Assembly (NCBI RefSeq): GCF_000420345.1
Contig: NZ_ATUT01000013.1
Coordinates: 1 to 62,737 of the forward strand
Source: Faecalicoccus pleomorphus DSM 20574
Lineage (GTDB): Bacteria; Bacillota_I; Bacilli_A; Erysipelotrichales; Erysipelotrichaceae
Reading direction: 5' to 3'
Length of the DNA: 62,737 nucleotides
In this document: one piece after another, positions 1 to 62,737 of the stretch
Numbering within the stretch: position 1 is the first letter of the stretch
How the letters are laid out: each line of letters opens with the position of its first letter
Notes under the pieces: generated by a model
What the model was told of the DNA's origin: nothing
The model's database searches: none
The model's input: only the letters and a program-made list of their open reading frames with translations
Translations under genes and position numbers: made by a program

Positions 1-249
1 GGTATTTGTTGTATCACTGAATATTTTCCCGCAATCTCTGCAAAGATACTTTTGCCTGTGCTTTTTGTTAAATCCATTTTTCACAAAATGAAAAGATCCA
101 CAGTGCGGACAACGGGATACAGTAGATTCAATATTTTCTGAATTTGTTGTATCCAGAGTTATTTTGTCGCTTGTCAGTTTATAAATGAAGGCTTGAATGA
201 ATTCGAGTTCTACTGGTTTTAGATGGTTCAAGAATGTTTCATTAATCAT
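1..249 (-). CDS. Zinc-ribbon transposase, N-terminal part, cut by window edge
   Basis: This is the first 83 codons of a protein that continues past the left edge. Residues about 50-77 form a four-cysteine zinc ribbon: a CPHCG motif, then VKNGF, then a CRDCGK motif. This arrangement is known from the N-termini of IS1-, IS1595- and related transposases, where it contacts the element ends. The catalytic domain lies outside the window, so the IS family cannot be fixed. A GGAGA ribosome site lies seven bases upstream of the ATG at 249. The gene points out of the window, as does a related gene at the right end. Confidence 0.7.
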   Translation of the reverse strand, partial: MINETFLNHLKPVELEFIQAFIYKLTSDKITLDTTNSENIESTVSRCPHCGSFHFVKNGFNKKHRQKYLCRDCGKIFSDTTNT

Positions 250-315
250 AGGGAATCTCCTTTACATGTCAAAGAATATCCCTGAATCTGACGCTATTCA
301 TGTTAGGTCATCAAC
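1..315 (-). mobile_element. 5' end of an insertion sequence (rest outside window)
   Basis: The element upstream of the transposase ATG appears to end near 310-315 (minus strand GTTGAT). From there inward, the minus strand reads similarly to the region upstream of the right-end transposase at 62427-62460: GTTGAT, then ACATGAATAGCGTC here against ACATAAATAGTGTC there. The shared segment is probably the element end. The exact terminus and any target duplication cannot be defined from one end. Confidence 0.45.
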
Positions 316-318
316 TTT

Positions 319-348
319 TTAGTTGAATTTAGCGAATTTTTTCGACAT
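319..348 (-). pseudogene. Possible 5' stub of a gene interrupted by the left IS
   Basis: A strong ribosome site (GAGGAGG, 356-362) precedes an ATG at 348, but the frame closes after nine codons (MSKKFAKFN), just where IS-like sequence begins. The acyltransferase stub at the right end shows the same arrangement of a gene start running into an IS in the same orientation. An alternative is a short leader peptide. A small hairpin (TCAACT, four-base loop, AGTTGA) covers 311-326. Confidence 0.3.
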
Positions 349-404
349 AGACTAACCTCCTCATCATAGTGTCTTTTCGAATTATTTATATATGAAATCG
401 AGAT

Positions 405-609
405 TACTCCCCCTCGATTATGGGATTATTAAACAAAAATAAGTTGTATTTCAGTTATATTTTCGCTTAATAGTAAAAAACCGTCATATTTTATGAGTAA
501 AATATAACGAATTACACTTATATTTATAGGGTCTTTTTTAACGTGGCACAAGCTATGGCAACGAATGTGCCATCGTTTACACATATTTTAACATAATCTA
601 GGGGGAGTA
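405..609. mobile_element. MITE-like element, 205 bp with 17-bp terminal inverted repeats
   Basis: TACTCCCCCTCGATTAT (405-421) is repeated inverted as ATAATCTAGGGGGAGTA (593-609), 16 of 17 matching, and one further pair extends the arms inward. The interior has no gene but holds two further hairpins: ATATTTTA/TAAAATAT near 490-510 and TGGCACA/TGTGCCA (544-550, 566-572). The outermost bases are TA on both sides, which would fit a TA target duplication as in IS630/Tc1-type elements. That family link is inference. An alternative is a long structured leader. Confidence 0.5.
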
Positions 610-650
610 CAATTCTTTTTTATATTTTTAGAAAGATCAATCAAATAAAA

Positions 651-681
651 AGAGCGCATATCAATATGATAAATACGCTCT
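651..681 (-). terminator. Terminator after fhs
   Basis: On the minus strand AGAGCG (681-676) pairs with CGCTCT (656-651) across an AT-rich loop and runs into a T-tract. It closes the purD-fhs unit. Confidence 0.75.
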
Positions 682-704
682 AAATCCATTCTCTTGACTA
701 CTTT

Positions 705-2375
705 TTAGAAAAGACCTGTAATCTTTCCGTTTTCATCAATATCCATATCCAAGGCACTTGGATGTTTCGGAAGTCCTGGCATAGTCAATACTTTACCGGT
801 CAAGGCAACGATAAAGCCGGCACCTAAACTTGGTCTAAGTTCTCTAACGGTAATCTTAAATCCAGTTGGTCTTCCCATCACAGATCCATTATCGCTTAAA
901 GACATCTGTGTTTTAGCCATACAGATTGGTAATTTATCCCATCCGTTTTTATTAAAGGTTTCGATCTGTGCTTTGGCTTCCTCGGTAAATTCTACCCCAT
1001 CAGCACCATATACCTTTTGGGCAATGGTTGTGATCTTTTCTTCAATGCTTTTGTTGACATCGTATAGCGGTGCATAAGTATTTTCTTTTTCACAAAGTTC
1101 AACGACTTTGTTAGCTAAGTCAATGGCACCTTTTCCCCCATTGGCCCAAACAGTAGATAGAGACATCGGATGTCCGTTTTCCTTACACCAGTTTTCTAAT
1201 GCTTCAATTTCTTTGTCCGTATCGGAAACAAATTGATTGATGGCAACCACATAAGGAAGACCAAACTGCTGGATCGTATCGATATGCTTGGCAAGGTTTT
1301 GACATCCATCCAATAATGCCTGCACATTTTCTTCTTTTAAGTCTTCATAGGCAACGCCGCCATGCTGTTTAAGGGCACGTACCGTAGCTACAATGACTAC
1401 AGCATTTGGATGTAAATCGGCTAATCGACACTTGATATCCAAGAATTTTTCAGCACCCAGATCGGCTCCGAAACCTGCTTCGGTTACAGTATAATCGGCC
1501 AGTCGTAAACAAGCTTTCGTGGCGATCACGGAGTTACATCCATGCGCAATATTGGCAAATGGACCACCATGGATCAATACCGGATTGTGCTCTAAAGTCT
1601 GTACGATATTGGGAAGAATCGCATCTTTCATAACCATGGCCATGGCGCCTTCGCATTTTAAATCTTTGATATATACCGGTTTATCTTCATACGTATAGGC
1701 AACCAACATCTCACCAAAGCGTTTCTTTAGATCCATTAAATCACTAGCCAAGCACAAAGCCGCCATAACTTCACTGGCAACTGTAATGTTGAAACCATCT
1801 TTACGCTCTACTCCATTGGCTTTGGATCCCTGACCAATCGTGATATCACGAAGGGTACGATCATTCATATCTAGACAGCGTTTAAAGGTGATCTTTTCCG
1901 GATCGATGTTCAATTCATTTCCCTGATGGATATGATTATCAATCATGGCACAAACTAAGTTATTGGCGGTTGTGATCGCGTGCATATCGCCTGTAAAATG
2001 AAGGTTGATATCTTCCATAGGAACGACCTGGGCATAGCCGCCACCGGCAGCACCACCTTTCAAACCGAATACAGGTCCAAGACTTGGCTCACGCAAAGCC
2101 ATCATCGACTTCTTACCAATCTGATTTAAGGCATCCCCTAAACCAACGGTTGTCGTACTTTTTCCTTCTCCGGCTTTTGTAGGGTTGATTGCTGTCACCA
2201 ACACCAGTTTACCCATTTCTTTATTTTCTAGTTCTTTAATGAAATCAAAGGATAATTTAGCCTTATATTTACCATAATGCTCCAGACAATCGGATGGAAT
2301 ACCGATTTTAGCTGCGACTTTTTCAATCGGTTCTAAGACACATTCCTGTGCAATCTCTAAATCTGACTTACTCAT
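705..2375 (-). CDS. fhs: Formate-tetrahydrofolate ligase
   Basis: Joins formate to tetrahydrofolate with ATP, giving 10-formyl-THF for purine and one-carbon metabolism in the cytoplasm. The 556-residue length is normal for the family. The N-terminal P-loop [10 protein letters not shown] lies near residues 66-75, followed by the conserved [10 protein letters not shown] and [11 protein letters not shown] stretches, and LRPSLGAGF sits near the C-terminus. Its start overlaps the purD stop by eight bases, so the two genes are probably co-translated. The pairing makes sense: formate, likely abundant in a fermenter carrying glycyl-radical enzymes, feeds purine synthesis. No purN or purH lies nearby. 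Confidence 0.97.
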
Positions 2376-3609
2376 GTTCCATATCCTTCTTTCCTATATC
2401 ATGACGATAAAACAAATCACTGCATTGAATCTTTTCTACTTCTTTATATGTATGTTCATAAGCTTTTTCCAGTGTATCTTCCAAGGTGGTAATCATCAAT
2501 ACACGTCCACCATCTGTTACCAGGTGACCATCCACTTCTTTGGTTCCCATATGATAAACCAGGGCATCTACCGCATCCAGATTTTCAATGACGGCACCCT
2601 TTGTCGAACTTGCCGGATAGTTTGTACTGGCCAAAACCACACCATGGCTGACTTTATCGGTCCACTTCAATTCTACCTTTTTTCCATCCATGACATCCAG
2701 AATAGCTTGTACAAAATCACTTTCCAGTCGAGGTAGAATGACTTCGGCTTCCGGATCTCCAAAACGAGCATTGAATTCGATGACTTTGACGCCATCCTTT
2801 GTCAACATCAAACCGCCATACAAGAAACCGGTAAATGAAACATCTTCCTGCATCATGGCCTTAGCCATAGGGATCATAACAGTATTCATCGTATGTTCAA
2901 TGATTTCCGGTGTGATCTTTTTAACCGGACTATACGATCCCATACCACCGGTATTGGGCCCTGTATCACCATCACCCACACACTTATGATCCTGGGCAAT
3001 CTGTAAAGGTACAACTACATCATTATGCACCAAGCAGATCAAAGAGAATTCAAAGCCAACTAAGCATTCTTCCACAACAACTTTATTGCCCGGAATGTCA
3101 AACGCAATCTTTAAAGCTTCCAATGCCTGTTCTAATGTATAGGCAACCGTTACACCTTTTCCAGCCTTTAATCCATTTTCCTTAATAACAATAGGCGCTC
3201 CCTTTTCTTTTACATAGGCAACTGCCTTTTCATAATCATCAAAGGTTTCATAAGCCGCCGTAGGAATGTTGTATTTAGCCATGATCTTTTTCGCAAAGTC
3301 CTTACTGGATTCTACCTGGGTTGCCGCTTTTGTCGGACCAAAGATCTTCAATCCTTCTTTTTGAAACGCATCCACAACACCCAAAGACAAAGTTGCCTCC
3401 GGTCCAACAATCGTTAAATCAATTTCTTTTTCTTTGGCAAATGCCACTAATCCATCCACATCACTATCCGAAATATTCACACATGTACCGATCTTTGCCA
3501 TGCCCGGATTCCCCGGTGCCATATACAATTGCGTACAAAGCTTGCTTTTAGAACATGCCAAAGCCAAAGCATGTTCTCTTCCACCTTTTCCAATCACTAG
3601 AATTTTCAT
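2368..3609 (-). CDS. purD: Phosphoribosylamine-glycine ligase
   Basis: Second step of purine biosynthesis: phosphoribosylamine + glycine + ATP to GAR. The 413 residues show the family features in order: N-terminal [23 protein letters not shown], the ATP-grasp core with [13 protein letters not shown], the signature-like [10 protein letters not shown], and [10 protein letters not shown] with the metal-binding E/N residues. A GGAGA ribosome site precedes the ATG. It is the first gene of a two-gene unit with fhs and stands apart from any larger pur cluster within this window. Confidence 0.97.
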
Positions 3610-3748
3610 GAACCTGTTCTCCTTTTCATCCTTTACATTCTAACATGAATCATTGTGCTCTAACTATCTTTTCTTTTGATGTCTTTAACGTATAAAGGGC
3701 TATGAAACTTAAAATTCAAACTTTTTTGAAGAAAATTTGAAAAAACGC

Positions 3749-3774
3749 AAAAAAAGGATGTGCATACCACACCC
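3749..3774 (-). terminator. Terminator after the PTS IIC gene
   Basis: The minus strand reads GGGTGTG, a short loop, then CACATCC followed by seven Ts. The stem contains one G-T pair. It separates the PTS gene from purD. Confidence 0.7.
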
Positions 3775-3783
3775 CACACTGAT

Positions 3784-4587
3784 CTATCGATCCAGCAAAT
3801 CACTGATTGATGCATCTATATCAAAACTTGTTCCTTGATCTGTCCCTTTTTTCAAAGCCATATAAATCAACATCATCGCAGCACCAATGATACAAACACC
3901 AATTAAAGAAAGCGATGATATACCTGCCAAAATAAATCCCAGGGCAAAGAAAACCCAAGTTTCTTTGGAAGCCAATACATTAATGACGATCGCAAAGCCT
4001 AAAGCCGGAATCAATCCTTTGGCAACGCTCAATCCTCTTAATACAACAACCGGACAGCTACCAATCAAAGAAATGATCCAATCATTTGGAAGCAACACCA
4101 GCAACAAAGCCGGAAGCATTACACGCATTCCCTGCATACTTATACCTAATAGCTGTTGTCTTTCCATTACTTTAAAATCTGCCTGCAATGCCGCCTGATC
4201 CATCTTTTGTACCAGTTGGATCGCTTTTGTCCTGCAAAACTTTGTCAAAAACAAACCAATCACCGATAAAGGAATAGCGATCGCTATCGATACAGAAATC
4301 ACAAAATCTACAGGAAGATTTCCCTGTAATCCATGAACCATCAAAATCGAGGAGGCAATAGAAGCTAACGCTACATCCGGTGCAACAGCCGCACCAACAT
4401 TAGCCCATCCTAAAGCCATCATTTGAAGATATCCACCTAAAAGTACACCTTCTGTCAAATAGCCAGACACTAAACCAACTAAGGTACAGGCCACTAACGG
4501 TTGATGAAACTGAAACTCATCCAAAACACCTTCTACACCGGCCAAAAAAGCAACAATCAATATAAGCAGGCAAGTTACTAAAGACAT
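3784..4587 (-). CDS. PTS mannose/sorbose-family EIIC-like membrane protein, orphan
   Basis: A hydrophobic protein of 267 residues with about seven membrane segments. It resembles ManY/SorC-type IIC subunits, with a conserved early region around GVLDEFQFHQPLVACTLVGL and GGYLQMMALGWANVGAAVAPD. IIC forms the sugar channel with IID, fed by IIA/IIB. No IIA, IIB or IID lies next to it, which is unusual because IIC and IID normally sit together. The start at 4587 (MSLVTC) is preferred over the ATG at 4602 because GGGAGTG lies at the right distance upstream. Substrate unknown. Confidence 0.8.
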   Translation of the reverse strand: MSLVTCLLILIVAFLAGVEGVLDEFQFHQPLVACTLVGLVSGYLTEGVLLGGYLQMMALGWANVGAAVAPDVALASIASSILMVHGLQGNLPVDFVISVSIAIAIPLSVIGLFLTKFCRTKAIQLVQKMDQAALQADFKVMERQQLLGISMQGMRVMLPALLLVLLPNDWIISLIGSCPVVVLRGLSVAKGLIPALGFAIVINVLASKETWVFFALGFILAGISSLSLIGVCIIGAAMMLIYMALKKGTDQGTSFDIDASISDLLDR

Positions 4588-4674
4588 GAAAAGCACTCCC
4601 ATCTTCTAATTAAGTTAACTATACAACAATTCTTCCATTTTTAAAATTCTTCCTGAAAAAGAATCAAATTTTAT

Positions 4675-4732
4675 AAAAAAACTGCAGAATTACAGATTTT
4701 ATATATATTTTTCTGCTTTCTTGCAGTTTTTT
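4675..4732. terminator. Terminator between fic and the PTS gene
   Basis: AAAAAACTGCA (from about 4676) is repeated inverted as TGCAGTTTTTT (to 4732). Read on the minus strand, the second arm ends in a T-tract, giving a terminator for the fic transcript. The loop is long and AT-rich. Confidence 0.5.
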
Positions 4733-4780
4733 ATAGGTTTTTTGTAAAACAAGACTATGTTTAAATAATGCTTATCTTAT

Positions 4781-5935
4781 TTATCTTTTCACCCTGTACT
4801 TATTCTTTGTTGTATAAGAAATTGCCGTCAACAAACCCAAACCCTTAAATTTTAAGACAAAACTTCGAATCGTCGCATAGGCTGCATCTCCATAAGCCTT
4901 TTCTAATTCTTTCGTTGAGAATTCTTCCGTACCAAAATACGTTAAGACAAATTTCCATAACTTATCTTCTTTGTTTGTGATCTTCTTTTGATTGAGTGCT
5001 AATCGATATACAGACAATGTATCCTCCTGTAATGGCTGTTCCATGTTGTTATAAACATTATTTATAAAATACAACAAAAATGGTGTGACATCTATTGTAT
5101 GCGTATAGCGATAATTGTCTTCAATGGTTTGACAGGCATCATAATATTGTTTTCTTGTCTTTTCAATAAGGCTGGAAAAAGGAACAAACAATACTGATTG
5201 ATAGCCTCTTTGTACCAAAAACCAAAGATGTACTAATCTGGCCATCCTACCATTTCCATCAAACCATGGATGAACATAAGCGATATAAAAATGAATAATA
5301 CAAGCTTTCATCAGATCTTGTATATCATCTTTTTGATTTATATATTTAACCAATGACTTCATATACGAAGGAACTTGCTTGTAACTAATTCCGGTATGTT
5401 CTACTTTTGTTCCTACTACATAAACCGAATCATGATGATATAAATTGCCTTCCTTTAACTGATTTTCTTCATCGAGATATTTACCAATTGCCATCTTATA
5501 CAACTTATATATATTCTCTTCTGTGATCTTATTACCTGGATCTGAGATAAATTCCATTCCTTTTTTAAGGCCTTCAATTCTTTTTTCTTCTTCATTCTTA
5601 GATACCTGCCCTGATAAAATAGAGCGTACACTATCTCTGGAAAAATCAATATTTTCGATAGCGGAAGTCGCAATAATCTCTGTTTCCAAAGACTTTGCAC
5701 TATATAAACCACTTTGATTTTGAAACAATGTTCTAAGTGTAGATGTTTGAATCTTTAAAGGCTCTTCCAAAAACACCATAAAATTTCCCTGTGCATCTTC
5801 TAAAGGGAGCTTCTTATAAAATATAGAAAGCGTATCTAAATATTCCTGAAATGTATCTGGATATTTATTACTCATCTTTCTATAATCCATAAATTTTTTA
5901 TCGTGAAGAATCTCTAAGAATTTGGTAATTTCCAT
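4781..5935 (-). CDS. Fic-domain protein (likely AMP transferase) with N-terminal inhibitory motif
   Basis: Fic enzymes usually transfer AMP from ATP to hydroxyl side chains of target proteins. The catalytic motif HPWFDGNGRMAR (near residues 220-232) fits the HxFx(D/E)GNGRxxR consensus with Trp in place of Phe. TSAIEN near residues 89-94 fits the (S/T)xxxE(G/N) inhibitory helix, so this is a self-inhibited class II Fic protein. The C-terminal ~100 residues look like a winged-helix domain, so DNA binding is possible. I place the start at 5935 (MEITKF), because GGAGGT sits just upstream; an upstream in-frame TTG lies inside a palindrome. Stand-alone gene; no antitoxin partner is visible, consistent with an intramolecular inhibitor. 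Confidence 0.9.
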   Translation of the reverse strand: MEITKFLEILHDKKFMDYRKMSNKYPDTFQEYLDTLSIFYKKLPLEDAQGNFMVFLEEPLKIQTSTLRTLFQNQSGLYSAKSLETEIIATSAIENIDFSRDSVRSILSGQVSKNEEEKRIEGLKKGMEFISDPGNKITEENIYKLYKMAIGKYLDEENQLKEGNLYHHDSVYVVGTKVEHTGISYKQVPSYMKSLVKYINQKDDIQDLMKACIIHFYIAYVHPWFDGNGRMARLVHLWFLVQRGYQSVLFVPFSSLIEKTRKQYYDACQTIEDNYRYTHTIDVTPFLLYFINNVYNNMEQPLQEDTLSVYRLALNQKKITNKEDKLWKFVLTYFGTEEFSTKELEKAYGDAAYATIRSFVLKFKGLGLLTAISYTTKNKYRVKR

Positions 5936-5944
5936 ATAACCTCC

Positions 5945-5970
5945 GATACTAATTGATATCAATTAGTATC
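5945..5970. promoter_or_regulatory. Perfect 26-bp palindrome at the fic start
   Basis: GATACTAATTGAT is followed immediately by its exact reverse complement, a perfect 26-bp palindrome abutting the fic ribosome site. An AT-rich sequence with -10-like hexamers lies just upstream, so a bound dimer would block fic transcription. Autoregulation by the C-terminal winged helix of the Fic protein is the simplest guess. Confidence 0.6.
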
Positions 5971-6012
5971 AGTTTATCATTGTATTTTTATTTCATTCAA
6001 GTTTTATACCAT

Positions 6013-6042
6013 AAAAAAAGCCACTCTTTTTAAAAGAGCAGC
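6013..6042 (-). terminator. Terminator after rbr
   Basis: On the minus strand a ten-pair stem (GCTGCTCTTT with AAAGAGTGGC, including two G-T pairs) is followed by seven Ts. It ends the perR-rbr transcript. Confidence 0.75.
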
Positions 6043-6067
6043 TCTTCCAATTAAAACAATAAATCTA

Positions 6068-6601
6068 TTAATAATTTTTCGCAATTCTACGGAATACAGA
6101 CTGAGGATATCCACATACCGGACAAGCTTTAGGAGCATTAGCACCTGTATATTGGAAACCACAAATTCCACAAATCCAAGTGTCGCTTTCTTCTCCAGAG
6201 AACACTTTTCCTTCTTCTACATTGGACAATAATTTCAAGTAACGTTCTTCATGTTGTTTTTCAATTTCAGCTACTTTGTCCATCTGGAAAGCAATCTTTG
6301 TGAATCCTTCTTCACGAGCTGTATCCGCGAATTCTTTATACATTGTTGTCCATTCATAGTTTTCACCAGCAGCGGCTGCTTTTAAGTTATCATCTGTGCT
6401 GCCAATTCCGCCTAAAGCTTCAAACCACAAACGAGCATGTTCTTGTTCGTTACGAGCTGTTTCTTCAAAGATTTCCGCAATCTGATTCATACCTTCTTTG
6501 CGAGCTACGTTGGCGAAATACGTGTATTTGTTACGAGCCTGGCTTTCTCCGGCAAATGCAGTCTGCAAATTCTTTTCTGTTTTAGATCCTTTTAATTCCA
6601 T
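6068..6601 (-). CDS. rbr: Rubrerythrin
   Basis: Peroxide-reducing non-haem iron protein of anaerobes. The 177 residues begin with a ferritin-like four-helix domain carrying the di-iron ligands ([27 protein letters not shown]). They end with a rubredoxin domain with two CxxC pairs (CGICG and CPVCG). The start at 6601 ([11 protein letters not shown]) matches the family N-terminus; the frame stays open further upstream but only through perR. The gene begins four bases after the perR stop, so both share one mRNA and rbr should respond to the PerR-type box at 7015. Confidence 0.96.
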
Positions 6602-6605
6602 TTTC

Positions 6606-7001
6606 CTATACCTTACCTTTCTTTTGAAGACAATCTGCACATGTTCCATACAACACAAGAGAATGTGATTCAATAGGAATATGCAATTGATGTTCCGCTT
6701 TACGTTCGATGGAACGATCATACGGCATATCCAAGTCAAATATCTTTTGACAAGTTGTGCAAATCAGATGATCATGTGGGCGACACGTCTTATCAAAAAC
6801 TTGTTTTCCACTTTCCAACATCAAGCTGGCAATCCGATTTTCATCCTGTAAGATCTTCAGATTTCTATATACCGTCGCAACAGAAACCTCACGATTTTCT
6901 GCCTTTAGACCCTCATAGATTTCTTCTACGCTCATATGACGATCAGGGTGTGACTGTATATAATCATAGATCCATTCTCTTTGCCTCGAAACCTTGTACA
7001 T
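6606..7001 (-). CDS. perR: Fur-family peroxide regulator (PerR type)
   Basis: A Fur-family repressor of 131 residues. The N-terminal winged helix includes [13 protein letters not shown]; the metal region has PHDHLIC. Two CxxC pairs (CTTC, CADC) make the structural zinc site. Placing it in the PerR branch rests on its neighbour rubrerythrin and on the box upstream, since the regulatory His/Asp residues cannot be aligned by eye. A GGAGA ribosome site supports the ATG at 7001. Confidence 0.88.
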
Positions 7002-7014
7002 CTTATCTCCTTTT

Positions 7015-7031
7015 CTAAGAACTATTCTTAG
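7015..7031. promoter_or_regulatory. PerR-type operator
   Basis: CTAAGAA, three bases, TTCTTAG: a 17-bp inverted repeat 13 bases upstream of the perR ATG. It matches the general form of Fur/PerR boxes (TTATAAT-N-ATTATAA), which points to autoregulation of perR-rbr. Confidence 0.7.
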
Positions 7032-7576
7032 TTTAAACCCTTATTTATAGAAAAACAAGCATTATTAGTGAGATATAGCTAACACAACAAAAAGCCTTTT
7101 TAGTCCTCTACATGGTACACCATTTTTAGAACAAACATCTCTTTCCATACGATAAGCATCATCGATAAATGATTCTGTTCTATATTAAGTAAAATCTTAT
7201 ACTTCTTATTGCATTTTCATACAATCATACATATAATGAAGATAAATAACCCCCCTTAAAATAATGAAAAAAAACACTTTATCATGGCTTATTAATTGAC
7301 AAACAATCATTATATATTGCTTCTGAATAGCTTTGGACGAGGTGGTTATCATGTATAGCTTACAAATCAAGAAAAATGAATATTAAACTTGTAAACATCC
7401 ACGAAAATTTGTTGATGATTCTATTGCTTATCCGCATACAATGAACGATGTGACAAATTGAGTCCACCTGGGTAAGCTTATGCCCCTATATCTTATTCTT
7501 TAGTACATTTTCAAAGCAAAGAATACAGAGAAGATAGGAACTTGCCAAATAATCGATGCAAAATGAGGTAAAGAAC
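7032..7576. other. Gene-poor stretch, 545 bp
   Basis: No convincing gene is seen. A short frame at 7351-7386 (GTGG-type ribosome site, MYSLQIKKNEY then stop) would continue through two stops toward 7500, which suggests decay or a leader peptide. The minus strand at 7080-7190 has a ~40-codon open stretch without a start. ATGGT/ACCAT arms with a two-base centre lie near 7112. None of these is assigned. Confidence 0.4.
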
Positions 7577-7933
7577 ATGAAAAAAGAATTTCAATCCGTT
7601 GTATTTGATGATGAGAATAAAAAATTATCCATTCTTATCGGAACTTGTGGAGATGTTGCTTATTCCGATATTGAAAAAGCTTCTATAGCCAATGAAGATG
7701 CCAAATTTAAGGGTAAATCCGCTCCGTTTGCACATCAAGTATTAGGGGGCGTTACATTTATGAGTATTGCGGCAGAACCCAGTCTGTATGTAGGCATCAA
7801 ATTAACATTAAAAGATCATTCTGTACGTGCTATCTATATTTCTGATATCAAAACGCAATTTAATACATCCATTTATCAAAAAGATAAAGAAGAAGCCGAC
7901 AAGATCTTACAGCTAATCCAGAGTAGAATCTAA
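7577..7933 (+). CDS. Small hypothetical protein, possibly PH-like
   Basis: A soluble protein of 118 residues with no signal peptide or membrane segment. Alternating short beta-type stretches (SVVFDDENKKLSILIG, SLYVGIKLTLKD, VRAIYISD) and a C-terminal helix (KEEADKILQLIQSRI) resemble the layout of bacterial PH-like domains, but I do not recognise the family with certainty. The start at 7577 (MKKEFQ) is chosen for the GAGGT site eight bases upstream. It is one of few plus-strand genes in this arm and has its own terminator. Confidence 0.65.
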   Translation: MKKEFQSVVFDDENKKLSILIGTCGDVAYSDIEKASIANEDAKFKGKSAPFAHQVLGGVTFMSIAAEPSLYVGIKLTLKDHSVRAIYISDIKTQFNTSIYQKDKEEADKILQLIQSRI

Positions 7934-7977
7934 TCTGACATTACCGGGTGTGGACATTGTCTCAGCCCTGTAATATA

Positions 7978-8027
7978 AAGAGCCAAAACTATTGCGCCAT
8001 CGAACACGTAGTTTTTGCTCTTTTTTA
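7978..8027 (+). terminator. Terminator after the 7577 gene
   Basis: AGAGC and AAAACTA near 7980 pair with TAGTTTTTGCTCT ahead of a T6 tract. The stem is long, with a loop of about 20 bases. Confidence 0.7.
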
Positions 8028-8041
8028 GTGGAGCAACCAAA

Positions 8042-8067
8042 AAGCAGGAGTTTAAAATCTCCTGCTT
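8042..8067 (-). terminator. Terminator of the pilus operon
   Basis: AAGCAGGAG and CTCCTGCTT pair around an AT loop; on the minus strand the stem is followed by TTTTT. It faces the terminator of the plus-strand gene. Confidence 0.8.
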
Positions 8068-8105
8068 CTCGCTCAATGCGTTTTTAAAATTACATTCCTT
8101 TGAAT

Positions 8106-8699
8106 TTAAAGATTGCTTCTTCTTAGTACCGTAATGACTTTTCCTTTAATATCGGAACGAGAAATGGGCCCAAAAATTCTAGAATCCTTTCCACCTTCCC
8201 GCAAATCGCACAATAGAAAATAACTGTCCGCCGGCACTTTCACAGGAAGTGAGATTCCATTCTCATAACGACCGGTTTCATAATAGATATCTGATTCAAT
8301 CATGATATCTCCATTGATTTTTAAATGGTTGTCTTCGGTAATATCAACTTCATCCCCTGCTCGTGCCACCACACGTCCAAGATAAGATTTTCCATCCACC
8401 TGATAAACAAGTACTTCACCTATATTATAGCTGGGATCTAGACGATAAAACAAAGATAGATCTCCCGCAAATATCTTAGGCTGCATATCCAAATTATTTA
8501 CGACATGGAGACCAAAGATCCAGCCAAACATGATGTATAAAATCAAAAGAAGAACCCCAGCTCGCATCAAAAAGAAACGAATTTCCTCCAACGCTCGTTT
8601 TTTAGGATTCTTTTTTGGCTTTTGAACCGGACTAGATTCTACGGATTCTTTTGGGAAATACTGTTGTACTTCTTTTCGCTTTGCCTTTCTAAGAGCCAT
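8106..8699 (-). CDS. sipA: SipA-type signal peptidase homologue lacking the Ser/Lys dyad (pilus assembly factor)
   Basis: A signal-peptidase-I fold of 197 residues. A basic N-terminal ~40 residues precedes one membrane helix (about 46-67), then box B as NNLDMQP and box D as YLGRVVARAGDEV, and later VPADSYFLLCD and DSRIFGPI. The catalytic Ser of box B is Asp71 and the Lys of box D is Gly108. From memory, streptococcal SipA of the FCT pilus islands has Asp48 and Gly85 at these places: the same two substitutions with the same 37-residue spacing. By analogy it helps pilus polymerisation instead of cleaving signal peptides. Last gene of the pilus operon; overlaps the minor pilin gene by 11 bases. 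Confidence 0.85.
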   Translation of the reverse strand: MALRKAKRKEVQQYFPKESVESSPVQKPKKNPKKRALEEIRFFLMRAGVLLLILYIMFGWIFGLHVVNNLDMQPKIFAGDLSLFYRLDPSYNIGEVLVYQVDGKSYLGRVVARAGDEVDITEDNHLKINGDIMIESDIYYETGRYENGISLPVKVPADSYFLLCDLREGGKDSRIFGPISRSDIKGKVITVLRRSNL

Positions 8700-9318
8700 T
8701 CGTTTCTCTCCTGGAACGTCTATATAGAACGACCATCAAGACAATCATGGATGTACATAACATGGCATACATTTGCTCATTCGTCCGTGTTGAAGTATCG
8801 GTTTTATCCTTCTTTTCACTGACATCAACTACATTTTGATGATTCATTTGATTGGTAAACGCAAAGTTAGATACCTTTTGCGTATCCCCTTCTTTATAGG
8901 CTACAGCATCGCATACCAACTCTTGGTTCGAATTATAAAAAGCATATACCGTAATATCATACACAGTAGGATCATAGCTCATATCCTGATTCGATCCAGC
9001 CTTTTGATAGAGACGATAATGATGCTCTCCCGCATTCTCAATCAAAATATTTTCTATCGAAGCTTTGCCTTCCTTAGTGGCAACGATGGATACCATCTGC
9101 ACAATCTTGTATGTGCCACCAGATTCCTTTTCCAGTATAAATTCATAGGTATCCTTGGGCAGTAAATCAGGATACTTCCCATCAACGGCTAGTTCAATAT
9201 CTAATTTTGTTTTTACCGTTTCCAAGGCTTGTAACGGTTGCGCAAACAAGCTAAAACAAAAAATACAAAAAAGAAAGCCAAACACAATAAAATGTTTCTT
9301 TTTTAAAAACATAATCAT
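8689..9318 (-). CDS. Minor (anchor) pilin, FctB-like
   Basis: A secreted protein of 209 residues. A signal peptide (hydrophobic ~10-27, likely cleaved after QALE or nearby) precedes a single beta-rich pilin domain, similar in pattern to FctA/FctB-type domains (TYEFILEKE, HHYRLYQKAG, YDITVYAFYN, FAFTNQ). Next come a polar linker rich in K/D/T, a C-terminal hydrophobic helix (MYAMLCTSMIVLMVVLY) and a basic tail RRSRRE. I see no LPxTG-like pentapeptide before the helix, only TRTNEQ, so sortase attachment is uncertain. It overlaps the sortase gene by four bases (ATGA). The start could also be two codons downstream. Confidence 0.75.
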   Translation of the reverse strand: MIMFLKKKHFIVFGFLFCIFCFSLFAQPLQALETVKTKLDIELAVDGKYPDLLPKDTYEFILEKESGGTYKIVQMVSIVATKEGKASIENILIENAGEHHYRLYQKAGSNQDMSYDPTVYDITVYAFYNSNQELVCDAVAYKEGDTQKVSNFAFTNQMNHQNVVDVSEKKDKTDTSTRTNEQMYAMLCTSMIVLMVVLYRRSRRETNGS

Positions 9319-10064
9319 GATTGAACCTCCTTTTCTGTTTCCGTTAATGTTCCAAATACAACAACCCTTCCATTGGTTGTAGCACTCATGCAGGTAGACA
9401 ATGCAATGATCTTATCCGTCGATTTGACTCCTTGATCTATATACGATGTGGCATTGGCTTTTACATACGTTTGAAACCCTTCCATATCTGACATCACACT
9501 AGCTAAGTTATAGATTCGAGTTTCATAAGCACTACATTCCAAAGCAGCATACAATTTCACCGAATAAGTTTTATCCGGTACATACAGTGTGCCCGTGGTA
9601 TGTTCTTTTAAATAGTTTAAATCCAACATTTTTGTCAGATCCCCAAACATAGCACCATTTTCCATATGATGACCATATGTCATGTTGTAAATATCTGAAA
9701 AATCCGATGCATTTTTGATTGACAGGAATATGGAACCGCTTAGTGCAAATTCACCAAACGGATCCTTATTTACATATTCCATATCATCTTTTCCCTGTAA
9801 TACAGGATAATCAATATGTGTATTATCGATGGTAATCCAAGCTTTCACATCCGGATTGAGTTCTCGTAAAGCATCGAAGCCTAAGCCATTTTCCTGTCCG
9901 GGCTTATACTTTAATAACTCATCGGATATAAAGGCATTATGATTGATACGATAAATATCCCATAAAGAATATAGACCATACGTTAGAAGCAATATGATCA
10001 ATATAGCCGTCAGAAGCGATACAATTTTATTCCCAAATCGGGCGATTCTTTCTGCCAGCAACAT
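9315..10064 (-). CDS. Class B sortase (pilin polymerase)
   Basis: A membrane-anchored cysteine transpeptidase of 249 residues. It has an N-terminal membrane helix (about 13-34), the class B-type start of the core (LRELNPDVKAWITIDNTHIDYPVLQGKDD), catalytic His in MTYGHHM, catalytic Cys in ALSTCM and Arg in TNGRVVVFGTL. Class B sortases act as pilin polymerases in streptococcal FCT-3/4 islands. It lies between major and minor pilin genes and is the only sortase in the operon, so it should link the LPPTG pilin and perhaps the VPNTG tip; a housekeeping sortase elsewhere may do the wall attachment. Confidence 0.92.
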   Translation of the reverse strand: MLLAERIARFGNKIVSLLTAILIILLLTYGLYSLWDIYRINHNAFISDELLKYKPGQENGLGFDALRELNPDVKAWITIDNTHIDYPVLQGKDDMEYVNKDPFGEFALSGSIFLSIKNASDFSDIYNMTYGHHMENGAMFGDLTKMLDLNYLKEHTTGTLYVPDKTYSVKLYAALECSAYETRIYNLASVMSDMEGFQTYVKANATSYIDQGVKSTDKIIALSTCMSATTNGRVVVFGTLTETEKEVQS

Positions 10065-10088
10065 AAAGTTTACTTTTTAGCGTTCGAA

Positions 10089-11297
10089 TTAAGCTTCGTT
10101 TTTACGTTTTTTGGCAAACAATGCGATCAAGGCAGCACCCAATCCTACCATAGCTGCAAATGGAGCGATAGTCATTAAGATACCTGTAGGAGGTAAGATA
10201 GAATCATTTTCTGTTTTGTTGGTAATTACTACATCGGTTGCATCGTTATTGGCATTGTTAGATCCTACACCGCTATATGTCCACTTCTTAGCTCCGTCAT
10301 CATTTGACATTTCTTTTGCTGCGTCATCTACAGTAATAGTCGGCAATTTAAATCCTTCTACATGATCTTCGGCGATGTCAATCGTTGCACCTACCGGCAA
10401 ACCTTGAATTTTGATTGTGTCATTTTTCGCCAATGTTACAGTATGAGTATTGTTACCGTTTGTTGTTTCTACCGTAGTTGCCGGATCACTATTCTTTTGA
10501 TATTTATAAGTACCGTTGTCATCCGTTGGCAATGTGATAGTAAAAGAATAACCAGCATTGTTTGTTAAAACGCCATCTACTTTTTTCGTTAATGTTACAT
10601 CATATGTAGAGTACACACTACTCTTTGTTGGATCTACATTCCCATCTGTTTTCTCTTCCGTAAAACCGGCATCTTTTCCAGTAGAATCACTTGTTTTACT
10701 AACAACATAGCCTTTAATTTTATAGGCATCACCATCTTGTTCTACATATACATCGACATTACGTGTTTTGTTCGCTGTGGTTTGTGGAAGTGCATTTGTA
10801 AGCTGAGAATTGTCGTTAACCGTATAATCAGCTTCTGTAATCACATAACGATAGATACCTGCTTCAGTAAATGTAATTCCACTAAAATCCAATGCAATAT
10901 CCTTAGTAACCTTACCCTGACTTGCTGAATCATCTTGGGTAAATACAACATTACCTGTAGTCGCTGTACCGTTAACTTTAACCAAATTTCCATCTTTACC
11001 GGCTTTTACCTGGAACACTTGATCTCCTTTACCTTCTTGTTTAGATGTAAAAGTTCCTGCTTCACCATTGCTAACAGTGTAGCCAAAAGTAACGTTTGGT
11101 GTTTCTGGTGTATAATTCGCATCATCTAAATCTCTGACTGTCAAATCTTTTTTAAGATTTAATGTACTTTCCTCTGTCTCATTCAGACCATTTGAATTGG
11201 CATCAGTCCCTACAGCATATACAGGGTGTGCAAACGGTGCCACTACCATGGCTGTTAAAGTACTAACAGCCAAACCTTTTTGAAATCTTTTGTTCAT
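10089..11297 (-). CDS. Major pilin, FctA-like, LPPTG-anchored
   Basis: 402 residues: a signal peptide ending near VYA-VG (residues ~28-30), two beta-sandwich pilin domains (about 45-235 and 236-365), then the sorting signal LPPTG, a hydrophobic helix and KKRKNEA. The second domain begins YDVTLTKKVDG, typical of pilin domains in which a Lys forms an intramolecular isopeptide bond with a C-terminal Asn (VVITNKT). The first contains NLKKDLTV and IYRYVITEAD, the latter like the FctA/Spy0128 signature. A strong AAAGGAG ribosome site suits a highly made subunit. It sits between the tip adhesin and the sortase genes. Confidence 0.9.
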   Translation of the reverse strand: MNKRFQKGLAVSTLTAMVVAPFAHPVYAVGTDANSNGLNETEESTLNLKKDLTVRDLDDANYTPETPNVTFGYTVSNGEAGTFTSKQEGKGDQVFQVKAGKDGNLVKVNGTATTGNVVFTQDDSASQGKVTKDIALDFSGITFTEAGIYRYVITEADYTVNDNSQLTNALPQTTANKTRNVDVYVEQDGDAYKIKGYVVSKTSDSTGKDAGFTEEKTDGNVDPTKSSVYSTYDVTLTKKVDGVLTNNAGYSFTITLPTDDNGTYKYQKNSDPATTVETTNGNNTHTVTLAKNDTIKIQGLPVGATIDIAEDHVEGFKLPTITVDDAAKEMSNDDGAKKWTYSGVGSNNANNDATDVVITNKTENDSILPPTGILMTIAPFAAMVGLGAALIALFAKKRKNEA

Positions 11298-11323
11298 TTT
11301 CTTTCTCCTTTGACTTTCTTACT

Positions 11324-14308
11324 TTACAATCCTCGTCTTTTACGGCGTATTAACAAGAATATCCCCGTAGCCAACACAGCATCCAATAGTATGGCCAGTG
11401 TAGGGCCCATTGGTACATCCAGTCCCGTATTCGGAACTTTGACCTTAGGACGATACACATACACAACAGTTTGATCCCCTTCTTGGACCGTACCCTTTGC
11501 CGGGGCCGAGTCCTCTTTCATATCGACAAACACATAATCCGTAAATTCTTCCTTTGTCGATTCATATTCGGTACCTTCCAGTCCGTTATCAACCAGGGTA
11601 ATCTCATTCGTATCCGGTAATAAATTTCCTTCTGTATCTTCATATCGAACTTTTACTGTGCCTCGTGTTCGTACATATGTAAATGTCAGAGAAGTCGATG
11701 TATCTGTAAAGGTTGTATATCCACCCCTAGGCGATGCATCATCAGAAAGTACCAGTTTATACTTATTGCCATTGTATTCTAGCTTATCCGGTGCGAATTT
11801 CTTTTCTCCGCTTTCCGTTAAGCTGGAATCACTACCATGAATAGAAACAAACGATCCAACCGTCGCTGTTCCATCTTCTTGTTTGCTGTCTTCGTTTTCT
11901 TTATATACGTGATTGACAACAAACGCATCTGCAGCTTGCTGTTCGGTACCGATATATTCCGCTTCCAAGCGCACACTATCAAAGTTAACGTTTCCAAGCG
12001 TATCGCTGATACGACCAAACAATGTTTCGTTTCGAATATCAATATCTTCTCCCGGAGCAACAGAAGCAATCTTCTCACCTTTCACCCCGTTACTGACCTT
12101 ATATAATCCCCAACCGACAAACTGAGAGTTTTCGCGAGTTGGAACTTCTAACGGTACATGGATAATCGGATTTCCCTCCACATCATACATAAACCGTTCA
12201 TTTCCATCGGCCTTAGATGTTGCCGCATCTGGGAAATCCGAAGGCGTTTGAACCGTTCCTCCATCCAGATAATAATCAACCGGCAAATGTAGTAGTTCTG
12301 CTTCTACACCAATGACATTCATTCCTCCGACAGAAACATATCCGTTCGTTCGATCATTTTCTATGGAATTTCCTATTTTTACAAACACAGGTACATTCAC
12401 AAAGAAATTGCCGGGCTCGGCATATCGATCATCATATTTTGCCTCTCTGGAATTAGGCACAAGGTGTACATCACTAATCGCCATATCTCGATACATGGGC
12501 TTGGTATATCCATTCTTCACTTTTCCTGCAATGGAAGTTAATGGATCATCTAGTTTTTCTCGGTTAAAATCTTTATCCCATTTTGTATCTACACCATTCA
12601 CATATCGATCATTTGAATTTGCGGTGGTAAACCAAGAAGAATCACTTTTACGCCAATCAGCCGGATCATTGACCGTGGAGGTTTTGTTTTGACCAGAACC
12701 TGTTTCATTCACAACAGCAGCATGTACCCATGTATCTTCCACACCATAGTTTAGATACATTCCGACTTTTGACTGATTCGTTGATGCCCATTCAGGTATA
12801 GCCTCAATATCCGTTGGTGCATTATCAATTTGAATATCATAGGCTAAACGAAGTGAATTATGCTGCCCTTTATTGTAAGCTGAGGTGTCATCCCAACCGT
12901 CACCATCTTTATACTCATTAAATGTATTTAAGCTGCCACGATAGTTATCTGATTTGGCATCCGTAATCGTGATCGTTACCGTTGCCCCGGCTAGCGGACC
13001 ATGTTGTACATATGTCTGTGTTTTTTGTCCGATGACATGCCTTTTTATAATATCGTTGTACCAATTGTAAAAACCATTGTCACGATTCTTTTCGCTCCAA
13101 TAACTCGATCCCCAATAGGGTTCCCATCCTTGTCTTCGCCCAAAAGTGGAAACGAGTGTGTATTTATTCGCATAGCCAGGGCGACTCTCCCAACTCGCAT
13201 TTACATCTTCATAGTACGGTCGTTTATAGGACGCCTCTTTCGATGTATTTTCATAAGCAGACGGCCCAAAACGAGCAAACGGTTGCGGCGCTCCAAACGG
13301 TTGTCCATTGATCCATAGAATAGACATGAAGGTAGAATATACAGCAGGTTTATTTCCGCCCCAATAAGTCATATCATGATAGGCTTTGAGGTGAACTGTA
13401 CTACCATACGAAGAAGTTTCTGTACTTTCTGTAATTTGTTCACCAACCGAATTTTTGTTGGCAATATCCTGATTGGTAATATTTCCCGTAACAATTTCTG
13501 TTTGGGCATAGAAATAATCTTGTCGAACACACGCACGTCCATAACTGCCATTATCAGTTGCTTCCCCTATATTACAGGCAGGAAGCCCCGACATCTTCCA
13601 ATCATCGGCATGTTTGCCATCATTACTTGCCTTTGCCGTGATAGTCAGAGTTTCTTTGACTTCACTTCGGATAGGAATATTTAAATCTTTTGAAGTAGTA
13701 ATCTTGTAACGATATACTGTTCTTTTAGTTGTTGACACATCCTGATCGAAAACAACTTCCTTTGTCTCAATTATGGGTTTGGCATTTCGTGGAACAGATA
13801 CCGTAAAATATCCAACAGCACTGCCATTCACTAACTCTAGATGTGGTGGCCCGGTGACAATAATATCTTTGCCATCTTCGGGTTGATATGTAACTGTTAC
13901 TGTTTTCGCCAGATCTAAATATTCAAAATAAATCTTAGAAGCAGTATCTGTACTTAGATAAGAGCGTTCCAAAGCATCTACACTTTCATTGATTCGCTTA
14001 ATGTAAGCACGTCCACCTCTGGATTCAATACTTTGAATCGCTTCTTTTTTATTGGTTTCAGAATCAATCACATAAGCCCGGATAAATCGTTTCCCTTCTA
14101 TTTTCGGTGCAGTGGCTTCGGTAATATCTCCCCCTGCAAATGAAACCGTTTGCCCTAACGAATTTCCATCTAAATCTACGGCGGATACTTCTACATCCTT
14201 GCTTTGCGCATATACCGTCAAATCCGGTGGTACACGAGCTAATATTGTGGTTAATGATAAAAAAACAGCCAGAGAAAAAATCCAGCATTTTTTTAATCCT
14301 CTTCTCAT
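11324..14308 (-). CDS. Large pilus tip/adhesin protein, VPNTG-anchored
   Basis: 994 residues with a signal peptide (cleavage near VYA-QS, residue ~35). A large central region (~200-800) matches no fold I can name; it is rich in Trp, Tyr and Asn. A MucBP-like repeat lies at about 880-955 (GTVKVRYEDTEGNLLPDT, then VVYVYRP). The C-terminal sorting signal is VPNTG with a hydrophobic helix and RRKRRGL. Two cysteines near residues 245 and 260 (LPACNIG, GRACVRQ) are the only ones in the mature part, suggesting a disulfide or reactive site. First gene of the pilus operon, the place of Cpa in streptococcal FCT islands, whose tip protein also has a VPxTG signal. Confidence 0.8.
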   Translation of the reverse strand: MRRGLKKCWIFSLAVFLSLTTILARVPPDLTVYAQSKDVEVSAVDLDGNSLGQTVSFAGGDITEATAPKIEGKRFIRAYVIDSETNKKEAIQSIESRGGRAYIKRINESVDALERSYLSTDTASKIYFEYLDLAKTVTVTYQPEDGKDIIVTGPPHLELVNGSAVGYFTVSVPRNAKPIIETKEVVFDQDVSTTKRTVYRYKITTSKDLNIPIRSEVKETLTITAKASNDGKHADDWKMSGLPACNIGEATDNGSYGRACVRQDYFYAQTEIVTGNITNQDIANKNSVGEQITESTETSSYGSTVHLKAYHDMTYWGGNKPAVYSTFMSILWINGQPFGAPQPFARFGPSAYENTSKEASYKRPYYEDVNASWESRPGYANKYTLVSTFGRRQGWEPYWGSSYWSEKNRDNGFYNWYNDIIKRHVIGQKTQTYVQHGPLAGATVTITITDAKSDNYRGSLNTFNEYKDGDGWDDTSAYNKGQHNSLRLAYDIQIDNAPTDIEAIPEWASTNQSKVGMYLNYGVEDTWVHAAVVNETGSGQNKTSTVNDPADWRKSDSSWFTTANSNDRYVNGVDTKWDKDFNREKLDDPLTSIAGKVKNGYTKPMYRDMAISDVHLVPNSREAKYDDRYAEPGNFFVNVPVFVKIGNSIENDRTNGYVSVGGMNVIGVEAELLHLPVDYYLDGGTVQTPSDFPDAATSKADGNERFMYDVEGNPIIHVPLEVPTRENSQFVGWGLYKVSNGVKGEKIASVAPGEDIDIRNETLFGRISDTLGNVNFDSVRLEAEYIGTEQQAADAFVVNHVYKENEDSKQEDGTATVGSFVSIHGSDSSLTESGEKKFAPDKLEYNGNKYKLVLSDDASPRGGYTTFTDTSTSLTFTYVRTRGTVKVRYEDTEGNLLPDTNEITLVDNGLEGTEYESTKEEFTDYVFVDMKEDSAPAKGTVQEGDQTVVYVYRPKVKVPNTGLDVPMGPTLAILLDAVLATGIFLLIRRKRRGL

Positions 14309-14474
14309 TTTCTCACCCTTTAACCTTCCTATTTGTTCTCTATATTGTCATTTTTATTCGTTAAATAAGATCATGTTTTGACCTGTTTGTTATTTTAGTC
14401 ATATAAGATTAATTCATTTATACCATATTTCATATCGCTTTACTAGTATATTATTTTACATTTTCCCGTTTTTA

Positions 14475-14502
14475 TATAAAAAAATCACAAATTGTGTGAT
14501 TT
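14475..14502 (-). terminator. Second terminator downstream of the DarA gene
   Basis: AAATCACA and TGTGATTT (14482-14489, 14495-14502) form a stem followed by a T7 tract on the minus strand, insulating the pilus operon from upstream read-through. Confidence 0.65.
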
Positions 14503-14518
14503 AATAGTATCGTACATA

Positions 14519-14567
14519 AAAAACTTCTTAAAAATAAGCTATAAACACCTATTCTTAAGAAGTTTTT
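14519..14567. terminator. Terminator after the DarA gene
   Basis: AAAAACTTCTTAA (14519-14531) is repeated inverted at 14555-14567. The arms carry A/T tracts, so it can act in both directions. Confidence 0.7.
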
Positions 14568-14582
14568 CAATATCCTTATGAA

Positions 14583-14906
14583 TTATACCTTTATAAACTG
14601 ATCGACATCCAAAACAAAGATAACGGCTCCACCTACTTGAACCTCTAAAGGAAATGTCGCAAAATGGCTCATATCATAACCTGCTGTATTAGGAACAAGC
14701 TCTGTTCGTTTACTGGAATATTTTTCTATGATAGAAATTGCGTTTTCTACTTTTTCATCTTCACATCCACAAATCAACGTCGTATTACCGGCTCGAAGAA
14801 AGCCGCCGGTCGTTGCTAATTTGGTCACTTGAAAACCATCTTTATTCAAGGCAGAACTCACCATAGGACTGTCATCATTTGACATAATCGCAAGAATCAA
14901 TTTCAT
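14583..14906 (-). CDS. darA: Cyclic-di-AMP receptor, PII-like
   Basis: A 107-residue protein of the PstA/DarA family: a trimeric PII-like protein that binds c-di-AMP in the cytoplasm. Hallmarks are LATTGGFLRAGNTTL (T-loop side, ligand contacts), the middle strand ELVPN, and the C-terminal GGAVIFVLDVDQF. The start at 14906 (MKLILAIMSN) fits the family; an in-frame GTG nine bases upstream is less likely. In many Bacillota it sits near tmk/holB; here it stands alone with its own terminators. Confidence 0.93.
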   Translation of the reverse strand: MKLILAIMSNDDSPMVSSALNKDGFQVTKLATTGGFLRAGNTTLICGCEDEKVENAISIIEKYSSKRTELVPNTAGYDMSHFATFPLEVQVGGAVIFVLDVDQFIKV

Positions 14907-14971
14907 TTGAATCACTTCTCTTTCTTTTTTTCATTATACCCCTTTTGCTGGTTTCACATCAATTTAATTCC

Positions 14972-14999
14972 TTGCCTCAAACGTCAATTGCGGTATAAT
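14972..14999 (+). promoter_or_regulatory. Promoter of the patatin gene
   Basis: TTGCCT, 16 bases, TATAAT, ending 26 bases before the ATG of the gene at 15026. Confidence 0.65.
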
Positions 15000-15025
15000 A
15001 AATATTCAATAAAGGAGGTCATTTC

Positions 15026-15874
15026 ATGAAAACTGCACTCGTTTTAGAAGGAGGAGGCATGCGTGGTGCCTATACGTGTGGAACCATTGACTTTCTTCTC
15101 GACAACAACATTCATTTTGACGGTGTCATCGGTGTCAGTGCCGGTGCCTGCCATGCGACAAGCTATATCAGCGAACAAAGAGGACGTGCCATTCGTATCG
15201 GTGCGCACTATTTAGTAGATAAACGAAGCTTTTCTTTTAAATCTTTGATACAAACAGGTGATTTATTCAATGCACAATTCATCTATGATGAAATTCCCAA
15301 TGTCATAGATCCGTTTGATTATAAAACCTTCAACAATTCTAAGACTCGTATGTACTGCGTTTGTTTTGATTGTGAAAACGGACAGTCCATCTATGCGCCC
15401 ATCCCTCATATTCAGGAAAACATGGAATATATACGTGCCAGTGCATCCTTACCAATCATCTCTAAGATCGTAGAGTTTGATGGTCATAAGATGTTAGATG
15501 GTGGATTAGGCGATTCGATTCCTTTTGAATTTATGATGGATAAAGGCTATGACAAGATCGTTGTGGTTTCCACAAAAGTCAGAGGCTATCGTAAAAGCTC
15601 CAACAAACTGATGCCAATGATTGAGAAAATGTACAAAGACTATCCTTATGTGATTGATGCCTGTAAAAACAGACACACTCGATACAATGCTCAGTTTGAA
15701 AAAATGGAAGAGTTGGAAAAGGAAGGCAAGCTTTTTGTCATCTATCCAAGTGATACGCATGGTGTGGGACGACTGGAACAAGATGTCGTAAAACTGGAAA
15801 GCCTCTATAAAACCGGTTATCAAGATGCACAAGATTGTAAAGATGCACTTTGCGAATATCTTCAGATCGCATAA
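15026..15874 (+). CDS. Patatin-like phospholipase
   Basis: A serine lipid acyl hydrolase of the patatin family, 282 residues. The oxyanion motif GGGMRG lies at residues ~9-14, the nucleophile elbow GVSAG at ~36-40 and the Asp of the dyad in LDGGLGDS near 156-163. There is no signal peptide, so it is likely cytosolic. A strong AAAGGAGG ribosome site and a clear promoter precede it. Physiological substrate unknown; related bacterial proteins (RssA/YchK-like) are poorly defined. Confidence 0.92.
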   Translation: MKTALVLEGGGMRGAYTCGTIDFLLDNNIHFDGVIGVSAGACHATSYISEQRGRAIRIGAHYLVDKRSFSFKSLIQTGDLFNAQFIYDEIPNVIDPFDYKTFNNSKTRMYCVCFDCENGQSIYAPIPHIQENMEYIRASASLPIISKIVEFDGHKMLDGGLGDSIPFEFMMDKGYDKIVVVSTKVRGYRKSSNKLMPMIEKMYKDYPYVIDACKNRHTRYNAQFEKMEELEKEGKLFVIYPSDTHGVGRLEQDVVKLESLYKTGYQDAQDCKDALCEYLQIA

Positions 15875-15895
15875 TGCATCTTTTTTGATGCATGA

Positions 15896-15919
15896 AAAAA
15901 GTGAGAACCTTAGTCCTCA
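15896..15919 (-). terminator. Terminator overlapping the end of the PocR-domain gene
   Basis: GTGAG and CTCAC (15900-15919) pair across ten bases and are followed on the minus strand by six Ts. The stem includes the stop codon of the gene at 15910. A second hairpin (ATGCATC/GATGCAT, 15873-15893) lies beside it. Confidence 0.65.
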
Positions 15920-16410
15920 CTGATACTTGCGGCATAATAAGCTAAAATATCTTTTAAAAGCTGAATGCTTCGATCCACCTGCTCTTCTGTCATCTGTTGT
16001 ACCTGATGATAGTTTTCCAACAGGATCGACTTTGATACGTTATACTTTTCCGATAAATAGGAGATCCAGTCTTCACTTTCCTTGATCTGCTGTTTAGAAA
16101 TAACTCCTTCAGAAATGATCACACCTGTCAATCCCTTAACTTCTACCGGAACCGACCATTTGACAAGACCGGCATGACAAGAATATGTCTGTACCTTCAT
16201 GGATTGTAATGCCTGTGTATAGTTTTCTACTGTACACTCATCACAATGTTTTAAAGCACTGTTGCTGGTTTTCAGACATTTACAGAAAAAATTCTTCTCT
16301 TTGGCACTGGCACTGACAATATCTGTCTCGTCCTGTACAAAATAACTGTGCAATCCGGTAATTTCATGATAGGCATCCATAGCCTTATAGATTGCTTCCA
16401 TAGCGTTCAT
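15910..16410 (-). CDS. Stand-alone PocR sensory-domain protein
   Basis: A 166-residue soluble protein made almost entirely of a PocR-type ligand-binding domain. The conserved cysteine pattern is visible: FCKCLK, then HCDEC, then the YSCHAGLVKWSVPV and TGVIISEGVI segments. Such domains usually precede a DNA-binding or kinase domain and are thought to sense small molecules, possibly hydrocarbon derivatives. Here only a short helical tail follows, so it may work through a partner. The start at 16410 is preferred for its GGGGTG ribosome site; a GTG at 16419 is the alternative. Confidence 0.8.
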   Translation of the reverse strand: MNAMEAIYKAMDAYHEITGLHSYFVQDETDIVSASAKEKNFFCKCLKTSNSALKHCDECTVENYTQALQSMKVQTYSCHAGLVKWSVPVEVKGLTGVIISEGVISKQQIKESEDWISYLSEKYNVSKSILLENYHQVQQMTEEQVDRSIQLLKDILAYYAASISED

Positions 16411-16483
16411 ATCTTTCACCCCAATACTAATAATTCTATCCCTATTAAAGCATTTTTTTACAAAAAATGAAAGCCTTTACAAG

Positions 16484-17398
16484 TTAAATTCCCGTAATCT
16501 CGTGAAAAGCATGCTGGGCAGCGATGGCACCATCGTTGGTAGCCGTCACAACCTGACGAAGTTCTTTTTGGATGACATCGCCGGCCGCATATAAACCTTT
16601 GATCGATGTTTCCATGTGTTCATTGACTTTGACATAGCCTCTTTCATCTAAAACGCCCAAACCTTCCAAACAAGAAGTGATCGGATCTTGTCCGATATAA
16701 GGGAAGATTCCCTGGCAGGCAACTGTCTGTTTTTCTTTGGTATCTACATTTTCCAAAACAATACCGGAAACTTTACCATTTTCACTCAAGATTTCCTTGG
16801 GAATATGTTTTACGATGACCTTGATTTTTTCATTGTTTTGAATCTGATCCTGAATTCTCTTTTCTGCCCGGAATACATCTCTTCGAATCACAATCGTTAC
16901 TGAATTGGCAAACTGTGTTAAATACAAACTTTCTTCCAAAGCGGAATTACCGCCACCGATCACAACTACATCTTTTCCTCTGAAAAAGGCTCCATCACAT
17001 ACCGCACAGAAAGATACACCACGTCCGATGTTGTCCTGTTCGCCCGGTATGTTCAATAATCGTTCTTTCGTTCCCGTCGCAACGATCACGGCCTTTCCTT
17101 CTACAACCGTACCATCACTTAAATACACTTTTTTGTCAGCATCTACTTTTTCGACATCGCCATAGGCATATTCAGCTCCAAAGGATGTCGATTGTTCAAA
17201 CATCTGTGTTGCCAGATCGACACCTGAAAGTTCCTTTACTCCTGGATAGTTAGAAATCAAATGCGTTTTGATCAGCTTTCCTCCCGGAGCACCGTTATCT
17301 AATAATAATGTCTTTAAACCGGCACGAGATCCATATACACTGGCCGCCATTCCGGCTGGCCCGGCTCCTATGATTACCAAATCGTATTGTCGCTCCAT
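16484..17398 (-). CDS. trxB: Thioredoxin reductase
   Basis: NADPH-dependent flavoprotein of 304 residues that reduces thioredoxin. It shows the FAD dinucleotide fold GAGPAGMAA at residues 11-19, the redox pair in CAVCDG (~134-139), the NADPH fold GGGNSALEE and the C-terminal FAD motif YAAGDV. Its start overlaps the end of the lgt-ppaX fusion by 25 bases and its AAGGAGG ribosome site is inside that gene, so translation is coupled. It ends the uvrA-hprK-lgt/ppaX-trxB unit, an order close to the hprK-lgt-ppaX-trxB neighbourhood of Bacillus. Confidence 0.96.
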   Translation of the reverse strand: MERQYDLVIIGAGPAGMAASVYGSRAGLKTLLLDNGAPGGKLIKTHLISNYPGVKELSGVDLATQMFEQSTSFGAEYAYGDVEKVDADKKVYLSDGTVVEGKAVIVATGTKERLLNIPGEQDNIGRGVSFCAVCDGAFFRGKDVVVIGGGNSALEESLYLTQFANSVTIVIRRDVFRAEKRIQDQIQNNEKIKVIVKHIPKEILSENGKVSGIVLENVDTKEKQTVACQGIFPYIGQDPITSCLEGLGVLDERGYVKVNEHMETSIKGLYAAGDVIQKELRQVVTATNDGAIAAQHAFHEITGI

Positions 17399-18840
17399 GC
17401 TCGTTCCTCCTTACATAATTGAATTAATTCTCGAAGATCTGTGATCTGTTTACAAGGATGCGCCTGTTTTTGTTGTTCCAACTGTCTATCATCGTTACTA
17501 AACCCTACCGAATAAGCTGCCATATTTTTGGCACACACGATATCTGTCACATTATCTCCGACATATATTACATCATCATGTCCCACTTTTAACAAGTTAC
17601 ATGCTTCTAAGAGTCCGGATGGACTTGGTTTGGGTTCTGGAAGCTGCTCTTTTCCTAAAACCACATCAAAATACGGTTCTAAATGAATGGCCTTTAATCC
17701 CATTTTCACAATACCGATTCGCTTATTGGACACAACAGCCATTTGATAGCCCTGTTCATGTAATGTCGATACCGTTTCAAAGGCATTGGGCATCGGTTTC
17801 AATAAAGTATCGTGTAATTTGATATTGATTTTCTGATACAAGGCGATCACATCATCCAGTTCTTCTTTTTTAAAGTATTTTAAAAAGGTTTCTTCCAAGG
17901 TAGGCCCGAAGAAAGAATACAGTTCCTCTTGTGACAGCTGATGTTCCGATTTACGGATTCGAAATACCTCTTTAAACGTTTCAAAGACCAGATGTTGAGA
18001 ATCCTGTAAGGTTCCATCCAGATCAAAAAGGATCACCGGCTTATGATTCCAGTGAAAGGCTTTATGTAAAAGACCACTTAAACCGAATATGCCAAACAAC
18101 ACAATGGCCAAAGAAACAAGCTGTGAGACTCGAAAAGCACCAATCATCAAAGAATCAGTACGCAAGCCTTCGACTAAAAAGCGAAGAACTCCATACCAGA
18201 TACAGTACATAAAGGCACAATCGCCTCGTCTTTTATAAAATCGTTTACGAAAGATAAAATAAATAAACAAAAAGCCTAAAATATTCCCGGCACTTTCATA
18301 CAGAAAGGTCGGTTCACGATATGCCCCTTGAATATACATCTGATCTTTTATAAAAGATGGAAATAACGCATAGTAGCTTTCCGGTACGACCTTTCCAAAA
18401 GCTTCCTGGTTCATAAAATTGCCCCAACGTCCGAAAGCCTGCGCCACCATAACACCAGGCATGATACAGTCTGCCATTCGCAAAGCACTGATCCTCTGTC
18501 GCTTAAAGTAGTAGATGCTGTAAAGAACCCCTACGATCAAACCTCCATAGATGGCGAGCCCACCATTCCAGATCGCAATGATCTGATCAGGATGCGCACT
18601 GTAGAAATCCCACTCAAAGATTACATAGTACAAACGTGCGCCGATAATGGATAAAGCCATCATTGGAATTACATAATCTTCTAAAATCGTTTTACTGTAA
18701 CCCCATTTCTTCATGGTTTTTTGCGCCAGAAAGTAGGCGGCCAGTACACCGGTCAAAATCAAAACGGCATACCATGTGACATGAAGCCCTCCTATAGAAA
18801 GAATGATCTTTGTATCAGGAAAGAGCTGCATTGTCTTCAT
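17374..18840 (-). CDS. lgt: Fusion of prolipoprotein diacylglyceryl transferase (Lgt) and a PpaX-like HAD phosphatase
   Basis: A 488-residue protein joining two enzymes usually encoded separately. Residues 1-~262 are Lgt, the membrane enzyme that adds diacylglycerol to lipoprotein precursors: about seven membrane segments, HVTWYAVL, the signature GRWGNFMNQEAFG, and VEGLRTDSL. Residues ~270-480 are a HAD phosphatase: nucleophile motif FDLDGTLQD, VVSNKR, the Lys in PEPKPSP, and VGDNVTD. In Bacillus, ppaX follows hprK and lgt and hydrolyses pyrophosphate released by HPr-kinase/phosphorylase. The frame is continuous with no stop at the junction, so the phosphatase would be tethered to the inner membrane face. 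Overlaps hprK by 26 bases. Confidence 0.9.
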   Translation of the reverse strand: MKTMQLFPDTKIILSIGGLHVTWYAVLILTGVLAAYFLAQKTMKKWGYSKTILEDYVIPMMALSIIGARLYYVIFEWDFYSAHPDQIIAIWNGGLAIYGGLIVGVLYSIYYFKRQRISALRMADCIMPGVMVAQAFGRWGNFMNQEAFGKVVPESYYALFPSFIKDQMYIQGAYREPTFLYESAGNILGFLFIYFIFRKRFYKRRGDCAFMYCIWYGVLRFLVEGLRTDSLMIGAFRVSQLVSLAIVLFGIFGLSGLLHKAFHWNHKPVILFDLDGTLQDSQHLVFETFKEVFRIRKSEHQLSQEELYSFFGPTLEETFLKYFKKEELDDVIALYQKINIKLHDTLLKPMPNAFETVSTLHEQGYQMAVVSNKRIGIVKMGLKAIHLEPYFDVVLGKEQLPEPKPSPSGLLEACNLLKVGHDDVIYVGDNVTDIVCAKNMAAYSVGFSNDDRQLEQQKQAHPCKQITDLRELIQLCKEERAWSDNTIW

Positions 18841-19792
18841 CCTCTTCTTTATTGGCTGCGATCTTTTTTAAGACCATTTCTTCAAATTCTTTGGCCGAAT
18901 CAAATCCGTCCTGCAACAACAAGTAATTCGTAACCGCCGTTTCAATGATCGTTGACATCGGACGTCCGCCACTGACCGGGATGCGCATCTTTAAGATCTT
19001 TACCCCCATAATTTCCGAGTATTCTTTTTCTTCGATTCCCACGCGGTCATACTCTTCATTTCCATCAAAAGAAACCAGTTCGATCTGAAAATCGATATTA
19101 GTCTGATGGGCAAAAGCACCAACACCATACATACGCCCTACATTGATGATGCCAACACCGCGAAGCTCCATAAATCCTTCCAACATCTTCGGGGTACGCC
19201 CTACCAATACATTATGAATTCGATAACAGTCGATGCGATCATCGGCAATCAACTGATGTCCCTTTTTGATTAATTCCAGGGCAATCTCACTTTTTCCCAT
19301 GCCGGAAGGTCCGGTGATCATGACACCAATTCCATAAATACGCATCAATTCGCCATGAATGATGATCGAATGTGCCAACTTTTCATCCAGATAGTTAGTG
19401 ACATTGACAATCGTATGGGCTGTCTCTACCGCCGTTTTAAAAATCGGAAAATTCTTACGAATCGCAATTTCCGCCAAGATAGCCGGACATTCATGCCCAT
19501 GGGCAATTACGATGGCCGGTGTATCTTCACCCGTCAAAAATTCAAAGCTTCTTCGCTGTGAGACTTCATCCATCTCCTGCTCAATATATAAGATTTCTTT
19601 ATCTCCTAAAATCGTCAGTCTTTTGGTTACTGTATTGGGAAAATAACCGGCCAACTCCAACCCCGGTCGATTGGTTTCTGCGGTGACCAACTTTCGCTGC
19701 AGGCTTTCTTCATCGCCCGTTACTCTTTCCCAATTAAATTTAGCCGCCAGATCTTTGACGCTGATCGTTGGCTGTGTTTCCTGCTGTGCCAT
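18815..19792 (-). CDS. hprK: HPr kinase/phosphorylase
   Basis: Phosphorylates HPr on its regulatory serine using ATP or pyrophosphate and reverses this by phosphorolysis, controlling carbon catabolite repression. The 325 residues include an N-terminal domain, the Walker A loop GPSGMGKSE (~160), the catalytic region with DDRID, and the family signature ELRGVGIINVGRMYG. It starts four bases after uvrA, with its ribosome site in the uvrA end, and overlaps the lgt-ppaX fusion, whose HAD half would use its phosphate by-product. Confidence 0.96.
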   Translation of the reverse strand: MAQQETQPTISVKDLAAKFNWERVTGDEESLQRKLVTAETNRPGLELAGYFPNTVTKRLTILGDKEILYIEQEMDEVSQRRSFEFLTGEDTPAIVIAHGHECPAILAEIAIRKNFPIFKTAVETAHTIVNVTNYLDEKLAHSIIIHGELMRIYGIGVMITGPSGMGKSEIALELIKKGHQLIADDRIDCYRIHNVLVGRTPKMLEGFMELRGVGIINVGRMYGVGAFAHQTNIDFQIELVSFDGNEEYDRVGIEEKEYSEIMGVKILKMRIPVSGGRPMSTIIETAVTNYLLLQDGFDSAKEFEEMVLKKIAANKEEDEDNAALS

Positions 19793-19796
19793 GTTC

Positions 19797-22619
19797 TCAC
19801 TTCCTTTCCAACAATGGTTTCAAATATTGTCCAGTATAGCTCTTTTCACAGGCAGCTACCTGTTCCGGTGTTCCGGTGACTAAGATCGTTCCACCATCCT
19901 GACCGCCTTCCGGTCCGATATCGATGATCTGATCCGCACATTTGATCACATCCAGGTTGTGCTCGATCACAACCACAGTATCACCATGATCGACCAATCG
20001 CTGTAAAACTTCAATCAGTTTTCGTACATCATCACTGTGCAAGCCGGTCGTTGGCTCATCTAAGACAAACAAAGTCTTTCCAGTTGCCTTTTTCTGCAGT
20101 TCACTGGCCAGCTTGACACGCTGTGCTTCCCCACCGGATAAGGTCGTCGCACTCTGTCCCAGCTTGATATACGACAAACCTACATCATATAAAGTCTGCA
20201 GCTTATGACGAATCTTGGATACATTAGAGAAAAAGTCCAGTGCTTCTTCGACCGTCATATCTAATACGTCCGCAATATTCTTTCCTTTATAGCGTACCTG
20301 CAATGTTTCTTCGTTATATCGTTTTCCATCGCATTGATCACAAGGTACATACACATCCGGCAAAAAATGCATGGAGATGCGAAGAATTCCATCCCCCTGA
20401 CACGCTTCACAACGTCCTCCTTTAACATTAAACGAGAAACGTCCTTTATCATATCCTAACATTTTTGCTTCCTTAGTTTGGGCAAACAAATCACGAATAT
20501 CATCAAAAACACCGGTATAAGTCGCCGGATTGCTTCGTGGTGTACGACCGATCGGATCTTGCCCGATCTCTACAATCTTATCAATATTTTCCAGTCCTTT
20601 GATTTCCTTGCACTGGCCCGGTTTAATACGAAGACGACCTAGTGCATTTTGTACACCATGGGTTAAAACTTCCGTCACCAGACTGGACTTTCCAGATCCG
20701 GAAACACCGGTCACAACGGTAAAAGTTCCCAGTTTAAAATCTACGGTTACATTTTTCAAATTGTTTTGACTGGCTTTGACAATACGCAACTTTTTCCCAT
20801 TTCCTTTACGGCGCTTTGTCGGTACTTCAATACGTTTACGTCCACTTAAATACGCACCGGTGATAGAATCCGGATTTTCCATGATTTCCTGTGGAGTACC
20901 CGCCGCAACGATCCGTCCGCCATGAATACCCGCTCCTGGTCCGACATCGACAATATAATCACTGGCTTTCATCGTATCTTCATCGTGTTCTACCACAATT
21001 AGTGTATTGCCTAAATCACGCATATCTTTTAAGGCAGAAATCAAACGATCGTTATCTCTTTGATGCAGACCGATACTCGGTTCATCCAATACATACATCA
21101 CACCGGTCAAACGAGAACCGATCTGTGTGGCCAAGCGAATACGCTGTGCTTCCCCTCCGGATAAGGTAGAAGCTAAACGATCCAAGGTTAAATAATTCAA
21201 TCCGACATGATTTAAGAATTCTAAACGATTCTTAATTTCTTTAATGATCAGATGTGCAATATTTTCCTGCATGGGGGTCAGCTCTAAATGATTCATAAAG
21301 TCCAAGGCTTCCTTGATCGACATCTGTGTCCATTCATGAATGTTTTTTCCACCTACACGCACACTTAAAGCCTGTTCGTTTAAACGCGCACCATGACATA
21401 CCGGACACGGTGCATCGGCGATAAAAGACCCATACCAGTCTCTGGACATTGCCGAAGTCGTTTCCATATACCGACGTTCAATCATCGGTATAACCCCTTC
21501 AATATATTCATTTTTCGTTTGATGGATACCACCGCGCGAATGAAGCTGATAGGCAATCGGTACATCCGATCCATATAATATATAGTTCAGTTTTTTCTTC
21601 GGAAGATCTTTGATTGGAACACTTGTATCGATTTGATAATAATCAATTAATGCCTGCATACGCTGCCATTCGAGATTTTCCGTATTGACGATATTTTTAT
21701 AATAGCGAATACCTCCCTTATCAATGGATAAAGAAGGATCCGGAATCAACAATTGCAGATCCACCTTCTGTGTGATTCCCAAACCCTTACATTCCGGGCA
21801 GGCCCCAAAAGGCGCATTAAAGCTGAACAATTTAGGTTCCAGTTTCGGTACGCTGAAACCACAGATCTTACAAGCATAGTTACTGGAGAAAAGAATCTCT
21901 TCGTCCTTTGTCAGTAAAACGGCCAGGCCATCGCTCAACTTCAATGCGGTTTCCAGTGAATCATGAAAACGCGAACGATTATCCGATTTCACGATACGAT
22001 CCACAACCACATCAATGTTGTGCTTTTTATTTTTTTCCAATGGTTCTACTTCTTCCAGATAAACGATCTGTCCATCCAAACGAATACGAACATAGCCTTC
22101 CTTGATCAACTTATCCAAAAGGTCCTTGTGTGTTCCTTTCTTTCCGGAAATCACCGGTGCCAAAATTGTACAGCGCGTTCCGTCTTCCAATTCCATAATG
22201 CGATCGATCATCTCTTTGATCGTACTGCCGGTAATCGGTTCATTGTGATGTGGACAATAGGGCACACCGATCCGCGCATACATCAAACGCAGATAATCAT
22301 AAATTTCGGTTACCGTACCGACTGTACTGCGAGGATTGTTGGAAGTCGTTTTCTGATCGATCGCAATGGCCGGAGACAGACCATCGATCTGATCCACATC
22401 TGGTTTTTCACTATTCCCTAAAAACTGTCGGGCATACGCCGACAGAGATTCCATATATCGTCTTTGCCCTTCGGCATAAATCGTATCAAATGCCAAAGAG
22501 GTCTTCCCGCTTCCGGATACTCCAGTCATAATGACCAGCTTATCACGAGGGATTTCCAAATCTATATTTTTCAGGTTGTTTTCACGAGCACCTTTGATTG
22601 AAATTGTTTTATGTTCCAT
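19797..22619 (-). CDS. uvrA: Excinuclease ABC subunit A
   Basis: Damage-recognition ATPase of nucleotide excision repair, 940 residues, a normal length. It shows two ABC-type ATPase modules with Walker A loops GVSGSGKTS (N-terminal) and GVSGSGKSS (middle), two LSGGEAQR signatures, and zinc modules with CxxC pairs (CKICG, CPECKG; CEACQGDG, CDQCDG). uvrB is not adjacent here. First gene of the hprK unit, with an extended -10 promoter just upstream. Confidence 0.98.
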   Translation of the reverse strand: MEHKTISIKGARENNLKNIDLEIPRDKLVIMTGVSGSGKTSLAFDTIYAEGQRRYMESLSAYARQFLGNSEKPDVDQIDGLSPAIAIDQKTTSNNPRSTVGTVTEIYDYLRLMYARIGVPYCPHHNEPITGSTIKEMIDRIMELEDGTRCTILAPVISGKKGTHKDLLDKLIKEGYVRIRLDGQIVYLEEVEPLEKNKKHNIDVVVDRIVKSDNRSRFHDSLETALKLSDGLAVLLTKDEEILFSSNYACKICGFSVPKLEPKLFSFNAPFGACPECKGLGITQKVDLQLLIPDPSLSIDKGGIRYYKNIVNTENLEWQRMQALIDYYQIDTSVPIKDLPKKKLNYILYGSDVPIAYQLHSRGGIHQTKNEYIEGVIPMIERRYMETTSAMSRDWYGSFIADAPCPVCHGARLNEQALSVRVGGKNIHEWTQMSIKEALDFMNHLELTPMQENIAHLIIKEIKNRLEFLNHVGLNYLTLDRLASTLSGGEAQRIRLATQIGSRLTGVMYVLDEPSIGLHQRDNDRLISALKDMRDLGNTLIVVEHDEDTMKASDYIVDVGPGAGIHGGRIVAAGTPQEIMENPDSITGAYLSGRKRIEVPTKRRKGNGKKLRIVKASQNNLKNVTVDFKLGTFTVVTGVSGSGKSSLVTEVLTHGVQNALGRLRIKPGQCKEIKGLENIDKIVEIGQDPIGRTPRSNPATYTGVFDDIRDLFAQTKEAKMLGYDKGRFSFNVKGGRCEACQGDGILRISMHFLPDVYVPCDQCDGKRYNEETLQVRYKGKNIADVLDMTVEEALDFFSNVSKIRHKLQTLYDVGLSYIKLGQSATTLSGGEAQRVKLASELQKKATGKTLFVLDEPTTGLHSDDVRKLIEVLQRLVDHGDTVVVIEHNLDVIKCADQIIDIGPEGGQDGGTILVTGTPEQVAACEKSYTGQYLKPLLERK

Positions 22620-22639
22620 TTTTTATCACCTGCCTTGTT

Positions 22640-22648
22640 ATTATACCA
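22640..22648 (-). promoter_or_regulatory. Extended -10 promoter element of uvrA
   Basis: On the minus strand TGG-TATAAT lies 21 bases before the uvrA ATG. No good -35 is seen, as is common for extended -10 promoters. Confidence 0.5.
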
Positions 22649-22832
22649 TAGGAAAAACACTTCACCTACCGACAAGACCATATCTCTGAAGTATAAGACA
22701 ATTTTTTTAAAAAACTTTTAAACGTTTTTTGATTTTTTATCGTATTAAATAGTAGTACTTATTTTTTCCGGAATAGAAATAGTGCTGGTTCAGGATTCAT
22801 TTATAAAAAGAAAGGAAGGTGATATTTTGACA

Positions 22833-23661
22833 ATGAATCCCTATGATCTCTGTTTAAAGGAAGTCTTTTCCAATAAACAGCATTTTGCCGATTTGTTTTC
22901 TTCCGTCTATTTTAAGAAGGATTTCCTCCTGGATCCCGACAAGCTTTCACTTTATGACAAGGAAACGCATCATGATCTTGGTTTTCGTAAGGAAAATGAT
23001 TTATTGATGTTTTATGATGACAAGTTCTTTCTCCATCTTGAATTTCAAAGAAAGAAGGATCCTATATGCCTGTTCGCATCTTAAACTACAAATATGCCGG
23101 TATCCATCAACAGATCAAGATCGATACCAAACTCCGGTATATTCCCTGACCCTTTACATGGGCGAATCAAAATGGGAACATCGCAAAACCTTGTATGAGT
23201 GCATACACAGAAGCGACTGGAATAAAGATGAAATCCCGGATTATGAGATGAAGATGTTTGATATCAACAGTGATCCTATCGATTTTATGTGTCTTTATTT
23301 ACAGAAGTTCTTTCGTATCATACAATATGTATATCAAAAGAAATGGGAAAATTTATATACAGATTCCTTACTGGAGAACGTAGAAGAGGATATCTTCTAT
23401 CATGCCAATGTATTTGTGAATTTAAATCAAGAGTTTATACAAAAGCATACAAAGGAGGGTGTTATCAGCATGTGTAAAGCTTTAGAAGAATATGCACAGG
23501 AATGTATTACAAAAGGTGAACAAAGAGGTTATTCGAAAGGTTTAACAAATAAAGCTTATGAAATTGCGCAAAATATGTTATCTGAGGGCCTACAACATGA
23601 CCTCATTTCTCGCTTGACAGGACTTAGCGAAGAAGCTGTTCTAAAACTATCTCAACAGTAA
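22833..23661 (+). pseudogene. Rpn-family (PD-(D/E)XK) nuclease, frameshifted
   Basis: Three frames together give one Rpn/YhgA-like protein. The N-terminal piece from 22833 (MNPYDLCLKEVFSNKQHFADLF...HLEFQRKKDP) breaks near 23062; the next frame supplies MPVRILNYKYAGIHQQ up to ~23110; the third supplies DRYQTPVYSLTLYMGESKW through the C-terminus at 23661. At least two frameshifts are needed, so the gene is likely dead. The family is linked to DNA cleavage that promotes recombination and spreads horizontally. A degraded relative lies at about 38.5 kb. Confidence 0.8.
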
Positions 23662-23673
23662 ATACAAAGAAAA

Positions 23674-23711
23674 TCAGATGCTGAATAAATGATTCAACAT
23701 CTGACTTTTTT
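23674..23711. terminator. Two-way terminator between the Rpn remnant and the glycyl-radical gene
   Basis: TCAGATG with TGAAT pairs with ATTCA and CATCTGA (23674-23704). A T7 tract follows on the plus strand and TTTTC on the minus strand. Confidence 0.75.
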
Positions 23712-26121
23712 ATAATTGCTGTTCTGTTCGAGCGATGATATCATCCTGTGTCGCTTTACTTAATACATTAAAGAATGCGGAGTATCCGGCAACACGAACA
23801 ATAAGATCCTGATGTTTTTCCGGATGAATCTGGGCATCCAATAATGTCTCCTTATCTACGACATTGTATTGTACATGATAGCCATGCAGACGATTAAAGA
23901 AAGTTCGCAGCATCATTTCCAACTTCTGCTTGTTTTCTTCCGTCGATAACATAGCCGGTGTTACCTTTTGATTCAATAAAGAACCTCCGGTGATTTCAAT
24001 GGTCGGAAGCTTAGATACACTTTTGAATACCGCTGTTGGTCCATGCGTATCCATCGCATGCGCTGGACTGGAGCCTTCCGCCAATGGCTCTCTGGCCTTT
24101 CTGCCATCCGGTGTAGCCATGGTACCAAATCCTTGCCCCACATTTGCAGAAATTGAAGAAGTACCCGCATAACGAATACCGCCAATCGGACCTCTGTGAT
24201 AACGAGTATTTGGATATTTCTTCATTTCATCGATATAAGAAGCATAAGCCTGTACGATCAATTGATCCGCATAATCCTCATCATTACCGTATTTTGGAGC
24301 TTCTTTAATCAACATTTTCTGAATTCTTTGATTTTCCGGACTGATGAAATCATCTAAAATCGCATCCCACAACTCTTTTTGGGTAATCTTCTTTTCTTCA
24401 AAAACCAGCTTTTTAATGGCTGCCAAGCTATCTGCCATATTGGCAATTCCCACCTGCAATCCGGAAATGAAATCGTAGATCGCGCCACCTTCCTTTATGG
24501 TCTTTCCTCGGGCAATACAATCATCGACCAGTGTAGAGCATAAGATATCCGGAACTTCTTTTTCCGAAGCCTGATCGATCGTGTTTTCTACGATCACGCT
24601 CATTCGCGTTAATTCCCTTACGGTTTTATCCCAGGCATCCATCAATTCATCAAAGCTTTTCATATCCGTAAATTGACCATAACCTTTTGTGAACCGCTTT
24701 TGGCTGGTCAGATCGATCCCATTATTCATGGCCATCAAAAGAATTCTTGGAAAATTCATATAGCTCATACCTGTGCAACGATAGCCCCATTTCCCTGGAA
24801 CTGCCGTTTCTACACAGCCGATGGCACTGTAATTATATGCATCTTCTTCCTTTACCCCTTTATCGATGAAAGAAGGGATGATGATCTCATCGTTATTGAA
24901 AGCCGGCATGCCAAAGCCCAGCTTCATCACTTCAATACATTCGTCAAAGAATTTTGGATCGATATGGGCATGGTAGCGAACCGTTAAATTCGGTTGTGTC
25001 AAGCGAGTCTGTGCTACCGAACGAAGCACCAGATAAGACATCTCATTGACCGCATCTTTTTTATCTGTTGTTTGTCCACCAATCGTTACATTTTGATACA
25101 TCGGTGAACCGGCACTGGAAAATGTATGAGCCTGCGAACGTACTTTATTGATCGTCAAAGCTTTGATCCAAAGATTGCTTAAAAGTTCTAAGACTTGATC
25201 ATCATCGATCAATCCTTGTTCTTTATCTTTTTGATAATACGGCTGCATATACTGATCAAAGCGTCCAAAAGATACAGAATGTCCATTGGATTCAATCTGC
25301 AAAACAACCTGAATCAACCAAATTGCCTGAATGGCCTCATAAAAACTTTCCGCCGGCTCATAAGGAACCTTAGAACAGATTCTTGCGATTTCCAACAACT
25401 CTTGTCGCCTTTCTTCATTTGCGGTTTTAGCCTGTTCTCTGGCAAGATCAGCATAGCGTTTGGCAAACGATTTCACGGCATCGATCACGATCAGGACCGC
25501 ATCATAAAAATGATATTTACTGATGGATGCAGGATCACAAAGATCTAATGCTTCTTTTGCCTCCAAAGTACGCTTTTCATATCCCTTCAAACCTTCTTTT
25601 AATAATCGTTCATAATAAACCGCTAAATGTGCATCACCTGCATTCAGCTTTCCTTCCATACCAAAGAAACCTGTTTCCATATAAACATCTACTTCTTTAG
25701 GAAGCATCGCCATCCCTTTAGCTCGCAAATTATTATTCTCCCAAAAAGGCGCAATTGAACGAAGCTCTTCTTTAGTTTGTTCTGTAATATAGAACACATC
25801 ACCATCTCTTTTTTCAAAGGTATCCAGCTCATTGATCACAAATTCCAATGTATATTCCGGAAAGACGGGTGCATCACGATTTGATTCTGCCTGATTTCCT
25901 GCCAACAAGCTCTCCTCTTCGATATAAATATCCATCTTTTCCAAAATATTCTTTAACATCAACGCACGTTTTAAGACAACCGGCTTTTCCAGATTTGCCT
26001 TATATGCTTCTGTACATAATAAAGCTCTTTGTGATCGAACATACGGTTTCTTATCTAAAACACTCTGACGATATTTCTGCATACGAGGTGTCAAAGAACC
26101 AAAACGTTGTGTATCCTCCAT
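23710..26121 (-). CDS. Glycyl-radical enzyme, dehydratase/eliminase-like (PflD/YbiW group?)
   Basis: 803 residues. The radical glycine is Gly779 in RVAGYSAFF; the active-site cysteine is Cys436 in AIGCVET, with Glu438 two residues on. Pyruvate formate-lyase itself has two adjacent cysteines, absent here. The GCVE form plus a His-Ser pair in NGHSVSFGRFDQY belongs to glycerol dehydratase-like enzymes. However, the segment after GCVE (GKWGYRCTGMSYMNFPR) differs from known glycerol dehydratases and lacks their following Asp, so the substrate is unassigned; it resembles the poorly defined YbiW/PflD type. Oxygen-sensitive, cytosolic. The divergent neighbour encodes its activase and the next gene a DeoR-type regulator. 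Confidence 0.88.
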   Translation of the reverse strand: MEDTQRFGSLTPRMQKYRQSVLDKKPYVRSQRALLCTEAYKANLEKPVVLKRALMLKNILEKMDIYIEEESLLAGNQAESNRDAPVFPEYTLEFVINELDTFEKRDGDVFYITEQTKEELRSIAPFWENNNLRAKGMAMLPKEVDVYMETGFFGMEGKLNAGDAHLAVYYERLLKEGLKGYEKRTLEAKEALDLCDPASISKYHFYDAVLIVIDAVKSFAKRYADLAREQAKTANEERRQELLEIARICSKVPYEPAESFYEAIQAIWLIQVVLQIESNGHSVSFGRFDQYMQPYYQKDKEQGLIDDDQVLELLSNLWIKALTINKVRSQAHTFSSAGSPMYQNVTIGGQTTDKKDAVNEMSYLVLRSVAQTRLTQPNLTVRYHAHIDPKFFDECIEVMKLGFGMPAFNNDEIIIPSFIDKGVKEEDAYNYSAIGCVETAVPGKWGYRCTGMSYMNFPRILLMAMNNGIDLTSQKRFTKGYGQFTDMKSFDELMDAWDKTVRELTRMSVIVENTIDQASEKEVPDILCSTLVDDCIARGKTIKEGGAIYDFISGLQVGIANMADSLAAIKKLVFEEKKITQKELWDAILDDFISPENQRIQKMLIKEAPKYGNDEDYADQLIVQAYASYIDEMKKYPNTRYHRGPIGGIRYAGTSSISANVGQGFGTMATPDGRKAREPLAEGSSPAHAMDTHGPTAVFKSVSKLPTIEITGGSLLNQKVTPAMLSTEENKQKLEMMLRTFFNRLHGYHVQYNVVDKETLLDAQIHPEKHQDLIVRVAGYSAFFNVLSKATQDDIIARTEQQL

Positions 26122-26195
26122 AAGAATGCCCTCCTTATTTTACCTGTAGTCTATCAATCCTTTTCTTTCTTGTCAATTCATTTGTAATATTTTTT

Positions 26196-26211
26196 AGTTT
26201 CATTTGAAACT
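26196..26211. promoter_or_regulatory. 16-bp palindrome between the glycyl-radical enzyme and activase genes
   Basis: AGTTTCAT and its exact reverse complement ATGAAACT overlap to form AGTTTCATTTGAAACT, a near-perfect palindrome with a TT centre. It lies between divergent genes, just ahead of the activase -35, so it is a candidate operator for the DeoR protein at 27147. Confidence 0.55.
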
Positions 26212-26218
26212 TTTTATG

Positions 26219-26247
26219 TTTACAAACTGACTTTCTACTGATACACT
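26219..26247 (+). promoter_or_regulatory. Promoter of the activase gene
   Basis: TTTACA (26219-26224), 17 bases, TACACT (26242-26247). Transcription would begin at or within a base or two of the ATG at 26254, and no ribosome site is seen, so the mRNA may be leaderless. Confidence 0.55.
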
Positions 26248-26253
26248 ATAGCC

Positions 26254-27150
26254 ATGACAAAAGGACTTATTTTCAACATACAAAAATTTTCGATTCATGA
26301 TGGACCCGGTATTCGAACTACGATTTTTTTAAAAGGCTGCCCTTTGCGCTGTAAGTGGTGTGCCAATCCTGAAAGCCAAAGCGCCAATGTTCAAATCTTA
26401 TGGGATCAAAAGAAATGTGTACAATGTCTTCAGTGTGTAAAAAGTTGTATGCATCAGGCAATTTCATGTAGAGAGGAAGAAATTCATATCGATGAAGAGC
26501 TTTGCCAAGGCTGTCTGAACTGCGTTTCAACGTGTCTTCAAAGTGCACTGTCTAATGAAGGAGAAACAAAGGAAATTGAAGAAATCGTGCGCATTGCCTT
26601 ACAAGATAAAGACTTTTATGAAGAGTCCGGCGGTGGTATCACGATATCCGGCGGGGAAGGGATGTCACAACCAGACTTCTTAAAAGAACTGGTCAAAGAA
26701 TTAAAAAACCACAATTTACATCTGGCGATTGAAACAACCGGTTATATTCCAAAAGAAACCTTTCATGAGCTGGCGCCACTCTTTGATCTGCTCTTATTTG
26801 ATGTCAAACACTATGATACCAACCGCCATTTTGAAGGTACCGGCGTTCACAATGAACAAATTATCAACAACTTAAAATGGGCCTTTCATCAAGGTCTGGA
26901 AATCCTTCCCCGTATTCCGGTTATCCCCAGCTTTAACAATTCCATCCAAGATGCCGCCGGTTTAGCTTCTTTGTTGACGGAAATCGGGTTAAAAAAAGTA
27001 CAACTTCTTCCATTTCATCAATTTGGAGAACGAAAATATGAAATGATGCATAAAGAATATGCCTATAAAAATGTCAAGGCACTGCAGAAAGAAGATTTAA
27101 CGGAATATCAAAATGAATTCATAAAAAAAGGCTTAGATTGTTTTTTCTAA
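26254..27150 (+). CDS. Glycyl-radical enzyme activating protein (radical SAM, extra Fe-S domain)
   Basis: 298 residues. The radical SAM cluster is bound by CPLRCKWC (CxxxCxxC, ~29-36). An inserted ferredoxin-like module with two CxxCxxC...C groups (CVQCLQCVKSC and CQGCLNCVSTC, ~53-100) marks activases of the glycerol-dehydratase/CutD/YbiY type and is absent from PflA. GGGITISGGEGMSQ is the SAM-binding region. It installs the radical on Gly779 of the divergently encoded enzyme. Only a few bases separate the predicted transcription start from the ATG. Its stop overlaps the convergent DeoR gene by four bases. Confidence 0.95.
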   Translation: MTKGLIFNIQKFSIHDGPGIRTTIFLKGCPLRCKWCANPESQSANVQILWDQKKCVQCLQCVKSCMHQAISCREEEIHIDEELCQGCLNCVSTCLQSALSNEGETKEIEEIVRIALQDKDFYEESGGGITISGGEGMSQPDFLKELVKELKNHNLHLAIETTGYIPKETFHELAPLFDLLLFDVKHYDTNRHFEGTGVHNEQIINNLKWAFHQGLEILPRIPVIPSFNNSIQDAAGLASLLTEIGLKKVQLLPFHQFGERKYEMMHKEYAYKNVKALQKEDLTEYQNEFIKKGLDCFF

Positions 27151-27156
27151 GCCTTT
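27127..27156. terminator. Two-way terminator shared by activase and DeoR genes
   Basis: AAAGGCTTAGA and TCTAAGCCTTT pair around a T-rich loop. Both stop codons fall inside the hairpin. Confidence 0.7.
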
Positions 27157-27893
27157 ATAATTTCTACTTTTTGTTCCAATAAATATTGTTCCTGTTCCAA
27201 AGGAATATCCGGATTGGTAATCAACATATGAATTCGATTGGTGGCGATCAAAGATACATTGCCTTTCTGATAAAACTTGGAGGAATCTGTCACCACTATG
27301 ACTTTTTCCACTTGTTTAGCCATATCTTGTACCGCAACACTTCGCATATAATCATTTCCAGTAAATCCGGTACGAATACTAAAACCATCTGTGCCGATAA
27401 ACAATTTATCCGCAAAATAAGCCTGCGCACATTGCGCCGTCATCGGTCCTACCATGACCTGCGATTCCTTTTGATAGTTTCCACCCAGAAGAACGATTTG
27501 AACATTTTCGATCTTGCGCACATAGTCGGCAATAAAAGCCGAGTTGGTTACGATCGTTACATCCTTTTTTGTCTGTGCGATTTCCACTGCCAACAAAGCA
27601 CAACAGGATCCACTTTCAATAAAGATCGTTTCCCCATCTTCAACCAGTTGTGCGGCTCTTTTTACGATCTGCATCTTCTGTTCAAAATGAAAGGCAAGCC
27701 TTTTATTAATATCATCACTGTTATTAAGCGTGGCATATCCATGTTCACGAACCAACATCCCACTTTGTTCCAGGGCAATCAGATCTTTTCGAATCGTTAC
27801 CTGTGAAACATTTAAAAGCGTGGAAAGGCGCGAGACTTCCATTTTATGATATCGACTTAATAACTCTAATATTTTCGCATGTCTTTCGTTCAT
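27147..27893 (-). CDS. DeoR-family transcriptional regulator
   Basis: 248 residues with an N-terminal DeoR helix-turn-helix (LSTLLNVSQVTIRKDL, ~20-35) and a C-terminal DeoRC sugar-phosphate-sensing domain (ETIFIESGSCCALLA, TIVTNSAFIADYV, LLGGNYQKESQVMVGP, FIGTDGFSIRTGFTGND). Such proteins usually bind phosphorylated sugars or polyols. Its place beside the glycyl-radical enzyme and activase suggests it controls them, perhaps at the palindrome at 26196, which would hint at a sugar or polyol-derived substrate. Confidence 0.9.
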   Translation of the reverse strand: MNERHAKILELLSRYHKMEVSRLSTLLNVSQVTIRKDLIALEQSGMLVREHGYATLNNSDDINKRLAFHFEQKMQIVKRAAQLVEDGETIFIESGSCCALLAVEIAQTKKDVTIVTNSAFIADYVRKIENVQIVLLGGNYQKESQVMVGPMTAQCAQAYFADKLFIGTDGFSIRTGFTGNDYMRSVAVQDMAKQVEKVIVVTDSSKFYQKGNVSLIATNRIHMLITNPDIPLEQEQYLLEQKVEIIKA

Positions 27894-27941
27894 ACGATAA
27901 GAATACCATTATCTTCTTTTAAAAACAACGAAGAGTCTTTT

Positions 27942-29306
27942 CTAGGAAGCCTTTAGGCGATGCATCCACTTTTTACGAAGGAGTCGAAATAAAAAGAGAA
28001 TGCCACGAACATTAAGCTCCAGCGCCATCGCAAACCAGACGCCCGGTAAGCCATAATGACCGGCTAAACCGGCTGCCAAAGGAATACGAACCAGCCACAT
28101 ACTGATAAGATTCATCAAAGAGGAAGACAGTGTATCCCCAGCTCCCTGCAAAACACCAGCCACGACAACGCTGGCTCCATACATCGGTTCGGCAAAAGCT
28201 TCTATACGAAGGATCTGTACCCCTAAAGCGATGATCTGCGCATCAGGAGTTAATAAATGCATCATCAAAGGTGAACCAAAATACATAAACAAGCCAGAAC
28301 AAGTCATCAAGCCAACGCCTAATGCCGTAGTCAACGTGCCCAAGCGAAAGGTCAAATCTTGTCTTTTGGCACCAATACTTTGTCCAATCAATGTAACGGC
28401 AGCACTTTGTACTCCATACCCCGGCATGTAACATAAACTTTCAGCCGTGATCCCAAAACTGTTGGCCGCAATCGCAATCGTCCCAAGAGGTGATACGATA
28501 CGGGTAAATGCCACATAAGCGCTGCTTGTCACAAAGCGATCCAATCCTACCGGAAGACCAATCTGCATGGCTCTTTGAATCGTATGTCGATCAAAGCACA
28601 GCTTTTCCCCTTTATGAAGCTTTAAAATATCACTTTTATAAAACAAAAATCCACACAACAATAACGACACGACCAACTGAGAACAGCCCGTACCGATACT
28701 GGCACCCATGACGCCCAGATTCAAATAAAAGATAAAAAATAAGTTAAAGAAAACATCCAACAGACACATCAGGATATTCAATAAACTGGGCACTTTCATA
28801 TTTCCGGATGCCTGCAGCATCCCTGTGGCGATGTAGTTCAGCTGTTGAAAGGGCAAAAAAAGGGCAAACACAAAAAAATAGTAATATGCATTTTGAACAA
28901 TTTCCGGTGTTCCTTTTAACCATATTGGTAACGAAGAAGAAATCAGACATCCAATCAAGCTTAAAACCAGGGCAAAAGCCAAACCGATCACAAAGCCCTG
29001 CTTCATGATATTTCGTGCCTTACTAAATTGTTTGGCTCCAATGGCATGAGCCACCTGAACACTAAAACCGGTAATACCGGAAAAACAAATTCCGCCAAAC
29101 ATCCATGTTGTACTGGATACTAACCCAATACTGGCAGAGGCATTGGCACCCAGGCTTCCCACCATACTGGCATCAATATACTGCATCACGGTACTGGAAA
29201 TCTGGGAAAGGATGGCCGGCAATGCCAGTAAAAATATCATCTTGATCTGATCAGATGTGTGTAACGTTTCTCCATTTCGAAGCTTGGATAAATACTGATT
29301 CTGCAT
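27942..29306 (-). CDS. MATE-family efflux transporter
   Basis: 454 residues with about twelve membrane segments in two related halves, fitting the MatE domain pair; cation-coupled export of drugs or metabolites. Typical stretches are ALPAILSQISSTVMQYIDASMVGSLG at the start of the first half and GLPVGLDRFVTSSAYVAFTRIVSPLG at the start of the second. The start at 29306 (MQNQYLSKL) is set by an AGGAGAAAGG ribosome site; the frame stays open upstream but without support. Divergent from the small membrane gene at 29352. Substrate unknown. Confidence 0.93.
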   Translation of the reverse strand: MQNQYLSKLRNGETLHTSDQIKMIFLLALPAILSQISSTVMQYIDASMVGSLGANASASIGLVSSTTWMFGGICFSGITGFSVQVAHAIGAKQFSKARNIMKQGFVIGLAFALVLSLIGCLISSSLPIWLKGTPEIVQNAYYYFFVFALFLPFQQLNYIATGMLQASGNMKVPSLLNILMCLLDVFFNLFFIFYLNLGVMGASIGTGCSQLVVSLLLCGFLFYKSDILKLHKGEKLCFDRHTIQRAMQIGLPVGLDRFVTSSAYVAFTRIVSPLGTIAIAANSFGITAESLCYMPGYGVQSAAVTLIGQSIGAKRQDLTFRLGTLTTALGVGLMTCSGLFMYFGSPLMMHLLTPDAQIIALGVQILRIEAFAEPMYGASVVVAGVLQGAGDTLSSSLMNLISMWLVRIPLAAGLAGHYGLPGVWFAMALELNVRGILFLFRLLRKKWMHRLKAS

Positions 29307-29351
29307 ACCTTTCTCCTTTCTTTTGATACTTTCCCGATTTATAATACAGAT

Positions 29352-29714
29352 ATGGCTAAGATCTTTATCGCAAAACTGGACGCAGATACAAAACACAAAA
29401 TCTGTCACAAAGAACTGTCCTTAGAACAGTTAAAATTTATATATTCCATTTTACTTAAGGAACAAAAACGCAAACATAAAGCCTTTCAAGCTGCCGTTTG
29501 TTTGACTCTTTTGATTTTGGCAATCTTACTGATCCTTACTTTTTTTCTCAGTGAAAAACCAGATATATTATGGATTTGTTTTGCCATGTTGGCTGCTATG
29601 CTAGTTCTTGTTTTTATCCTGGTTTGGTTTCTATCGATGGGATATTTAAAGCTTCAATTCAATCATCTGATTCAAAAACACTATGCCGAATATGCCAATC
29701 TATTAAAGCTGTAA
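29352..29714 (+). CDS. Small two-helix membrane protein, unknown
   Basis: 120 residues, unrecognised. A charged helical N-terminal ~45 residues is followed by two membrane segments (about 47-66 and 74-96) and a short cytoplasmic tail. TATAAT lies only six bases before the ATG and no ribosome site is visible, so the mRNA may be leaderless. The 3' end overlaps the convergent FMN-protein gene by 12 bases. Divergently placed against the MATE exporter. Confidence 0.6.
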   Translation: MAKIFIAKLDADTKHKICHKELSLEQLKFIYSILLKEQKRKHKAFQAAVCLTLLILAILLILTFFLSEKPDILWICFAMLAAMLVLVFILVWFLSMGYLKLQFNHLIQKHYAEYANLLKL

Positions 29715-30176
29715 TCCATCTTCCACCAGTTCAATTCCTTGTTTTCCCGTGCATGTTGCCGGTTCTAAAACCAAGATCAGAAACTGATTCCAAAATCGAT
29801 CAATTTCGTCTTGTGGATCCATATCTGGGGCATACTTTTTTGCTAAGTGCGTAATCGCATTCCTTTTTTCATGCTCGTCTGCCACTGTGATTTTTCCTTG
29901 AACAATGACACTTTTATATTTTGTCGTAAATTTTTCTGGTAAAATCTCATCTTTATCAATGACACAAAAAGAAGCATTTGGATTCTGGTTCAGCAGTTCT
30001 AATTTATACCCTTCCAAAGCCACATGAAAATAAAGCTTTTGGTTGGCATAAACATAGCTTAATGGCACCGCATATGGTTTTTGATCCATGCCGCATAAAG
30101 CCAAAACTCCCGATGTATTTCTCTTCAAAATCTCTAACGTTTCTTCTTTTGGTAGTTCCTGCCTTGTTCTTCTCAT
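29703..30176 (-). CDS. Pyridoxamine-phosphate-oxidase-like FMN-binding protein
   Basis: A split-barrel flavoprotein of 157 residues in the NimA/PNPOx-like group: GVLALCGMDQKPYAVPLSYVY, LYFHVALEGYKLELL and SVIVQGKITV are the strands that hold FMN. Relatives reduce nitroimidazoles or act as general reductases; the role here is open. It begins inside the end of the M3 peptidase gene with an ATGA overlap, so the two are translationally coupled. Confidence 0.88.
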   Translation of the reverse strand: MRRTRQELPKEETLEILKRNTSGVLALCGMDQKPYAVPLSYVYANQKLYFHVALEGYKLELLNQNPNASFCVIDKDEILPEKFTTKYKSVIVQGKITVADEHEKRNAITHLAKKYAPDMDPQDEIDRFWNQFLILVLEPATCTGKQGIELVEDGLQL

Positions 30177-31870
30177 TGTAGTTCCTCATCGGTAATCGCA
30201 TTCAATGCGTTCTGTACTTCTTTCATTGCTTCATTCAGGCAACCTTCTTCAAAAGGACTCTTTAAGTTTGCAGCCTGCACGATTTTTCGGAAAGGAAGAC
30301 TGCCACCCAATTTACAGATTTTTTTATAATCCTTTAATGTATTTGGATCCCTTTTTTGAGCCCGGCTCCAAAACTGTAAAGCACAGACCTGTGCCAGTGT
30401 ATAGTCGATGTAATAAAACGGATCCATAAAGATATGAAGCTGTCGCATCCACCAGCCACCTCTTTCCAACACAGCAATTTCATCATAGTTTTTGTGTGGC
30501 AAATACATCTTCTCCAACTTTCTCCATGTTTCCATACGCTTGGTATGCGTATATTCTGGATGGGCATAGATTTCATGTTGGAAGTGATCTACCAAAACTC
30601 CATAAGGTAAAAATTTGATGGCATCGCTTAAATGCTGAAAATAAAATTTTCTGGTATCTTCTTTAAAGAAGTCTTTCATCCAGGGATATGTCAAAAACTC
30701 CATGGACATGGAATGAATCTCTGCACTCTCGCTGGTTGGCCAGATACAATCCGACGGAAAAATATCACGGGAAGCATATGCCTGGTAAGCATGACCAGCC
30801 TCATGCGTGAGAGTTTCTACATCTGAACTGGTTTGATTGAAGTTCGCAAAGATAAACGGTGCACCATATGTATCAAAAGATGTGCAATATCCACCGGCAG
30901 CCTTACCCGGTTTGCTTTCCAAATCCATTAGTTTATGATCTACCATAAATTGAAAGAATTCACCGGTATCTTTATCAAGTTCCTGATACATATGCAGTGC
31001 AATTTCTACCATAGTCCTGGCATCCTGCTTAGGTGTTGGGTTTCCGCTTTGAAACTCCACCTTTTCATCCCATGCATATAACGCATCCAGTCCCAGTCTT
31101 TTTTGTTGGCGCGCAAAAAGAGAAGTCGTAACCGGTACGACCGTGTCCAATACCTGTTTGCGATACATTTGAACATCCTCTTTCGTATAATCAAAACGAT
31201 ACATGCGATAGTATCCCATTTCTGTATAGTCTTTATATCCCAGCTTCTGTGCCATCTTTGTTCGTATCTTTACCAAAGAATCAAAAATCTTACCTAATTC
31301 TTCCTCATGTTTCTCAAACCATCCCCAGTATGCTTTTGTAGCTTTTTTTCGCATAGAGCGATTGCTTGCCTTCATGAATGGTTCTAATTCGGACAAAGTA
31401 CGCTTTTTTCCTTCAAATTCAATTTGCGCACTGGCAACCAGCTGTTGATACTGACTGGAATATTGATTTTCCTTTTGGAGCTCTTCAATGATGTCTGGAG
31501 AAAAACATTTTTTATCAAATTCTTTAGCCAGAAAATAAGTAGAAGGAATTTCCTTTTCCAATTCTTTTCGATACGGACTTTCCAGAATCACATTAGAAAT
31601 ACGAACCAGATCTTCCTGTAAGATTGGTGCAATTTCATCAATATGCTCCTGTTCTTTCTTATAATATTCATTCCTTGTATCAATCGTATGACGAACTTCA
31701 CACAAACTAAATTGTGTATAAAGCTCTTTTTTGTACGCATCTAAATCTTTAAAGGCTTGTTTAAAAGAAGCATAATCTTCTGCGTTCATCAACCGTTTTT
31801 CTATTTTGACAAGTGTATCTTTTGCCTGTTTGACATCAATTGTATGATATGGATATTCACTGAATTTCAT
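30173..31870 (-). CDS. M3-family oligoendopeptidase
   Basis: Zinc metallopeptidase of 565 residues, the usual length of the smaller M3 oligoendopeptidases (PepF-like). The active site is HEAGHAYQ (HExxH form) near residue ~350, with the third ligand Glu in SESAEIHSMSMEF. There is no signal peptide, so it is cytoplasmic peptide breakdown. The start at 31870 (MKFSEYPYHT) follows a GGGAGG ribosome site; a longer reading frame upstream has no support. Confidence 0.95.
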   Translation of the reverse strand: MKFSEYPYHTIDVKQAKDTLVKIEKRLMNAEDYASFKQAFKDLDAYKKELYTQFSLCEVRHTIDTRNEYYKKEQEHIDEIAPILQEDLVRISNVILESPYRKELEKEIPSTYFLAKEFDKKCFSPDIIEELQKENQYSSQYQQLVASAQIEFEGKKRTLSELEPFMKASNRSMRKKATKAYWGWFEKHEEELGKIFDSLVKIRTKMAQKLGYKDYTEMGYYRMYRFDYTKEDVQMYRKQVLDTVVPVTTSLFARQQKRLGLDALYAWDEKVEFQSGNPTPKQDARTMVEIALHMYQELDKDTGEFFQFMVDHKLMDLESKPGKAAGGYCTSFDTYGAPFIFANFNQTSSDVETLTHEAGHAYQAYASRDIFPSDCIWPTSESAEIHSMSMEFLTYPWMKDFFKEDTRKFYFQHLSDAIKFLPYGVLVDHFQHEIYAHPEYTHTKRMETWRKLEKMYLPHKNYDEIAVLERGGWWMRQLHIFMDPFYYIDYTLAQVCALQFWSRAQKRDPNTLKDYKKICKLGGSLPFRKIVQAANLKSPFEEGCLNEAMKEVQNALNAITDEELQ

Positions 31871-31983
31871 GTGTTTGCCTCCCTGCGATTCATTCAACGG
31901 AACCATTTTATCACTTTTAAATACAGAATAAAATTTTGTGATCATGGATTGTGTTAGAATAAGATACAGACAGGAGGGATCCT

Positions 31984-32565
31984 ATGTTGTCCATGCATAA
32001 GGTTCGAGGTCATCTGAAAACGATCAATCAACATAAAGCCAAAGTTACACAGCTTTGTTTTCGCTGTCATTTGTATAAGCAGGGGATTTTGCACGATCTC
32101 AGTAAATACACTTGGACAGAATTAAAAACAGGCTTTACTTACTTTCAAGGCTTTCGTTCCCCTATCGATGCCCAGAAAGAAGACATAGGTTATTCTTTAA
32201 GCTGGCTGCATCATAAAGGGCGTAATAAACATCACTGGGAATACTGGTTAGATAATGGACCAAATGGAGTCCATCCGGTAAAGATGCCGGTCAATTATGT
32301 CATCGAGATGTTTTGTGATCGTGTCGCCGCCAGTATGATCTATCAAAAAGATCAATATACCAACCACAGTGCTCTGGATTATTACATGCAAGGTAGAAAT
32401 CGCATCATGATCCATCCGGATACAGACCGACTAATTCTCTTTCTTCTACAATATCTGGCAAATCATGGATTGGATGATACGATCGATTTTATCGTTCATC
32501 GTGTACGAAAAGAAGGATATTCCATTTTAGAAGACAAAACAGGCTCCTCCTCAAAACAAAATTGA
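31984..32565 (+). CDS. DUF5662-family protein
   Basis: 193 residues, predicted soluble and largely helical. The spaced HDLSKYTWTE, WLHHKGRNKHHWEYW and CDRVAASMIY motifs are rich in His and Asp and match a conserved family of unknown function (DUF5662), possibly metal-binding like HD-type proteins; that role is inference. An AGGAGG ribosome site supports the start at 31984. Convergent with the alcohol dehydrogenase remnant, sharing a terminator. Confidence 0.85.
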   Translation: MLSMHKVRGHLKTINQHKAKVTQLCFRCHLYKQGILHDLSKYTWTELKTGFTYFQGFRSPIDAQKEDIGYSLSWLHHKGRNKHHWEYWLDNGPNGVHPVKMPVNYVIEMFCDRVAASMIYQKDQYTNHSALDYYMQGRNRIMIHPDTDRLILFLLQYLANHGLDDTIDFIVHRVRKEGYSILEDKTGSSSKQN

Positions 32566-32580
32566 GAAAGAGCCTGTTTT
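32536..32580. terminator. Two-way terminator
   Basis: AAAACAGGCTC (32536-32546) pairs with GAGCCTGTTTT (32570-32580), with an inner CTC/GAG pair. T-tracts in both directions serve the DUF5662 and alcohol dehydrogenase genes. Confidence 0.85.
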
Positions 32581-33748
32581 TATAGACAATTTTTAAAGAT
32601 TTCGACAATATCCTGCTCATTTAAAGCAACAAAGGCATTGGATAAACGTCCATTACGATTGGCATGCCTGGCCATTTCTTCAAAGTATATATCATCGATA
32701 CCTAGTTCACTTAAACGCATAGGGATACCCGCCTCTTTGAAAAAATGTTCCAACGCATCGATGCCCGCATAGGCAATCTTTGTTTCATCCTGATCTTCCA
32801 AATTCCAAACTTCTTTGGCAAAACGAACAAATCGCCACGTTACTGAGGGATCTTTTTGAAGAATATAGCGCATCCATGAAGGTGTTAAGATCGCCAGTCC
32901 CACACCGTGCGTAATATCATAGTAAGCGGAAAGCTCATGCTCCATCGCATGACAAGGCCATCCGGTAGAAGCCTTTCCGTATTCCGGAATGCCGGAGCAT
33001 GCTACGGAGGCACAGGCCATCAAATTAGCTCTGGCAGAATAATTATCCGGTTCTTTAAGTACGATTGGTAAATTTTTGATCACCGTTTTTAAAACACCCT
33101 GTGCCAATTCATCCGATAAATCACTGTCTTTTGTTTTTGAGAAGTATCCTTCCATAATATGGCTCATGATATCAGCAGCTCCGGAAGCACTTTGATAGGA
33201 AGAAACACTAAAAGTATAGGTCGGATCACAAATGGAAGCCGTAGGATAGGTAAAAAGTCCTCCAAGTTTTTCTTTTGTTTTTAAATTGGAAATAACACCG
33301 CCGCCATCAAATTCAGAACCAGTAGCACTCAATGTCAAAATATCAACAAGTGGTAATGCCTTTTGAAGATGATCTGACGTTTTGACCATTTCCCATAGAT
33401 CCTCTCCTGGATAATAAACACCGGCCGCAATGGCTTTGGAACAGTCAATGACAGAACCGCCGCCAACTGCCAGAATCACATCAATTTGATGATGCTTACA
33501 AAGTGCAACGCCTTCAACAACGGATTCAATTCGAGGATTAGGCGCAATACCGGATAATTCCACCACCTCAAAGTCACCCGCATCAAGGATTTCTTTGACC
33601 GTATCATACAATCCTGTCTTTTTGATGGAACCACCGCCATATGCCAACAAAACTTTCTTTCCCAATGGTTTTAAAATACTTTCCAGTTGGGAAATCTGGT
33701 TTTCCCAAAATAGATCTTAGTCGGAATATCATGTACATAATTTAGCAC
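32580..33748 (-). pseudogene. Iron-containing (butanol-type) alcohol dehydrogenase with a 5' frameshift
   Basis: The main frame gives 361 residues from an internal TTG (33665): NAD(P)-binding GGGSVIDCSKA, and iron ligands in the helical half (DIMSHIMEG, HAMEHELSAYYDITHG). Compared with the ~388-residue BdhA/YqdH family, the first ~28 residues are missing. They are present upstream in another frame: GTG at 33748 after AAGGAG, then LNYVHDIPTKIYFGK, after which ISQLESILKPLGKK continues in the main frame. One base is missing in the T4 run at 33700-33703 (minus-strand A run). It is either a real null mutation, phase variation or a sequencing error. Confidence 0.85.
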
Positions 33749-33829
33749 TTGTTCTCACTCCTTTTTGACCCTATTTAATCACGGTTCAAAAAGGCTTTTC
33801 AATTTTTATGCTTTATCAAAGTTATTTGA

Positions 33830-35644
33830 TTACTCCACGGTTACTGACTTGGCAAGATTTCTAGGTTTATCGACATCACAGCCTTTTAACACCGCTCCAT
33901 AATAGGCAAAAAGCTGTAAAAGGATAGCGGCTGGTATAGCTGCCAAAGCCGGGTGTACATCCGGAATGCGCAGGACTTTTTGAAATGCATGGGTATCCTG
34001 ATACTGAGTCGTAATCAGTATAACGTTAGCTCCTCTGGCGATGGTTTCTTCAATGTTGGAAATCGTCTTAGAAGCAACTTCTTCCTGTGTCGCAAGCGCT
34101 ATGACCACCGTTCCTTTATCAATTAAGGCAATCGGTCCATGTTTAAGTTCGCCGGCAATATAAGCATCCGCATGGACATAGGAAACCTCTTTTAGCTTTA
34201 AAGCGCCTTCCACAACACTGAAATAATCCAGTCTTCGTCCGATAAAATACGCATCTTTTTGATCTTTTAAACATTGTGCATAATCTTTGACAATTTCTTG
34301 TTGCGCCAACATATCCTTTGTGATTTCCGGAATTCTTTTCAAATCTGCCATCAGTTTAGATACATCTTTAGGCTGGCATCCTAATTTCTCACTCAATGCG
34401 ATCATCAGACATACCAAGAGTACAAGCTGTGTCGTATAAGCTTTTGTGCTCGCCACTGCGATTTCCGGTCCGGCACAAGTATAAAGCGTACAATCCGACT
34501 TACGAGCCAGTGAAGACCCCAATACATTGACAATAGATAACGTCTTTGCCTGTTTTTCCTTTGCCAACTGTAAAGCTGCCAGGGTATCAGCTGTTTCTCC
34601 GGATTGCGACACAAAAATACATAGCGTATCCGAATTCAAATAGTAATTCCCATACCGAAATTCACTGGCTGCCAACGCAAAGGAAGGACAGGCTGGAACC
34701 CATTGACGAAACAGATCTTGCGCAAATGAAGCTGCATTTAAAGCAGTTCCACATGCCAAAAAGTAAACTCTTTCCAGCTTTTCCCAGTTGATATTGATTT
34801 CTTTCAGCTCATCCATTCTCACATCATTATCCACTCGACCACGCAAGGTTTCTGATAGAACATAAGGCTGCTCATGAATCTCTTTTTCCATGAAAGTGTC
34901 ATAACCACCTTTTTGCGCTGCCTGCAGATCGTAAGGAATATGCATCCATTTTTGCTTCTGAAGTTCTCCCTGAAAATCATAGACTTGTATTCCATCGGCT
35001 TTTAACACCGCAATTTGTCCATCCTCTAAACTCAAAATATCTTTGGTGTATTCTAAAACAGCCGGTATATCACTGGCACAAAAACTACCAGATGCACAAT
35101 GTCCGATAATCATAGGGCTTTCCTTTTTGGCAACATAAATCGTATCAGGATCTTGTACAGACACCACACACAAGGCAAAACTTCCTTCTAAATAACGCAC
35201 TGCCTTTTGTAGTGCCGCAAATAGATTTCCTCGATCATAGTAGTCGATCAAATGCACGATGACTTCACTATCGGTTTGCGATAAAAAAGGATATCCCTGT
35301 CGAATCAACTCTTTTTTGATGGCCTGATAATTTTCGATAATACCATTATGTACGATAGAAATCGTGTTCTTCGCATTCGTATGTGGATGTGAATTAAGAT
35401 TACTGGGAATGCCATGCGTAGCCCAGCGCGTATGACCAATCCCGGTTTTCTGTGGATGTGACTCTCCCTTCAACAAGTCTTCCAGCTGACACAAACGCCC
35501 TTTACTTTTAAAGGTATATAATCCATTATCATCTACTAAAGTCACACCGGCTGAATCGTATCCCCGGTATTCGAGTTTGTTTAAACCCTGCATTAAAAAT
35601 GGTAAAGCTTCCCCTTTACCCACGAAACCTGTAATTCCGCACAT
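33830..35644 (-). CDS. glmS: Glutamine-fructose-6-phosphate aminotransferase
   Basis: Makes glucosamine-6-phosphate from fructose-6-phosphate and glutamine, the entry to peptidoglycan and teichoic-acid precursors. The 604 residues start MCGITGF, so Cys is N-terminal after Met removal and is the glutaminase nucleophile; two SIS isomerase domains follow (FLACGTALNAA, FVSQSGETADT; YFIGRRLDYF) and the end DKPRNLAKSVTVE is typical. The start at 35644 is fixed by that Cys and by GGAGGA upstream. The mRNA leader is a glmS ribozyme. Confidence 0.98.
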   Translation of the reverse strand: MCGITGFVGKGEALPFLMQGLNKLEYRGYDSAGVTLVDDNGLYTFKSKGRLCQLEDLLKGESHPQKTGIGHTRWATHGIPSNLNSHPHTNAKNTISIVHNGIIENYQAIKKELIRQGYPFLSQTDSEVIVHLIDYYDRGNLFAALQKAVRYLEGSFALCVVSVQDPDTIYVAKKESPMIIGHCASGSFCASDIPAVLEYTKDILSLEDGQIAVLKADGIQVYDFQGELQKQKWMHIPYDLQAAQKGGYDTFMEKEIHEQPYVLSETLRGRVDNDVRMDELKEININWEKLERVYFLACGTALNAASFAQDLFRQWVPACPSFALAASEFRYGNYYLNSDTLCIFVSQSGETADTLAALQLAKEKQAKTLSIVNVLGSSLARKSDCTLYTCAGPEIAVASTKAYTTQLVLLVCLMIALSEKLGCQPKDVSKLMADLKRIPEITKDMLAQQEIVKDYAQCLKDQKDAYFIGRRLDYFSVVEGALKLKEVSYVHADAYIAGELKHGPIALIDKGTVVIALATQEEVASKTISNIEETIARGANVILITTQYQDTHAFQKVLRIPDVHPALAAIPAAILLQLFAYYGAVLKGCDVDKPRNLAKSVTVE

Positions 35645-35676
35645 GAAAAAAATCCTCCATTTTCTATTCACTTCAT

Positions 35677-35816
35677 GGAGGATACCGAATGGATTTGTTC
35701 AATCTTCACAGACTGTTTTTGTCCATTGTTTCAGGCCGTATCCAGCCTCCAGGTCACCCGCCGAATCTTTCGAAAAACCTGGTCCTCGTCAACTGTAAAA
35801 TTACAGTCCTGGCGCT
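35677..35816 (-). ncRNA. glmS ribozyme-riboswitch
   Basis: On the minus strand the leader carries the conserved core: AGCGCCAGGACTG at the cleavage site (between A35816 and G35815), AGTTGACGAGGA, TTTCGAAAGATTCGGCGG, then the P3/P4 arms, closing with GGATAC pairing with GTATCC near 35680. Glucosamine-6-phosphate triggers self-cleavage and mRNA decay, so product represses glmS. It directly precedes the glmS ribosome site. Confidence 0.95.
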
Positions 35817-35847
35817 TTTCTTTGTATAGACCCCATGAATGCATTCT

Positions 35848-35876
35848 ATTATACGCAAAAAGATAAGCTTTGACAA
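35848..35876 (-). promoter_or_regulatory. glmS promoter
   Basis: The minus strand has TTGTCA, 17 bases, TATAAT, starting transcription about 25 bases before the ribozyme cleavage site. Confidence 0.85.
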
Positions 35877-35886
35877 ATTCCTCCAC

Positions 35887-35910
35887 AAAAAAAAGGAAGA
35901 TTACTCTTCC
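35887..35910 (-). terminator. Terminator of rsmG-parA-parB
   Basis: GGAAGA, loop GTAA, TCTTCC followed by eight Ts on the minus strand; the stem overlaps the last codons of parB. Confidence 0.8.
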
Positions 35911-36773
35911 TCAATCAGATGTAAAAGTTCTAAAAGTCGAGTTAAATCTTCCTTGTCTTGATAATGAATCGAAACCGAATGCGCTGAAATAGAAACAGAT
36001 GTCTGAAAATATTCTTCCAATTTACTTTTCGCATCTCTAACATACGGATCTTCTTCCGGTTTTGGTTCTGTGACCTTTTTAGAAGTCTTATCTTTTACAA
36101 TTTGTTCGACTTTACGAACCGATAAGCCCTGTTCGATTGCCTGCTTGGCTACTTTACGCATATCCAGTTCATTTTTTAATCCCAACAAAGCGCGAACATG
36201 CCCCATTGTCAATTTCTTTTGTACAACCAAATCTTGTACATCTTCTGGCAGTTTCAACAAACGAAGCGTGTTTGTGATATGTTCTCGGGATTTTCCCACA
36301 CGATTGGCAAGTTGCTCCTGCGTATAATGCAGTCGATGCATAAGTTGTTCATACGCCTTCGCTTCTTCGATGACATTTAGATCTTCTCGCTGGATATTCT
36401 CCAGTAAAGCAATCTCCATCATTTCCTGATCGCTAAAGTTAACAACAATCGCCGGTATTTCTTTTAATCCTGCTAATTTGCTGGCACGAAGCCTTCGTTC
36501 GCCGGCAATCAGATCATAGCCCTGAATGCTCTTTTTGACCAGGATCGGTGTAAATACCCCATGTTGTGCAATACTTTGACTCAGCTCCTGTAAAGCTTCA
36601 TCATTAAATACTTTTCGAGGCTGATAAGGATTAGGTCGAATCTGGTCCACATCGATTTTTGTCTGTTCCTGTGATTCAGTATGAACTTCGCCATTTTGAA
36701 TCTCATCCAGCACTTTTGAAATGTCCTGTCCGAAAAGCTGATTCAACCCCTTTCCCAAACGGTTATTATCCAT
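35901..36773 (-). CDS. parB: Chromosome-partitioning protein ParB (Spo0J)
   Basis: 290 residues. The N-terminal CTP-binding region holds the conserved GERRLRASKLAG and ENIQREDLN boxes, followed by a helix-turn-helix (YTQEQLANRVGKSREHITNTLRLL) that binds parS, and a short C-terminal dimer domain. The ATG at 36773 with GGGGG upstream is preferred to the GTG overlapping the parA stop. I did not find a clear parS site by eye in the window. Confidence 0.96.
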   Translation of the reverse strand: MDNNRLGKGLNQLFGQDISKVLDEIQNGEVHTESQEQTKIDVDQIRPNPYQPRKVFNDEALQELSQSIAQHGVFTPILVKKSIQGYDLIAGERRLRASKLAGLKEIPAIVVNFSDQEMMEIALLENIQREDLNVIEEAKAYEQLMHRLHYTQEQLANRVGKSREHITNTLRLLKLPEDVQDLVVQKKLTMGHVRALLGLKNELDMRKVAKQAIEQGLSVRKVEQIVKDKTSKKVTEPKPEEDPYVRDAKSKLEEYFQTSVSISAHSVSIHYQDKEDLTRLLELLHLIEEE

Positions 36774-36778
36774 AAGCA

Positions 36779-37552
36779 CTACCCCCTCTCGTTACGTTTT
36801 ACTAATTCTTTTGTCAATTCTCCATACGCCTTGGCTCCTGCACTGGTCACATCATATTCAAAAATGGACATGCCGCGTGAAGGTGCTTCGGATAATTTGA
36901 TATTTCTTGGAATACTGGTCTGATAAACCTGCTTGCCGAAATTTTGCCGTACATCCTGTGAGACTTCAACGCTCAGTTTTGTACGGATATCAAACATCGT
37001 CATTAAGATTCCTTCAATTCTAAGATCTGGATTGTAAAGCTGCTGAACCAAACGGATCGTCAATAAAAGCTGTGTCACACCTTCCAGTGCATAATATTCA
37101 CACTGAACCGGTATCAATACGCTGTCTGCCGCCGTTAAGGCATTGGTATTTAAGATTCCCAGGCTAGGTGGACAATCAATAATGATATAGTCATATTGAT
37201 CTTTTATAGAAGCCAACCGCTTTTTTAAAATCTGTTCTTTTCCATTGCCAATCTTGTCCAGTTCCAGGTCTGCTCCGGCCAATGTTATATTTGCCGGCAA
37301 AATATCAATAGCTGGTTCTTGTTTATGTACGATGACTTGTTCTGGATCCATATCTTCTAAAAGCACATTGTAGATGCTTGGCTGTCCTCTTTTTGTGATA
37401 GCCAAAAGTCCCTGCGAAGCATTACCCTGCGCATCAAAGTCAATTAAAAGAACTTTTTTGCCCATATAGGACAATCCACTGCTTAAATTGATAGCGGTTG
37501 TCGTTTTCCCAACGCCACCTTTTTGGTTAGAAATCGCAATTACTTTTGACAT
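36779..37552 (-). CDS. parA: Chromosome-partitioning ATPase ParA (Soj)
   Basis: 257 residues with the deviant Walker A KGGVGKTTTAINL at residues 11-23, DFDAQGNASQG, and the DCPPSLG motif of ParA/MinD ATPases. It drives origin segregation with ParB and often modulates DnaA. Directly follows rsmG with one base between, in the conserved rsmG-parA-parB order near the origin. Confidence 0.97.
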   Translation of the reverse strand: MSKVIAISNQKGGVGKTTTAINLSSGLSYMGKKVLLIDFDAQGNASQGLLAITKRGQPSIYNVLLEDMDPEQVIVHKQEPAIDILPANITLAGADLELDKIGNGKEQILKKRLASIKDQYDYIIIDCPPSLGILNTNALTAADSVLIPVQCEYYALEGVTQLLLTIRLVQQLYNPDLRIEGILMTMFDIRTKLSVEVSQDVRQNFGKQVYQTSIPRNIKLSEAPSRGMSIFEYDVTSAGAKAYGELTKELVKRNERG

Positions 37553-37553
37553 A

Positions 37554-38252
37554 CTATCCTCCTAAAGGCTTCTTTTTGATCTGTCCATAATTTCTCGGAT
37601 ATTTTAAAGAAGTCTTTTTCTTCTTTGTGAAATATAAATTGATATGTTGCGCATCTTCAATCTGAAGTGTTTCACTTCGATCAAATTGAAGCCCTAATAC
37701 TTCCATGGCTTTTTTTGCCTCTTCCAACTCTTCCAGTCCACTTTTTCCTTTCAAGAAAACCAATCGTCCGTTTACTTTACATAAAGGAGTACAAAGCTCC
37801 AATAAGATATTCAACCGAGCCACTGCTCTGGCACTGATGCAGTCAAAAACTTCACGATGATTTTTGGCAACATCCTCGGCCCGCAGATTTAAGACTTCGA
37901 TTTCTTTTAAGTCTAATTCCTGGATCACATGTTCCAAAAAGCGGCATCTTTTTTGTAACGGTTCGATCATCGTACATTGTATTTGCGGAAATACGATCTT
38001 CACCGGCAGGCATGGAAATCCTGCCCCACTTCCGACATCACAAAAACTGGAAATAGAAAGATCCTTAAAAGGAAGAATTGAATCTAAAAAGTGCTTTTCC
38101 CAAATTTCGTCCGGATCGGTTATGGCCGTCAGATTCATCTTCTCGTTCCATTCCAATAAAAGTTCCATATATCGCTTTAATTGTTCAATTTGCTTGTCTT
38201 CTATAGAAATCCCATGATTCATACAAGCTTCTTTAAATGTTATTTGATTCAT
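37554..38252 (-). CDS. rsmG: 16S rRNA (guanine527-N7)-methyltransferase
   Basis: SAM-dependent methyltransferase (GidB), 232 residues. Family marks are LLLEWNEKMNLTAITDP near residues 32-48, the SAM loop CDVGSGAGFPCLPVKI (~89-104) and SARAVARLNILLE. First gene of the rsmG-parA-parB operon. The tail is lysine-rich (KKKTSLKYPRNYGQIKKKPLGG), matching the usual KYPR end motif. Confidence 0.96.
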   Translation of the reverse strand: MNQITFKEACMNHGISIEDKQIEQLKRYMELLLEWNEKMNLTAITDPDEIWEKHFLDSILPFKDLSISSFCDVGSGAGFPCLPVKIVFPQIQCTMIEPLQKRCRFLEHVIQELDLKEIEVLNLRAEDVAKNHREVFDCISARAVARLNILLELCTPLCKVNGRLVFLKGKSGLEELEEAKKAMEVLGLQFDRSETLQIEDAQHINLYFTKKKKTSLKYPRNYGQIKKKPLGG

Positions 38253-38329
38253 TCTGTTTCTCCATGCGATGTCATTATATCAAAGATCGTTTCCTAGGAG
38301 TAGTCTATCTTTAAAACAGACATTATTCA

Positions 38330-38593
38330 TGTCTATAAGATAACTATGGTTATTGTTTCATTCTACTCACAAATCATAAATTTCCTGTATTTGTTGTTCT
38401 ATGTAGCCTAATGCACAAATTTTCTCTTTTACTTCCTAATTCGCCTCTTCCTTGATTGATCATTCTTCTTTGATAACTGCCAAGTTCATGAGTGACTTCG
38501 ACTCTTTCTTCCCTAGTAGATCACACCATTGATAAAGCTTGCGAATACTTCTTTATCTTCAAATAATTTCTTCATAATATTGTCTTTGTTCAC
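38330..38593 (-). pseudogene. Remnant of an Rpn-family nuclease gene
   Basis: After a good AAAGGAGATG ribosome site a GTG at 38593 opens a frame reading MNKDNIMKKLFEDKEVFASFINGVIY, then a stop. This is the typical N-terminus of Rpn/YhgA-like nucleases, and short coding-like stretches in other frames continue to about 38330. The rest of the protein is gone. It fills most of the 490-bp gap between rsmG and the teichoic-acid cluster; I see nothing else there. Confidence 0.55.
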
Positions 38594-38743
38594 ACTTCAT
38601 CTCCTTTGTTATATGCTTTTTGAAGATCTTCTGTATTTTATATACGTATAAAAATTCAAAGTTCAGACTTTTTTTGAAAAATTTCTATTTTTTATATTTC
38701 ATCAATCTATATTCAGGCAAAAGGTATAAAAAAAGAGGATTTT

Positions 38744-39838
38744 TTATCCTCTCATCAATTCATGAATTTTCTCAATTACTCTTTTGGTGTTCTGTCCATC
38801 CTTATGAATAATATATTTTTGTTGGAAGCGCGATATATCGGAATGGATATATACCTCTTTTAACGCATCGATCAATTCTCTTTCATTTAGACAAACAGGT
38901 CCCGGAAATTCCTTTCGATAGTCTAAATTGAATCCTATCGTTTGATCATACTCTTCTACATCATCAATATAGGCAATCATAGGTTTATTCAGTAAGGAAT
39001 AATCTAAAATGACACTGGAATAATCGCTGATCAAAACATCACTGACATGCATTAAAGCATACAAATCTTCATCATGGCAATCGATAGCTCGTAGATGATT
39101 GATTTGAATATCCGGCAATAATGGATGAAACTTATATAAGATACAATACTCATCCCCTAAAGCATCCAATATCTTTCCCATATCAAAGCTGGCCACTTGA
39201 AATCCTTTGACCATATTTCCACGAAATGTAGGTGCATATAAGATACATTTTTTCTCTTTGATCATTGGATATTTCGCATACAACATTTCTTTTTGTGTTT
39301 TTTGTCTTTGTGGATCTAACAGCTCATCGATTCGCGGCAATCCTGTTACATAAACCTGGCTTGAATTTACACCAAACGCCTGGGCATACACTTCTTTCCA
39401 GTACGGGGCACTGCATAAAACCGCATCATACCCTTGGATCGGATAAGAACGCTCAATTTGATTACCAAACTTTTTTATGGCACCGCAGGCATGCCATATC
39501 TGTAAAACCTTAGTTTCTTTTGGTTTAAATTGAGAAACAATATAATTGTTGTCATTTAAAATGATCAATTTGCTTTGTTTCATCTGAATCAACTGATGAC
39601 AAAGATTAATAAAATATAGAAAATATCCTTTTATCGTTTTATGAATCTGAAACAAATCATAGTGAATGTCGTAACATCCTTCTTTTTTTAAGGCTTGATC
39701 GATCTGATAGAAATCCCCTGTCAAATGATCGGCCGTCATTGAGATGAACGTAATTCGATTTTGTTTAGGATGTATAAAGAATGTAAGTCCGTTTAAAATG
39801 GATAAGACTATATTTAAGATGATTTTTTCTATTTTCAT
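38744..39838 (-). CDS. CDP-glycerol glycerophosphotransferase family protein
   Basis: 364 residues of the TagB/TagF-type fold that adds glycerol- (or ribitol-) phosphate units to teichoic acid at the inner membrane face. Characteristic motifs are LQIWHACGAIKKFG (conserved His), LPRIDEL, LYAPTFRG, LYKFHP, and LISDYSSVILDYSLL. It is shorter than TagF and lacks a GT2 domain, so it may be a primase- or modifier-type enzyme. Its ATG overlaps the stop of the next upstream glycerophosphotransferase gene. Last gene of the tag cluster. Confidence 0.88.
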   Translation of the reverse strand: MKIEKIILNIVLSILNGLTFFIHPKQNRITFISMTADHLTGDFYQIDQALKKEGCYDIHYDLFQIHKTIKGYFLYFINLCHQLIQMKQSKLIILNDNNYIVSQFKPKETKVLQIWHACGAIKKFGNQIERSYPIQGYDAVLCSAPYWKEVYAQAFGVNSSQVYVTGLPRIDELLDPQRQKTQKEMLYAKYPMIKEKKCILYAPTFRGNMVKGFQVASFDMGKILDALGDEYCILYKFHPLLPDIQINHLRAIDCHDEDLYALMHVSDVLISDYSSVILDYSLLNKPMIAYIDDVEEYDQTIGFNLDYRKEFPGPVCLNERELIDALKEVYIHSDISRFQQKYIIHKDGQNTKRVIEKIHELMRG

Positions 39839-41034
39839 GTCCTTGCCTCAATCAACAGTTTACTGATACGTTTTGATGCCTGTCCATCATCCAAATTGTT
39901 GAAACGATCGTGAAATTCTTTTAAATAAGATGCATCATAAACTTCGTTTTTAATATCTTCACAAAGTTGTTTTTCATCACGATAGATCTTGCCTGGAAGC
40001 TCTTTTGTGATATCCATATAAAATCCTCTTAAATCACTGGCATAGCTTTCTAAATCATACATATAGAAATACATTGGACGTTTTAAGATCGCATAATCAA
40101 AGAACACACTGGAATAGTCCGTGATCAAAACATCACTGATCACATACAATTCATTGATTTCTGCCTCTGCCGGAATATTGTATAAAAAGCCTTGTAGAGA
40201 AGCATCATTTTGATAATGATTAATGATCAGGTAATGTGGTTTAAACAACACAATATAATCGCTACCTAATATTTCTTTCCACAAATGGAAATCAGCTTTT
40301 AACTCAAACGTATAGCCGGCCGCCACATACGAATTGTCCCGCCATGTCGGAGCATATAAGATCACTTTTTTATCCAATGGCAAATTCATCCTTTTTTTGA
40401 TCGAACTAATTTCATCCTTTGTCACATTCGCAATAAAATCGTTGCGTGGATATCCGGTTTCCACCAATTTTTTAGGATTGATCCCAAAGGCATGAGGAAA
40501 TACCGAAGTACAAAAAGCATTTGGCGAGATCATAAAGTTATAACGAGCTACATCGACATCATAACTGTGACACATTTGTTCATAAGAAACACCGGAACGA
40601 TAAAACGTGGTATCTTCACTGACATCGATATCATGGGCTAATCTCTTTAACGGTGTTCCATGCCATGTCTGTAAATAGATCTGATTCTCCTTTTTACAGA
40701 TATAAAGCGGTAATTTACAATTTACCACCCAAATCTTAGCTCTGGATAAATAATAAAAGTAGGAAAAACTAAAATACTCTTTGATTTCCGCACCTTTGAT
40801 TTGAATGTTCTTTTGTTTATGATGTTTGATAAACCAGATAAAGCGATACCCTTTCCAGTTTGGATCCTGTTGCATCTGCTCAAATATCGCTCTGGGATTA
40901 TCCGAGTATCCCCGCCCATGAAATGAAATAAATATGACCAGCTTGTCATCGACCGGTATCAACCGATAGATACATCGATAAACAATACGAATCAGCTTAC
41001 CTGCCCATTTTTTAAAAAAACGTAAGATGGTCAT
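39835..41034 (-). CDS. CDP-glycerol glycerophosphotransferase
   Basis: 399 residues: an amphipathic/hydrophobic N-terminal helix, then the catalytic region with QTWHGTPLKRLAHD (catalytic His), GYPRNDF, YAPTWRDNS, VLFKPHY and ITDYSSVFFDYA. These match TagF/TarF-like polymerases more closely than the 38744 protein does. It lies between that gene (four-base overlap) and the 743-residue fusion (15-base gap). Confidence 0.92.
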   Translation of the reverse strand: MTILRFFKKWAGKLIRIVYRCIYRLIPVDDKLVIFISFHGRGYSDNPRAIFEQMQQDPNWKGYRFIWFIKHHKQKNIQIKGAEIKEYFSFSYFYYLSRAKIWVVNCKLPLYICKKENQIYLQTWHGTPLKRLAHDIDVSEDTTFYRSGVSYEQMCHSYDVDVARYNFMISPNAFCTSVFPHAFGINPKKLVETGYPRNDFIANVTKDEISSIKKRMNLPLDKKVILYAPTWRDNSYVAAGYTFELKADFHLWKEILGSDYIVLFKPHYLIINHYQNDASLQGFLYNIPAEAEINELYVISDVLITDYSSVFFDYAILKRPMYFYMYDLESYASDLRGFYMDITKELPGKIYRDEKQLCEDIKNEVYDASYLKEFHDRFNNLDDGQASKRISKLLIEART

Positions 41035-41049
41035 ATTCTTTCTTCCTTT

Positions 41050-43281
41050 CTAGCCAAACACCTCTTTAACAATATTCTCACTGGCATGGCCGTCATCAAA
41101 ACAACAGAATCGATCATAGAAATCGTCATATCGCTTCTGATAACGATTTTGTATCGTATCTATATGAAGAATCGCATCAATCACTTCTTCGCTGGTATAT
41201 AAAAGCGGTCCCGGCACTTCGGTATTCATATCAATATAAAAACCTCTAAGTTGATTCTTATATTTCTCTATATCATACGTATAGAAAAGAATCGGACGCT
41301 TTAAATTCGCAAAATCAAAGAAGACACTGGAATAATCCGTAATACAAATATCTGTAATCAGATAAATTTCAGAAATATCATCATAAGTGCTTAAATTGTA
41401 CGCAAACCCTCCCAGGCCTGTCGTATCGATCTTGTCCGCAATATAATGATGGGTACGCAACAAAAGCACATAGTCCTTTTCCAGCATGGTCTTCATTTTC
41501 TTTAAATCTAAAGCCAGCGTAAATTTATATTCACCTTTACCATAATGCTCATCATCTCTCCATGTTGGCGCATATAAAATAGTCTTTTTATCTAAAGGAA
41601 TACCTAATTTTTCTTTTAAACGCCTTGCCCTTTCTTCTTTGTCCGGGGCATATAAAATATCATTGCGCGGATATCCATATTCCAACATTTTTCCTTCGTA
41701 CATGAAACAGCTTCTAAATGTCTTAGATGAAAATGGATTGGCACTAACCAGATAATCCCATTCTTTTCTTTGTTTATAAAACTGTTCTTTATATTTCGGA
41801 GATGCACTGGTGACTTCTTCCTGATCGAACACCAGACGCTTTAACGGGGTTCCATGCCATGTTTCTAAAAATACCTGTCCTTCTCTTTTACGAAACCATA
41901 ATGGCTGTCGAACATTAAAGACAAGATATTTGCTTATGGCACAATAATAAGCATATTGAAAAGAAAAACGTTTGATCGTTTTTGCCCCATACGGAATATC
42001 ATGTTTCCCATTGATGGCCCACACACATTCATATTTTCCCGGATACATCCGATTTAAAGCTTCATAGATGTATTTGGGAGAATCAGAATAATTTTTCGCC
42101 ATGAATGTTTCAAACAAAACCACATTTTCTTTGATGGGCATTTTTAAATATCGATGATAATAGGCCAGTTTATATAACGTATTCTTATTTTTATTCGCAA
42201 ATATGCTTTTAAGCTTTGCCTTGCCAAAACTCCAGCGAATTGCCTTTTGTACGCCTTTTAGATCATTTTTCATCATCAATAAAATGATTCGCTTTTGTTT
42301 GGCAGAAAGATCATCTAATACTCTAGGGGCCGTATCTAATAAAGTGGATTGAATACGAACAAAGTATTCGTTTCTCCATTTTTCATCCTGCGATCTTCGT
42401 ATGCGTTTGATCATTGTCTTAGTGACATAACGAATCAACTTTTTATCCAGATAATAACGTACCGGTCCTTGCGCATCGATCAATTTTCTAGCACATTCTA
42501 CCGCCAGACATCTTTCTTCAAAACGAGTATCGCTTTCTTCCTGATTTAAGCTTGGTTCATTGATTGGATCGTTGTGTTTTCTCTTGATATACCAGGCCTC
42601 TTCTTCATACTGAAAAGAGGATGCTTTTTCAAGAACCTGTGCCAAAAAGATCTGATCACTGAAATAGCGAAAGTTTGGATCAAAAGAAATTTGATGATTA
42701 ATCAAGAATTGTCTTTTGTATAAATTAGACAAAGCCGTGATGGTCTGAAATCCACTGCGCTTGACCATCGTATGATAAATCGCAAGCATTCGATCTGTGT
42801 CCTGATTCTGGAAACGTTCTAAATGATTTTGAATCTTTTCTTCCTGTGCCTGCTCTTTTTCGGCTTCATCATCCGCATCAACCTCTTTTTTAGAAAGTTT
42901 ATCTAAAAAATTGGCTTTATTGTTCCATGTATTGCGAATCGTTCCATAGACCACATCTTGTCCATTTAGATGTTCAACCAAATGGAATAATGTATCCTCC
43001 AGAATATAATCATCGCTGTCTAAAAAATAGACATACTCTCCGTTTGCCTGTTGTAAGCCTTCATTACGACAAGCCGCTACCCCAGTTTTTTCTTCCAATG
43101 AAAGAATACGCAAGGAAAGATCACTCAAATTCCGGATCTCTTTTTGCATAGTTTCATCCACATGATCACACACGATCAAAACTTCAAAATCTTGATAGGT
43201 ACTTTCTTTTAATGACTGTAAACATTCTTTTAAATAATGAAGATATTTTTGAAAAGGGATGATTATACTGATCTTATTCAT
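41050..43281 (-). CDS. Bifunctional GT2 glycosyltransferase / CDP-glycerol glycerophosphotransferase
   Basis: 743 residues. Residues 1-~230 are a GT-A family 2 glycosyltransferase (IIIPFQKYLHYLKECLQSL, VYFLDSDDYI with the metal-binding DSD); ~370-743 are a TagF-type transferase (ETWHGTPLKRLVFD, GYPRNDIL, YAPTWRDDEHYGKGEY, LRTHHY, ITDYSSVFFDFA). Such fusions are seen in teichoic-acid and capsule clusters and could both glycosylate and extend the chain. A Lys/Glu/Asp-rich stretch near 130-160 links the parts. Overlaps tagD by eight bases. Confidence 0.92.
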   Translation of the reverse strand: MNKISIIIPFQKYLHYLKECLQSLKESTYQDFEVLIVCDHVDETMQKEIRNLSDLSLRILSLEEKTGVAACRNEGLQQANGEYVYFLDSDDYILEDTLFHLVEHLNGQDVVYGTIRNTWNNKANFLDKLSKKEVDADDEAEKEQAQEEKIQNHLERFQNQDTDRMLAIYHTMVKRSGFQTITALSNLYKRQFLINHQISFDPNFRYFSDQIFLAQVLEKASSFQYEEEAWYIKRKHNDPINEPSLNQEESDTRFEERCLAVECARKLIDAQGPVRYYLDKKLIRYVTKTMIKRIRRSQDEKWRNEYFVRIQSTLLDTAPRVLDDLSAKQKRIILLMMKNDLKGVQKAIRWSFGKAKLKSIFANKNKNTLYKLAYYHRYLKMPIKENVVLFETFMAKNYSDSPKYIYEALNRMYPGKYECVWAINGKHDIPYGAKTIKRFSFQYAYYCAISKYLVFNVRQPLWFRKREGQVFLETWHGTPLKRLVFDQEEVTSASPKYKEQFYKQRKEWDYLVSANPFSSKTFRSCFMYEGKMLEYGYPRNDILYAPDKEERARRLKEKLGIPLDKKTILYAPTWRDDEHYGKGEYKFTLALDLKKMKTMLEKDYVLLLRTHHYIADKIDTTGLGGFAYNLSTYDDISEIYLITDICITDYSSVFFDFANLKRPILFYTYDIEKYKNQLRGFYIDMNTEVPGPLLYTSEEVIDAILHIDTIQNRYQKRYDDFYDRFCCFDDGHASENIVKEVFG

Positions 43282-43666
43282 CGCCTTTTAACTCTTCCTT
43301 TAACTGTGTTGTGGAAATGCCTTCTGTTCTTGGCAAATAAATGACTTCACAACACTCTTTCAAAAAGTCAAATTTTCCCTTCCAGTCATCTCCCATGACA
43401 AAAATATCTACATTATATTTCTTGACATCTTCTATTTTTTGTTCCCAGCTGGTTTCCGGAATGACTTTATCGACATAGCGAATGGCTTCTACGATCTGCA
43501 TACGATCAGTATCTTTGATCTGACAGACTTTGCCTTTACCACGATTAAATTCATCACTGCTGACCGCAACGATCAAATAATCCCCTAATGCCTTTGCCCT
43601 CTTGAGTAAATTCAGATGCCCGATATGAAATAAATCAAAGGTTCCATAAGTAATGACTGTTTTCAT
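43274..43666 (-). CDS. tagD: Glycerol-3-phosphate cytidylyltransferase
   Basis: Makes CDP-glycerol, the donor used by the three transferases downstream. The 130 residues equal the family length. Nucleotide-binding motifs: GTFDLFHIGHLNLL (HxGH) at residues 8-21 and RTEGISTTQL (ISTT) near the end. The start at 43666 (MKTVITYGTF) has GGGAGGA seven bases upstream; a longer frame only overlaps tagH. Confidence 0.96.
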   Translation of the reverse strand: MKTVITYGTFDLFHIGHLNLLKRAKALGDYLIVAVSSDEFNRGKGKVCQIKDTDRMQIVEAIRYVDKVIPETSWEQKIEDVKKYNVDIFVMGDDWKGKFDFLKECCEVIYLPRTEGISTTQLKEELKGDE

Positions 43667-43667
43667 C

Positions 43668-44483
43668 TTATAATCCTCCCAACAATCTTGAAAAAAAGCT
43701 TTGTTTCGTATCTGGTAAAACACGTTCTTCAAATTTTTCATTCAATATTTTTTTCTTTTCTTTTGGTTTTAACGCGTTTAACTGATCCACATATTCCGAA
43801 TAATGCGCACAGACCGTTTCAATATCTCCCATCTCCTGTAGCCTTCCTCCTTCGATCCACATTCCCGTCTTACAAAACTGTTGAACCTGTGAAATAGAAT
43901 GGGACACAAAGAAGATCGTCTTTCCTTCGTTATCTCTTAATTTCATCATATGATCCAAACATTTTTTCGCAAAGCCTTTATCCCCTACGGACAAAGCTTC
44001 ATCGACGATAAAAATATCGGGATCAAGAGCCAGTGAAATGGAAAAACCTAAACGTGATTTCATACCGCTGGAATATTTTTTTACCGGTTGATATAAGAAA
44101 TCTCCCAATTCGGCAAAATCAATCACACTTTGTGTAATACGTTGTATTTCTTTTTTCTTTAATCCCAACAATGCGCCTTTTACCCGAATGTTCTCTTCCC
44201 CGGTCAATTGCACATTCAAGCCGGTGTTGATGGCAATCAAGGCTTGTTCTCCATGAATTTCGATCGATCCCTCATCAATATCACTGATACCGGCCAATAT
44301 TGATGACAATGTTGATTTTCCGGAACCGTTTGTTCCCAGAATACCGACAACATCTCCTTTTTCGACCGTAAAAGACAGATCCTTTAAGGCATAAAATCGT
44401 TTGTTGGACTTATGCTGGTTATTTTTATTTTTTAAACTGTAGATTTTGGAAATATGATCTACTTTTACTGCATATTCTGCCAT
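43668..44483 (-). CDS. tagH: Teichoic-acid ABC exporter, ATP-binding subunit
   Basis: 271 residues, ABC ATPase of the polysaccharide/teichoic-acid export type: Walker A GTNGSGKSTL (~46-55), signature YSSGMKSRLGFS, Walker B DIFIVDEALSVGD, the large spacing and the INTGLNVQLTGEENI segment typical of TagH/RfbE. The start at 44483 (MAEYAV) follows AGAGGTGG. Works with TagG directly upstream. It lacks the long extracellular C-terminal part of Bacillus TagH. Confidence 0.94.
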   Translation of the reverse strand: MAEYAVKVDHISKIYSLKNKNNQHKSNKRFYALKDLSFTVEKGDVVGILGTNGSGKSTLSSILAGISDIDEGSIEIHGEQALIAINTGLNVQLTGEENIRVKGALLGLKKKEIQRITQSVIDFAELGDFLYQPVKKYSSGMKSRLGFSISLALDPDIFIVDEALSVGDKGFAKKCLDHMMKLRDNEGKTIFFVSHSISQVQQFCKTGMWIEGGRLQEMGDIETVCAHYSEYVDQLNALKPKEKKKILNEKFEERVLPDTKQSFFSRLLGGL

Positions 44484-44491
44484 ATCCACCT

Positions 44492-45322
44492 CTATATCAA
44501 ATCGATAAACTTCTTCTTGAATTTAAACATCAACGTACAGCCGATGGCAAACAAGACCAGTACCACACACCAAAAATATAAGGTATATACCGGATGATCC
44601 AGCACACTTTGTCCATAGAAGATTGCATCTCTGTATCCTTGAATAATGTAATAGACTGGATTTAACTTCATGATAGAATTCAAAAATTCATGAAAAGGTA
44701 CATGACTGCTGAAGGTACAATCCCAAATGACCGGTGAAAAATACATAAACATTCGAATCAAAGATGTCACCAGTTTTTTGATATCTCGCCAGAGCATGGT
44801 CAACACTGAAAGAATCAACGATACACTTTCCGAAAATACAAAGGCACAAAACATATAATAAAAAATCCAAAGCCAGTTGAACTGAGGTGTATAACCACAT
44901 AAAAACAAAGTAACCAAGGCAATGATCAACATGCATCCATGATTGAACAATTCTTTACAGACTACCGTTGCCGGCAAGACCGAAACCGGAAATTTCATCT
45001 TTGTGATCACATTGGTCTTGGAAAAAATGGCACTGCACCCTTTTTGAATACACGGCTGAATGAACCACCAGGTCGCATATCCTACAACAAGCCATGGAAG
45101 ATAAGAAACTTTAATATCGTTTACTTCTATTGGTTTTCTATTCCATGCGACACCAAAGATCAGCCAATAGGTAAAGACCTGAATAGCCGGTGATGCGAAA
45201 TTCCAGAAGATCCCAAATTTGGAATCACGCATATCGGCCAACAGTTCATATTTGGCAATGGAATAGATTCGAAATAAATTTGAAAAATTTTCTTTTAAAA
45301 CGTACTTTATACTTTTAAACAT
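44492..45322 (-). CDS. tagG: Teichoic-acid ABC exporter, permease subunit
   Basis: 276 residues with about six membrane segments of the ABC-2 polysaccharide-export type (RADMRDSKFG-like start: LLADMRDSKFGIFWNFASP; WLVVGYATWWFIQP; FSPVIWD; NPVYYIIQGYRDA). It flips lipid-linked wall teichoic acid with TagH. First gene of a six-gene unit reading tagG-tagH-tagD-fusion-transferase-transferase. Confidence 0.95.
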   Translation of the reverse strand: MFKSIKYVLKENFSNLFRIYSIAKYELLADMRDSKFGIFWNFASPAIQVFTYWLIFGVAWNRKPIEVNDIKVSYLPWLVVGYATWWFIQPCIQKGCSAIFSKTNVITKMKFPVSVLPATVVCKELFNHGCMLIIALVTLFLCGYTPQFNWLWIFYYMFCAFVFSESVSLILSVLTMLWRDIKKLVTSLIRMFMYFSPVIWDCTFSSHVPFHEFLNSIMKLNPVYYIIQGYRDAIFYGQSVLDHPVYTLYFWCVVLVLFAIGCTLMFKFKKKFIDLI

Positions 45323-45371
45323 ACATTTTCCTCGTTCTTCATTGTATTCTATTCTAAATAGTAAGTAAAGA

Positions 45372-45389
45372 GCCTGCCAAACGGCAGGC
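45372..45389 (-). terminator. Terminator-like hairpin after rpoE
   Basis: GCCTGCC and GGCAGGC form a seven-pair GC-rich stem with a four-base loop; only a broken T-tract (CTCTTTACTT) follows on the minus strand, so termination may be partial. Confidence 0.6.
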
Positions 45390-45453
45390 CTTTATCGTGC
45401 GCATTCTTCTCCTTTCCCTTTTATTATCAAAAAGGAAAGTGACTAAAAAATGA

Positions 45454-45795
45454 CTAATCTTCGTCTTCTTGATCTTCGTCTTTGACTTCTTCATCCAAAT
45501 CCAGTGTTTCATCCTGGTCTTCGTCATCGCTATCTTCATCAATGGCGATTGAATCCGTATCCATCACGCTTTCTGAAAAAGTATGACGGCTTCTTAAATC
45601 CCAGTTGTTTTGCGGCATGTTGAAAAAGCGCCCATCAATTGATAAATCCGTATAAAACTGAGCAATATTGTCATCAAACTGGCTTTCATTAAATCCCAAT
45701 TCTTTGGATACACGAGTCCATAATTCAATAAATGGCATAGCATCTTTACCACTTTGTAAAATCTGATAGGCAACATCGGTCATTGACTGTTTCAT
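45454..45795 (-). CDS. rpoE: RNA polymerase delta subunit
   Basis: 113 residues. The N-terminal ~70 form the HARE-HTH fold (MTDVAYQILQSGKDAMPFIELW, with NNWDLRSRH at its end); the rest is an acidic, disordered tail of Asp and Glu. The delta subunit displaces RNA polymerase from nucleic acids and aids promoter control in Bacillota. It is shorter than the Bacillus form mainly because of a shorter tail. Follows argS as in Bacillus. Confidence 0.92.
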   Translation of the reverse strand: MKQSMTDVAYQILQSGKDAMPFIELWTRVSKELGFNESQFDDNIAQFYTDLSIDGRFFNMPQNNWDLRSRHTFSESVMDTDSIAIDEDSDDEDQDETLDLDEEVKDEDQEDED

Positions 45796-45820
45796 AATAC
45801 TAAAATCTCCTTTAAAACAT

Positions 45821-47461
45821 TTACATAGATTCTACGGCTTGTACACCGATACATTCTAAAGCATTGGCTAAGACAATTTGTGTGGCTTTCACCAAGGCTA
45901 AACGTTGTGAAGTAAGTTCAATATCCTGTGAATCTAAGACTTTACAGGCATTATAGAAACTGTGAAATTTAGAGGCCAGGTTTTGAATATAGTGACATAC
46001 TTTATGAACCTGACGAGTACGAGCACTTTCGGTAATGACTTTATTAAACTCCTGCAGTGTCTTTAACAGCTCTATTTCTTTTTCATGATTCAATCGCTCA
46101 AAGTGATCAGCTAACGCAATATCTGTAGCTTGTTTTTGAATAGAACACATACGGGCATGCGCATATTGTGCATAATAAACCGGGTTATCGTTAGACTGTT
46201 TCTTGGCCAGTTCGACATCAAAATCCAAATGCGAATCCAGTGCTCTTTGTACAAAGAAGTAACGAGCCGCATCAACTCCGACACTTTCCACAAGTTCCGA
46301 AATCGTTGTCGCATTGCCTAATCGTTTTGACATCTTGACTTCTTCACCATTTGATACCAGTCGCACCATCTGTATGATATCCACATGCAGCTTATCGGCA
46401 TCATTACCTAAGGCTGTCATACTTCCTTTTAAACGAGGAATATAGCCGTGATGATCGGCTCCAAAGAAATCAACCAACACATCAAAGCCACGTTTGAATT
46501 TATCGTTATGGTAAGCAATATCCGGTACTAAATACGTATAGGATCCATCCGTTTTTTGAAGTACACGATCTTTATCATCCCCAAATTTTGTAGTGGTAAA
46601 CCACAAAGCTCCATCTTTTCGGTATGTATATCCCTTTTCATCCAACAACTGCAGCGCTTCTTCTACTTTACCGGCATCGCGAATCGCCTGTTCACTGGAC
46701 CAAACATCAAATTCTACACGATACTCTTTTAAATCTTCTTTGATCTTATCCAATTCAAAGGCTATTCCTTCTTTCCTAAAGAAGTTTAAATTTTCCGGTG
46801 TCGGTTCCAAATATTGATTCGGGTACTCCTTGGCCAATGCGAAACCTTTTTCTTTTACATCGTCCCCCAGGTAACCATCGGCACCGATTTCCGTATCTAT
46901 GCCATGCGCCTGACGATAGCGGGCATTCAAGGATAAGGCCAGATTCGTAATCTGATTTCCGGCATCATTGACATAATATTCCCGTGTGACATCGTACCCG
47001 GCTTTCTTCATAATACGCGCACAGCTATCTCCCCAGGCGGCCCCTCTGGCATGACCCAAATGCAAAGAACCGGTCGGATTGGCACTGACATATTCCAGAT
47101 TTACTTTGATTCCATTGGATGGTTGTTGACCATAGTTTTCCTTCTTTTCCAAAATTTCTTCAATGACTTTGGAATATCGATTGGTATCCAAAGTAAAATT
47201 GATAAAACCAGGACCCGCAATCTCCATTGAGGAAACGGAGCAGCTTTCCTTATCCAAAGCTTCGGTAATCTGTGTTGCGATATTTCTTGGATTTTGTTTC
47301 AACGTTCTTGCCAGCTGCATCGCAACATTACTGGAAAAATCACCATGGTCTTTATTTTTAGGGATCTCAATGGCAATCTGTTCCAAAGAAACTTCCAAAC
47401 CAAAGCTTTTTTGAATCGCTTGCTGGATTGCTTTTTTTAATTCAATTTCAATGGACTGCAT
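45821..47461 (-). CDS. argS: Arginyl-tRNA synthetase
   Basis: Class I aminoacyl-tRNA synthetase, 546 residues. HIGH-type motif HLGHARGAAWGD near residues 134-145, KMSKR in VKMSKRLGNA, and the C-terminal anticodon-binding helical domain ending ECIGVQAVESM. N-terminal Arg-S additional domain is present. No T-box leader is seen. It overlaps the DUF1934 gene by 14 bases. Confidence 0.98.
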   Translation of the reverse strand: MQSIEIELKKAIQQAIQKSFGLEVSLEQIAIEIPKNKDHGDFSSNVAMQLARTLKQNPRNIATQITEALDKESCSVSSMEIAGPGFINFTLDTNRYSKVIEEILEKKENYGQQPSNGIKVNLEYVSANPTGSLHLGHARGAAWGDSCARIMKKAGYDVTREYYVNDAGNQITNLALSLNARYRQAHGIDTEIGADGYLGDDVKEKGFALAKEYPNQYLEPTPENLNFFRKEGIAFELDKIKEDLKEYRVEFDVWSSEQAIRDAGKVEEALQLLDEKGYTYRKDGALWFTTTKFGDDKDRVLQKTDGSYTYLVPDIAYHNDKFKRGFDVLVDFFGADHHGYIPRLKGSMTALGNDADKLHVDIIQMVRLVSNGEEVKMSKRLGNATTISELVESVGVDAARYFFVQRALDSHLDFDVELAKKQSNDNPVYYAQYAHARMCSIQKQATDIALADHFERLNHEKEIELLKTLQEFNKVITESARTRQVHKVCHYIQNLASKFHSFYNACKVLDSQDIELTSQRLALVKATQIVLANALECIGVQAVESM

Positions 47462-47825
47462 ATTCTGCCTCCTTTATTTCTAATACAAATTCAAACCTTT
47501 GACTTTGTTTTTCCATATCCAATTCATATTGTATTTCAATACGCTGATCCTGCATCTCGTAATGATGTGTAAAACAAGATACATCGATCTCGCCAAATTC
47601 TGTACGAATCCATCCTTTTGTCCTTTTATGAGATCTAAGAACCAAATGTACATGGACTTCGGAAATACTGTCGATGATCAAAGTGTCTTTATACGCTGTC
47701 CACGAGAAAGAAAACCTTTCATTGGCAAAACAATACCGCACACCTTGATTTGTGTACTCTATCTCAGCTTTTCCCTGATAAAGAATCTGCCGATTCAGAT
47801 GATCAATCAACTGTATTTTAAACAT
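47448..47825 (-). CDS. DUF1934 (YwiB-like) protein
   Basis: A 125-residue, all-beta protein of the lipocalin-like DUF1934 family, recognised from the position upstream of argS (as ywiB in Bacillus) and the pattern of alternating strands (GKAEIEYTNQGVRYCF, IDSISEVHVHLVLR, ISCF-type centre, IQYELDM). Function unknown. Confidence 0.8.
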   Translation of the reverse strand: MFKIQLIDHLNRQILYQGKAEIEYTNQGVRYCFANERFSFSWTAYKDTLIIDSISEVHVHLVLRSHKRTKGWIRTEFGEIDVSCFTHHYEMQDQRIEIQYELDMEKQSQRFEFVLEIKEAEYAVH

Positions 47826-47911
47826 AGCGCTAGAAATATATCACAATTTACATAAAATGCAAACAAAAAAATGCTACGGAATGTTTGTTTCACAAAAATA
47901 ATAAAGCTATA

Positions 47912-47946
47912 AACAAAAAAAAATCACACAGCCTTTTCTGTGTGAT
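47912..47946 (-). terminator. Terminator after the YitT gene
   Basis: ATCACACAG and CTGTGTGAT (47923-47931, 47938-47946) pair, followed on the minus strand by a run of nine or more Ts. Confidence 0.85.
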
Positions 47947-47952
47947 GTATTC

Positions 47953-48834
47953 TTAATCCAATGGTTTTTGATAAAAACGACCGTAAAAGTTGGCGGTATG
48001 ATAGGTGTTGATAATGACTTTAGGATCGGTTTGCCGAACATTATAAATGACATCCTGCACTTCATACGTACTGACAACAGCTTTACATACATAAATCTTA
48101 CTATGTGAATAGCCTCCGTATCCTTCAAAGATACTCATGCCATGATGACAAGTTGCCATAAAGGTTTCAATAATGGGCTCCGGATCTTTTGTGATAATTT
48201 CCAAAGTGATCTGTTTATATCGTTGATACAAGCTGGAGATGGCCTTTGTGGATAAGAACTGAAACACAATGGAATAGCCCGCATAGACCCATCCAAAAAT
48301 AGATCCGAAAATCACCAGCATGATACAGTTTCCAATAAAAATATAATCCCATATTCCTTTATGAATTTTATTGGATACATACTGTGCAATAAAATCCGTT
48401 CCTCCGGTACTTCCTCCGGCACGCAAAGCCATCGCAATGGAAAAGCCCCAAAGTAAACCACCAAATAAAACATTCAAAGTTCGATCGTCAAAAAACGGAT
48501 CAAACTGAAACAGCTCCAGAAAAACAGATACTAGGCTAAACTGTAAACAGCTTAAATAGACAAAACGTTTGGACAGCTCCTTATAACAAAGGATGGCGGC
48601 CGGCAAATTTAAAAGAATAATTCCTACAGAAACCGGAAAGTCGATTTGGAACAAGCCTAAAATTCGACTGATCAGAATAGATATACCGGTAAATCCCCCT
48701 GACAATAAGTTACAAGGATCCATAAATACCTGCATGATATACGACTGCATCAAGGCGCTGACAATCATCAATAAAATCGAAACAATAAGATGAACGATAC
48801 GATTTTTTTCAAATTCTCTGATTTGGTGCATCAT
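47953..48834 (-). CDS. YitT-family membrane protein
   Basis: 293 residues: five or six membrane segments in the first ~200 (LLSGGFTGISILISRI, GGSTGGTDFIAQYV) and a C-terminal DUF2179 domain (YKQITLEIITKDPEP, GMSIFEGYGGYSH, DPKVIINTYHTANFYGRFYQKPL). Transport role suspected in the family but not defined. Monocistronic, with its own terminator. Confidence 0.9.
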   Translation of the reverse strand: MMHQIREFEKNRIVHLIVSILLMIVSALMQSYIMQVFMDPCNLLSGGFTGISILISRILGLFQIDFPVSVGIILLNLPAAILCYKELSKRFVYLSCLQFSLVSVFLELFQFDPFFDDRTLNVLFGGLLWGFSIAMALRAGGSTGGTDFIAQYVSNKIHKGIWDYIFIGNCIMLVIFGSIFGWVYAGYSIVFQFLSTKAISSLYQRYKQITLEIITKDPEPIIETFMATCHHGMSIFEGYGGYSHSKIYVCKAVVSTYEVQDVIYNVRQTDPKVIINTYHTANFYGRFYQKPLD

Positions 48835-48935
48835 AAATTTATCCCCTTACTAAAGTATTCTTTTTCTATGAAAATTTCAATCTATTGTTTATGAAAATAT
48901 ACATTTTTTACTATTTGTTTACCATCTGTAAACAT

Positions 48936-49742
48936 CTATATATACTCGCGAACAATTTTATCGATAATGTCTTCTTCGTTGGTATAAGGAAGAACTTGTT
49001 TTGACTTTTCTTTGGCATATTTCGTGCCATTTTGAACACAAAAACTATAACCAGTTACGTCAAACATAGAAACATCATTATCCGCATCTCCCAGAGAAAG
49101 ACACGTCTTTAAATCCAGATGAAGTTGTTTACTTGCCTTTAAAAGACCAGATCCTTTATGGATATCTGCCGACATAAATTCAAGCATGCAATCATCTGTC
49201 TGGATAGCTGAAATTTGATTTTCATTGAGTGCATTGGCATGTTTTCGCACTTGTTCCATCATTTGTGGCTCGCAATAAATCATCCATTTTAAAACTCTAT
49301 TCTTTTTACTATATTCGATCAAATCCGTTACAACTTCTCTTTCATGACATTTTGTAGTGTATTGTATAGAAGAGTCTGTAGAACGATTCGTATAACGAAT
49401 TTTTTCATCTAAGATTTGAAAACATACATCCCAGCCTTTAAAATGATTCATAATTTTTTGAATCACATCCAGTGATAAGGAAGGAGCATAGGTGATTTCT
49501 TGCGTTGAAATATCCATGAAAGCAGCTCCGTTCATACCGATAATAAAACGAACATAAGGTTTGATCTGCCAAAAATCCAGTGTTTCATAAATGGTTTTTA
49601 CCGGTCTTCCGGAAACAATGCCAAAATCAATCCCCTGTTCAAATAACCATTGAATGGCTTTTTGATTCTTTTGGGATACTTGTTTTTGATCGTTTAAAAG
49701 TGTTCCATCTAAATCACTTACGATCCATTGAATTTCTTTCAT
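48936..49742 (-). CDS. Cof-type HAD hydrolase
   Basis: 268 residues. Motif I DLDGTLLNDQ (~10-19), motif II VSGRP, Lys in KGSGLLKAS and motif IV SLGDADNDVSMF, with a type C2b cap between: a cytosolic sugar- or nucleotide-phosphate phosphatase. Its ATG overlaps the stop of the HD gene by four bases. Last gene of the pth-mfd unit. Confidence 0.93.
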   Translation of the reverse strand: MKEIQWIVSDLDGTLLNDQKQVSQKNQKAIQWLFEQGIDFGIVSGRPVKTIYETLDFWQIKPYVRFIIGMNGAAFMDISTQEITYAPSLSLDVIQKIMNHFKGWDVCFQILDEKIRYTNRSTDSSIQYTTKCHEREVVTDLIEYSKKNRVLKWMIYCEPQMMEQVRKHANALNENQISAIQTDDCMLEFMSADIHKGSGLLKASKQLHLDLKTCLSLGDADNDVSMFDVTGYSFCVQNGTKYAKEKSKQVLPYTNEEDIIDKIVREYI

Positions 49743-50953
49743 CTTCCAATCTCCTTTGCGAAATAAATTCGTTTTTTGGTCTTATTTGGCATTTTTAATA
49801 AAGCCTTAACGATTTCAGAACACTGGGAAAGTGGCAACAATTCTTTTTTGGAAGTAAGAATCCATATCATCTGTCCTTCTTCTCTTTCCTGATAAGGCAA
49901 ATAAGCTTGATAACGACTTGTTTCTTCATAAAAATAATAATTTAAATCTAAATTTCGTTGTTGAATTCTTTCTTTAACTTCGGATTCCTGCTCTTCTGTC
50001 GGATCTTCGATCCAGTCAAATAAATGTCTATCTAAAATACGAGATGCGAAATCTTTTAAAAGCGGATCTTTTGATCGTAAAGCCTCCTGAAAGCCTACCA
50101 TCATCCGATATTCATCCATCAGTAAAAAATCTTCTGTGCTTAATTCGCTTTGACATAAACATTCAAAAATAGGAATGGGTCTGATTTGTGTATGAATATT
50201 CATATATCGTTTAAAAAACATATGAATCAACAATTCATAACTTTTCGCATCCGGATGCAGATAAACCTGCCAATACATATGATAACGAGCCATGATATAG
50301 TCTTCGATGGAGTGTACTCCACTTTCCTTGACGCATAATTTATCCTCACAAACCCGTAAAGTTCTAAGCACTCTTTCTAAATCAAACGTACCGTAGCTTG
50401 TACCGGTTTCATAGGCATCCCGCAATAGAAAATCCATACGATCGGCATCCAACTGACTGGATATGATTTGTGTAAGCAATAAACGTGGATGTGTATGGGC
50501 AATGATGGAAGCCACTTTTTGCGGAAGATCTTTCTTAGCTTTAACCAGAGCCTGATGAATTTCAGTGCCTGGATCTAATATTAATCTCTGTGTCATAGTT
50601 TCATGAGAAACATGTGTAATGGATTCAAAAAAATGCGAAAAAGGACCATGCCCTAAATCATGCAGTAAGGCAGCACACATGACTTGAATTTTTTCATCTT
50701 CATCCAATGCCTCATTTAAGCTTTTGACTTCATAAATCATACGTCTGGCAATCTCATAAACACCTAAGCTATGAGAAAACCGAGAATGTTCTGCCGTATG
50801 ATACACTTGAAAATCGCCGCCCAGCTGATGAATTCTATGCAGGCGCTGAAATTCTCTGGCATTGATACAATCCCATATTACTTGATCTTCCACATGAATA
50901 TATCCGTGAATAGGATCTCTTAAAACTTTGATTTCATTGGTTTTTTCATACAT
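49739..50953 (-). CDS. HD-domain phosphohydrolase (YwfO-like)
   Basis: 404 residues. The HD domain shows His in HSLGVYEIARRM, the HD pair in LLHDLGHGPFSH, and a later Asp in QLDADRMDFLLRDA; the start KVLRDPIHGYIHVED is the family N-terminal signature. Relatives act as dNTP triphosphohydrolases or similar. The start at 50953 (MYEKTNEIK) has GGAGGT at a proper six-base distance; the ATG at 50959 does not. Overlaps the Nudix gene. Confidence 0.93.
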   Translation of the reverse strand: MYEKTNEIKVLRDPIHGYIHVEDQVIWDCINAREFQRLHRIHQLGGDFQVYHTAEHSRFSHSLGVYEIARRMIYEVKSLNEALDEDEKIQVMCAALLHDLGHGPFSHFFESITHVSHETMTQRLILDPGTEIHQALVKAKKDLPQKVASIIAHTHPRLLLTQIISSQLDADRMDFLLRDAYETGTSYGTFDLERVLRTLRVCEDKLCVKESGVHSIEDYIMARYHMYWQVYLHPDAKSYELLIHMFFKRYMNIHTQIRPIPIFECLCQSELSTEDFLLMDEYRMMVGFQEALRSKDPLLKDFASRILDRHLFDWIEDPTEEQESEVKERIQQRNLDLNYYFYEETSRYQAYLPYQEREEGQMIWILTSKKELLPLSQCSEIVKALLKMPNKTKKRIYFAKEIGR

Positions 50954-51339
50954 GGCCATACCTCCATGAGTTTTTGAACAAGGCCTCTATCCGATTCGAA
51001 AAAGTCATAATCATATATATGTTCCGGTGTTGTCCATACCAGTTGAGAATGAACAATACATTTTTCAGGCTTCTGATCGGCAAAACAAAGGAAACAATAT
51101 AATTCAATTTCTTTACCGGCCTGATGATCAACACTCTTTTCCAAAAAGATCACCGAAATCAGATCAATATCTAATTCTTCTTTAAATTCTCGAATCAGAG
51201 CCTCTTCATTGGATTCCCCTATTTCTACTTTTCCTCCCGGAAACTCAAATTTCCCAATAGAATCTCCTGTAGCTCTCTGGGCAATCAAAACCTTTTCATC
51301 TTGAACAAGGACACCACAGACAACTTTAATCTTCTTCAT
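50920..51339 (-). CDS. MutT-type Nudix hydrolase
   Basis: 139 residues with the Nudix box GGKVEIGESNEEALIREFKEEL (residues ~35-56; Gx5Ex7REx2EE pattern). Early residues VVCGVLVQDEKVLIAQR resemble (deoxy)CTP/8-oxo-dGTP hydrolases of the MutT group, so nucleotide-pool cleaning is likely. Overlaps both neighbours (34 bases with the HD gene, 14 with the S4 gene). Confidence 0.9.
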   Translation of the reverse strand: MKKIKVVCGVLVQDEKVLIAQRATGDSIGKFEFPGGKVEIGESNEEALIREFKEELDIDLISVIFLEKSVDHQAGKEIELYCFLCFADQKPEKCIVHSQLVWTTPEHIYDYDFFESDRGLVQKLMEVWPCMKKPMKSKF

Positions 51340-51592
51340 CGATTTTTTCTTCCTTAATCACTTCAAATAAAGTTTGAGCATTCTGTTTTGAAACTTGTTT
51401 TTGAATATCCATAACTTGAATCTCTAAAAGACGATATCCAAAACGAATGCGAATTTGATCCCCGATATGCACTTCTGAAGAAGGTTTCGCGATACGATCA
51501 TTGATCCAAATTCGAGATTGAAGAGCCAATTCTTTGGCCGCTTCCCTTCTCTTTAAGATACGAGCCGTTTTTAAGTATTTATCCAGTCTCAT
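51326..51592 (-). CDS. rqcP: S4-domain ribosome-associated protein (RqcP/YabO-like)
   Basis: 88 residues comprising an S4 RNA-binding domain (MRLDKYLKTARILKRREAAKELAL, IWINDRIAKPSSEVHIGD). Its place just after mfd, as yabO in Bacillus, and its size support RqcP, the factor that helps RqcH add alanine tails to stalled chains. Four-base overlap with mfd. Confidence 0.9.
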   Translation of the reverse strand: MRLDKYLKTARILKRREAAKELALQSRIWINDRIAKPSSEVHIGDQIRIRFGYRLLEIQVMDIQKQVSKQNAQTLFEVIKEEKIDEED

Positions 51593-54500
51593 AAAAATTT
51601 CTCCTCAATATTTTTTAGTGTTTCCATCAACAGATCCTTATTCTTTTTCTTCGGAATTGTTATGATGATCTTTTGTTTCTTTAAGGTTAAAGAAATTGCA
51701 CGATTGATATCATTCATTGTTTCAAACAATTTTATACCGTCGCAATGTGCTGAAAAGTCTTCATCAAATGTCAGTACATATTGTTTCTCTTCTTCTTTTA
51801 AGCTTTCAATTCCTTTTTGATTTACAAAAAGATCAAACCATCTTTGTTCAAAGATCTGATGTACTTCTTTAGGAATTTTACCAAATAAATCCTGTATTCG
51901 CTGTTGATATGATTTAAGATCTTTAAACGTATCAATTTTTCGTACTTGTTGATAAATAGATAACTTATCACCATCATTTTCTGTAAATTGTTGCGGAATA
52001 TGCCCTTTAAAATCAAGCATGGCTCTTTTTTCTTCCTTCGCTTTGGATACCGGTTCTCCTTTATGACGAGAAATCGCATTTCCTAATAATTCCAGATACA
52101 TATCCAATCCGACCTGGTCAATGAAACCGGCTTGTTGAGGACCTAATAAGTCCCCGGCGCCACGAATGGTTAAATCACGCATGGCAATCTTATAGCCACT
52201 GCCTAAACGGGTAAATTCTTTGATGGATTTTAAACGCTTTTGTGCGGTTTCTGTTAACTCTTTATTTGGCTGGATCATTAAATAACAATAAGCAATCTTA
52301 TCTCTTCGTCCTACACGTCCACGAATCTGATACAACTGCGATAGACCAAATTTATCGGCATTTTCAATGATGATCGTATTCGCATTGGCAATGTCCAAGC
52401 CAGTTTCAATGATCGTAGTACAAACCAAAATCTGGTATTTCCCCTGAGCAAAATCCATCATGGTTTCTTCTATCGTTTCTTTAGCCATTTTACCATGTGC
52501 CACAGCAACATTGGCATCCGGGAACAAATTGGATAAATGATTGGCTGTTGAATGAATCTGATCCACACGGTTATATAGATAGAAGACTTGACCACCTCGC
52601 GCCAATTCTCGGGCAATAATTTCCTGTATGACACTACCTCGTTTTTCCATGATATAAGTCTGTACCGGATGTCTTTTGGCTGGTGGTGTATTTAACTGTG
52701 AAATTGTTCGTACCCCAATCAAAGACATTTGTAAAGTACGAGGAATCGGTGTGGCACTTAAAGAAAGTACATCAATAGAACTTTTCATTTCCTTAATTTT
52801 TTCTTTATGTTCGACACCAAATCGTTGTTCCTCATCAATGATCAGTAATCCTAAATCCTTATATTGAAAACTTTTATTCAATAATTTATGTGTACCGATA
52901 ATAATATCGATATTTCCGGCTTTTAGATCTTTTGTAATCTGCGTAATCTCTTTTTGTGAAACAAAACGATTCACCAAAGCAATATTGGCGCCGGTAGATT
53001 CAAAACGATGCAGAACAGTTTGATAATGTTGCATCGAAAGAATGGTTGTTGGACATAAAAAGGCAACTTGTTTACCGCTGGCAATGGCTTTAAAGGCACA
53101 GCACATCGCCACTTCGGTTTTTCCAAAACCGACATCACCACAAAGTAAATGATCCATTGGTTTTGGCTTTTCCATTTCTATTTTGATATCATGAATTGCT
53201 TTGAGCTGATCCGGTGTCGGTTCATATTCAAATGCTTCTTCAAATTCTTTTTGTAACGCATCATCCTTTGGAAATGCATATCCAATATTTTCATTTCTAA
53301 GAGCATAGAGTTCGACCAGTCGAGCCGCAATCTCTTCCACACGCTGATTGACTTTTTCTTTGGTCTTCTGCCAGGCATTGCTTCCCAGTTGCGATAATTT
53401 TACACCCGCACCTTCTTTTGAAATATATTTTCGAACTAATTGAAACTGAGATAAAGGAACATAAAGTTCATCACCGCCTCGATAAACTACATGCAGATAA
53501 TCCAATTTTTTTCCTTTGTTTTCCCTCGTGACGATTCCCAGATACTGTCCGATTCCATATTGTTCATGCACTACATAATCATTTTTTTCCAGCTCCATTA
53601 CATTTTCAAGGATACGACCCTCTTTAAAGGTCTTTTGATATCGTTTAGAATGATGGGCATCCACAAATAATTCTCTGGCACTGATCACAATCATATCTTG
53701 ATAGGAAAAGCCTTCATAAAAACAAGGTTCTATAAACTCACACTGTAAGTTCATTTCATTTTCAAACATACAGGCCTCTACTTGTTTAGCCTGTTTTGTT
53801 TCCAGAGAAAAATAAACCTTTTTATGTCGATCGATTGCCTCTAATTGATTAATCAAAGGCAATGCGGCTTTCTCTAAAGGAAAAATTTCAGAAACAATAG
53901 AATCTTCATCTAAAAATTCATGAAATTCCAAGATATTTTTTTTATGCATAATCATATGAATATCCTGAAAAAGCATATATTTAGGCAATGAGATATGATC
54001 CTGCACACGTTCCTGCATATAAGAAATCGTCTCTTCATTTAATTTTTTAAAAGATTGTTGCACTTCTTCAGTGGAACTAAAAATAATCTTTCCCTGCAAA
54101 TAATCCAACAGATGATATCCTTTTATATAGGAAAAATAAATATACAGTATATTTTCCGGTTCATAACTTTCCAAGGAACGCATATCTGCCTCAATATGAT
54201 CCTGCAGCATTTCTTTATCTTCTTCCAACTCCAACAAAGCCAATTCTTTTTCCAGTTTTTTCTGTACTTCCTGTTGAATTTCTGAAATCTGTTCATCTGT
54301 AAAAAGTAAATCGGTTGCCGGACCAAAATCAATCGAATCAATTCTTTCAATTGTTCTTTGTGTTTCTTCATCAAAGAAACGAATTGATTCTATTTCTGTA
54401 TCAAAAAATTCGATTCGTATTGGATGATCATATTCTAAACTAAATACATCGATAATACCTCCACGTGACGCAAAGGTACATGGTCGATCCACATAATTCA

Positions 54501-54978
54501 AACGAGAATACCCCATTCGATTAAGTTGTTTCTTTAGAGTATTCATATCCTGCTCTTGATTAATTTCTAAATGAATACAGTTTTCCTTAAAAAAGACAGG
54601 ATCTGGCAAATATCTTGTAAAAGCTGCGACATTGCATATGATGATCTTAGGCTTATTGTCTTTAACAAGCTGTGTTAAGGAATAAATCATTTCATCTTTA
54701 TCTTCCGGAGAGCTGGCGATTGCCTGTACACGCAAGCTTTCTTCCATGACAAAAAGCAGCACCTCATCCATCAGTGGGGATACTCGTTTATAGAGTTGCT
54801 GCGCCTCATACATATTTTTTTTCACAACAATGTAGTTTCTCGGTTCTTTCTTAAAGCTGGATACCAACAATAAGGCTTCTTCCATCAAAAACAAATTTCC
54901 GCAGGAAACATTAGAATTGACGATTCCTTTTACTACATCATTGTCTTGTAAAGAATTCCATATCTTTTCCAAAAACAA
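51589..54978 (-). CDS. mfd: Transcription-repair coupling factor
   Basis: 1129 residues. UvrB-like N-terminal domains, the RNA-polymerase interaction domain (DYVVHEQYGIGQYLG), then the RecG-like translocase: Walker A GDVGFGKTEVA, DEEQRFGVEHKE, SATPIPRTLQMS, QIRGRVGRRD, and the C-terminal TRCF domain. It removes stalled RNA polymerase and recruits UvrA. Follows pth by nine bases. Confidence 0.98.
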   Translation of the reverse strand: MFLEKIWNSLQDNDVVKGIVNSNVSCGNLFLMEEALLLVSSFKKEPRNYIVVKKNMYEAQQLYKRVSPLMDEVLLFVMEESLRVQAIASSPEDKDEMIYSLTQLVKDNKPKIIICNVAAFTRYLPDPVFFKENCIHLEINQEQDMNTLKKQLNRMGYSRLNYVDRPCTFASRGGIIDVFSLEYDHPIRIEFFDTEIESIRFFDEETQRTIERIDSIDFGPATDLLFTDEQISEIQQEVQKKLEKELALLELEEDKEMLQDHIEADMRSLESYEPENILYIYFSYIKGYHLLDYLQGKIIFSSTEEVQQSFKKLNEETISYMQERVQDHISLPKYMLFQDIHMIMHKKNILEFHEFLDEDSIVSEIFPLEKAALPLINQLEAIDRHKKVYFSLETKQAKQVEACMFENEMNLQCEFIEPCFYEGFSYQDMIVISARELFVDAHHSKRYQKTFKEGRILENVMELEKNDYVVHEQYGIGQYLGIVTRENKGKKLDYLHVVYRGGDELYVPLSQFQLVRKYISKEGAGVKLSQLGSNAWQKTKEKVNQRVEEIAARLVELYALRNENIGYAFPKDDALQKEFEEAFEYEPTPDQLKAIHDIKIEMEKPKPMDHLLCGDVGFGKTEVAMCCAFKAIASGKQVAFLCPTTILSMQHYQTVLHRFESTGANIALVNRFVSQKEITQITKDLKAGNIDIIIGTHKLLNKSFQYKDLGLLIIDEEQRFGVEHKEKIKEMKSSIDVLSLSATPIPRTLQMSLIGVRTISQLNTPPAKRHPVQTYIMEKRGSVIQEIIARELARGGQVFYLYNRVDQIHSTANHLSNLFPDANVAVAHGKMAKETIEETMMDFAQGKYQILVCTTIIETGLDIANANTIIIENADKFGLSQLYQIRGRVGRRDKIAYCYLMIQPNKELTETAQKRLKSIKEFTRLGSGYKIAMRDLTIRGAGDLLGPQQAGFIDQVGLDMYLELLGNAISRHKGEPVSKAKEEKRAMLDFKGHIPQQFTENDGDKLSIYQQVRKIDTFKDLKSYQQRIQDLFGKIPKEVHQIFEQRWFDLFVNQKGIESLKEEEKQYVLTFDEDFSAHCDGIKLFETMNDINRAISLTLKKQKIIITIPKKKNKDLLMETLKNIEEKFL

Positions 54979-54987
54979 TTCCTCTTT

Positions 54988-55548
54988 CTACTTTTTATTA
55001 TATAGATTCATCGTGTCCATAAAAGAATGATCAATAGAATAATAAGCCGCTTTTGCGCTATTTTCTACTGCATTTTTCAAATCTTTTTGTTCTTCTTCTC
55101 TAAATTTTCCCAATACCCAATTGATCATATCAATTTGCGGATCTTTTCCTACTCCTACACGAATCCTGTCGAATTCACTGGTAAAAATACATTGAATAAT
55201 GCTTTTGATACCATTATGTCCGCCTGCACTTCCTTTTTGACGAAGACGAATTTTTCCTACCGGTAAATCCACGTCATCATAAATAACTGTAACATCTTCC
55301 GGTGATGCTTTATAGAAATCCATACATTGACGAAGAGCAAATCCACTGTTATTCATATAAGTAGTCGGCTTCAATAAAATAACATCTTTTCCTTTTAATT
55401 TTGTCTTTGCGAAATACGCCGAAAATTTTTCCTGATCAAAGGATACTTCACATAACTTAGCCAATTCATCCATGACCATAAAACCAGCATTGTGTCTTGT
55501 ATTTTCATATTTTTTTCCGGGATTTCCTAATCCTACAAATATTTTCAT
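54988..55548 (-). CDS. pth: Peptidyl-tRNA hydrolase
   Basis: 186 residues. Catalytic His in ENTRHNAGF (~residue 20), LLKPTTYMNNSG, DDVDLPVGKIRLRQKGSAGGHNGIKSI all match the Pth family. It recycles peptidyl-tRNA from stalled ribosomes. Sits between jag and mfd; a terminator after jag means it likely has its own start. Confidence 0.97.
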   Translation of the reverse strand: MKIFVGLGNPGKKYENTRHNAGFMVMDELAKLCEVSFDQEKFSAYFAKTKLKGKDVILLKPTTYMNNSGFALRQCMDFYKASPEDVTVIYDDVDLPVGKIRLRQKGSAGGHNGIKSIIQCIFTSEFDRIRVGVGKDPQIDMINWVLGKFREEEQKDLKNAVENSAKAAYYSIDHSFMDTMNLYNKK

Positions 55549-55560
55549 AGTCTTTCCTTT

Positions 55561-55588
55561 CCAAAAAAAACGGGAATAAATCCCGTTT
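55561..55588 (-). terminator. Terminator of the rpmH-rnpA-yidC-jag operon
   Basis: AAACGGGA and TCCCGTTT pair around a five-base loop and are followed on the minus strand by six or more Ts; the stem covers the jag stop. Confidence 0.85.
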
Positions 55589-56213
55589 AATCCACTTCTT
55601 TACCTGGTGAATATAAAATCTGCAAGCGACGAGTTGCCCCTTCACCGGTTGATTGTGTTGTGATATCCTCCATATTTGCTAATGCATTATGGATAGCCTT
55701 TCTTTCATCGGCCGGCATTGGATCTAAAGTCGCGTCAATTTTAGTTCGCCGCACATCCTTGGCAACACGAATTGCCATTTTTGTGATCTTTTCATAACGA
55801 TCTTCTTTATATCCATTAACATCGATCAAAAGACCAACTCTTTTTTTAAACTCAGCGCTGGCAGCTGCTTTCACTAAACGATTAAATGCCTGCAAAGTTT
55901 TTCCGGCTTTACCAATCAATATCGCATTGTTGGAGGTATTAACCGTGATACGATAGAATCCGTTATCATTTTCAATATCAACCTGACCATCCAGTTGCGA
56001 ATTGTCAAAATACTGTTGAATATAAGAAACGATAAAGTTTTCTACATCTTTTTCACAATAAGCCTCAATCTCAACAGACCTGCCGACTCCTAAAAATCCG
56101 CTTTTTTCCTCCAATACATTGTAATGAAGTTCTTCGACAGAAACACCTTTATCTCTGGCAGCCGATTTTAAAGCCTCCTCCAAAGTTTTTTCTGTGTATC
56201 TTTTAAATTCCAT
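55587..56213 (-). CDS. jag: Jag/KhpB RNA-binding protein
   Basis: 208 residues: an N-terminal Jag domain (FKRYTEKTLEEALKSAA, GFLGVG), a KH domain (AILIGKAGKTLQAFNRLVKAA) and a C-terminal R3H domain (ADERKAIHNALAN). KhpB acts with KhpA in RNA binding and affects cell-wall growth. Directly follows yidC as in most Bacillota. Confidence 0.95.
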   Translation of the reverse strand: MEFKRYTEKTLEEALKSAARDKGVSVEELHYNVLEEKSGFLGVGRSVEIEAYCEKDVENFIVSYIQQYFDNSQLDGQVDIENDNGFYRITVNTSNNAILIGKAGKTLQAFNRLVKAAASAEFKKRVGLLIDVNGYKEDRYEKITKMAIRVAKDVRRTKIDATLDPMPADERKAIHNALANMEDITTQSTGEGATRRLQILYSPGKEVD

Positions 56214-56225
56214 GGACTTGGCCTC

Positions 56226-57248
56226 CTACCTGATGATATCTTTCGATTTCTTTTCCTTGGCTTCTTTGACAATCATCGCATGCATAAATATGTTAAAGCA
56301 TACACGTGTTAAAGAAGACACTAACCAGTAAAAAGACATGGCGATTGGCCAGGAAATATACAACAACGCAACAAATCCGGTTGAGAAATACATGGTCATA
56401 TTCATGCTGCTCATTGGATCTTTACCATTCTTTAAATAATCCTTGGTCTTCACATGATCAATTTTATCCTGACGTTTTTTCAGCCATTGCGGCATTTTCA
56501 TAGAAGCAATCGAAGAAATGACCATTAAAATATAGATCACAATGTAAGCCCATTGTAGATGTTGGAATCCAAATAACGGAGTTTGCGTTAAGTCAATTCC
56601 CATAAATGTTCCATAGACTACACTGGATGCACGCACCATTGCGTAATATACACCCATCATGATTGGCAACTGAATAAATGTAACAAGGATAGAACCGAAT
56701 GGATGAATATCGTATTTCTGATACAGTCTTTGTGTTTCCTGTGCCATCATCATACGAGAACGATCATCAGTTTTACCTTTATATTTATCTTGAATACGCT
56801 GCATTTCCGGCTGAATTTCCTGCATGCGCTGTGCTGACATCTGCGATTTACGTGTAAATAAGAATACAGCACCCTGAATAATAACCGTTGTCAAGATGAT
56901 ACCCCAACCGGCATCTGTAAAAGCCGCAATGCGGTTGATAACCTGTGCCAAAGGCCATACGATCAGACCACTAAACCATCCTTCATTGAAGGCTTCTCCA
57001 AATGTCATCGGTTTGATCGTAATTTTTTCATCATCTTTATAGTCTTTATATTCTTTCTTCAAATCTTCATCTTGAATTTCTGAAATATTGACCTGATCTT
57101 TACGAACCGTTACTTCTTCCGATGCGATGATCATATCCAATTTTGTTTTTCCATCTGTTGCACGCGGACTGGAACAAGCCGTACACGTTAACAGGATAAA
57201 CAAGCAAAGAAACAGGATCTTTGACTTCCCTTTTAATAAATTTGCCAT
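56226..57248 (-). CDS. yidC: YidC/OxaA membrane-protein insertase (lipoprotein form)
   Basis: 340 residues. A lipoprotein signal peptide with lipobox LTCTAC-SS places the modified Cys near residue 25; a ~60-residue external stretch is followed by five membrane segments (GWGIILTTVIIQGAVFLFTRKSQMSAQRMQEIQPEM; LPIMMGVYYAMVRASSV) and a basic tail. It inserts membrane proteins alone or with SecYEG. Lies between rnpA (three bases upstream) and jag. Confidence 0.95.
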   Translation of the reverse strand: MANLLKGKSKILFLCLFILLTCTACSSPRATDGKTKLDMIIASEEVTVRKDQVNISEIQDEDLKKEYKDYKDDEKITIKPMTFGEAFNEGWFSGLIVWPLAQVINRIAAFTDAGWGIILTTVIIQGAVFLFTRKSQMSAQRMQEIQPEMQRIQDKYKGKTDDRSRMMMAQETQRLYQKYDIHPFGSILVTFIQLPIMMGVYYAMVRASSVVYGTFMGIDLTQTPLFGFQHLQWAYIVIYILMVISSIASMKMPQWLKKRQDKIDHVKTKDYLKNGKDPMSSMNMTMYFSTGFVALLYISWPIAMSFYWLVSSLTRVCFNIFMHAMIVKEAKEKKSKDIIR

Positions 57249-57251
57249 GAT

Positions 57252-57590
57252 TTACCTCTTCATTCTCTTCTCTATACGAGCCAAATCTTTTTGAAGTTCA
57301 CATTCATTTTCAATAAAACTCTGTTCTTTATATTTAGGACGAATAATTAAAATTAAATCGAAATCACTTTGAAAATTAAAATGATGATCGATCATTGAAC
57401 GAACCTGACGTTTTACTTTATTTCTTTGAACCGCATTTCCCAACTTCTTGCCCACACTAATTCCTACACGAGCATGTTCGTTTTTTCGCTGTTCAAAATA
57501 ACACACAAATGAATGTGATGCCACGTATCGTTTTTGTCCAATAATAGAAGAGAATTCATAATTTTTACAGACTCTGTATTCCTTTTTCAT
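57252..57590 (-). CDS. rnpA: Ribonuclease P protein component
   Basis: 112 residues, basic. FSSIIGQKRYVASHSFVCYF and the signature ARVGISVGKKLGNAVQRNKVKRQVR are diagnostic. With the RNA subunit it matures tRNA 5' ends. A GGGGG ribosome site lies upstream; a hairpin terminator separates it from rpmH, so its level relative to L34 is likely reduced. Confidence 0.95.
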   Translation of the reverse strand: MKKEYRVCKNYEFSSIIGQKRYVASHSFVCYFEQRKNEHARVGISVGKKLGNAVQRNKVKRQVRSMIDHHFNFQSDFDLILIIRPKYKEQSFIENECELQKDLARIEKRMKR

Positions 57591-57607
57591 GAAAACCCCC
57601 TATCAAG

Positions 57608-57634
57608 ACAAAAAAATCACCTTGGTGGTGATTT
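57608..57634 (-). terminator. Attenuating hairpin between rpmH and rnpA
   Basis: On the minus strand AAATCACC pairs with GGTGATTT across a short loop, then T7. It lies directly after the rpmH stop and would let only part of the transcripts reach rnpA-yidC-jag. Confidence 0.75.
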
Positions 57635-57769
57635 CTATGCGGATAGTACCTTTCTTCCTTTTGCTCTTCTGCGAGCCAGTACGTTACGACCACCAACGGT
57701 TGCCATACGAGCACGGAAACCATGAGTTTTCTGGTGTTTTCTCTTACTTGGCTGATATGTTCTTTTCAT
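57635..57769 (-). CDS. rpmH: Ribosomal protein L34
   Basis: 44 residues: [18 protein letters not shown], then [26 protein letters not shown], the complete and nearly invariant L34 sequence. It leads the rpmH-rnpA-yidC-jag operon beside the origin and has a consensus promoter upstream. Confidence 0.98.
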
Positions 57770-57828
57770 CTTTGACCCACCCCACAGTCTAGTTTTTTTC
57801 CATTCTTTTCAAACAAGTTTGCTCGCCA

Positions 57829-57857
57829 ATTATATCAAGACATACCCTATAAGTCAA
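57829..57857 (-). promoter_or_regulatory. rpmH promoter
   Basis: The minus strand carries TTGACT, exactly 17 bases, TATAAT, about 60 bases before the rpmH ATG. It is the closest match to consensus in the window, as expected for a ribosomal gene. Confidence 0.85.
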
Positions 57858-57861
57858 CTTA

Positions 57862-59097
57862 TTATTCGCTAGAATTGCGCTTTTTTATCATTTCATACGC
57901 TTTTTGAGCCGGTTTAAATAATACTTTGTTGACGGGTATATCAAATTCACCGATAAATTCATTGATTACGGGATTAAAATTATCTTTAAATTTTGTCAAT
58001 CCATCATCCAATGTTCCTTCAACACCACCCATATTGCTCCAAGTGCATCCTCGATCAAAGGCCCATTTGAAGTTTTCTACATATTCTTTATACTGCGGCA
58101 TAAATTTTTTAAATCTTTCATCCATTCCGGCATAGAGCATTTCGCAAGTTGATCCAAACTGTATGCTTAGAATTCCTGCAATTGCGATATCTCCTTGAGG
58201 ATGTTCCATATTCTGCAGCATTTCATCAAATTCCTTGATATCTTTTAAAGTTGAGTTCATTTGATCTTGTAGTTTTCTTATTTTCTTTTTTGCGTTTTCC
58301 GGTGTGTTCTCCATTTCTTTTTCTAATACTTCTTTTCTTTCATGTGCTCCTTTTGATAATTCTTTTAAATTGCACACAGCTAAGAAGATTACACCGCCTT
58401 GAGGGTAAGTTTTTAAAAGTAATTCAAAGTAATCTTTATTACGTAGCGCTACCCCTTTTCTTTCTTCCGTCATTTCAACAAGACGACTAAACTCCTCAAC
58501 AAGCTCTAACTGTCCTGTTATGATTTTCACATTTTTTTTATCAGCATCTTTAATAAGACGTTTAGTATGTTTCGGTAAATTTGTCAGCCAATCCTCTGTA
58601 TTATATACATTCGATTGAAAACGCGGTTGTACAGTATCACTGATCTGCATGGTAAATCCATGATGATAAGCACCAATTTCTTTAAAGATCTCTATATATT
58701 CTTGTGTATCACTATAGCGATTTTCATTATACTCATTAGATTTATAATCATTGACATGAATAGCCGGATCAAACTTAATGAACAAACAATGTCTTTTTTT
58801 CGCAATTCTTTTCAGTTCGCTGAAGTAATACTTCAACAACGACTTATTTTTATAATCCATGATTGGGCCTCTAGGTAAATAAAACATAGTAAAACCTAAT
58901 GGAAGCCTTTTAATCAAAACAAGTCCCGTCGCAACCAATTGATGATTTTCATCATAGACACCGGTATGCATATGATCCCAGTTTTCCTTGACATCAGCCC
59001 ATTGATAACTCTGTAAAAGATTACAGTATGGATGATTTTGGACAAACTCATTGAATTCTTTTTTATCTATATTAACTTCAAAGTGATATACGCGCAT
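57862..59097 (-). CDS. FemX/FemAB-like peptidoglycan branch aminoacyltransferase
   Basis: 411 residues of the FemABX family, which transfers amino acids from tRNA to lipid II to build the interpeptide bridge. The first GNAT-like half includes LLQSYQWADVKENW and GFTMFYLPRGPIMDY; a coiled-coil arm lies at about 245-305 (repeated Lys/Glu, KKIRKLQDQMNSTLKDIKEFDEML); the second half has LYAGMDERFKKFMPQYKEYVENFKWAFDRGCTWSNMGGVEG. The amino acid used cannot be told. It sits between rpmH and oriC, transcribed away from the origin. Confidence 0.92.
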   Translation of the reverse strand: MRVYHFEVNIDKKEFNEFVQNHPYCNLLQSYQWADVKENWDHMHTGVYDENHQLVATGLVLIKRLPLGFTMFYLPRGPIMDYKNKSLLKYYFSELKRIAKKRHCLFIKFDPAIHVNDYKSNEYNENRYSDTQEYIEIFKEIGAYHHGFTMQISDTVQPRFQSNVYNTEDWLTNLPKHTKRLIKDADKKNVKIITGQLELVEEFSRLVEMTEERKGVALRNKDYFELLLKTYPQGGVIFLAVCNLKELSKGAHERKEVLEKEMENTPENAKKKIRKLQDQMNSTLKDIKEFDEMLQNMEHPQGDIAIAGILSIQFGSTCEMLYAGMDERFKKFMPQYKEYVENFKWAFDRGCTWSNMGGVEGTLDDGLTKFKDNFNPVINEFIGEFDIPVNKVLFKPAQKAYEMIKKRNSSE

Positions 59098-59199
59098 GAA
59101 AATTCCCCCTATTTTAGTTCATTTCATTATATACCACATCTTTTATAAAGAAACAAAAACTATATATTTTTTATAAATGATTTTTCCTCCTCTTCTTTT

Positions 59200-59510
59200 T
59201 ACCCTCAAAATGGGGAAAACTTATTTTATAAAGATTTAAACTCTGAGTTTCCCCATATTTATTTTAAGTTTTCCTGTATATTTTTTAATCTATTTTTCTA
59301 TTTTTAGGATCAATGGGGAAAACTTATTAAAGTCCTTTGTTTAAAAGGAAAATTGTTTGTAAAAGAAGATGGAAAAACCGGAGTTTTCCACATTACTTTT
59401 TCCCCATTTTTAAAAGTTTTCCACATTGAGGAAAACTTTTCTTTTTATTTTTGTGGAAAACTTCCATTTTCATCAGGAAAAACTTTGAGTTTTCCCCATT
59501 CTAAACAAAA
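59200..59510. other. oriC: Replication origin region: DnaA-box cluster upstream of dnaA
   Basis: About ten copies of a nine-base box TTTTCC(A/C)CA in both orientations: 59211-59219, 59314-59322, 59452-59460 (inverted), 59384-59392, 59398-59406, 59417-59425, 59490-59498, plus weaker forms at 59248, 59269 and 59427. The stretch is very AT-rich and gene orientation flips here. The usual Bacillota box is TTATCCACA; here the third base is mostly T and many boxes end CCCCA. Confidence 0.85.
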
Positions 59511-59544
59511 GAAATCCCCTATTAAAATATAAGTTCCTTTCGTG

Positions 59545-59550
59545 TATAAT
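59545..59550 (+). promoter_or_regulatory. dnaA -10 element
   Basis: TATAAT with 23 bases to the dnaA ATG; a weak -35 lies upstream. The nearest DnaA box is about 45 bases upstream, allowing autorepression. Confidence 0.55.
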
Positions 59551-59573
59551 ACTAAAAGGTAAAGGAGGGTTCT

Positions 59574-60935
59574 ATGGAACCACAAGCTTATAAAGAAATA
59601 TGGAAGCAAGTATTGTCCGATATTCAAAAAGCGGGTTACTATGATTCAGAAACATTTGATTCCTGGATTTCAAAAACAGAACTTTTTAAAATTGAAGACG
59701 GTACAGCTTTTATTGTGTATCCTACCATGATCACTTTAAATATATTGAAAACGGAACAAGGTATCTCTTTATTACGTTCCTCTTTATATGAAGTCTTAAA
59801 GGAAGAAGTTTCGATACAATTTATTTCCAAACAGGATGCCAGTAAGCTGATTCCGGAAATTAAGCTTCAACAAAGAACGCAAAACTTAATGCGTACTGAT
59901 TTTAATGAAGAATATACTTTTGAGAATTTTATTGAAGGAAATTCCAATGCCGAAGCTTATGCGGCCTGTCTTTCCTGCTGTACGCAAAAAAAACACCTTT
60001 TTAATCCGATTATGATCTATGGAAATTCCGGATTAGGAAAAACGCATTTGTTGCACGCAATCGGAAATTATTTGAAAAAAGAAAGACCGGAAACTAAAGT
60101 TTTTTATTCTTACAGTGGTGATTTAGTATCTATCTTGCTAGATGCGATGAAAACCAAAAATATTCATGGAAATGCGGTCGATCAGGTCAAATCACAATTG
60201 ATCGATAACGATTACTTTTTGATTGATGATATTCAAAACCTGCAACAATCATCCAGTCAGGAAGTCTTTTTCACGGTTTATAATGAATTGATCAGTCGAA
60301 ATGCGCAAATCGTCATTACATCGGATATGCATCCCAGTGAATTAAGCGGTCTTCAATCTCGTTTGATTTCTCGCTTTAATTCCGGATTATCGGTCAATAT
60401 CGTAAAACCAGAATTTGACACCAGTAAAGCTATTTTGAAAAAGAAACTGGAAGGTAATGAAGAAATTTGTCAGATCAATGAAGATGTTCTGGATTATCTG
60501 GCACATAAATTCAGTAATGATGTACGAAATTTGGAAGGTAGCTTAAATAAGCTGATTTTCAATGCGACATTGGAGAATCCGGATGTGATCGATCTTGATT
60601 TTGCACAGCGTATTTTGATGAAAGAACCAATCGTTTCTTCTACATCGGAGCTAACGATCAAAAAAATAAAAAAAGCGGTAACGCGTTTTTATGGTTTGAC
60701 CTATAAAGATATCGAAGGAAAATCACGACAGAAAAAGTTGATGAATGCCCGACAGGTCTTTATTTATTTAAGCCGTGAACTGTTACATAAAGCGTATGTA
60801 TCCATTGGACAAGAATTAGGAAACCGGGATCATACGACAATTTCAAGTTCGTATGATCGAGCTGTAAAGTTGATTCAAACGGATAAGAATTTTAAAATGG
60901 CAGTCGATAAGGTAAAATCCTTATTGGAAGATTAG
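59574..60935 (+). CDS. dnaA: Chromosomal replication initiator DnaA
   Basis: 453 residues. Domain I at the N-terminus (WKQVLSDIQKAGYYDSETFDSWI), AAA+ domain with Walker A GNSGLGKTHLLHAIGN (~150-165), Walker B FLIDDIQNL (~215), SRLISRF (box VII type), and C-terminal domain IV with GNRDHTTIS (~417-425). In domain IV the usual RDHTTVxHA reads RDHTTISSS: the His-Thr-Thr that reads DNA is kept but the following HA is lost. AAGGAGG precedes the ATG. Binds the boxes on both sides of its gene. Confidence 0.97.
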   Translation: MEPQAYKEIWKQVLSDIQKAGYYDSETFDSWISKTELFKIEDGTAFIVYPTMITLNILKTEQGISLLRSSLYEVLKEEVSIQFISKQDASKLIPEIKLQQRTQNLMRTDFNEEYTFENFIEGNSNAEAYAACLSCCTQKKHLFNPIMIYGNSGLGKTHLLHAIGNYLKKERPETKVFYSYSGDLVSILLDAMKTKNIHGNAVDQVKSQLIDNDYFLIDDIQNLQQSSSQEVFFTVYNELISRNAQIVITSDMHPSELSGLQSRLISRFNSGLSVNIVKPEFDTSKAILKKKLEGNEEICQINEDVLDYLAHKFSNDVRNLEGSLNKLIFNATLENPDVIDLDFAQRILMKEPIVSSTSELTIKKIKKAVTRFYGLTYKDIEGKSRQKKLMNARQVFIYLSRELLHKAYVSIGQELGNRDHTTISSSYDRAVKLIQTDKNFKMAVDKVKSLLED

Positions 60936-60944
60936 TTTTCCCTG

Positions 60945-61031
60945 TCTTTCCACAGTCATTCCCCATACAAAAAACAGTGTTTGACTGCATAACTATCGGA
61001 TAAAGCCTGTTCTTTTTCCACAAATCCACAG
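60945..61031. other. Second DnaA-box cluster between dnaA and dnaN
   Basis: CTTTCCACA (60946-60954), TTTTCCACA (61014-61022) and AATCCACAG (61023-61031) in a 145-bp gap, giving a two-part origin as in Bacillus. Confidence 0.65.
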
Positions 61032-61079
61032 GTTATTATTGTTACTTAATAAAGAATTATATATAAAAAGGAGATTCAT

Positions 61080-62201
61080 ATGCACTTTTCAATTGACAGA
61101 AAGTATTTTTATGACAAATTAAGTGTCGTTTCAAGAGCTATCAGTGTTTTTAGTCCAATTCCTGCTTTATCAGGAATCTGTATTCAAGTCGAAGAAGATC
61201 AAATTGTCTTAACCGGAAGTGATTCTAATATTTCAATTCGTTCTACGATTTTAAAAGGAGAATTAAATCAGCTTCAGATTGAATCTACCGGATCGATCGT
61301 AGTTGAATCTAAATACTTACTTGAAATCGTTCGTAAGTTAGATTGTGCCATTATTGATATGGAACAGATGGATCATTCTTTAGTTCGTTTATCCAGTGTG
61401 AACGGACAATTTCAATTAAACAGTATACGTGCGCAGGAATATCCTTCGATTGATTTTTCAAAACCGGATCATCAATTTACTTTAAAAGGAGAACAATTAA
61501 AGCAGATCGTTTCTCAGACTTCTTTTGCCTGCAGCGATAAAGATCAAAGACCGGTATTGACGGGTGTTAATTTCCATACAAAGGATAATTCCTTATACTG
61601 CAGTGCTACGGACTCCTATCGTTTAGCACGTAAAGTCATTGCCTTAGACAACGTAGAAGATTTTAATATTACGATTCCGGCCAAAAGTCTAAATGAAGTG
61701 ACACGAAGCATTTCTGAGGATGACAGTGATGTTTTGATCTATGTCGATCATAAAAAAGCACAGTTTGTCTTTGATAAAACAATTATTCAGACACGTCTGA
61801 TTGATGGAACTTTCCCGGATGTAGAACGTATCATTCCAACACAGTATGTAGCGAACATGGAAGTCAGTTCTTCTGAATTGACCAGTGTTATTGATCGTAC
61901 CAACTTTATTCGTAATGAAAAGATTCATCTGGTCAAAATGGAATGTACACCGGAAATTTGTCGTATTAAGACAAATTCAGTGGAAATTGGAAATTCCGAT
62001 GAAATTTTGACAGATTGCATTTATACCGGTGAAGACCTTACTCTTTCCTGTAACGGTACTTTTATGTTAGATGCTCTAAGAGCTTTAAATGCCCAAACTG
62101 TAAAGCTGGAATTTTCAGGATACTTAAAGCCAATTCGTATTTCCAATCCGGAAGATTCTTCTATTATTATGGTCGTTGTACCGATTCGAAGCTATGATTA
62201 G
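61080..62201 (+). CDS. dnaN: DNA polymerase III beta sliding clamp
   Basis: 373 residues in three clamp domains: MHFSIDRKYFYDKLSVVSRAI at the start, FKPDHQ-type middle (RPVLTGVNFHTKDNSLYCSATDSYRLAR) and the C-terminal pocket region ending IIMVVVPIRSYD. AAGGAGA precedes the ATG. It follows dnaA as in most bacteria. Confidence 0.98.
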   Translation: MHFSIDRKYFYDKLSVVSRAISVFSPIPALSGICIQVEEDQIVLTGSDSNISIRSTILKGELNQLQIESTGSIVVESKYLLEIVRKLDCAIIDMEQMDHSLVRLSSVNGQFQLNSIRAQEYPSIDFSKPDHQFTLKGEQLKQIVSQTSFACSDKDQRPVLTGVNFHTKDNSLYCSATDSYRLARKVIALDNVEDFNITIPAKSLNEVTRSISEDDSDVLIYVDHKKAQFVFDKTIIQTRLIDGTFPDVERIIPTQYVANMEVSSSELTSVIDRTNFIRNEKIHLVKMECTPEICRIKTNSVEIGNSDEILTDCIYTGEDLTLSCNGTFMLDALRALNAQTVKLEFSGYLKPIRISNPEDSSIIMVVVPIRSYD

Positions 62202-62256
62202 TCGTAGCTTCTTTTCTTTTTGAAAAAGATGCATATAATTATAGGTTGGTGATGAA

Positions 62257-62436
62257 ATGGTAAAGGTCAAAAAAACGTATATTGAAGCATTACGGATTCT
62301 GGCAATCTTTTTGGTATTGTTTCAACATGTACCGGCTTTTGATTACTATTTAAATGAGCCGGATCTGCTTCATGAAATCTTATTTATATTTTTTGACTTG
62401 ATTGCAAAACGCTTAACCTCCAATTTGTTGATATGA
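62257..62436 (+). pseudogene. Acyltransferase-3 family gene truncated by an insertion sequence
   Basis: Only the first ~50 codons are recognisable: VKKTYIEALRILAIFLVLFQH, the characteristic first helix and catalytic His of OafA/OatA-type membrane acyltransferases, then a second segment to about IFFDLIAKR. The frame then runs into non-homologous sequence and stops at 62434 as the right-end IS begins. Acyltransferase-3 proteins O-acetylate surface glycans; this copy should be inactive. Confidence 0.7.
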
Positions 62437-62737
62437 CATAAATAGTGTCGAATCAGACAGTATTTTATAAGTACAGAGAAACGAGGTACTTATATGTTGA
62501 TGAATACTAGTTCTGATTTTTTAGTCCCTTCCATTGATGAAAAACTTTGCGCTTATCAAAAAAATCGCATTTCTCAAATGATCCGTGATTATCTGGAAAT
62601 CAATCAACAGATGGATCACTTTCATTTCGAATACTGTCCTAAATGTGGTCAACATCATCCCGTGCTCGTAAAAGCGGGTAAAACCAAGGCTGGTAAACAG
62701 ATGTTGAAATGTAATTCCTGTAAAAAACGTTTTGTCT
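62427..62737 (+). mobile_element. 5' end of a second insertion sequence
   Basis: GTTGAT at 62427 and ACATAAATAGTGTC at 62437-62450 resemble the sequence upstream of the left-end transposase. The junction with the acyltransferase lies between about 62405 and 62427. The rest of the element is outside the window. Confidence 0.5.
62494..62737 (+). CDS. Zinc-ribbon transposase, N-terminal part, cut by window edge
   Basis: 81 codons to the window end. A helical ~45-residue start is followed by YCPKCGQHH, KAGKTKAGKQMLKC and NSCKKRFV: the same four-cysteine ribbon fold as at the left end but a clearly different sequence, so the two are relatives and not copies. The exact IS family cannot be fixed without the catalytic part. 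An ACGAGGTA ribosome site precedes the ATG. Confidence 0.7.
   Translation, partial: MLMNTSSDFLVPSIDEKLCAYQKNRISQMIRDYLEINQQMDHFHFEYCPKCGQHHPVLVKAGKTKAGKQMLKCNSCKKRFV

What the first reader, a model, noticed from the sequence alone, without database searches (positions are those of the whole stretch)
8106..14308. FCT-like sortase pilus island outside streptococci, in complete gene order
Seen: tip protein (VPNTG), two-domain major pilin (LPPTG), class B sortase, minor pilin and a SipA homologue in one tight operon with overlaps. Known: Streptococcus pyogenes FCT-3/4 islands carry Cpa (VPxTG), FctA, a class B sortase, FctB and SipA. The match in parts, including sortase class and the tip's VPxTG signal, suggests one shared assembly pathway spread across Bacillota classes.
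Basis: partly seen in the sequence, partly recalled or inferred. Interest (0 to 1): 0.75.

Follow-up and report, generated by a model that had tools for sequence, protein, structure and literature searches.

The report
Streptococcal-type pilus genes in gut bacterium
This five-gene cluster almost certainly builds a hair-like adhesive fibre by the same covalent assembly route as the group A streptococcal (FCT-2/3/4) pilus; it belongs to a family of such clusters that is common in Clostridia and their relatives and was already known outside streptococci, so it is real and informative but not a new kind of system.

Summary
Window 8106-14308 (minus strand) is one tight five-gene operon: tip protein (VPNTG), two-domain shaft pilin (LPPTG), class B sortase, basal pilin, SipA. 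Four parts are homologues of S. pyogenes FCT-2/3/4 parts: SipA (4n31, E 4e-30, with the same Ser-to-Asp and Lys-to-Gly dyad loss), sortase (Spy0129, E 4e-39), FctB (E 3e-11) and shaft pilin (family profile on Spy0128 E 1.5e-44; model Z 19.4 over 269 residues). The tip is not demonstrably Cpa: no thioester, VWA or Cna domain was found. Its N-terminal ~150 residues resemble tips of other such islands, a MucBP domain lies near its C-terminus, and the middle has no relative found.

"Complete gene order" is wrong: S. pyogenes and the commonest relatives read tip-sipA-fctA-srtB-fctB; here sipA is last. The basal pilin also lacks LPXTG (KTDTST where most relatives have KTGD).

Sister species have an empty site, so the island is accessory. 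The sortase's nearest relatives found are in Oribacterium (Lachnospiraceae), as are SipA's best matches. Such islands are widespread in Clostridia, and C. perfringens VR-10B is an experimentally shown non-streptococcal example. Verdict: new member of a known kind.

The parts
11324..14308 (-). Tip protein, 994 aa: signal peptide, N-terminal domain shared with tips of other islands (about aa 36-190), orphan middle, MucBP (aa 884-953), sorting signal VPNTG
   Evidence: no relative of aa 190-840 found
10089..11297 (-). Shaft (major) pilin, FctA/Spy0128 type, two domains, sorting signal LPPTG; predicted acceptor Lys208; D2 isopeptide triad Lys238-Glu310-Asn360; D1 has Glu214 where most relatives have Asn
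9315..10064 (-). Class B pilus-type sortase (Spy0129-like)
8689..9318 (-). Basal pilin, FctB type; conserved Lys148 (predicted acceptor); no LPXTG, KTDTST where most relatives have KTGD
8106..8699 (-). SipA, signal-peptidase-like assembly factor without catalytic dyad (Asp71, Gly108)

Best explanation
The island encodes a complete SipA/class-B-sortase pilus of the FCT-2/3/4 kind. Shown by sequence or model: a surface tip protein, a Spy0128-type shaft pilin, an FctB-type base, a pilus-type class B sortase and a dead-dyad SipA in one operon, at a site that is empty in sister species. Inferred from the characterised streptococcal system: all three pilins are exported and held in the membrane; the sortase cuts between Thr and Gly of VPNTG (tip) and LPPTG (shaft) and joins the tip to the first shaft subunit and each shaft subunit (T371) to Lys208 of the next, with SipA needed as a non-enzymatic assembly factor; joining the last shaft subunit to Lys148 of the FctB-like protein ends growth. 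Anchoring is the least certain step: FctB lacks the usual motif and no class A sortase was found in the genome (only this SrtB, an orphan SrtB and a class C sortase), so the base is either anchored through an atypical class-B-type signal (KTDT) or held by its membrane helix. The tip, which carries a MucBP domain, probably binds a host or mucus ligand (inference).
For: Sortase: TIGR03064 above cut-off; PDB 3psq E 4e-39; family profile puts 4y4q and 3psq far above other SrtBs (252.8 and 237.7 bits against 158). SipA: 4n31 E 3.6e-30 against a true signal peptidase at 0.008; dyad Asp/Gly as in S. pyogenes; 71 of 72 island SipAs lack the dyad; the genome has its own true SPase I. Shaft: profile on Spy0128 E 1.5e-44, model Z 19.4, rmsd 3.6, 269 residues. 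Base: 8k6t and 3klq E 3e-11, Lys148 conserved in 38 of 44. Co-occurrence: 34 of 79 loci hold all four. Empty site in three sister species. VR-10B precedent with fibres seen by TEM (PMC8088525).
Against: No experiment on this organism. The tip has no demonstrable Cpa or PitA homology over its body. FctB lacks the sorting Gly. D1 of the shaft pilin lacks the usual isopeptide Asn. sipA is out of its usual place. The 45-row profile includes the window and relatives chosen by similarity to it.
Confidence: 0.88

Rival explanations
1. An FCT-type island that still polymerises pilin, but the fibre is not wall-anchored (released, or held only by the membrane helix) because FctB has lost its sorting signal; the island is decaying or specialised.
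For: Window FctB has KTDTST where most relatives have KTGD; no NCBIfam anchor model matches it; D1 isopeptide Asn is Glu.
Against: All five ORFs are intact with tight spacing. Gly-less FctBs recur in about ten islands with at least six changes on the sortase tree, some reading NPKTSD/ID/ND, which resembles class B signals such as NPQTN, so loss of Gly need not mean loss of anchoring.
Confidence: 0.3
2. A class B sortase operon that anchors single surface proteins (as in iron or heme uptake) rather than building a polymer.
For: Most characterised class B sortases anchor single proteins (PMC3019223); no fibre has been seen here.
Against: Shaft pilin has the Spy0128 fold and a lysine at the acceptor position conserved in 35 of 45; SipA and FctB homologues are present; no heme-uptake domain was found in the five proteins.
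Confidence: 0.05
3. A mosaic: assembly core (SrtB and SipA, perhaps shaft and base) acquired together from a Lachnospiraceae-type source, with the tip taken from another source or exchanged later.
For: SrtB is sister to Oribacterium (98/92) and Oribacterium gives the best SipA matches, while the tip shares only about 150 N-terminal residues with tips of other islands and has MucBP where several related tips have DUF7601. The genome has another mucin-binding-type surface protein beside a class C sortase. Compatible with the best explanation.
Against: Tips evolve fast; divergence alone could explain the lack of matches. The SipA tree does not resolve the window's exact place.
Confidence: 0.45

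Closest known systems
Streptococcus pyogenes FCT-2/3/4 pilus (Cpa, SipA, FctA/Spy0128, class B sortase SrtC/Spy0129, FctB)
   Same: Homologous SipA with the same dyad replacements, class B pilus sortase, two-domain shaft pilin and FctB; VPxTG-type tip signal; one operon
   Different: sipA last instead of second; tip without a detectable Cpa domain; shaft signal LPPTG; FctB without LPXTG; no class A sortase found in the genome
Clostridium perfringens VR-10B (NE) pilus: CnaA, signal peptidase, FimA, class B sortase, FimB (PMC8088525)
   Same: Same five kinds of parts outside streptococci; the base pilin is thought to be a class B substrate; a second SrtB is in the genome
   Different: Its order appears to be tip-signal peptidase-shaft-sortase-base (inferred from mutant names 572/574/576); Cna-type collagen-binding tip; no direct sequence comparison made here
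Pneumococcal PI-2 and GBS PI-2b pili (PitA/PitB, SipA)
   Same: SipA-dependent; PitB found by the shaft profile (E 1e-29) and fold (Z 15)
   Different: PitA tip has a VWA domain; the window tip has none detected. Window shaft is nearer to the S. pyogenes pilins by fold
Uncharacterised islands in Oribacterium (L063, L064, L065)
   Same: Closest SrtB found (54-57% identity) and, in L063 and L064, the best SipA matches (49-53%)
   Different: Order tip-sipA-fctA-srtB-fctB (no sipA called in L065); a second srtB in L063 and L065; much larger tip (about 1,800-1,900 aa) with no detectable similarity to this one

Membership tests
FCT-2/3/4-type (SipA / class B sortase) pilus island | Class B sortase of the pilus type | tested here: met
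   grouped with Spy0129 and apart from B. anthracis SrtB and the genome's orphan SrtB (rows were picked by similarity to the query)
FCT-2/3/4-type (SipA / class B sortase) pilus island | SipA: signal-peptidase fold without the Ser-Lys dyad | tested here: met
FCT-2/3/4-type (SipA / class B sortase) pilus island | Two-domain Spy0128/FctA shaft pilin with C-terminal sorting signal | tested here: met
   LPPTG
FCT-2/3/4-type (SipA / class B sortase) pilus island | FctB-type basal pilin | tested here: met
FCT-2/3/4-type (SipA / class B sortase) pilus island | LPXTG-type anchor on the basal pilin | tested here: not met
   KTDTST. Some other islands lack it too, so it is variable in the family
FCT-2/3/4-type (SipA / class B sortase) pilus island | Gene order tip-sipA-fctA-srtB-fctB | tested here: not met
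   Window order tip-fctA-srtB-fctB-sipA; order varies among homologous islands, so it describes the streptococcal loci rather than defining the family
FCT-2/3/4-type (SipA / class B sortase) pilus island | Covalent pilin ladder and fibres on cells | not testable with these tools
   Needs immunoblot and electron microscopy
Cpa (S. pyogenes pilus tip adhesin) | Thioester domain and Cna/Spy0128-like C-terminal domain | tested here: inconclusive
   No such domain found by Pfam, NCBIfam or PDB sequence search; fold could not be predicted (pLDDT 30), so absence of the fold is not shown
Spy0128-type intramolecular isopeptide bonds | Lys/Glu/Asn triads in both domains | tested here: inconclusive
   D2 triad present; D1 has Glu214 in the Asn column; bonds themselves not testable
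Class C sortase pilus | Class C sortase in the island | tested here: not met
   The island sortase is class B; the genome's class C sortase lies elsewhere

The most novel reading that the evidence does not exclude
The base of this pilus is attached by a class B sortase through a Gly-less signal (KTDT; NPKTSD/ID/ND in other islands), probably by the orphan SrtB, giving a pilus system run wholly by class B sortases, with such signals arising several times in the family. More broadly, streptococcal FCT and PI-2 loci would be separate acquisitions from a large pool in Clostridia and relatives.
Probability: 0.3. Interest if true: 0.5.

Novelty: new member of a known kind. Interest (0 to 1): 0.33.

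Why it matters
It shows that the class-B-sortase/SipA pilus, usually described as a streptococcal oddity, is a widespread surface system of Bacillota, many of them gut or rumen organisms. Nearest relatives of the sortase and SipA cross class boundaries, and the site is empty in sister species, so the island is gained or lost readily. The sequence diversity gathered here bears on an open question, what SipA does: dyad loss is near-universal (71 of 72 island SipAs) while the fold is kept. The Gly-less basal pilins make the anchoring step directly testable.

Tried and rejected
Tip fold: single-sequence AlphaFold gave pLDDT 30, so no fold search was run on it. Relatives of the tip body: none in 316 order genomes (only MucBP-region matches), 392 phylum genomes, plasmids, phages or viral contigs. 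PDB sequence search of the tip: noise only. The organism of PDB 4y4q could not be confirmed, so rejection of one clade with 3psq (AU p 0.0097) is only suggestive of two streptococcal origins; that pair was also chosen after a first tree had been seen. Mobile-element signs: no tRNA in the window, no integrase among the five genes. Promoter and terminator scans did not clearly exceed shuffles. Repeats around the island looked chance-level. Literature searches found no description of SipA/SrtB pili in Lachnospiraceae or Erysipelotrichia; that library holds open-licence papers only, so this is weak evidence of novelty. One malformed call, one region too long (66), one bad reference (90) and one malformed report (95) gave nothing.

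Full report
WHAT IS THERE. Five co-directional genes on the minus strand, 14308 down to 8106: tip (994 aa), shaft pilin (402), class B sortase (249), basal pilin (209) and SipA (197). Spacing is 26 and 24 bp, then overlaps of 4 and 11 bp. They lie between a 125-aa gene without a Pfam family and a cyclic-di-AMP receptor gene.

IDENTITY OF THE PARTS. The sortase passes the NCBIfam class B equivalog model. Its two best solved structures are 4y4q and 3psq; 3psq is Spy0129, the S. pyogenes pilus sortase (entry-to-protein link from my own knowledge; structure described in PMC3019223). The last gene matches S. pyogenes SipA at E 3.6e-30 and a true signal peptidase only at 0.008. It has Asp and Gly where signal peptidases have the catalytic Ser and Lys, the replacements reported for SipA (PMC4049620). 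In a survey of island SipAs, 71 of 72 lack the dyad, and the genome has a separate true signal peptidase I. The basal pilin matches FctB structures at E 3e-11.

SHAFT PILIN. On its own it hits no solved pilin by sequence. A profile of 45 island homologues, which includes the window, matches Spy0128 over both domains (E 1.5e-44), other T-antigens and PitB. Its AlphaFold model (pLDDT 82) aligns to Spy0128 with Z 19.4, rmsd 3.6, over 269 residues (Foldseek agrees). Lys238, Glu310 and Asn360 of domain 2 are invariant or nearly so; domain 1 has Lys50 and Glu155, but Glu214 where 31 of 45 have Asn. Lys208 lies where Spy0128 has its acceptor Lys161.

TIP. It has VPNTG and a MucBP domain but no thioester, VWA or Cna domain. 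Large surface proteins of related islands include ones with VWA and/or DUF7601, the domain also found as domain 2 of the shaft pilin. A profile built from such proteins, without the window, finds the N-terminal part of this tip (about residues 36-180) at about 1e-6. So it is a plausible member of a broad tip group, not shown to be Cpa. Residues ~190-840 have no relative found.

ORDER. S. pyogenes strains with sipA read cpa-sipA-fctA-srtC-fctB (PMC4049620). The commonest order in the named collection is also SipA-FctA-SrtB-FctB (22 loci, 27 with a second SrtB). The window reads tip-FctA-SrtB-FctB-SipA. The only comparable locus (L099) ends in a protein with an intact dyad, so probably not a SipA. 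The title's 'complete gene order' is therefore not right.

DISTRIBUTION AND HISTORY. In the same order, strong SipA matches occur in a minority of genomes, with varied gene orders. All three sister species examined lack SipA and have an empty site: the cyclic-di-AMP receptor gene lies 31 bp from the 125-aa gene in two of them, and next to perR in the third, which also lacks the 125-aa gene. Among named genomes the best sortase matches are in Lachnospiraceae, Oscillospiraceae, Anaerococcus and others; 34 of 79 loci hold homologues of all four. The window sortase is sister to Oribacterium (98/92). Oribacterium also gives the best SipA matches, although the SipA tree does not resolve the exact place. 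Shaft pilin and FctB diverge too much to place. 3psq falls inside this mixture. Records of the window's own genome may be left out of the named collection, so 'nearest' means nearest found.

HOW IT WORKS. By homology with the streptococcal pathway (PMC7900414, PMC3019223, PMC4049620), the sortase links tip, shaft and base by isopeptide bonds with SipA as a non-enzymatic helper. Anchoring is the open step. Of 56 FctBs, 47 were scored as having TG in the motif region and nine as lacking it, including the window; L047 was mis-scored as having it (KTSDPT), so about ten lack it, with at least six changes of state on the sortase tree. Several Gly-less motifs read NPKTSD/ID/ND, resembling class B signals such as NPQTN. 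The genome shows three sortases: this one, an orphan class B and a class C; no class A was found. In C. perfringens the base pilin is likewise thought to be a class B substrate (PMC8088525).

KNOWN OR NEW. A class-B-sortase plus signal-peptidase pilus outside streptococci, with synteny to streptococcal loci and fibres seen by TEM, was published for C. perfringens (PMC8088525). This island is a new member of that kind, with a displaced sipA, an unusual tip and a Gly-less base.

Noticed in passing
window 8689-9318; L042, L047, L083, L118, L123, L134, L137, L138, L140: FctB-type basal pilins repeatedly lack the Gly of the sorting motif (KTDTST, KTED, KTSD, NPKTSD, NPKTID, NPKTND, NTND, QTDG, NTAS); at least six changes of state on the sortase tree.
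   Followed up: partly
L002 1465-2205 (-) and L001 1375-2166 (-), other contigs of the same genome: Orphan class B sortase next to murG and nagB, and a class C sortase beside an LPSTG surface protein with Muc_B2/MucBP_2 domains; no class A sortase was found.
   Followed up: partly
window 17374-18840 (-): Lgt (prolipoprotein diacylglyceryl transferase) appears fused to a HAD-type phosphatase; a homologue of the same 488-aa length is in sister species (about 75-80% identity).
   Followed up: no
window 7556-7933 (+): 125-aa protein with no Pfam family; a repeated paralogue family (7 matches in G002, 5 in G001, none in G003) that flanks the island.
   Followed up: no
window 4781-5962 (-): Fic-domain protein between rubrerythrin and a PTS gene; no match at that place in the three sister genomes, so another accessory insertion.
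   Followed up: no
window 35676-35827 (-): glmS ribozyme (Rfam RF00234, 89 bits) upstream of the ORF at 33830-35671.
   Followed up: no
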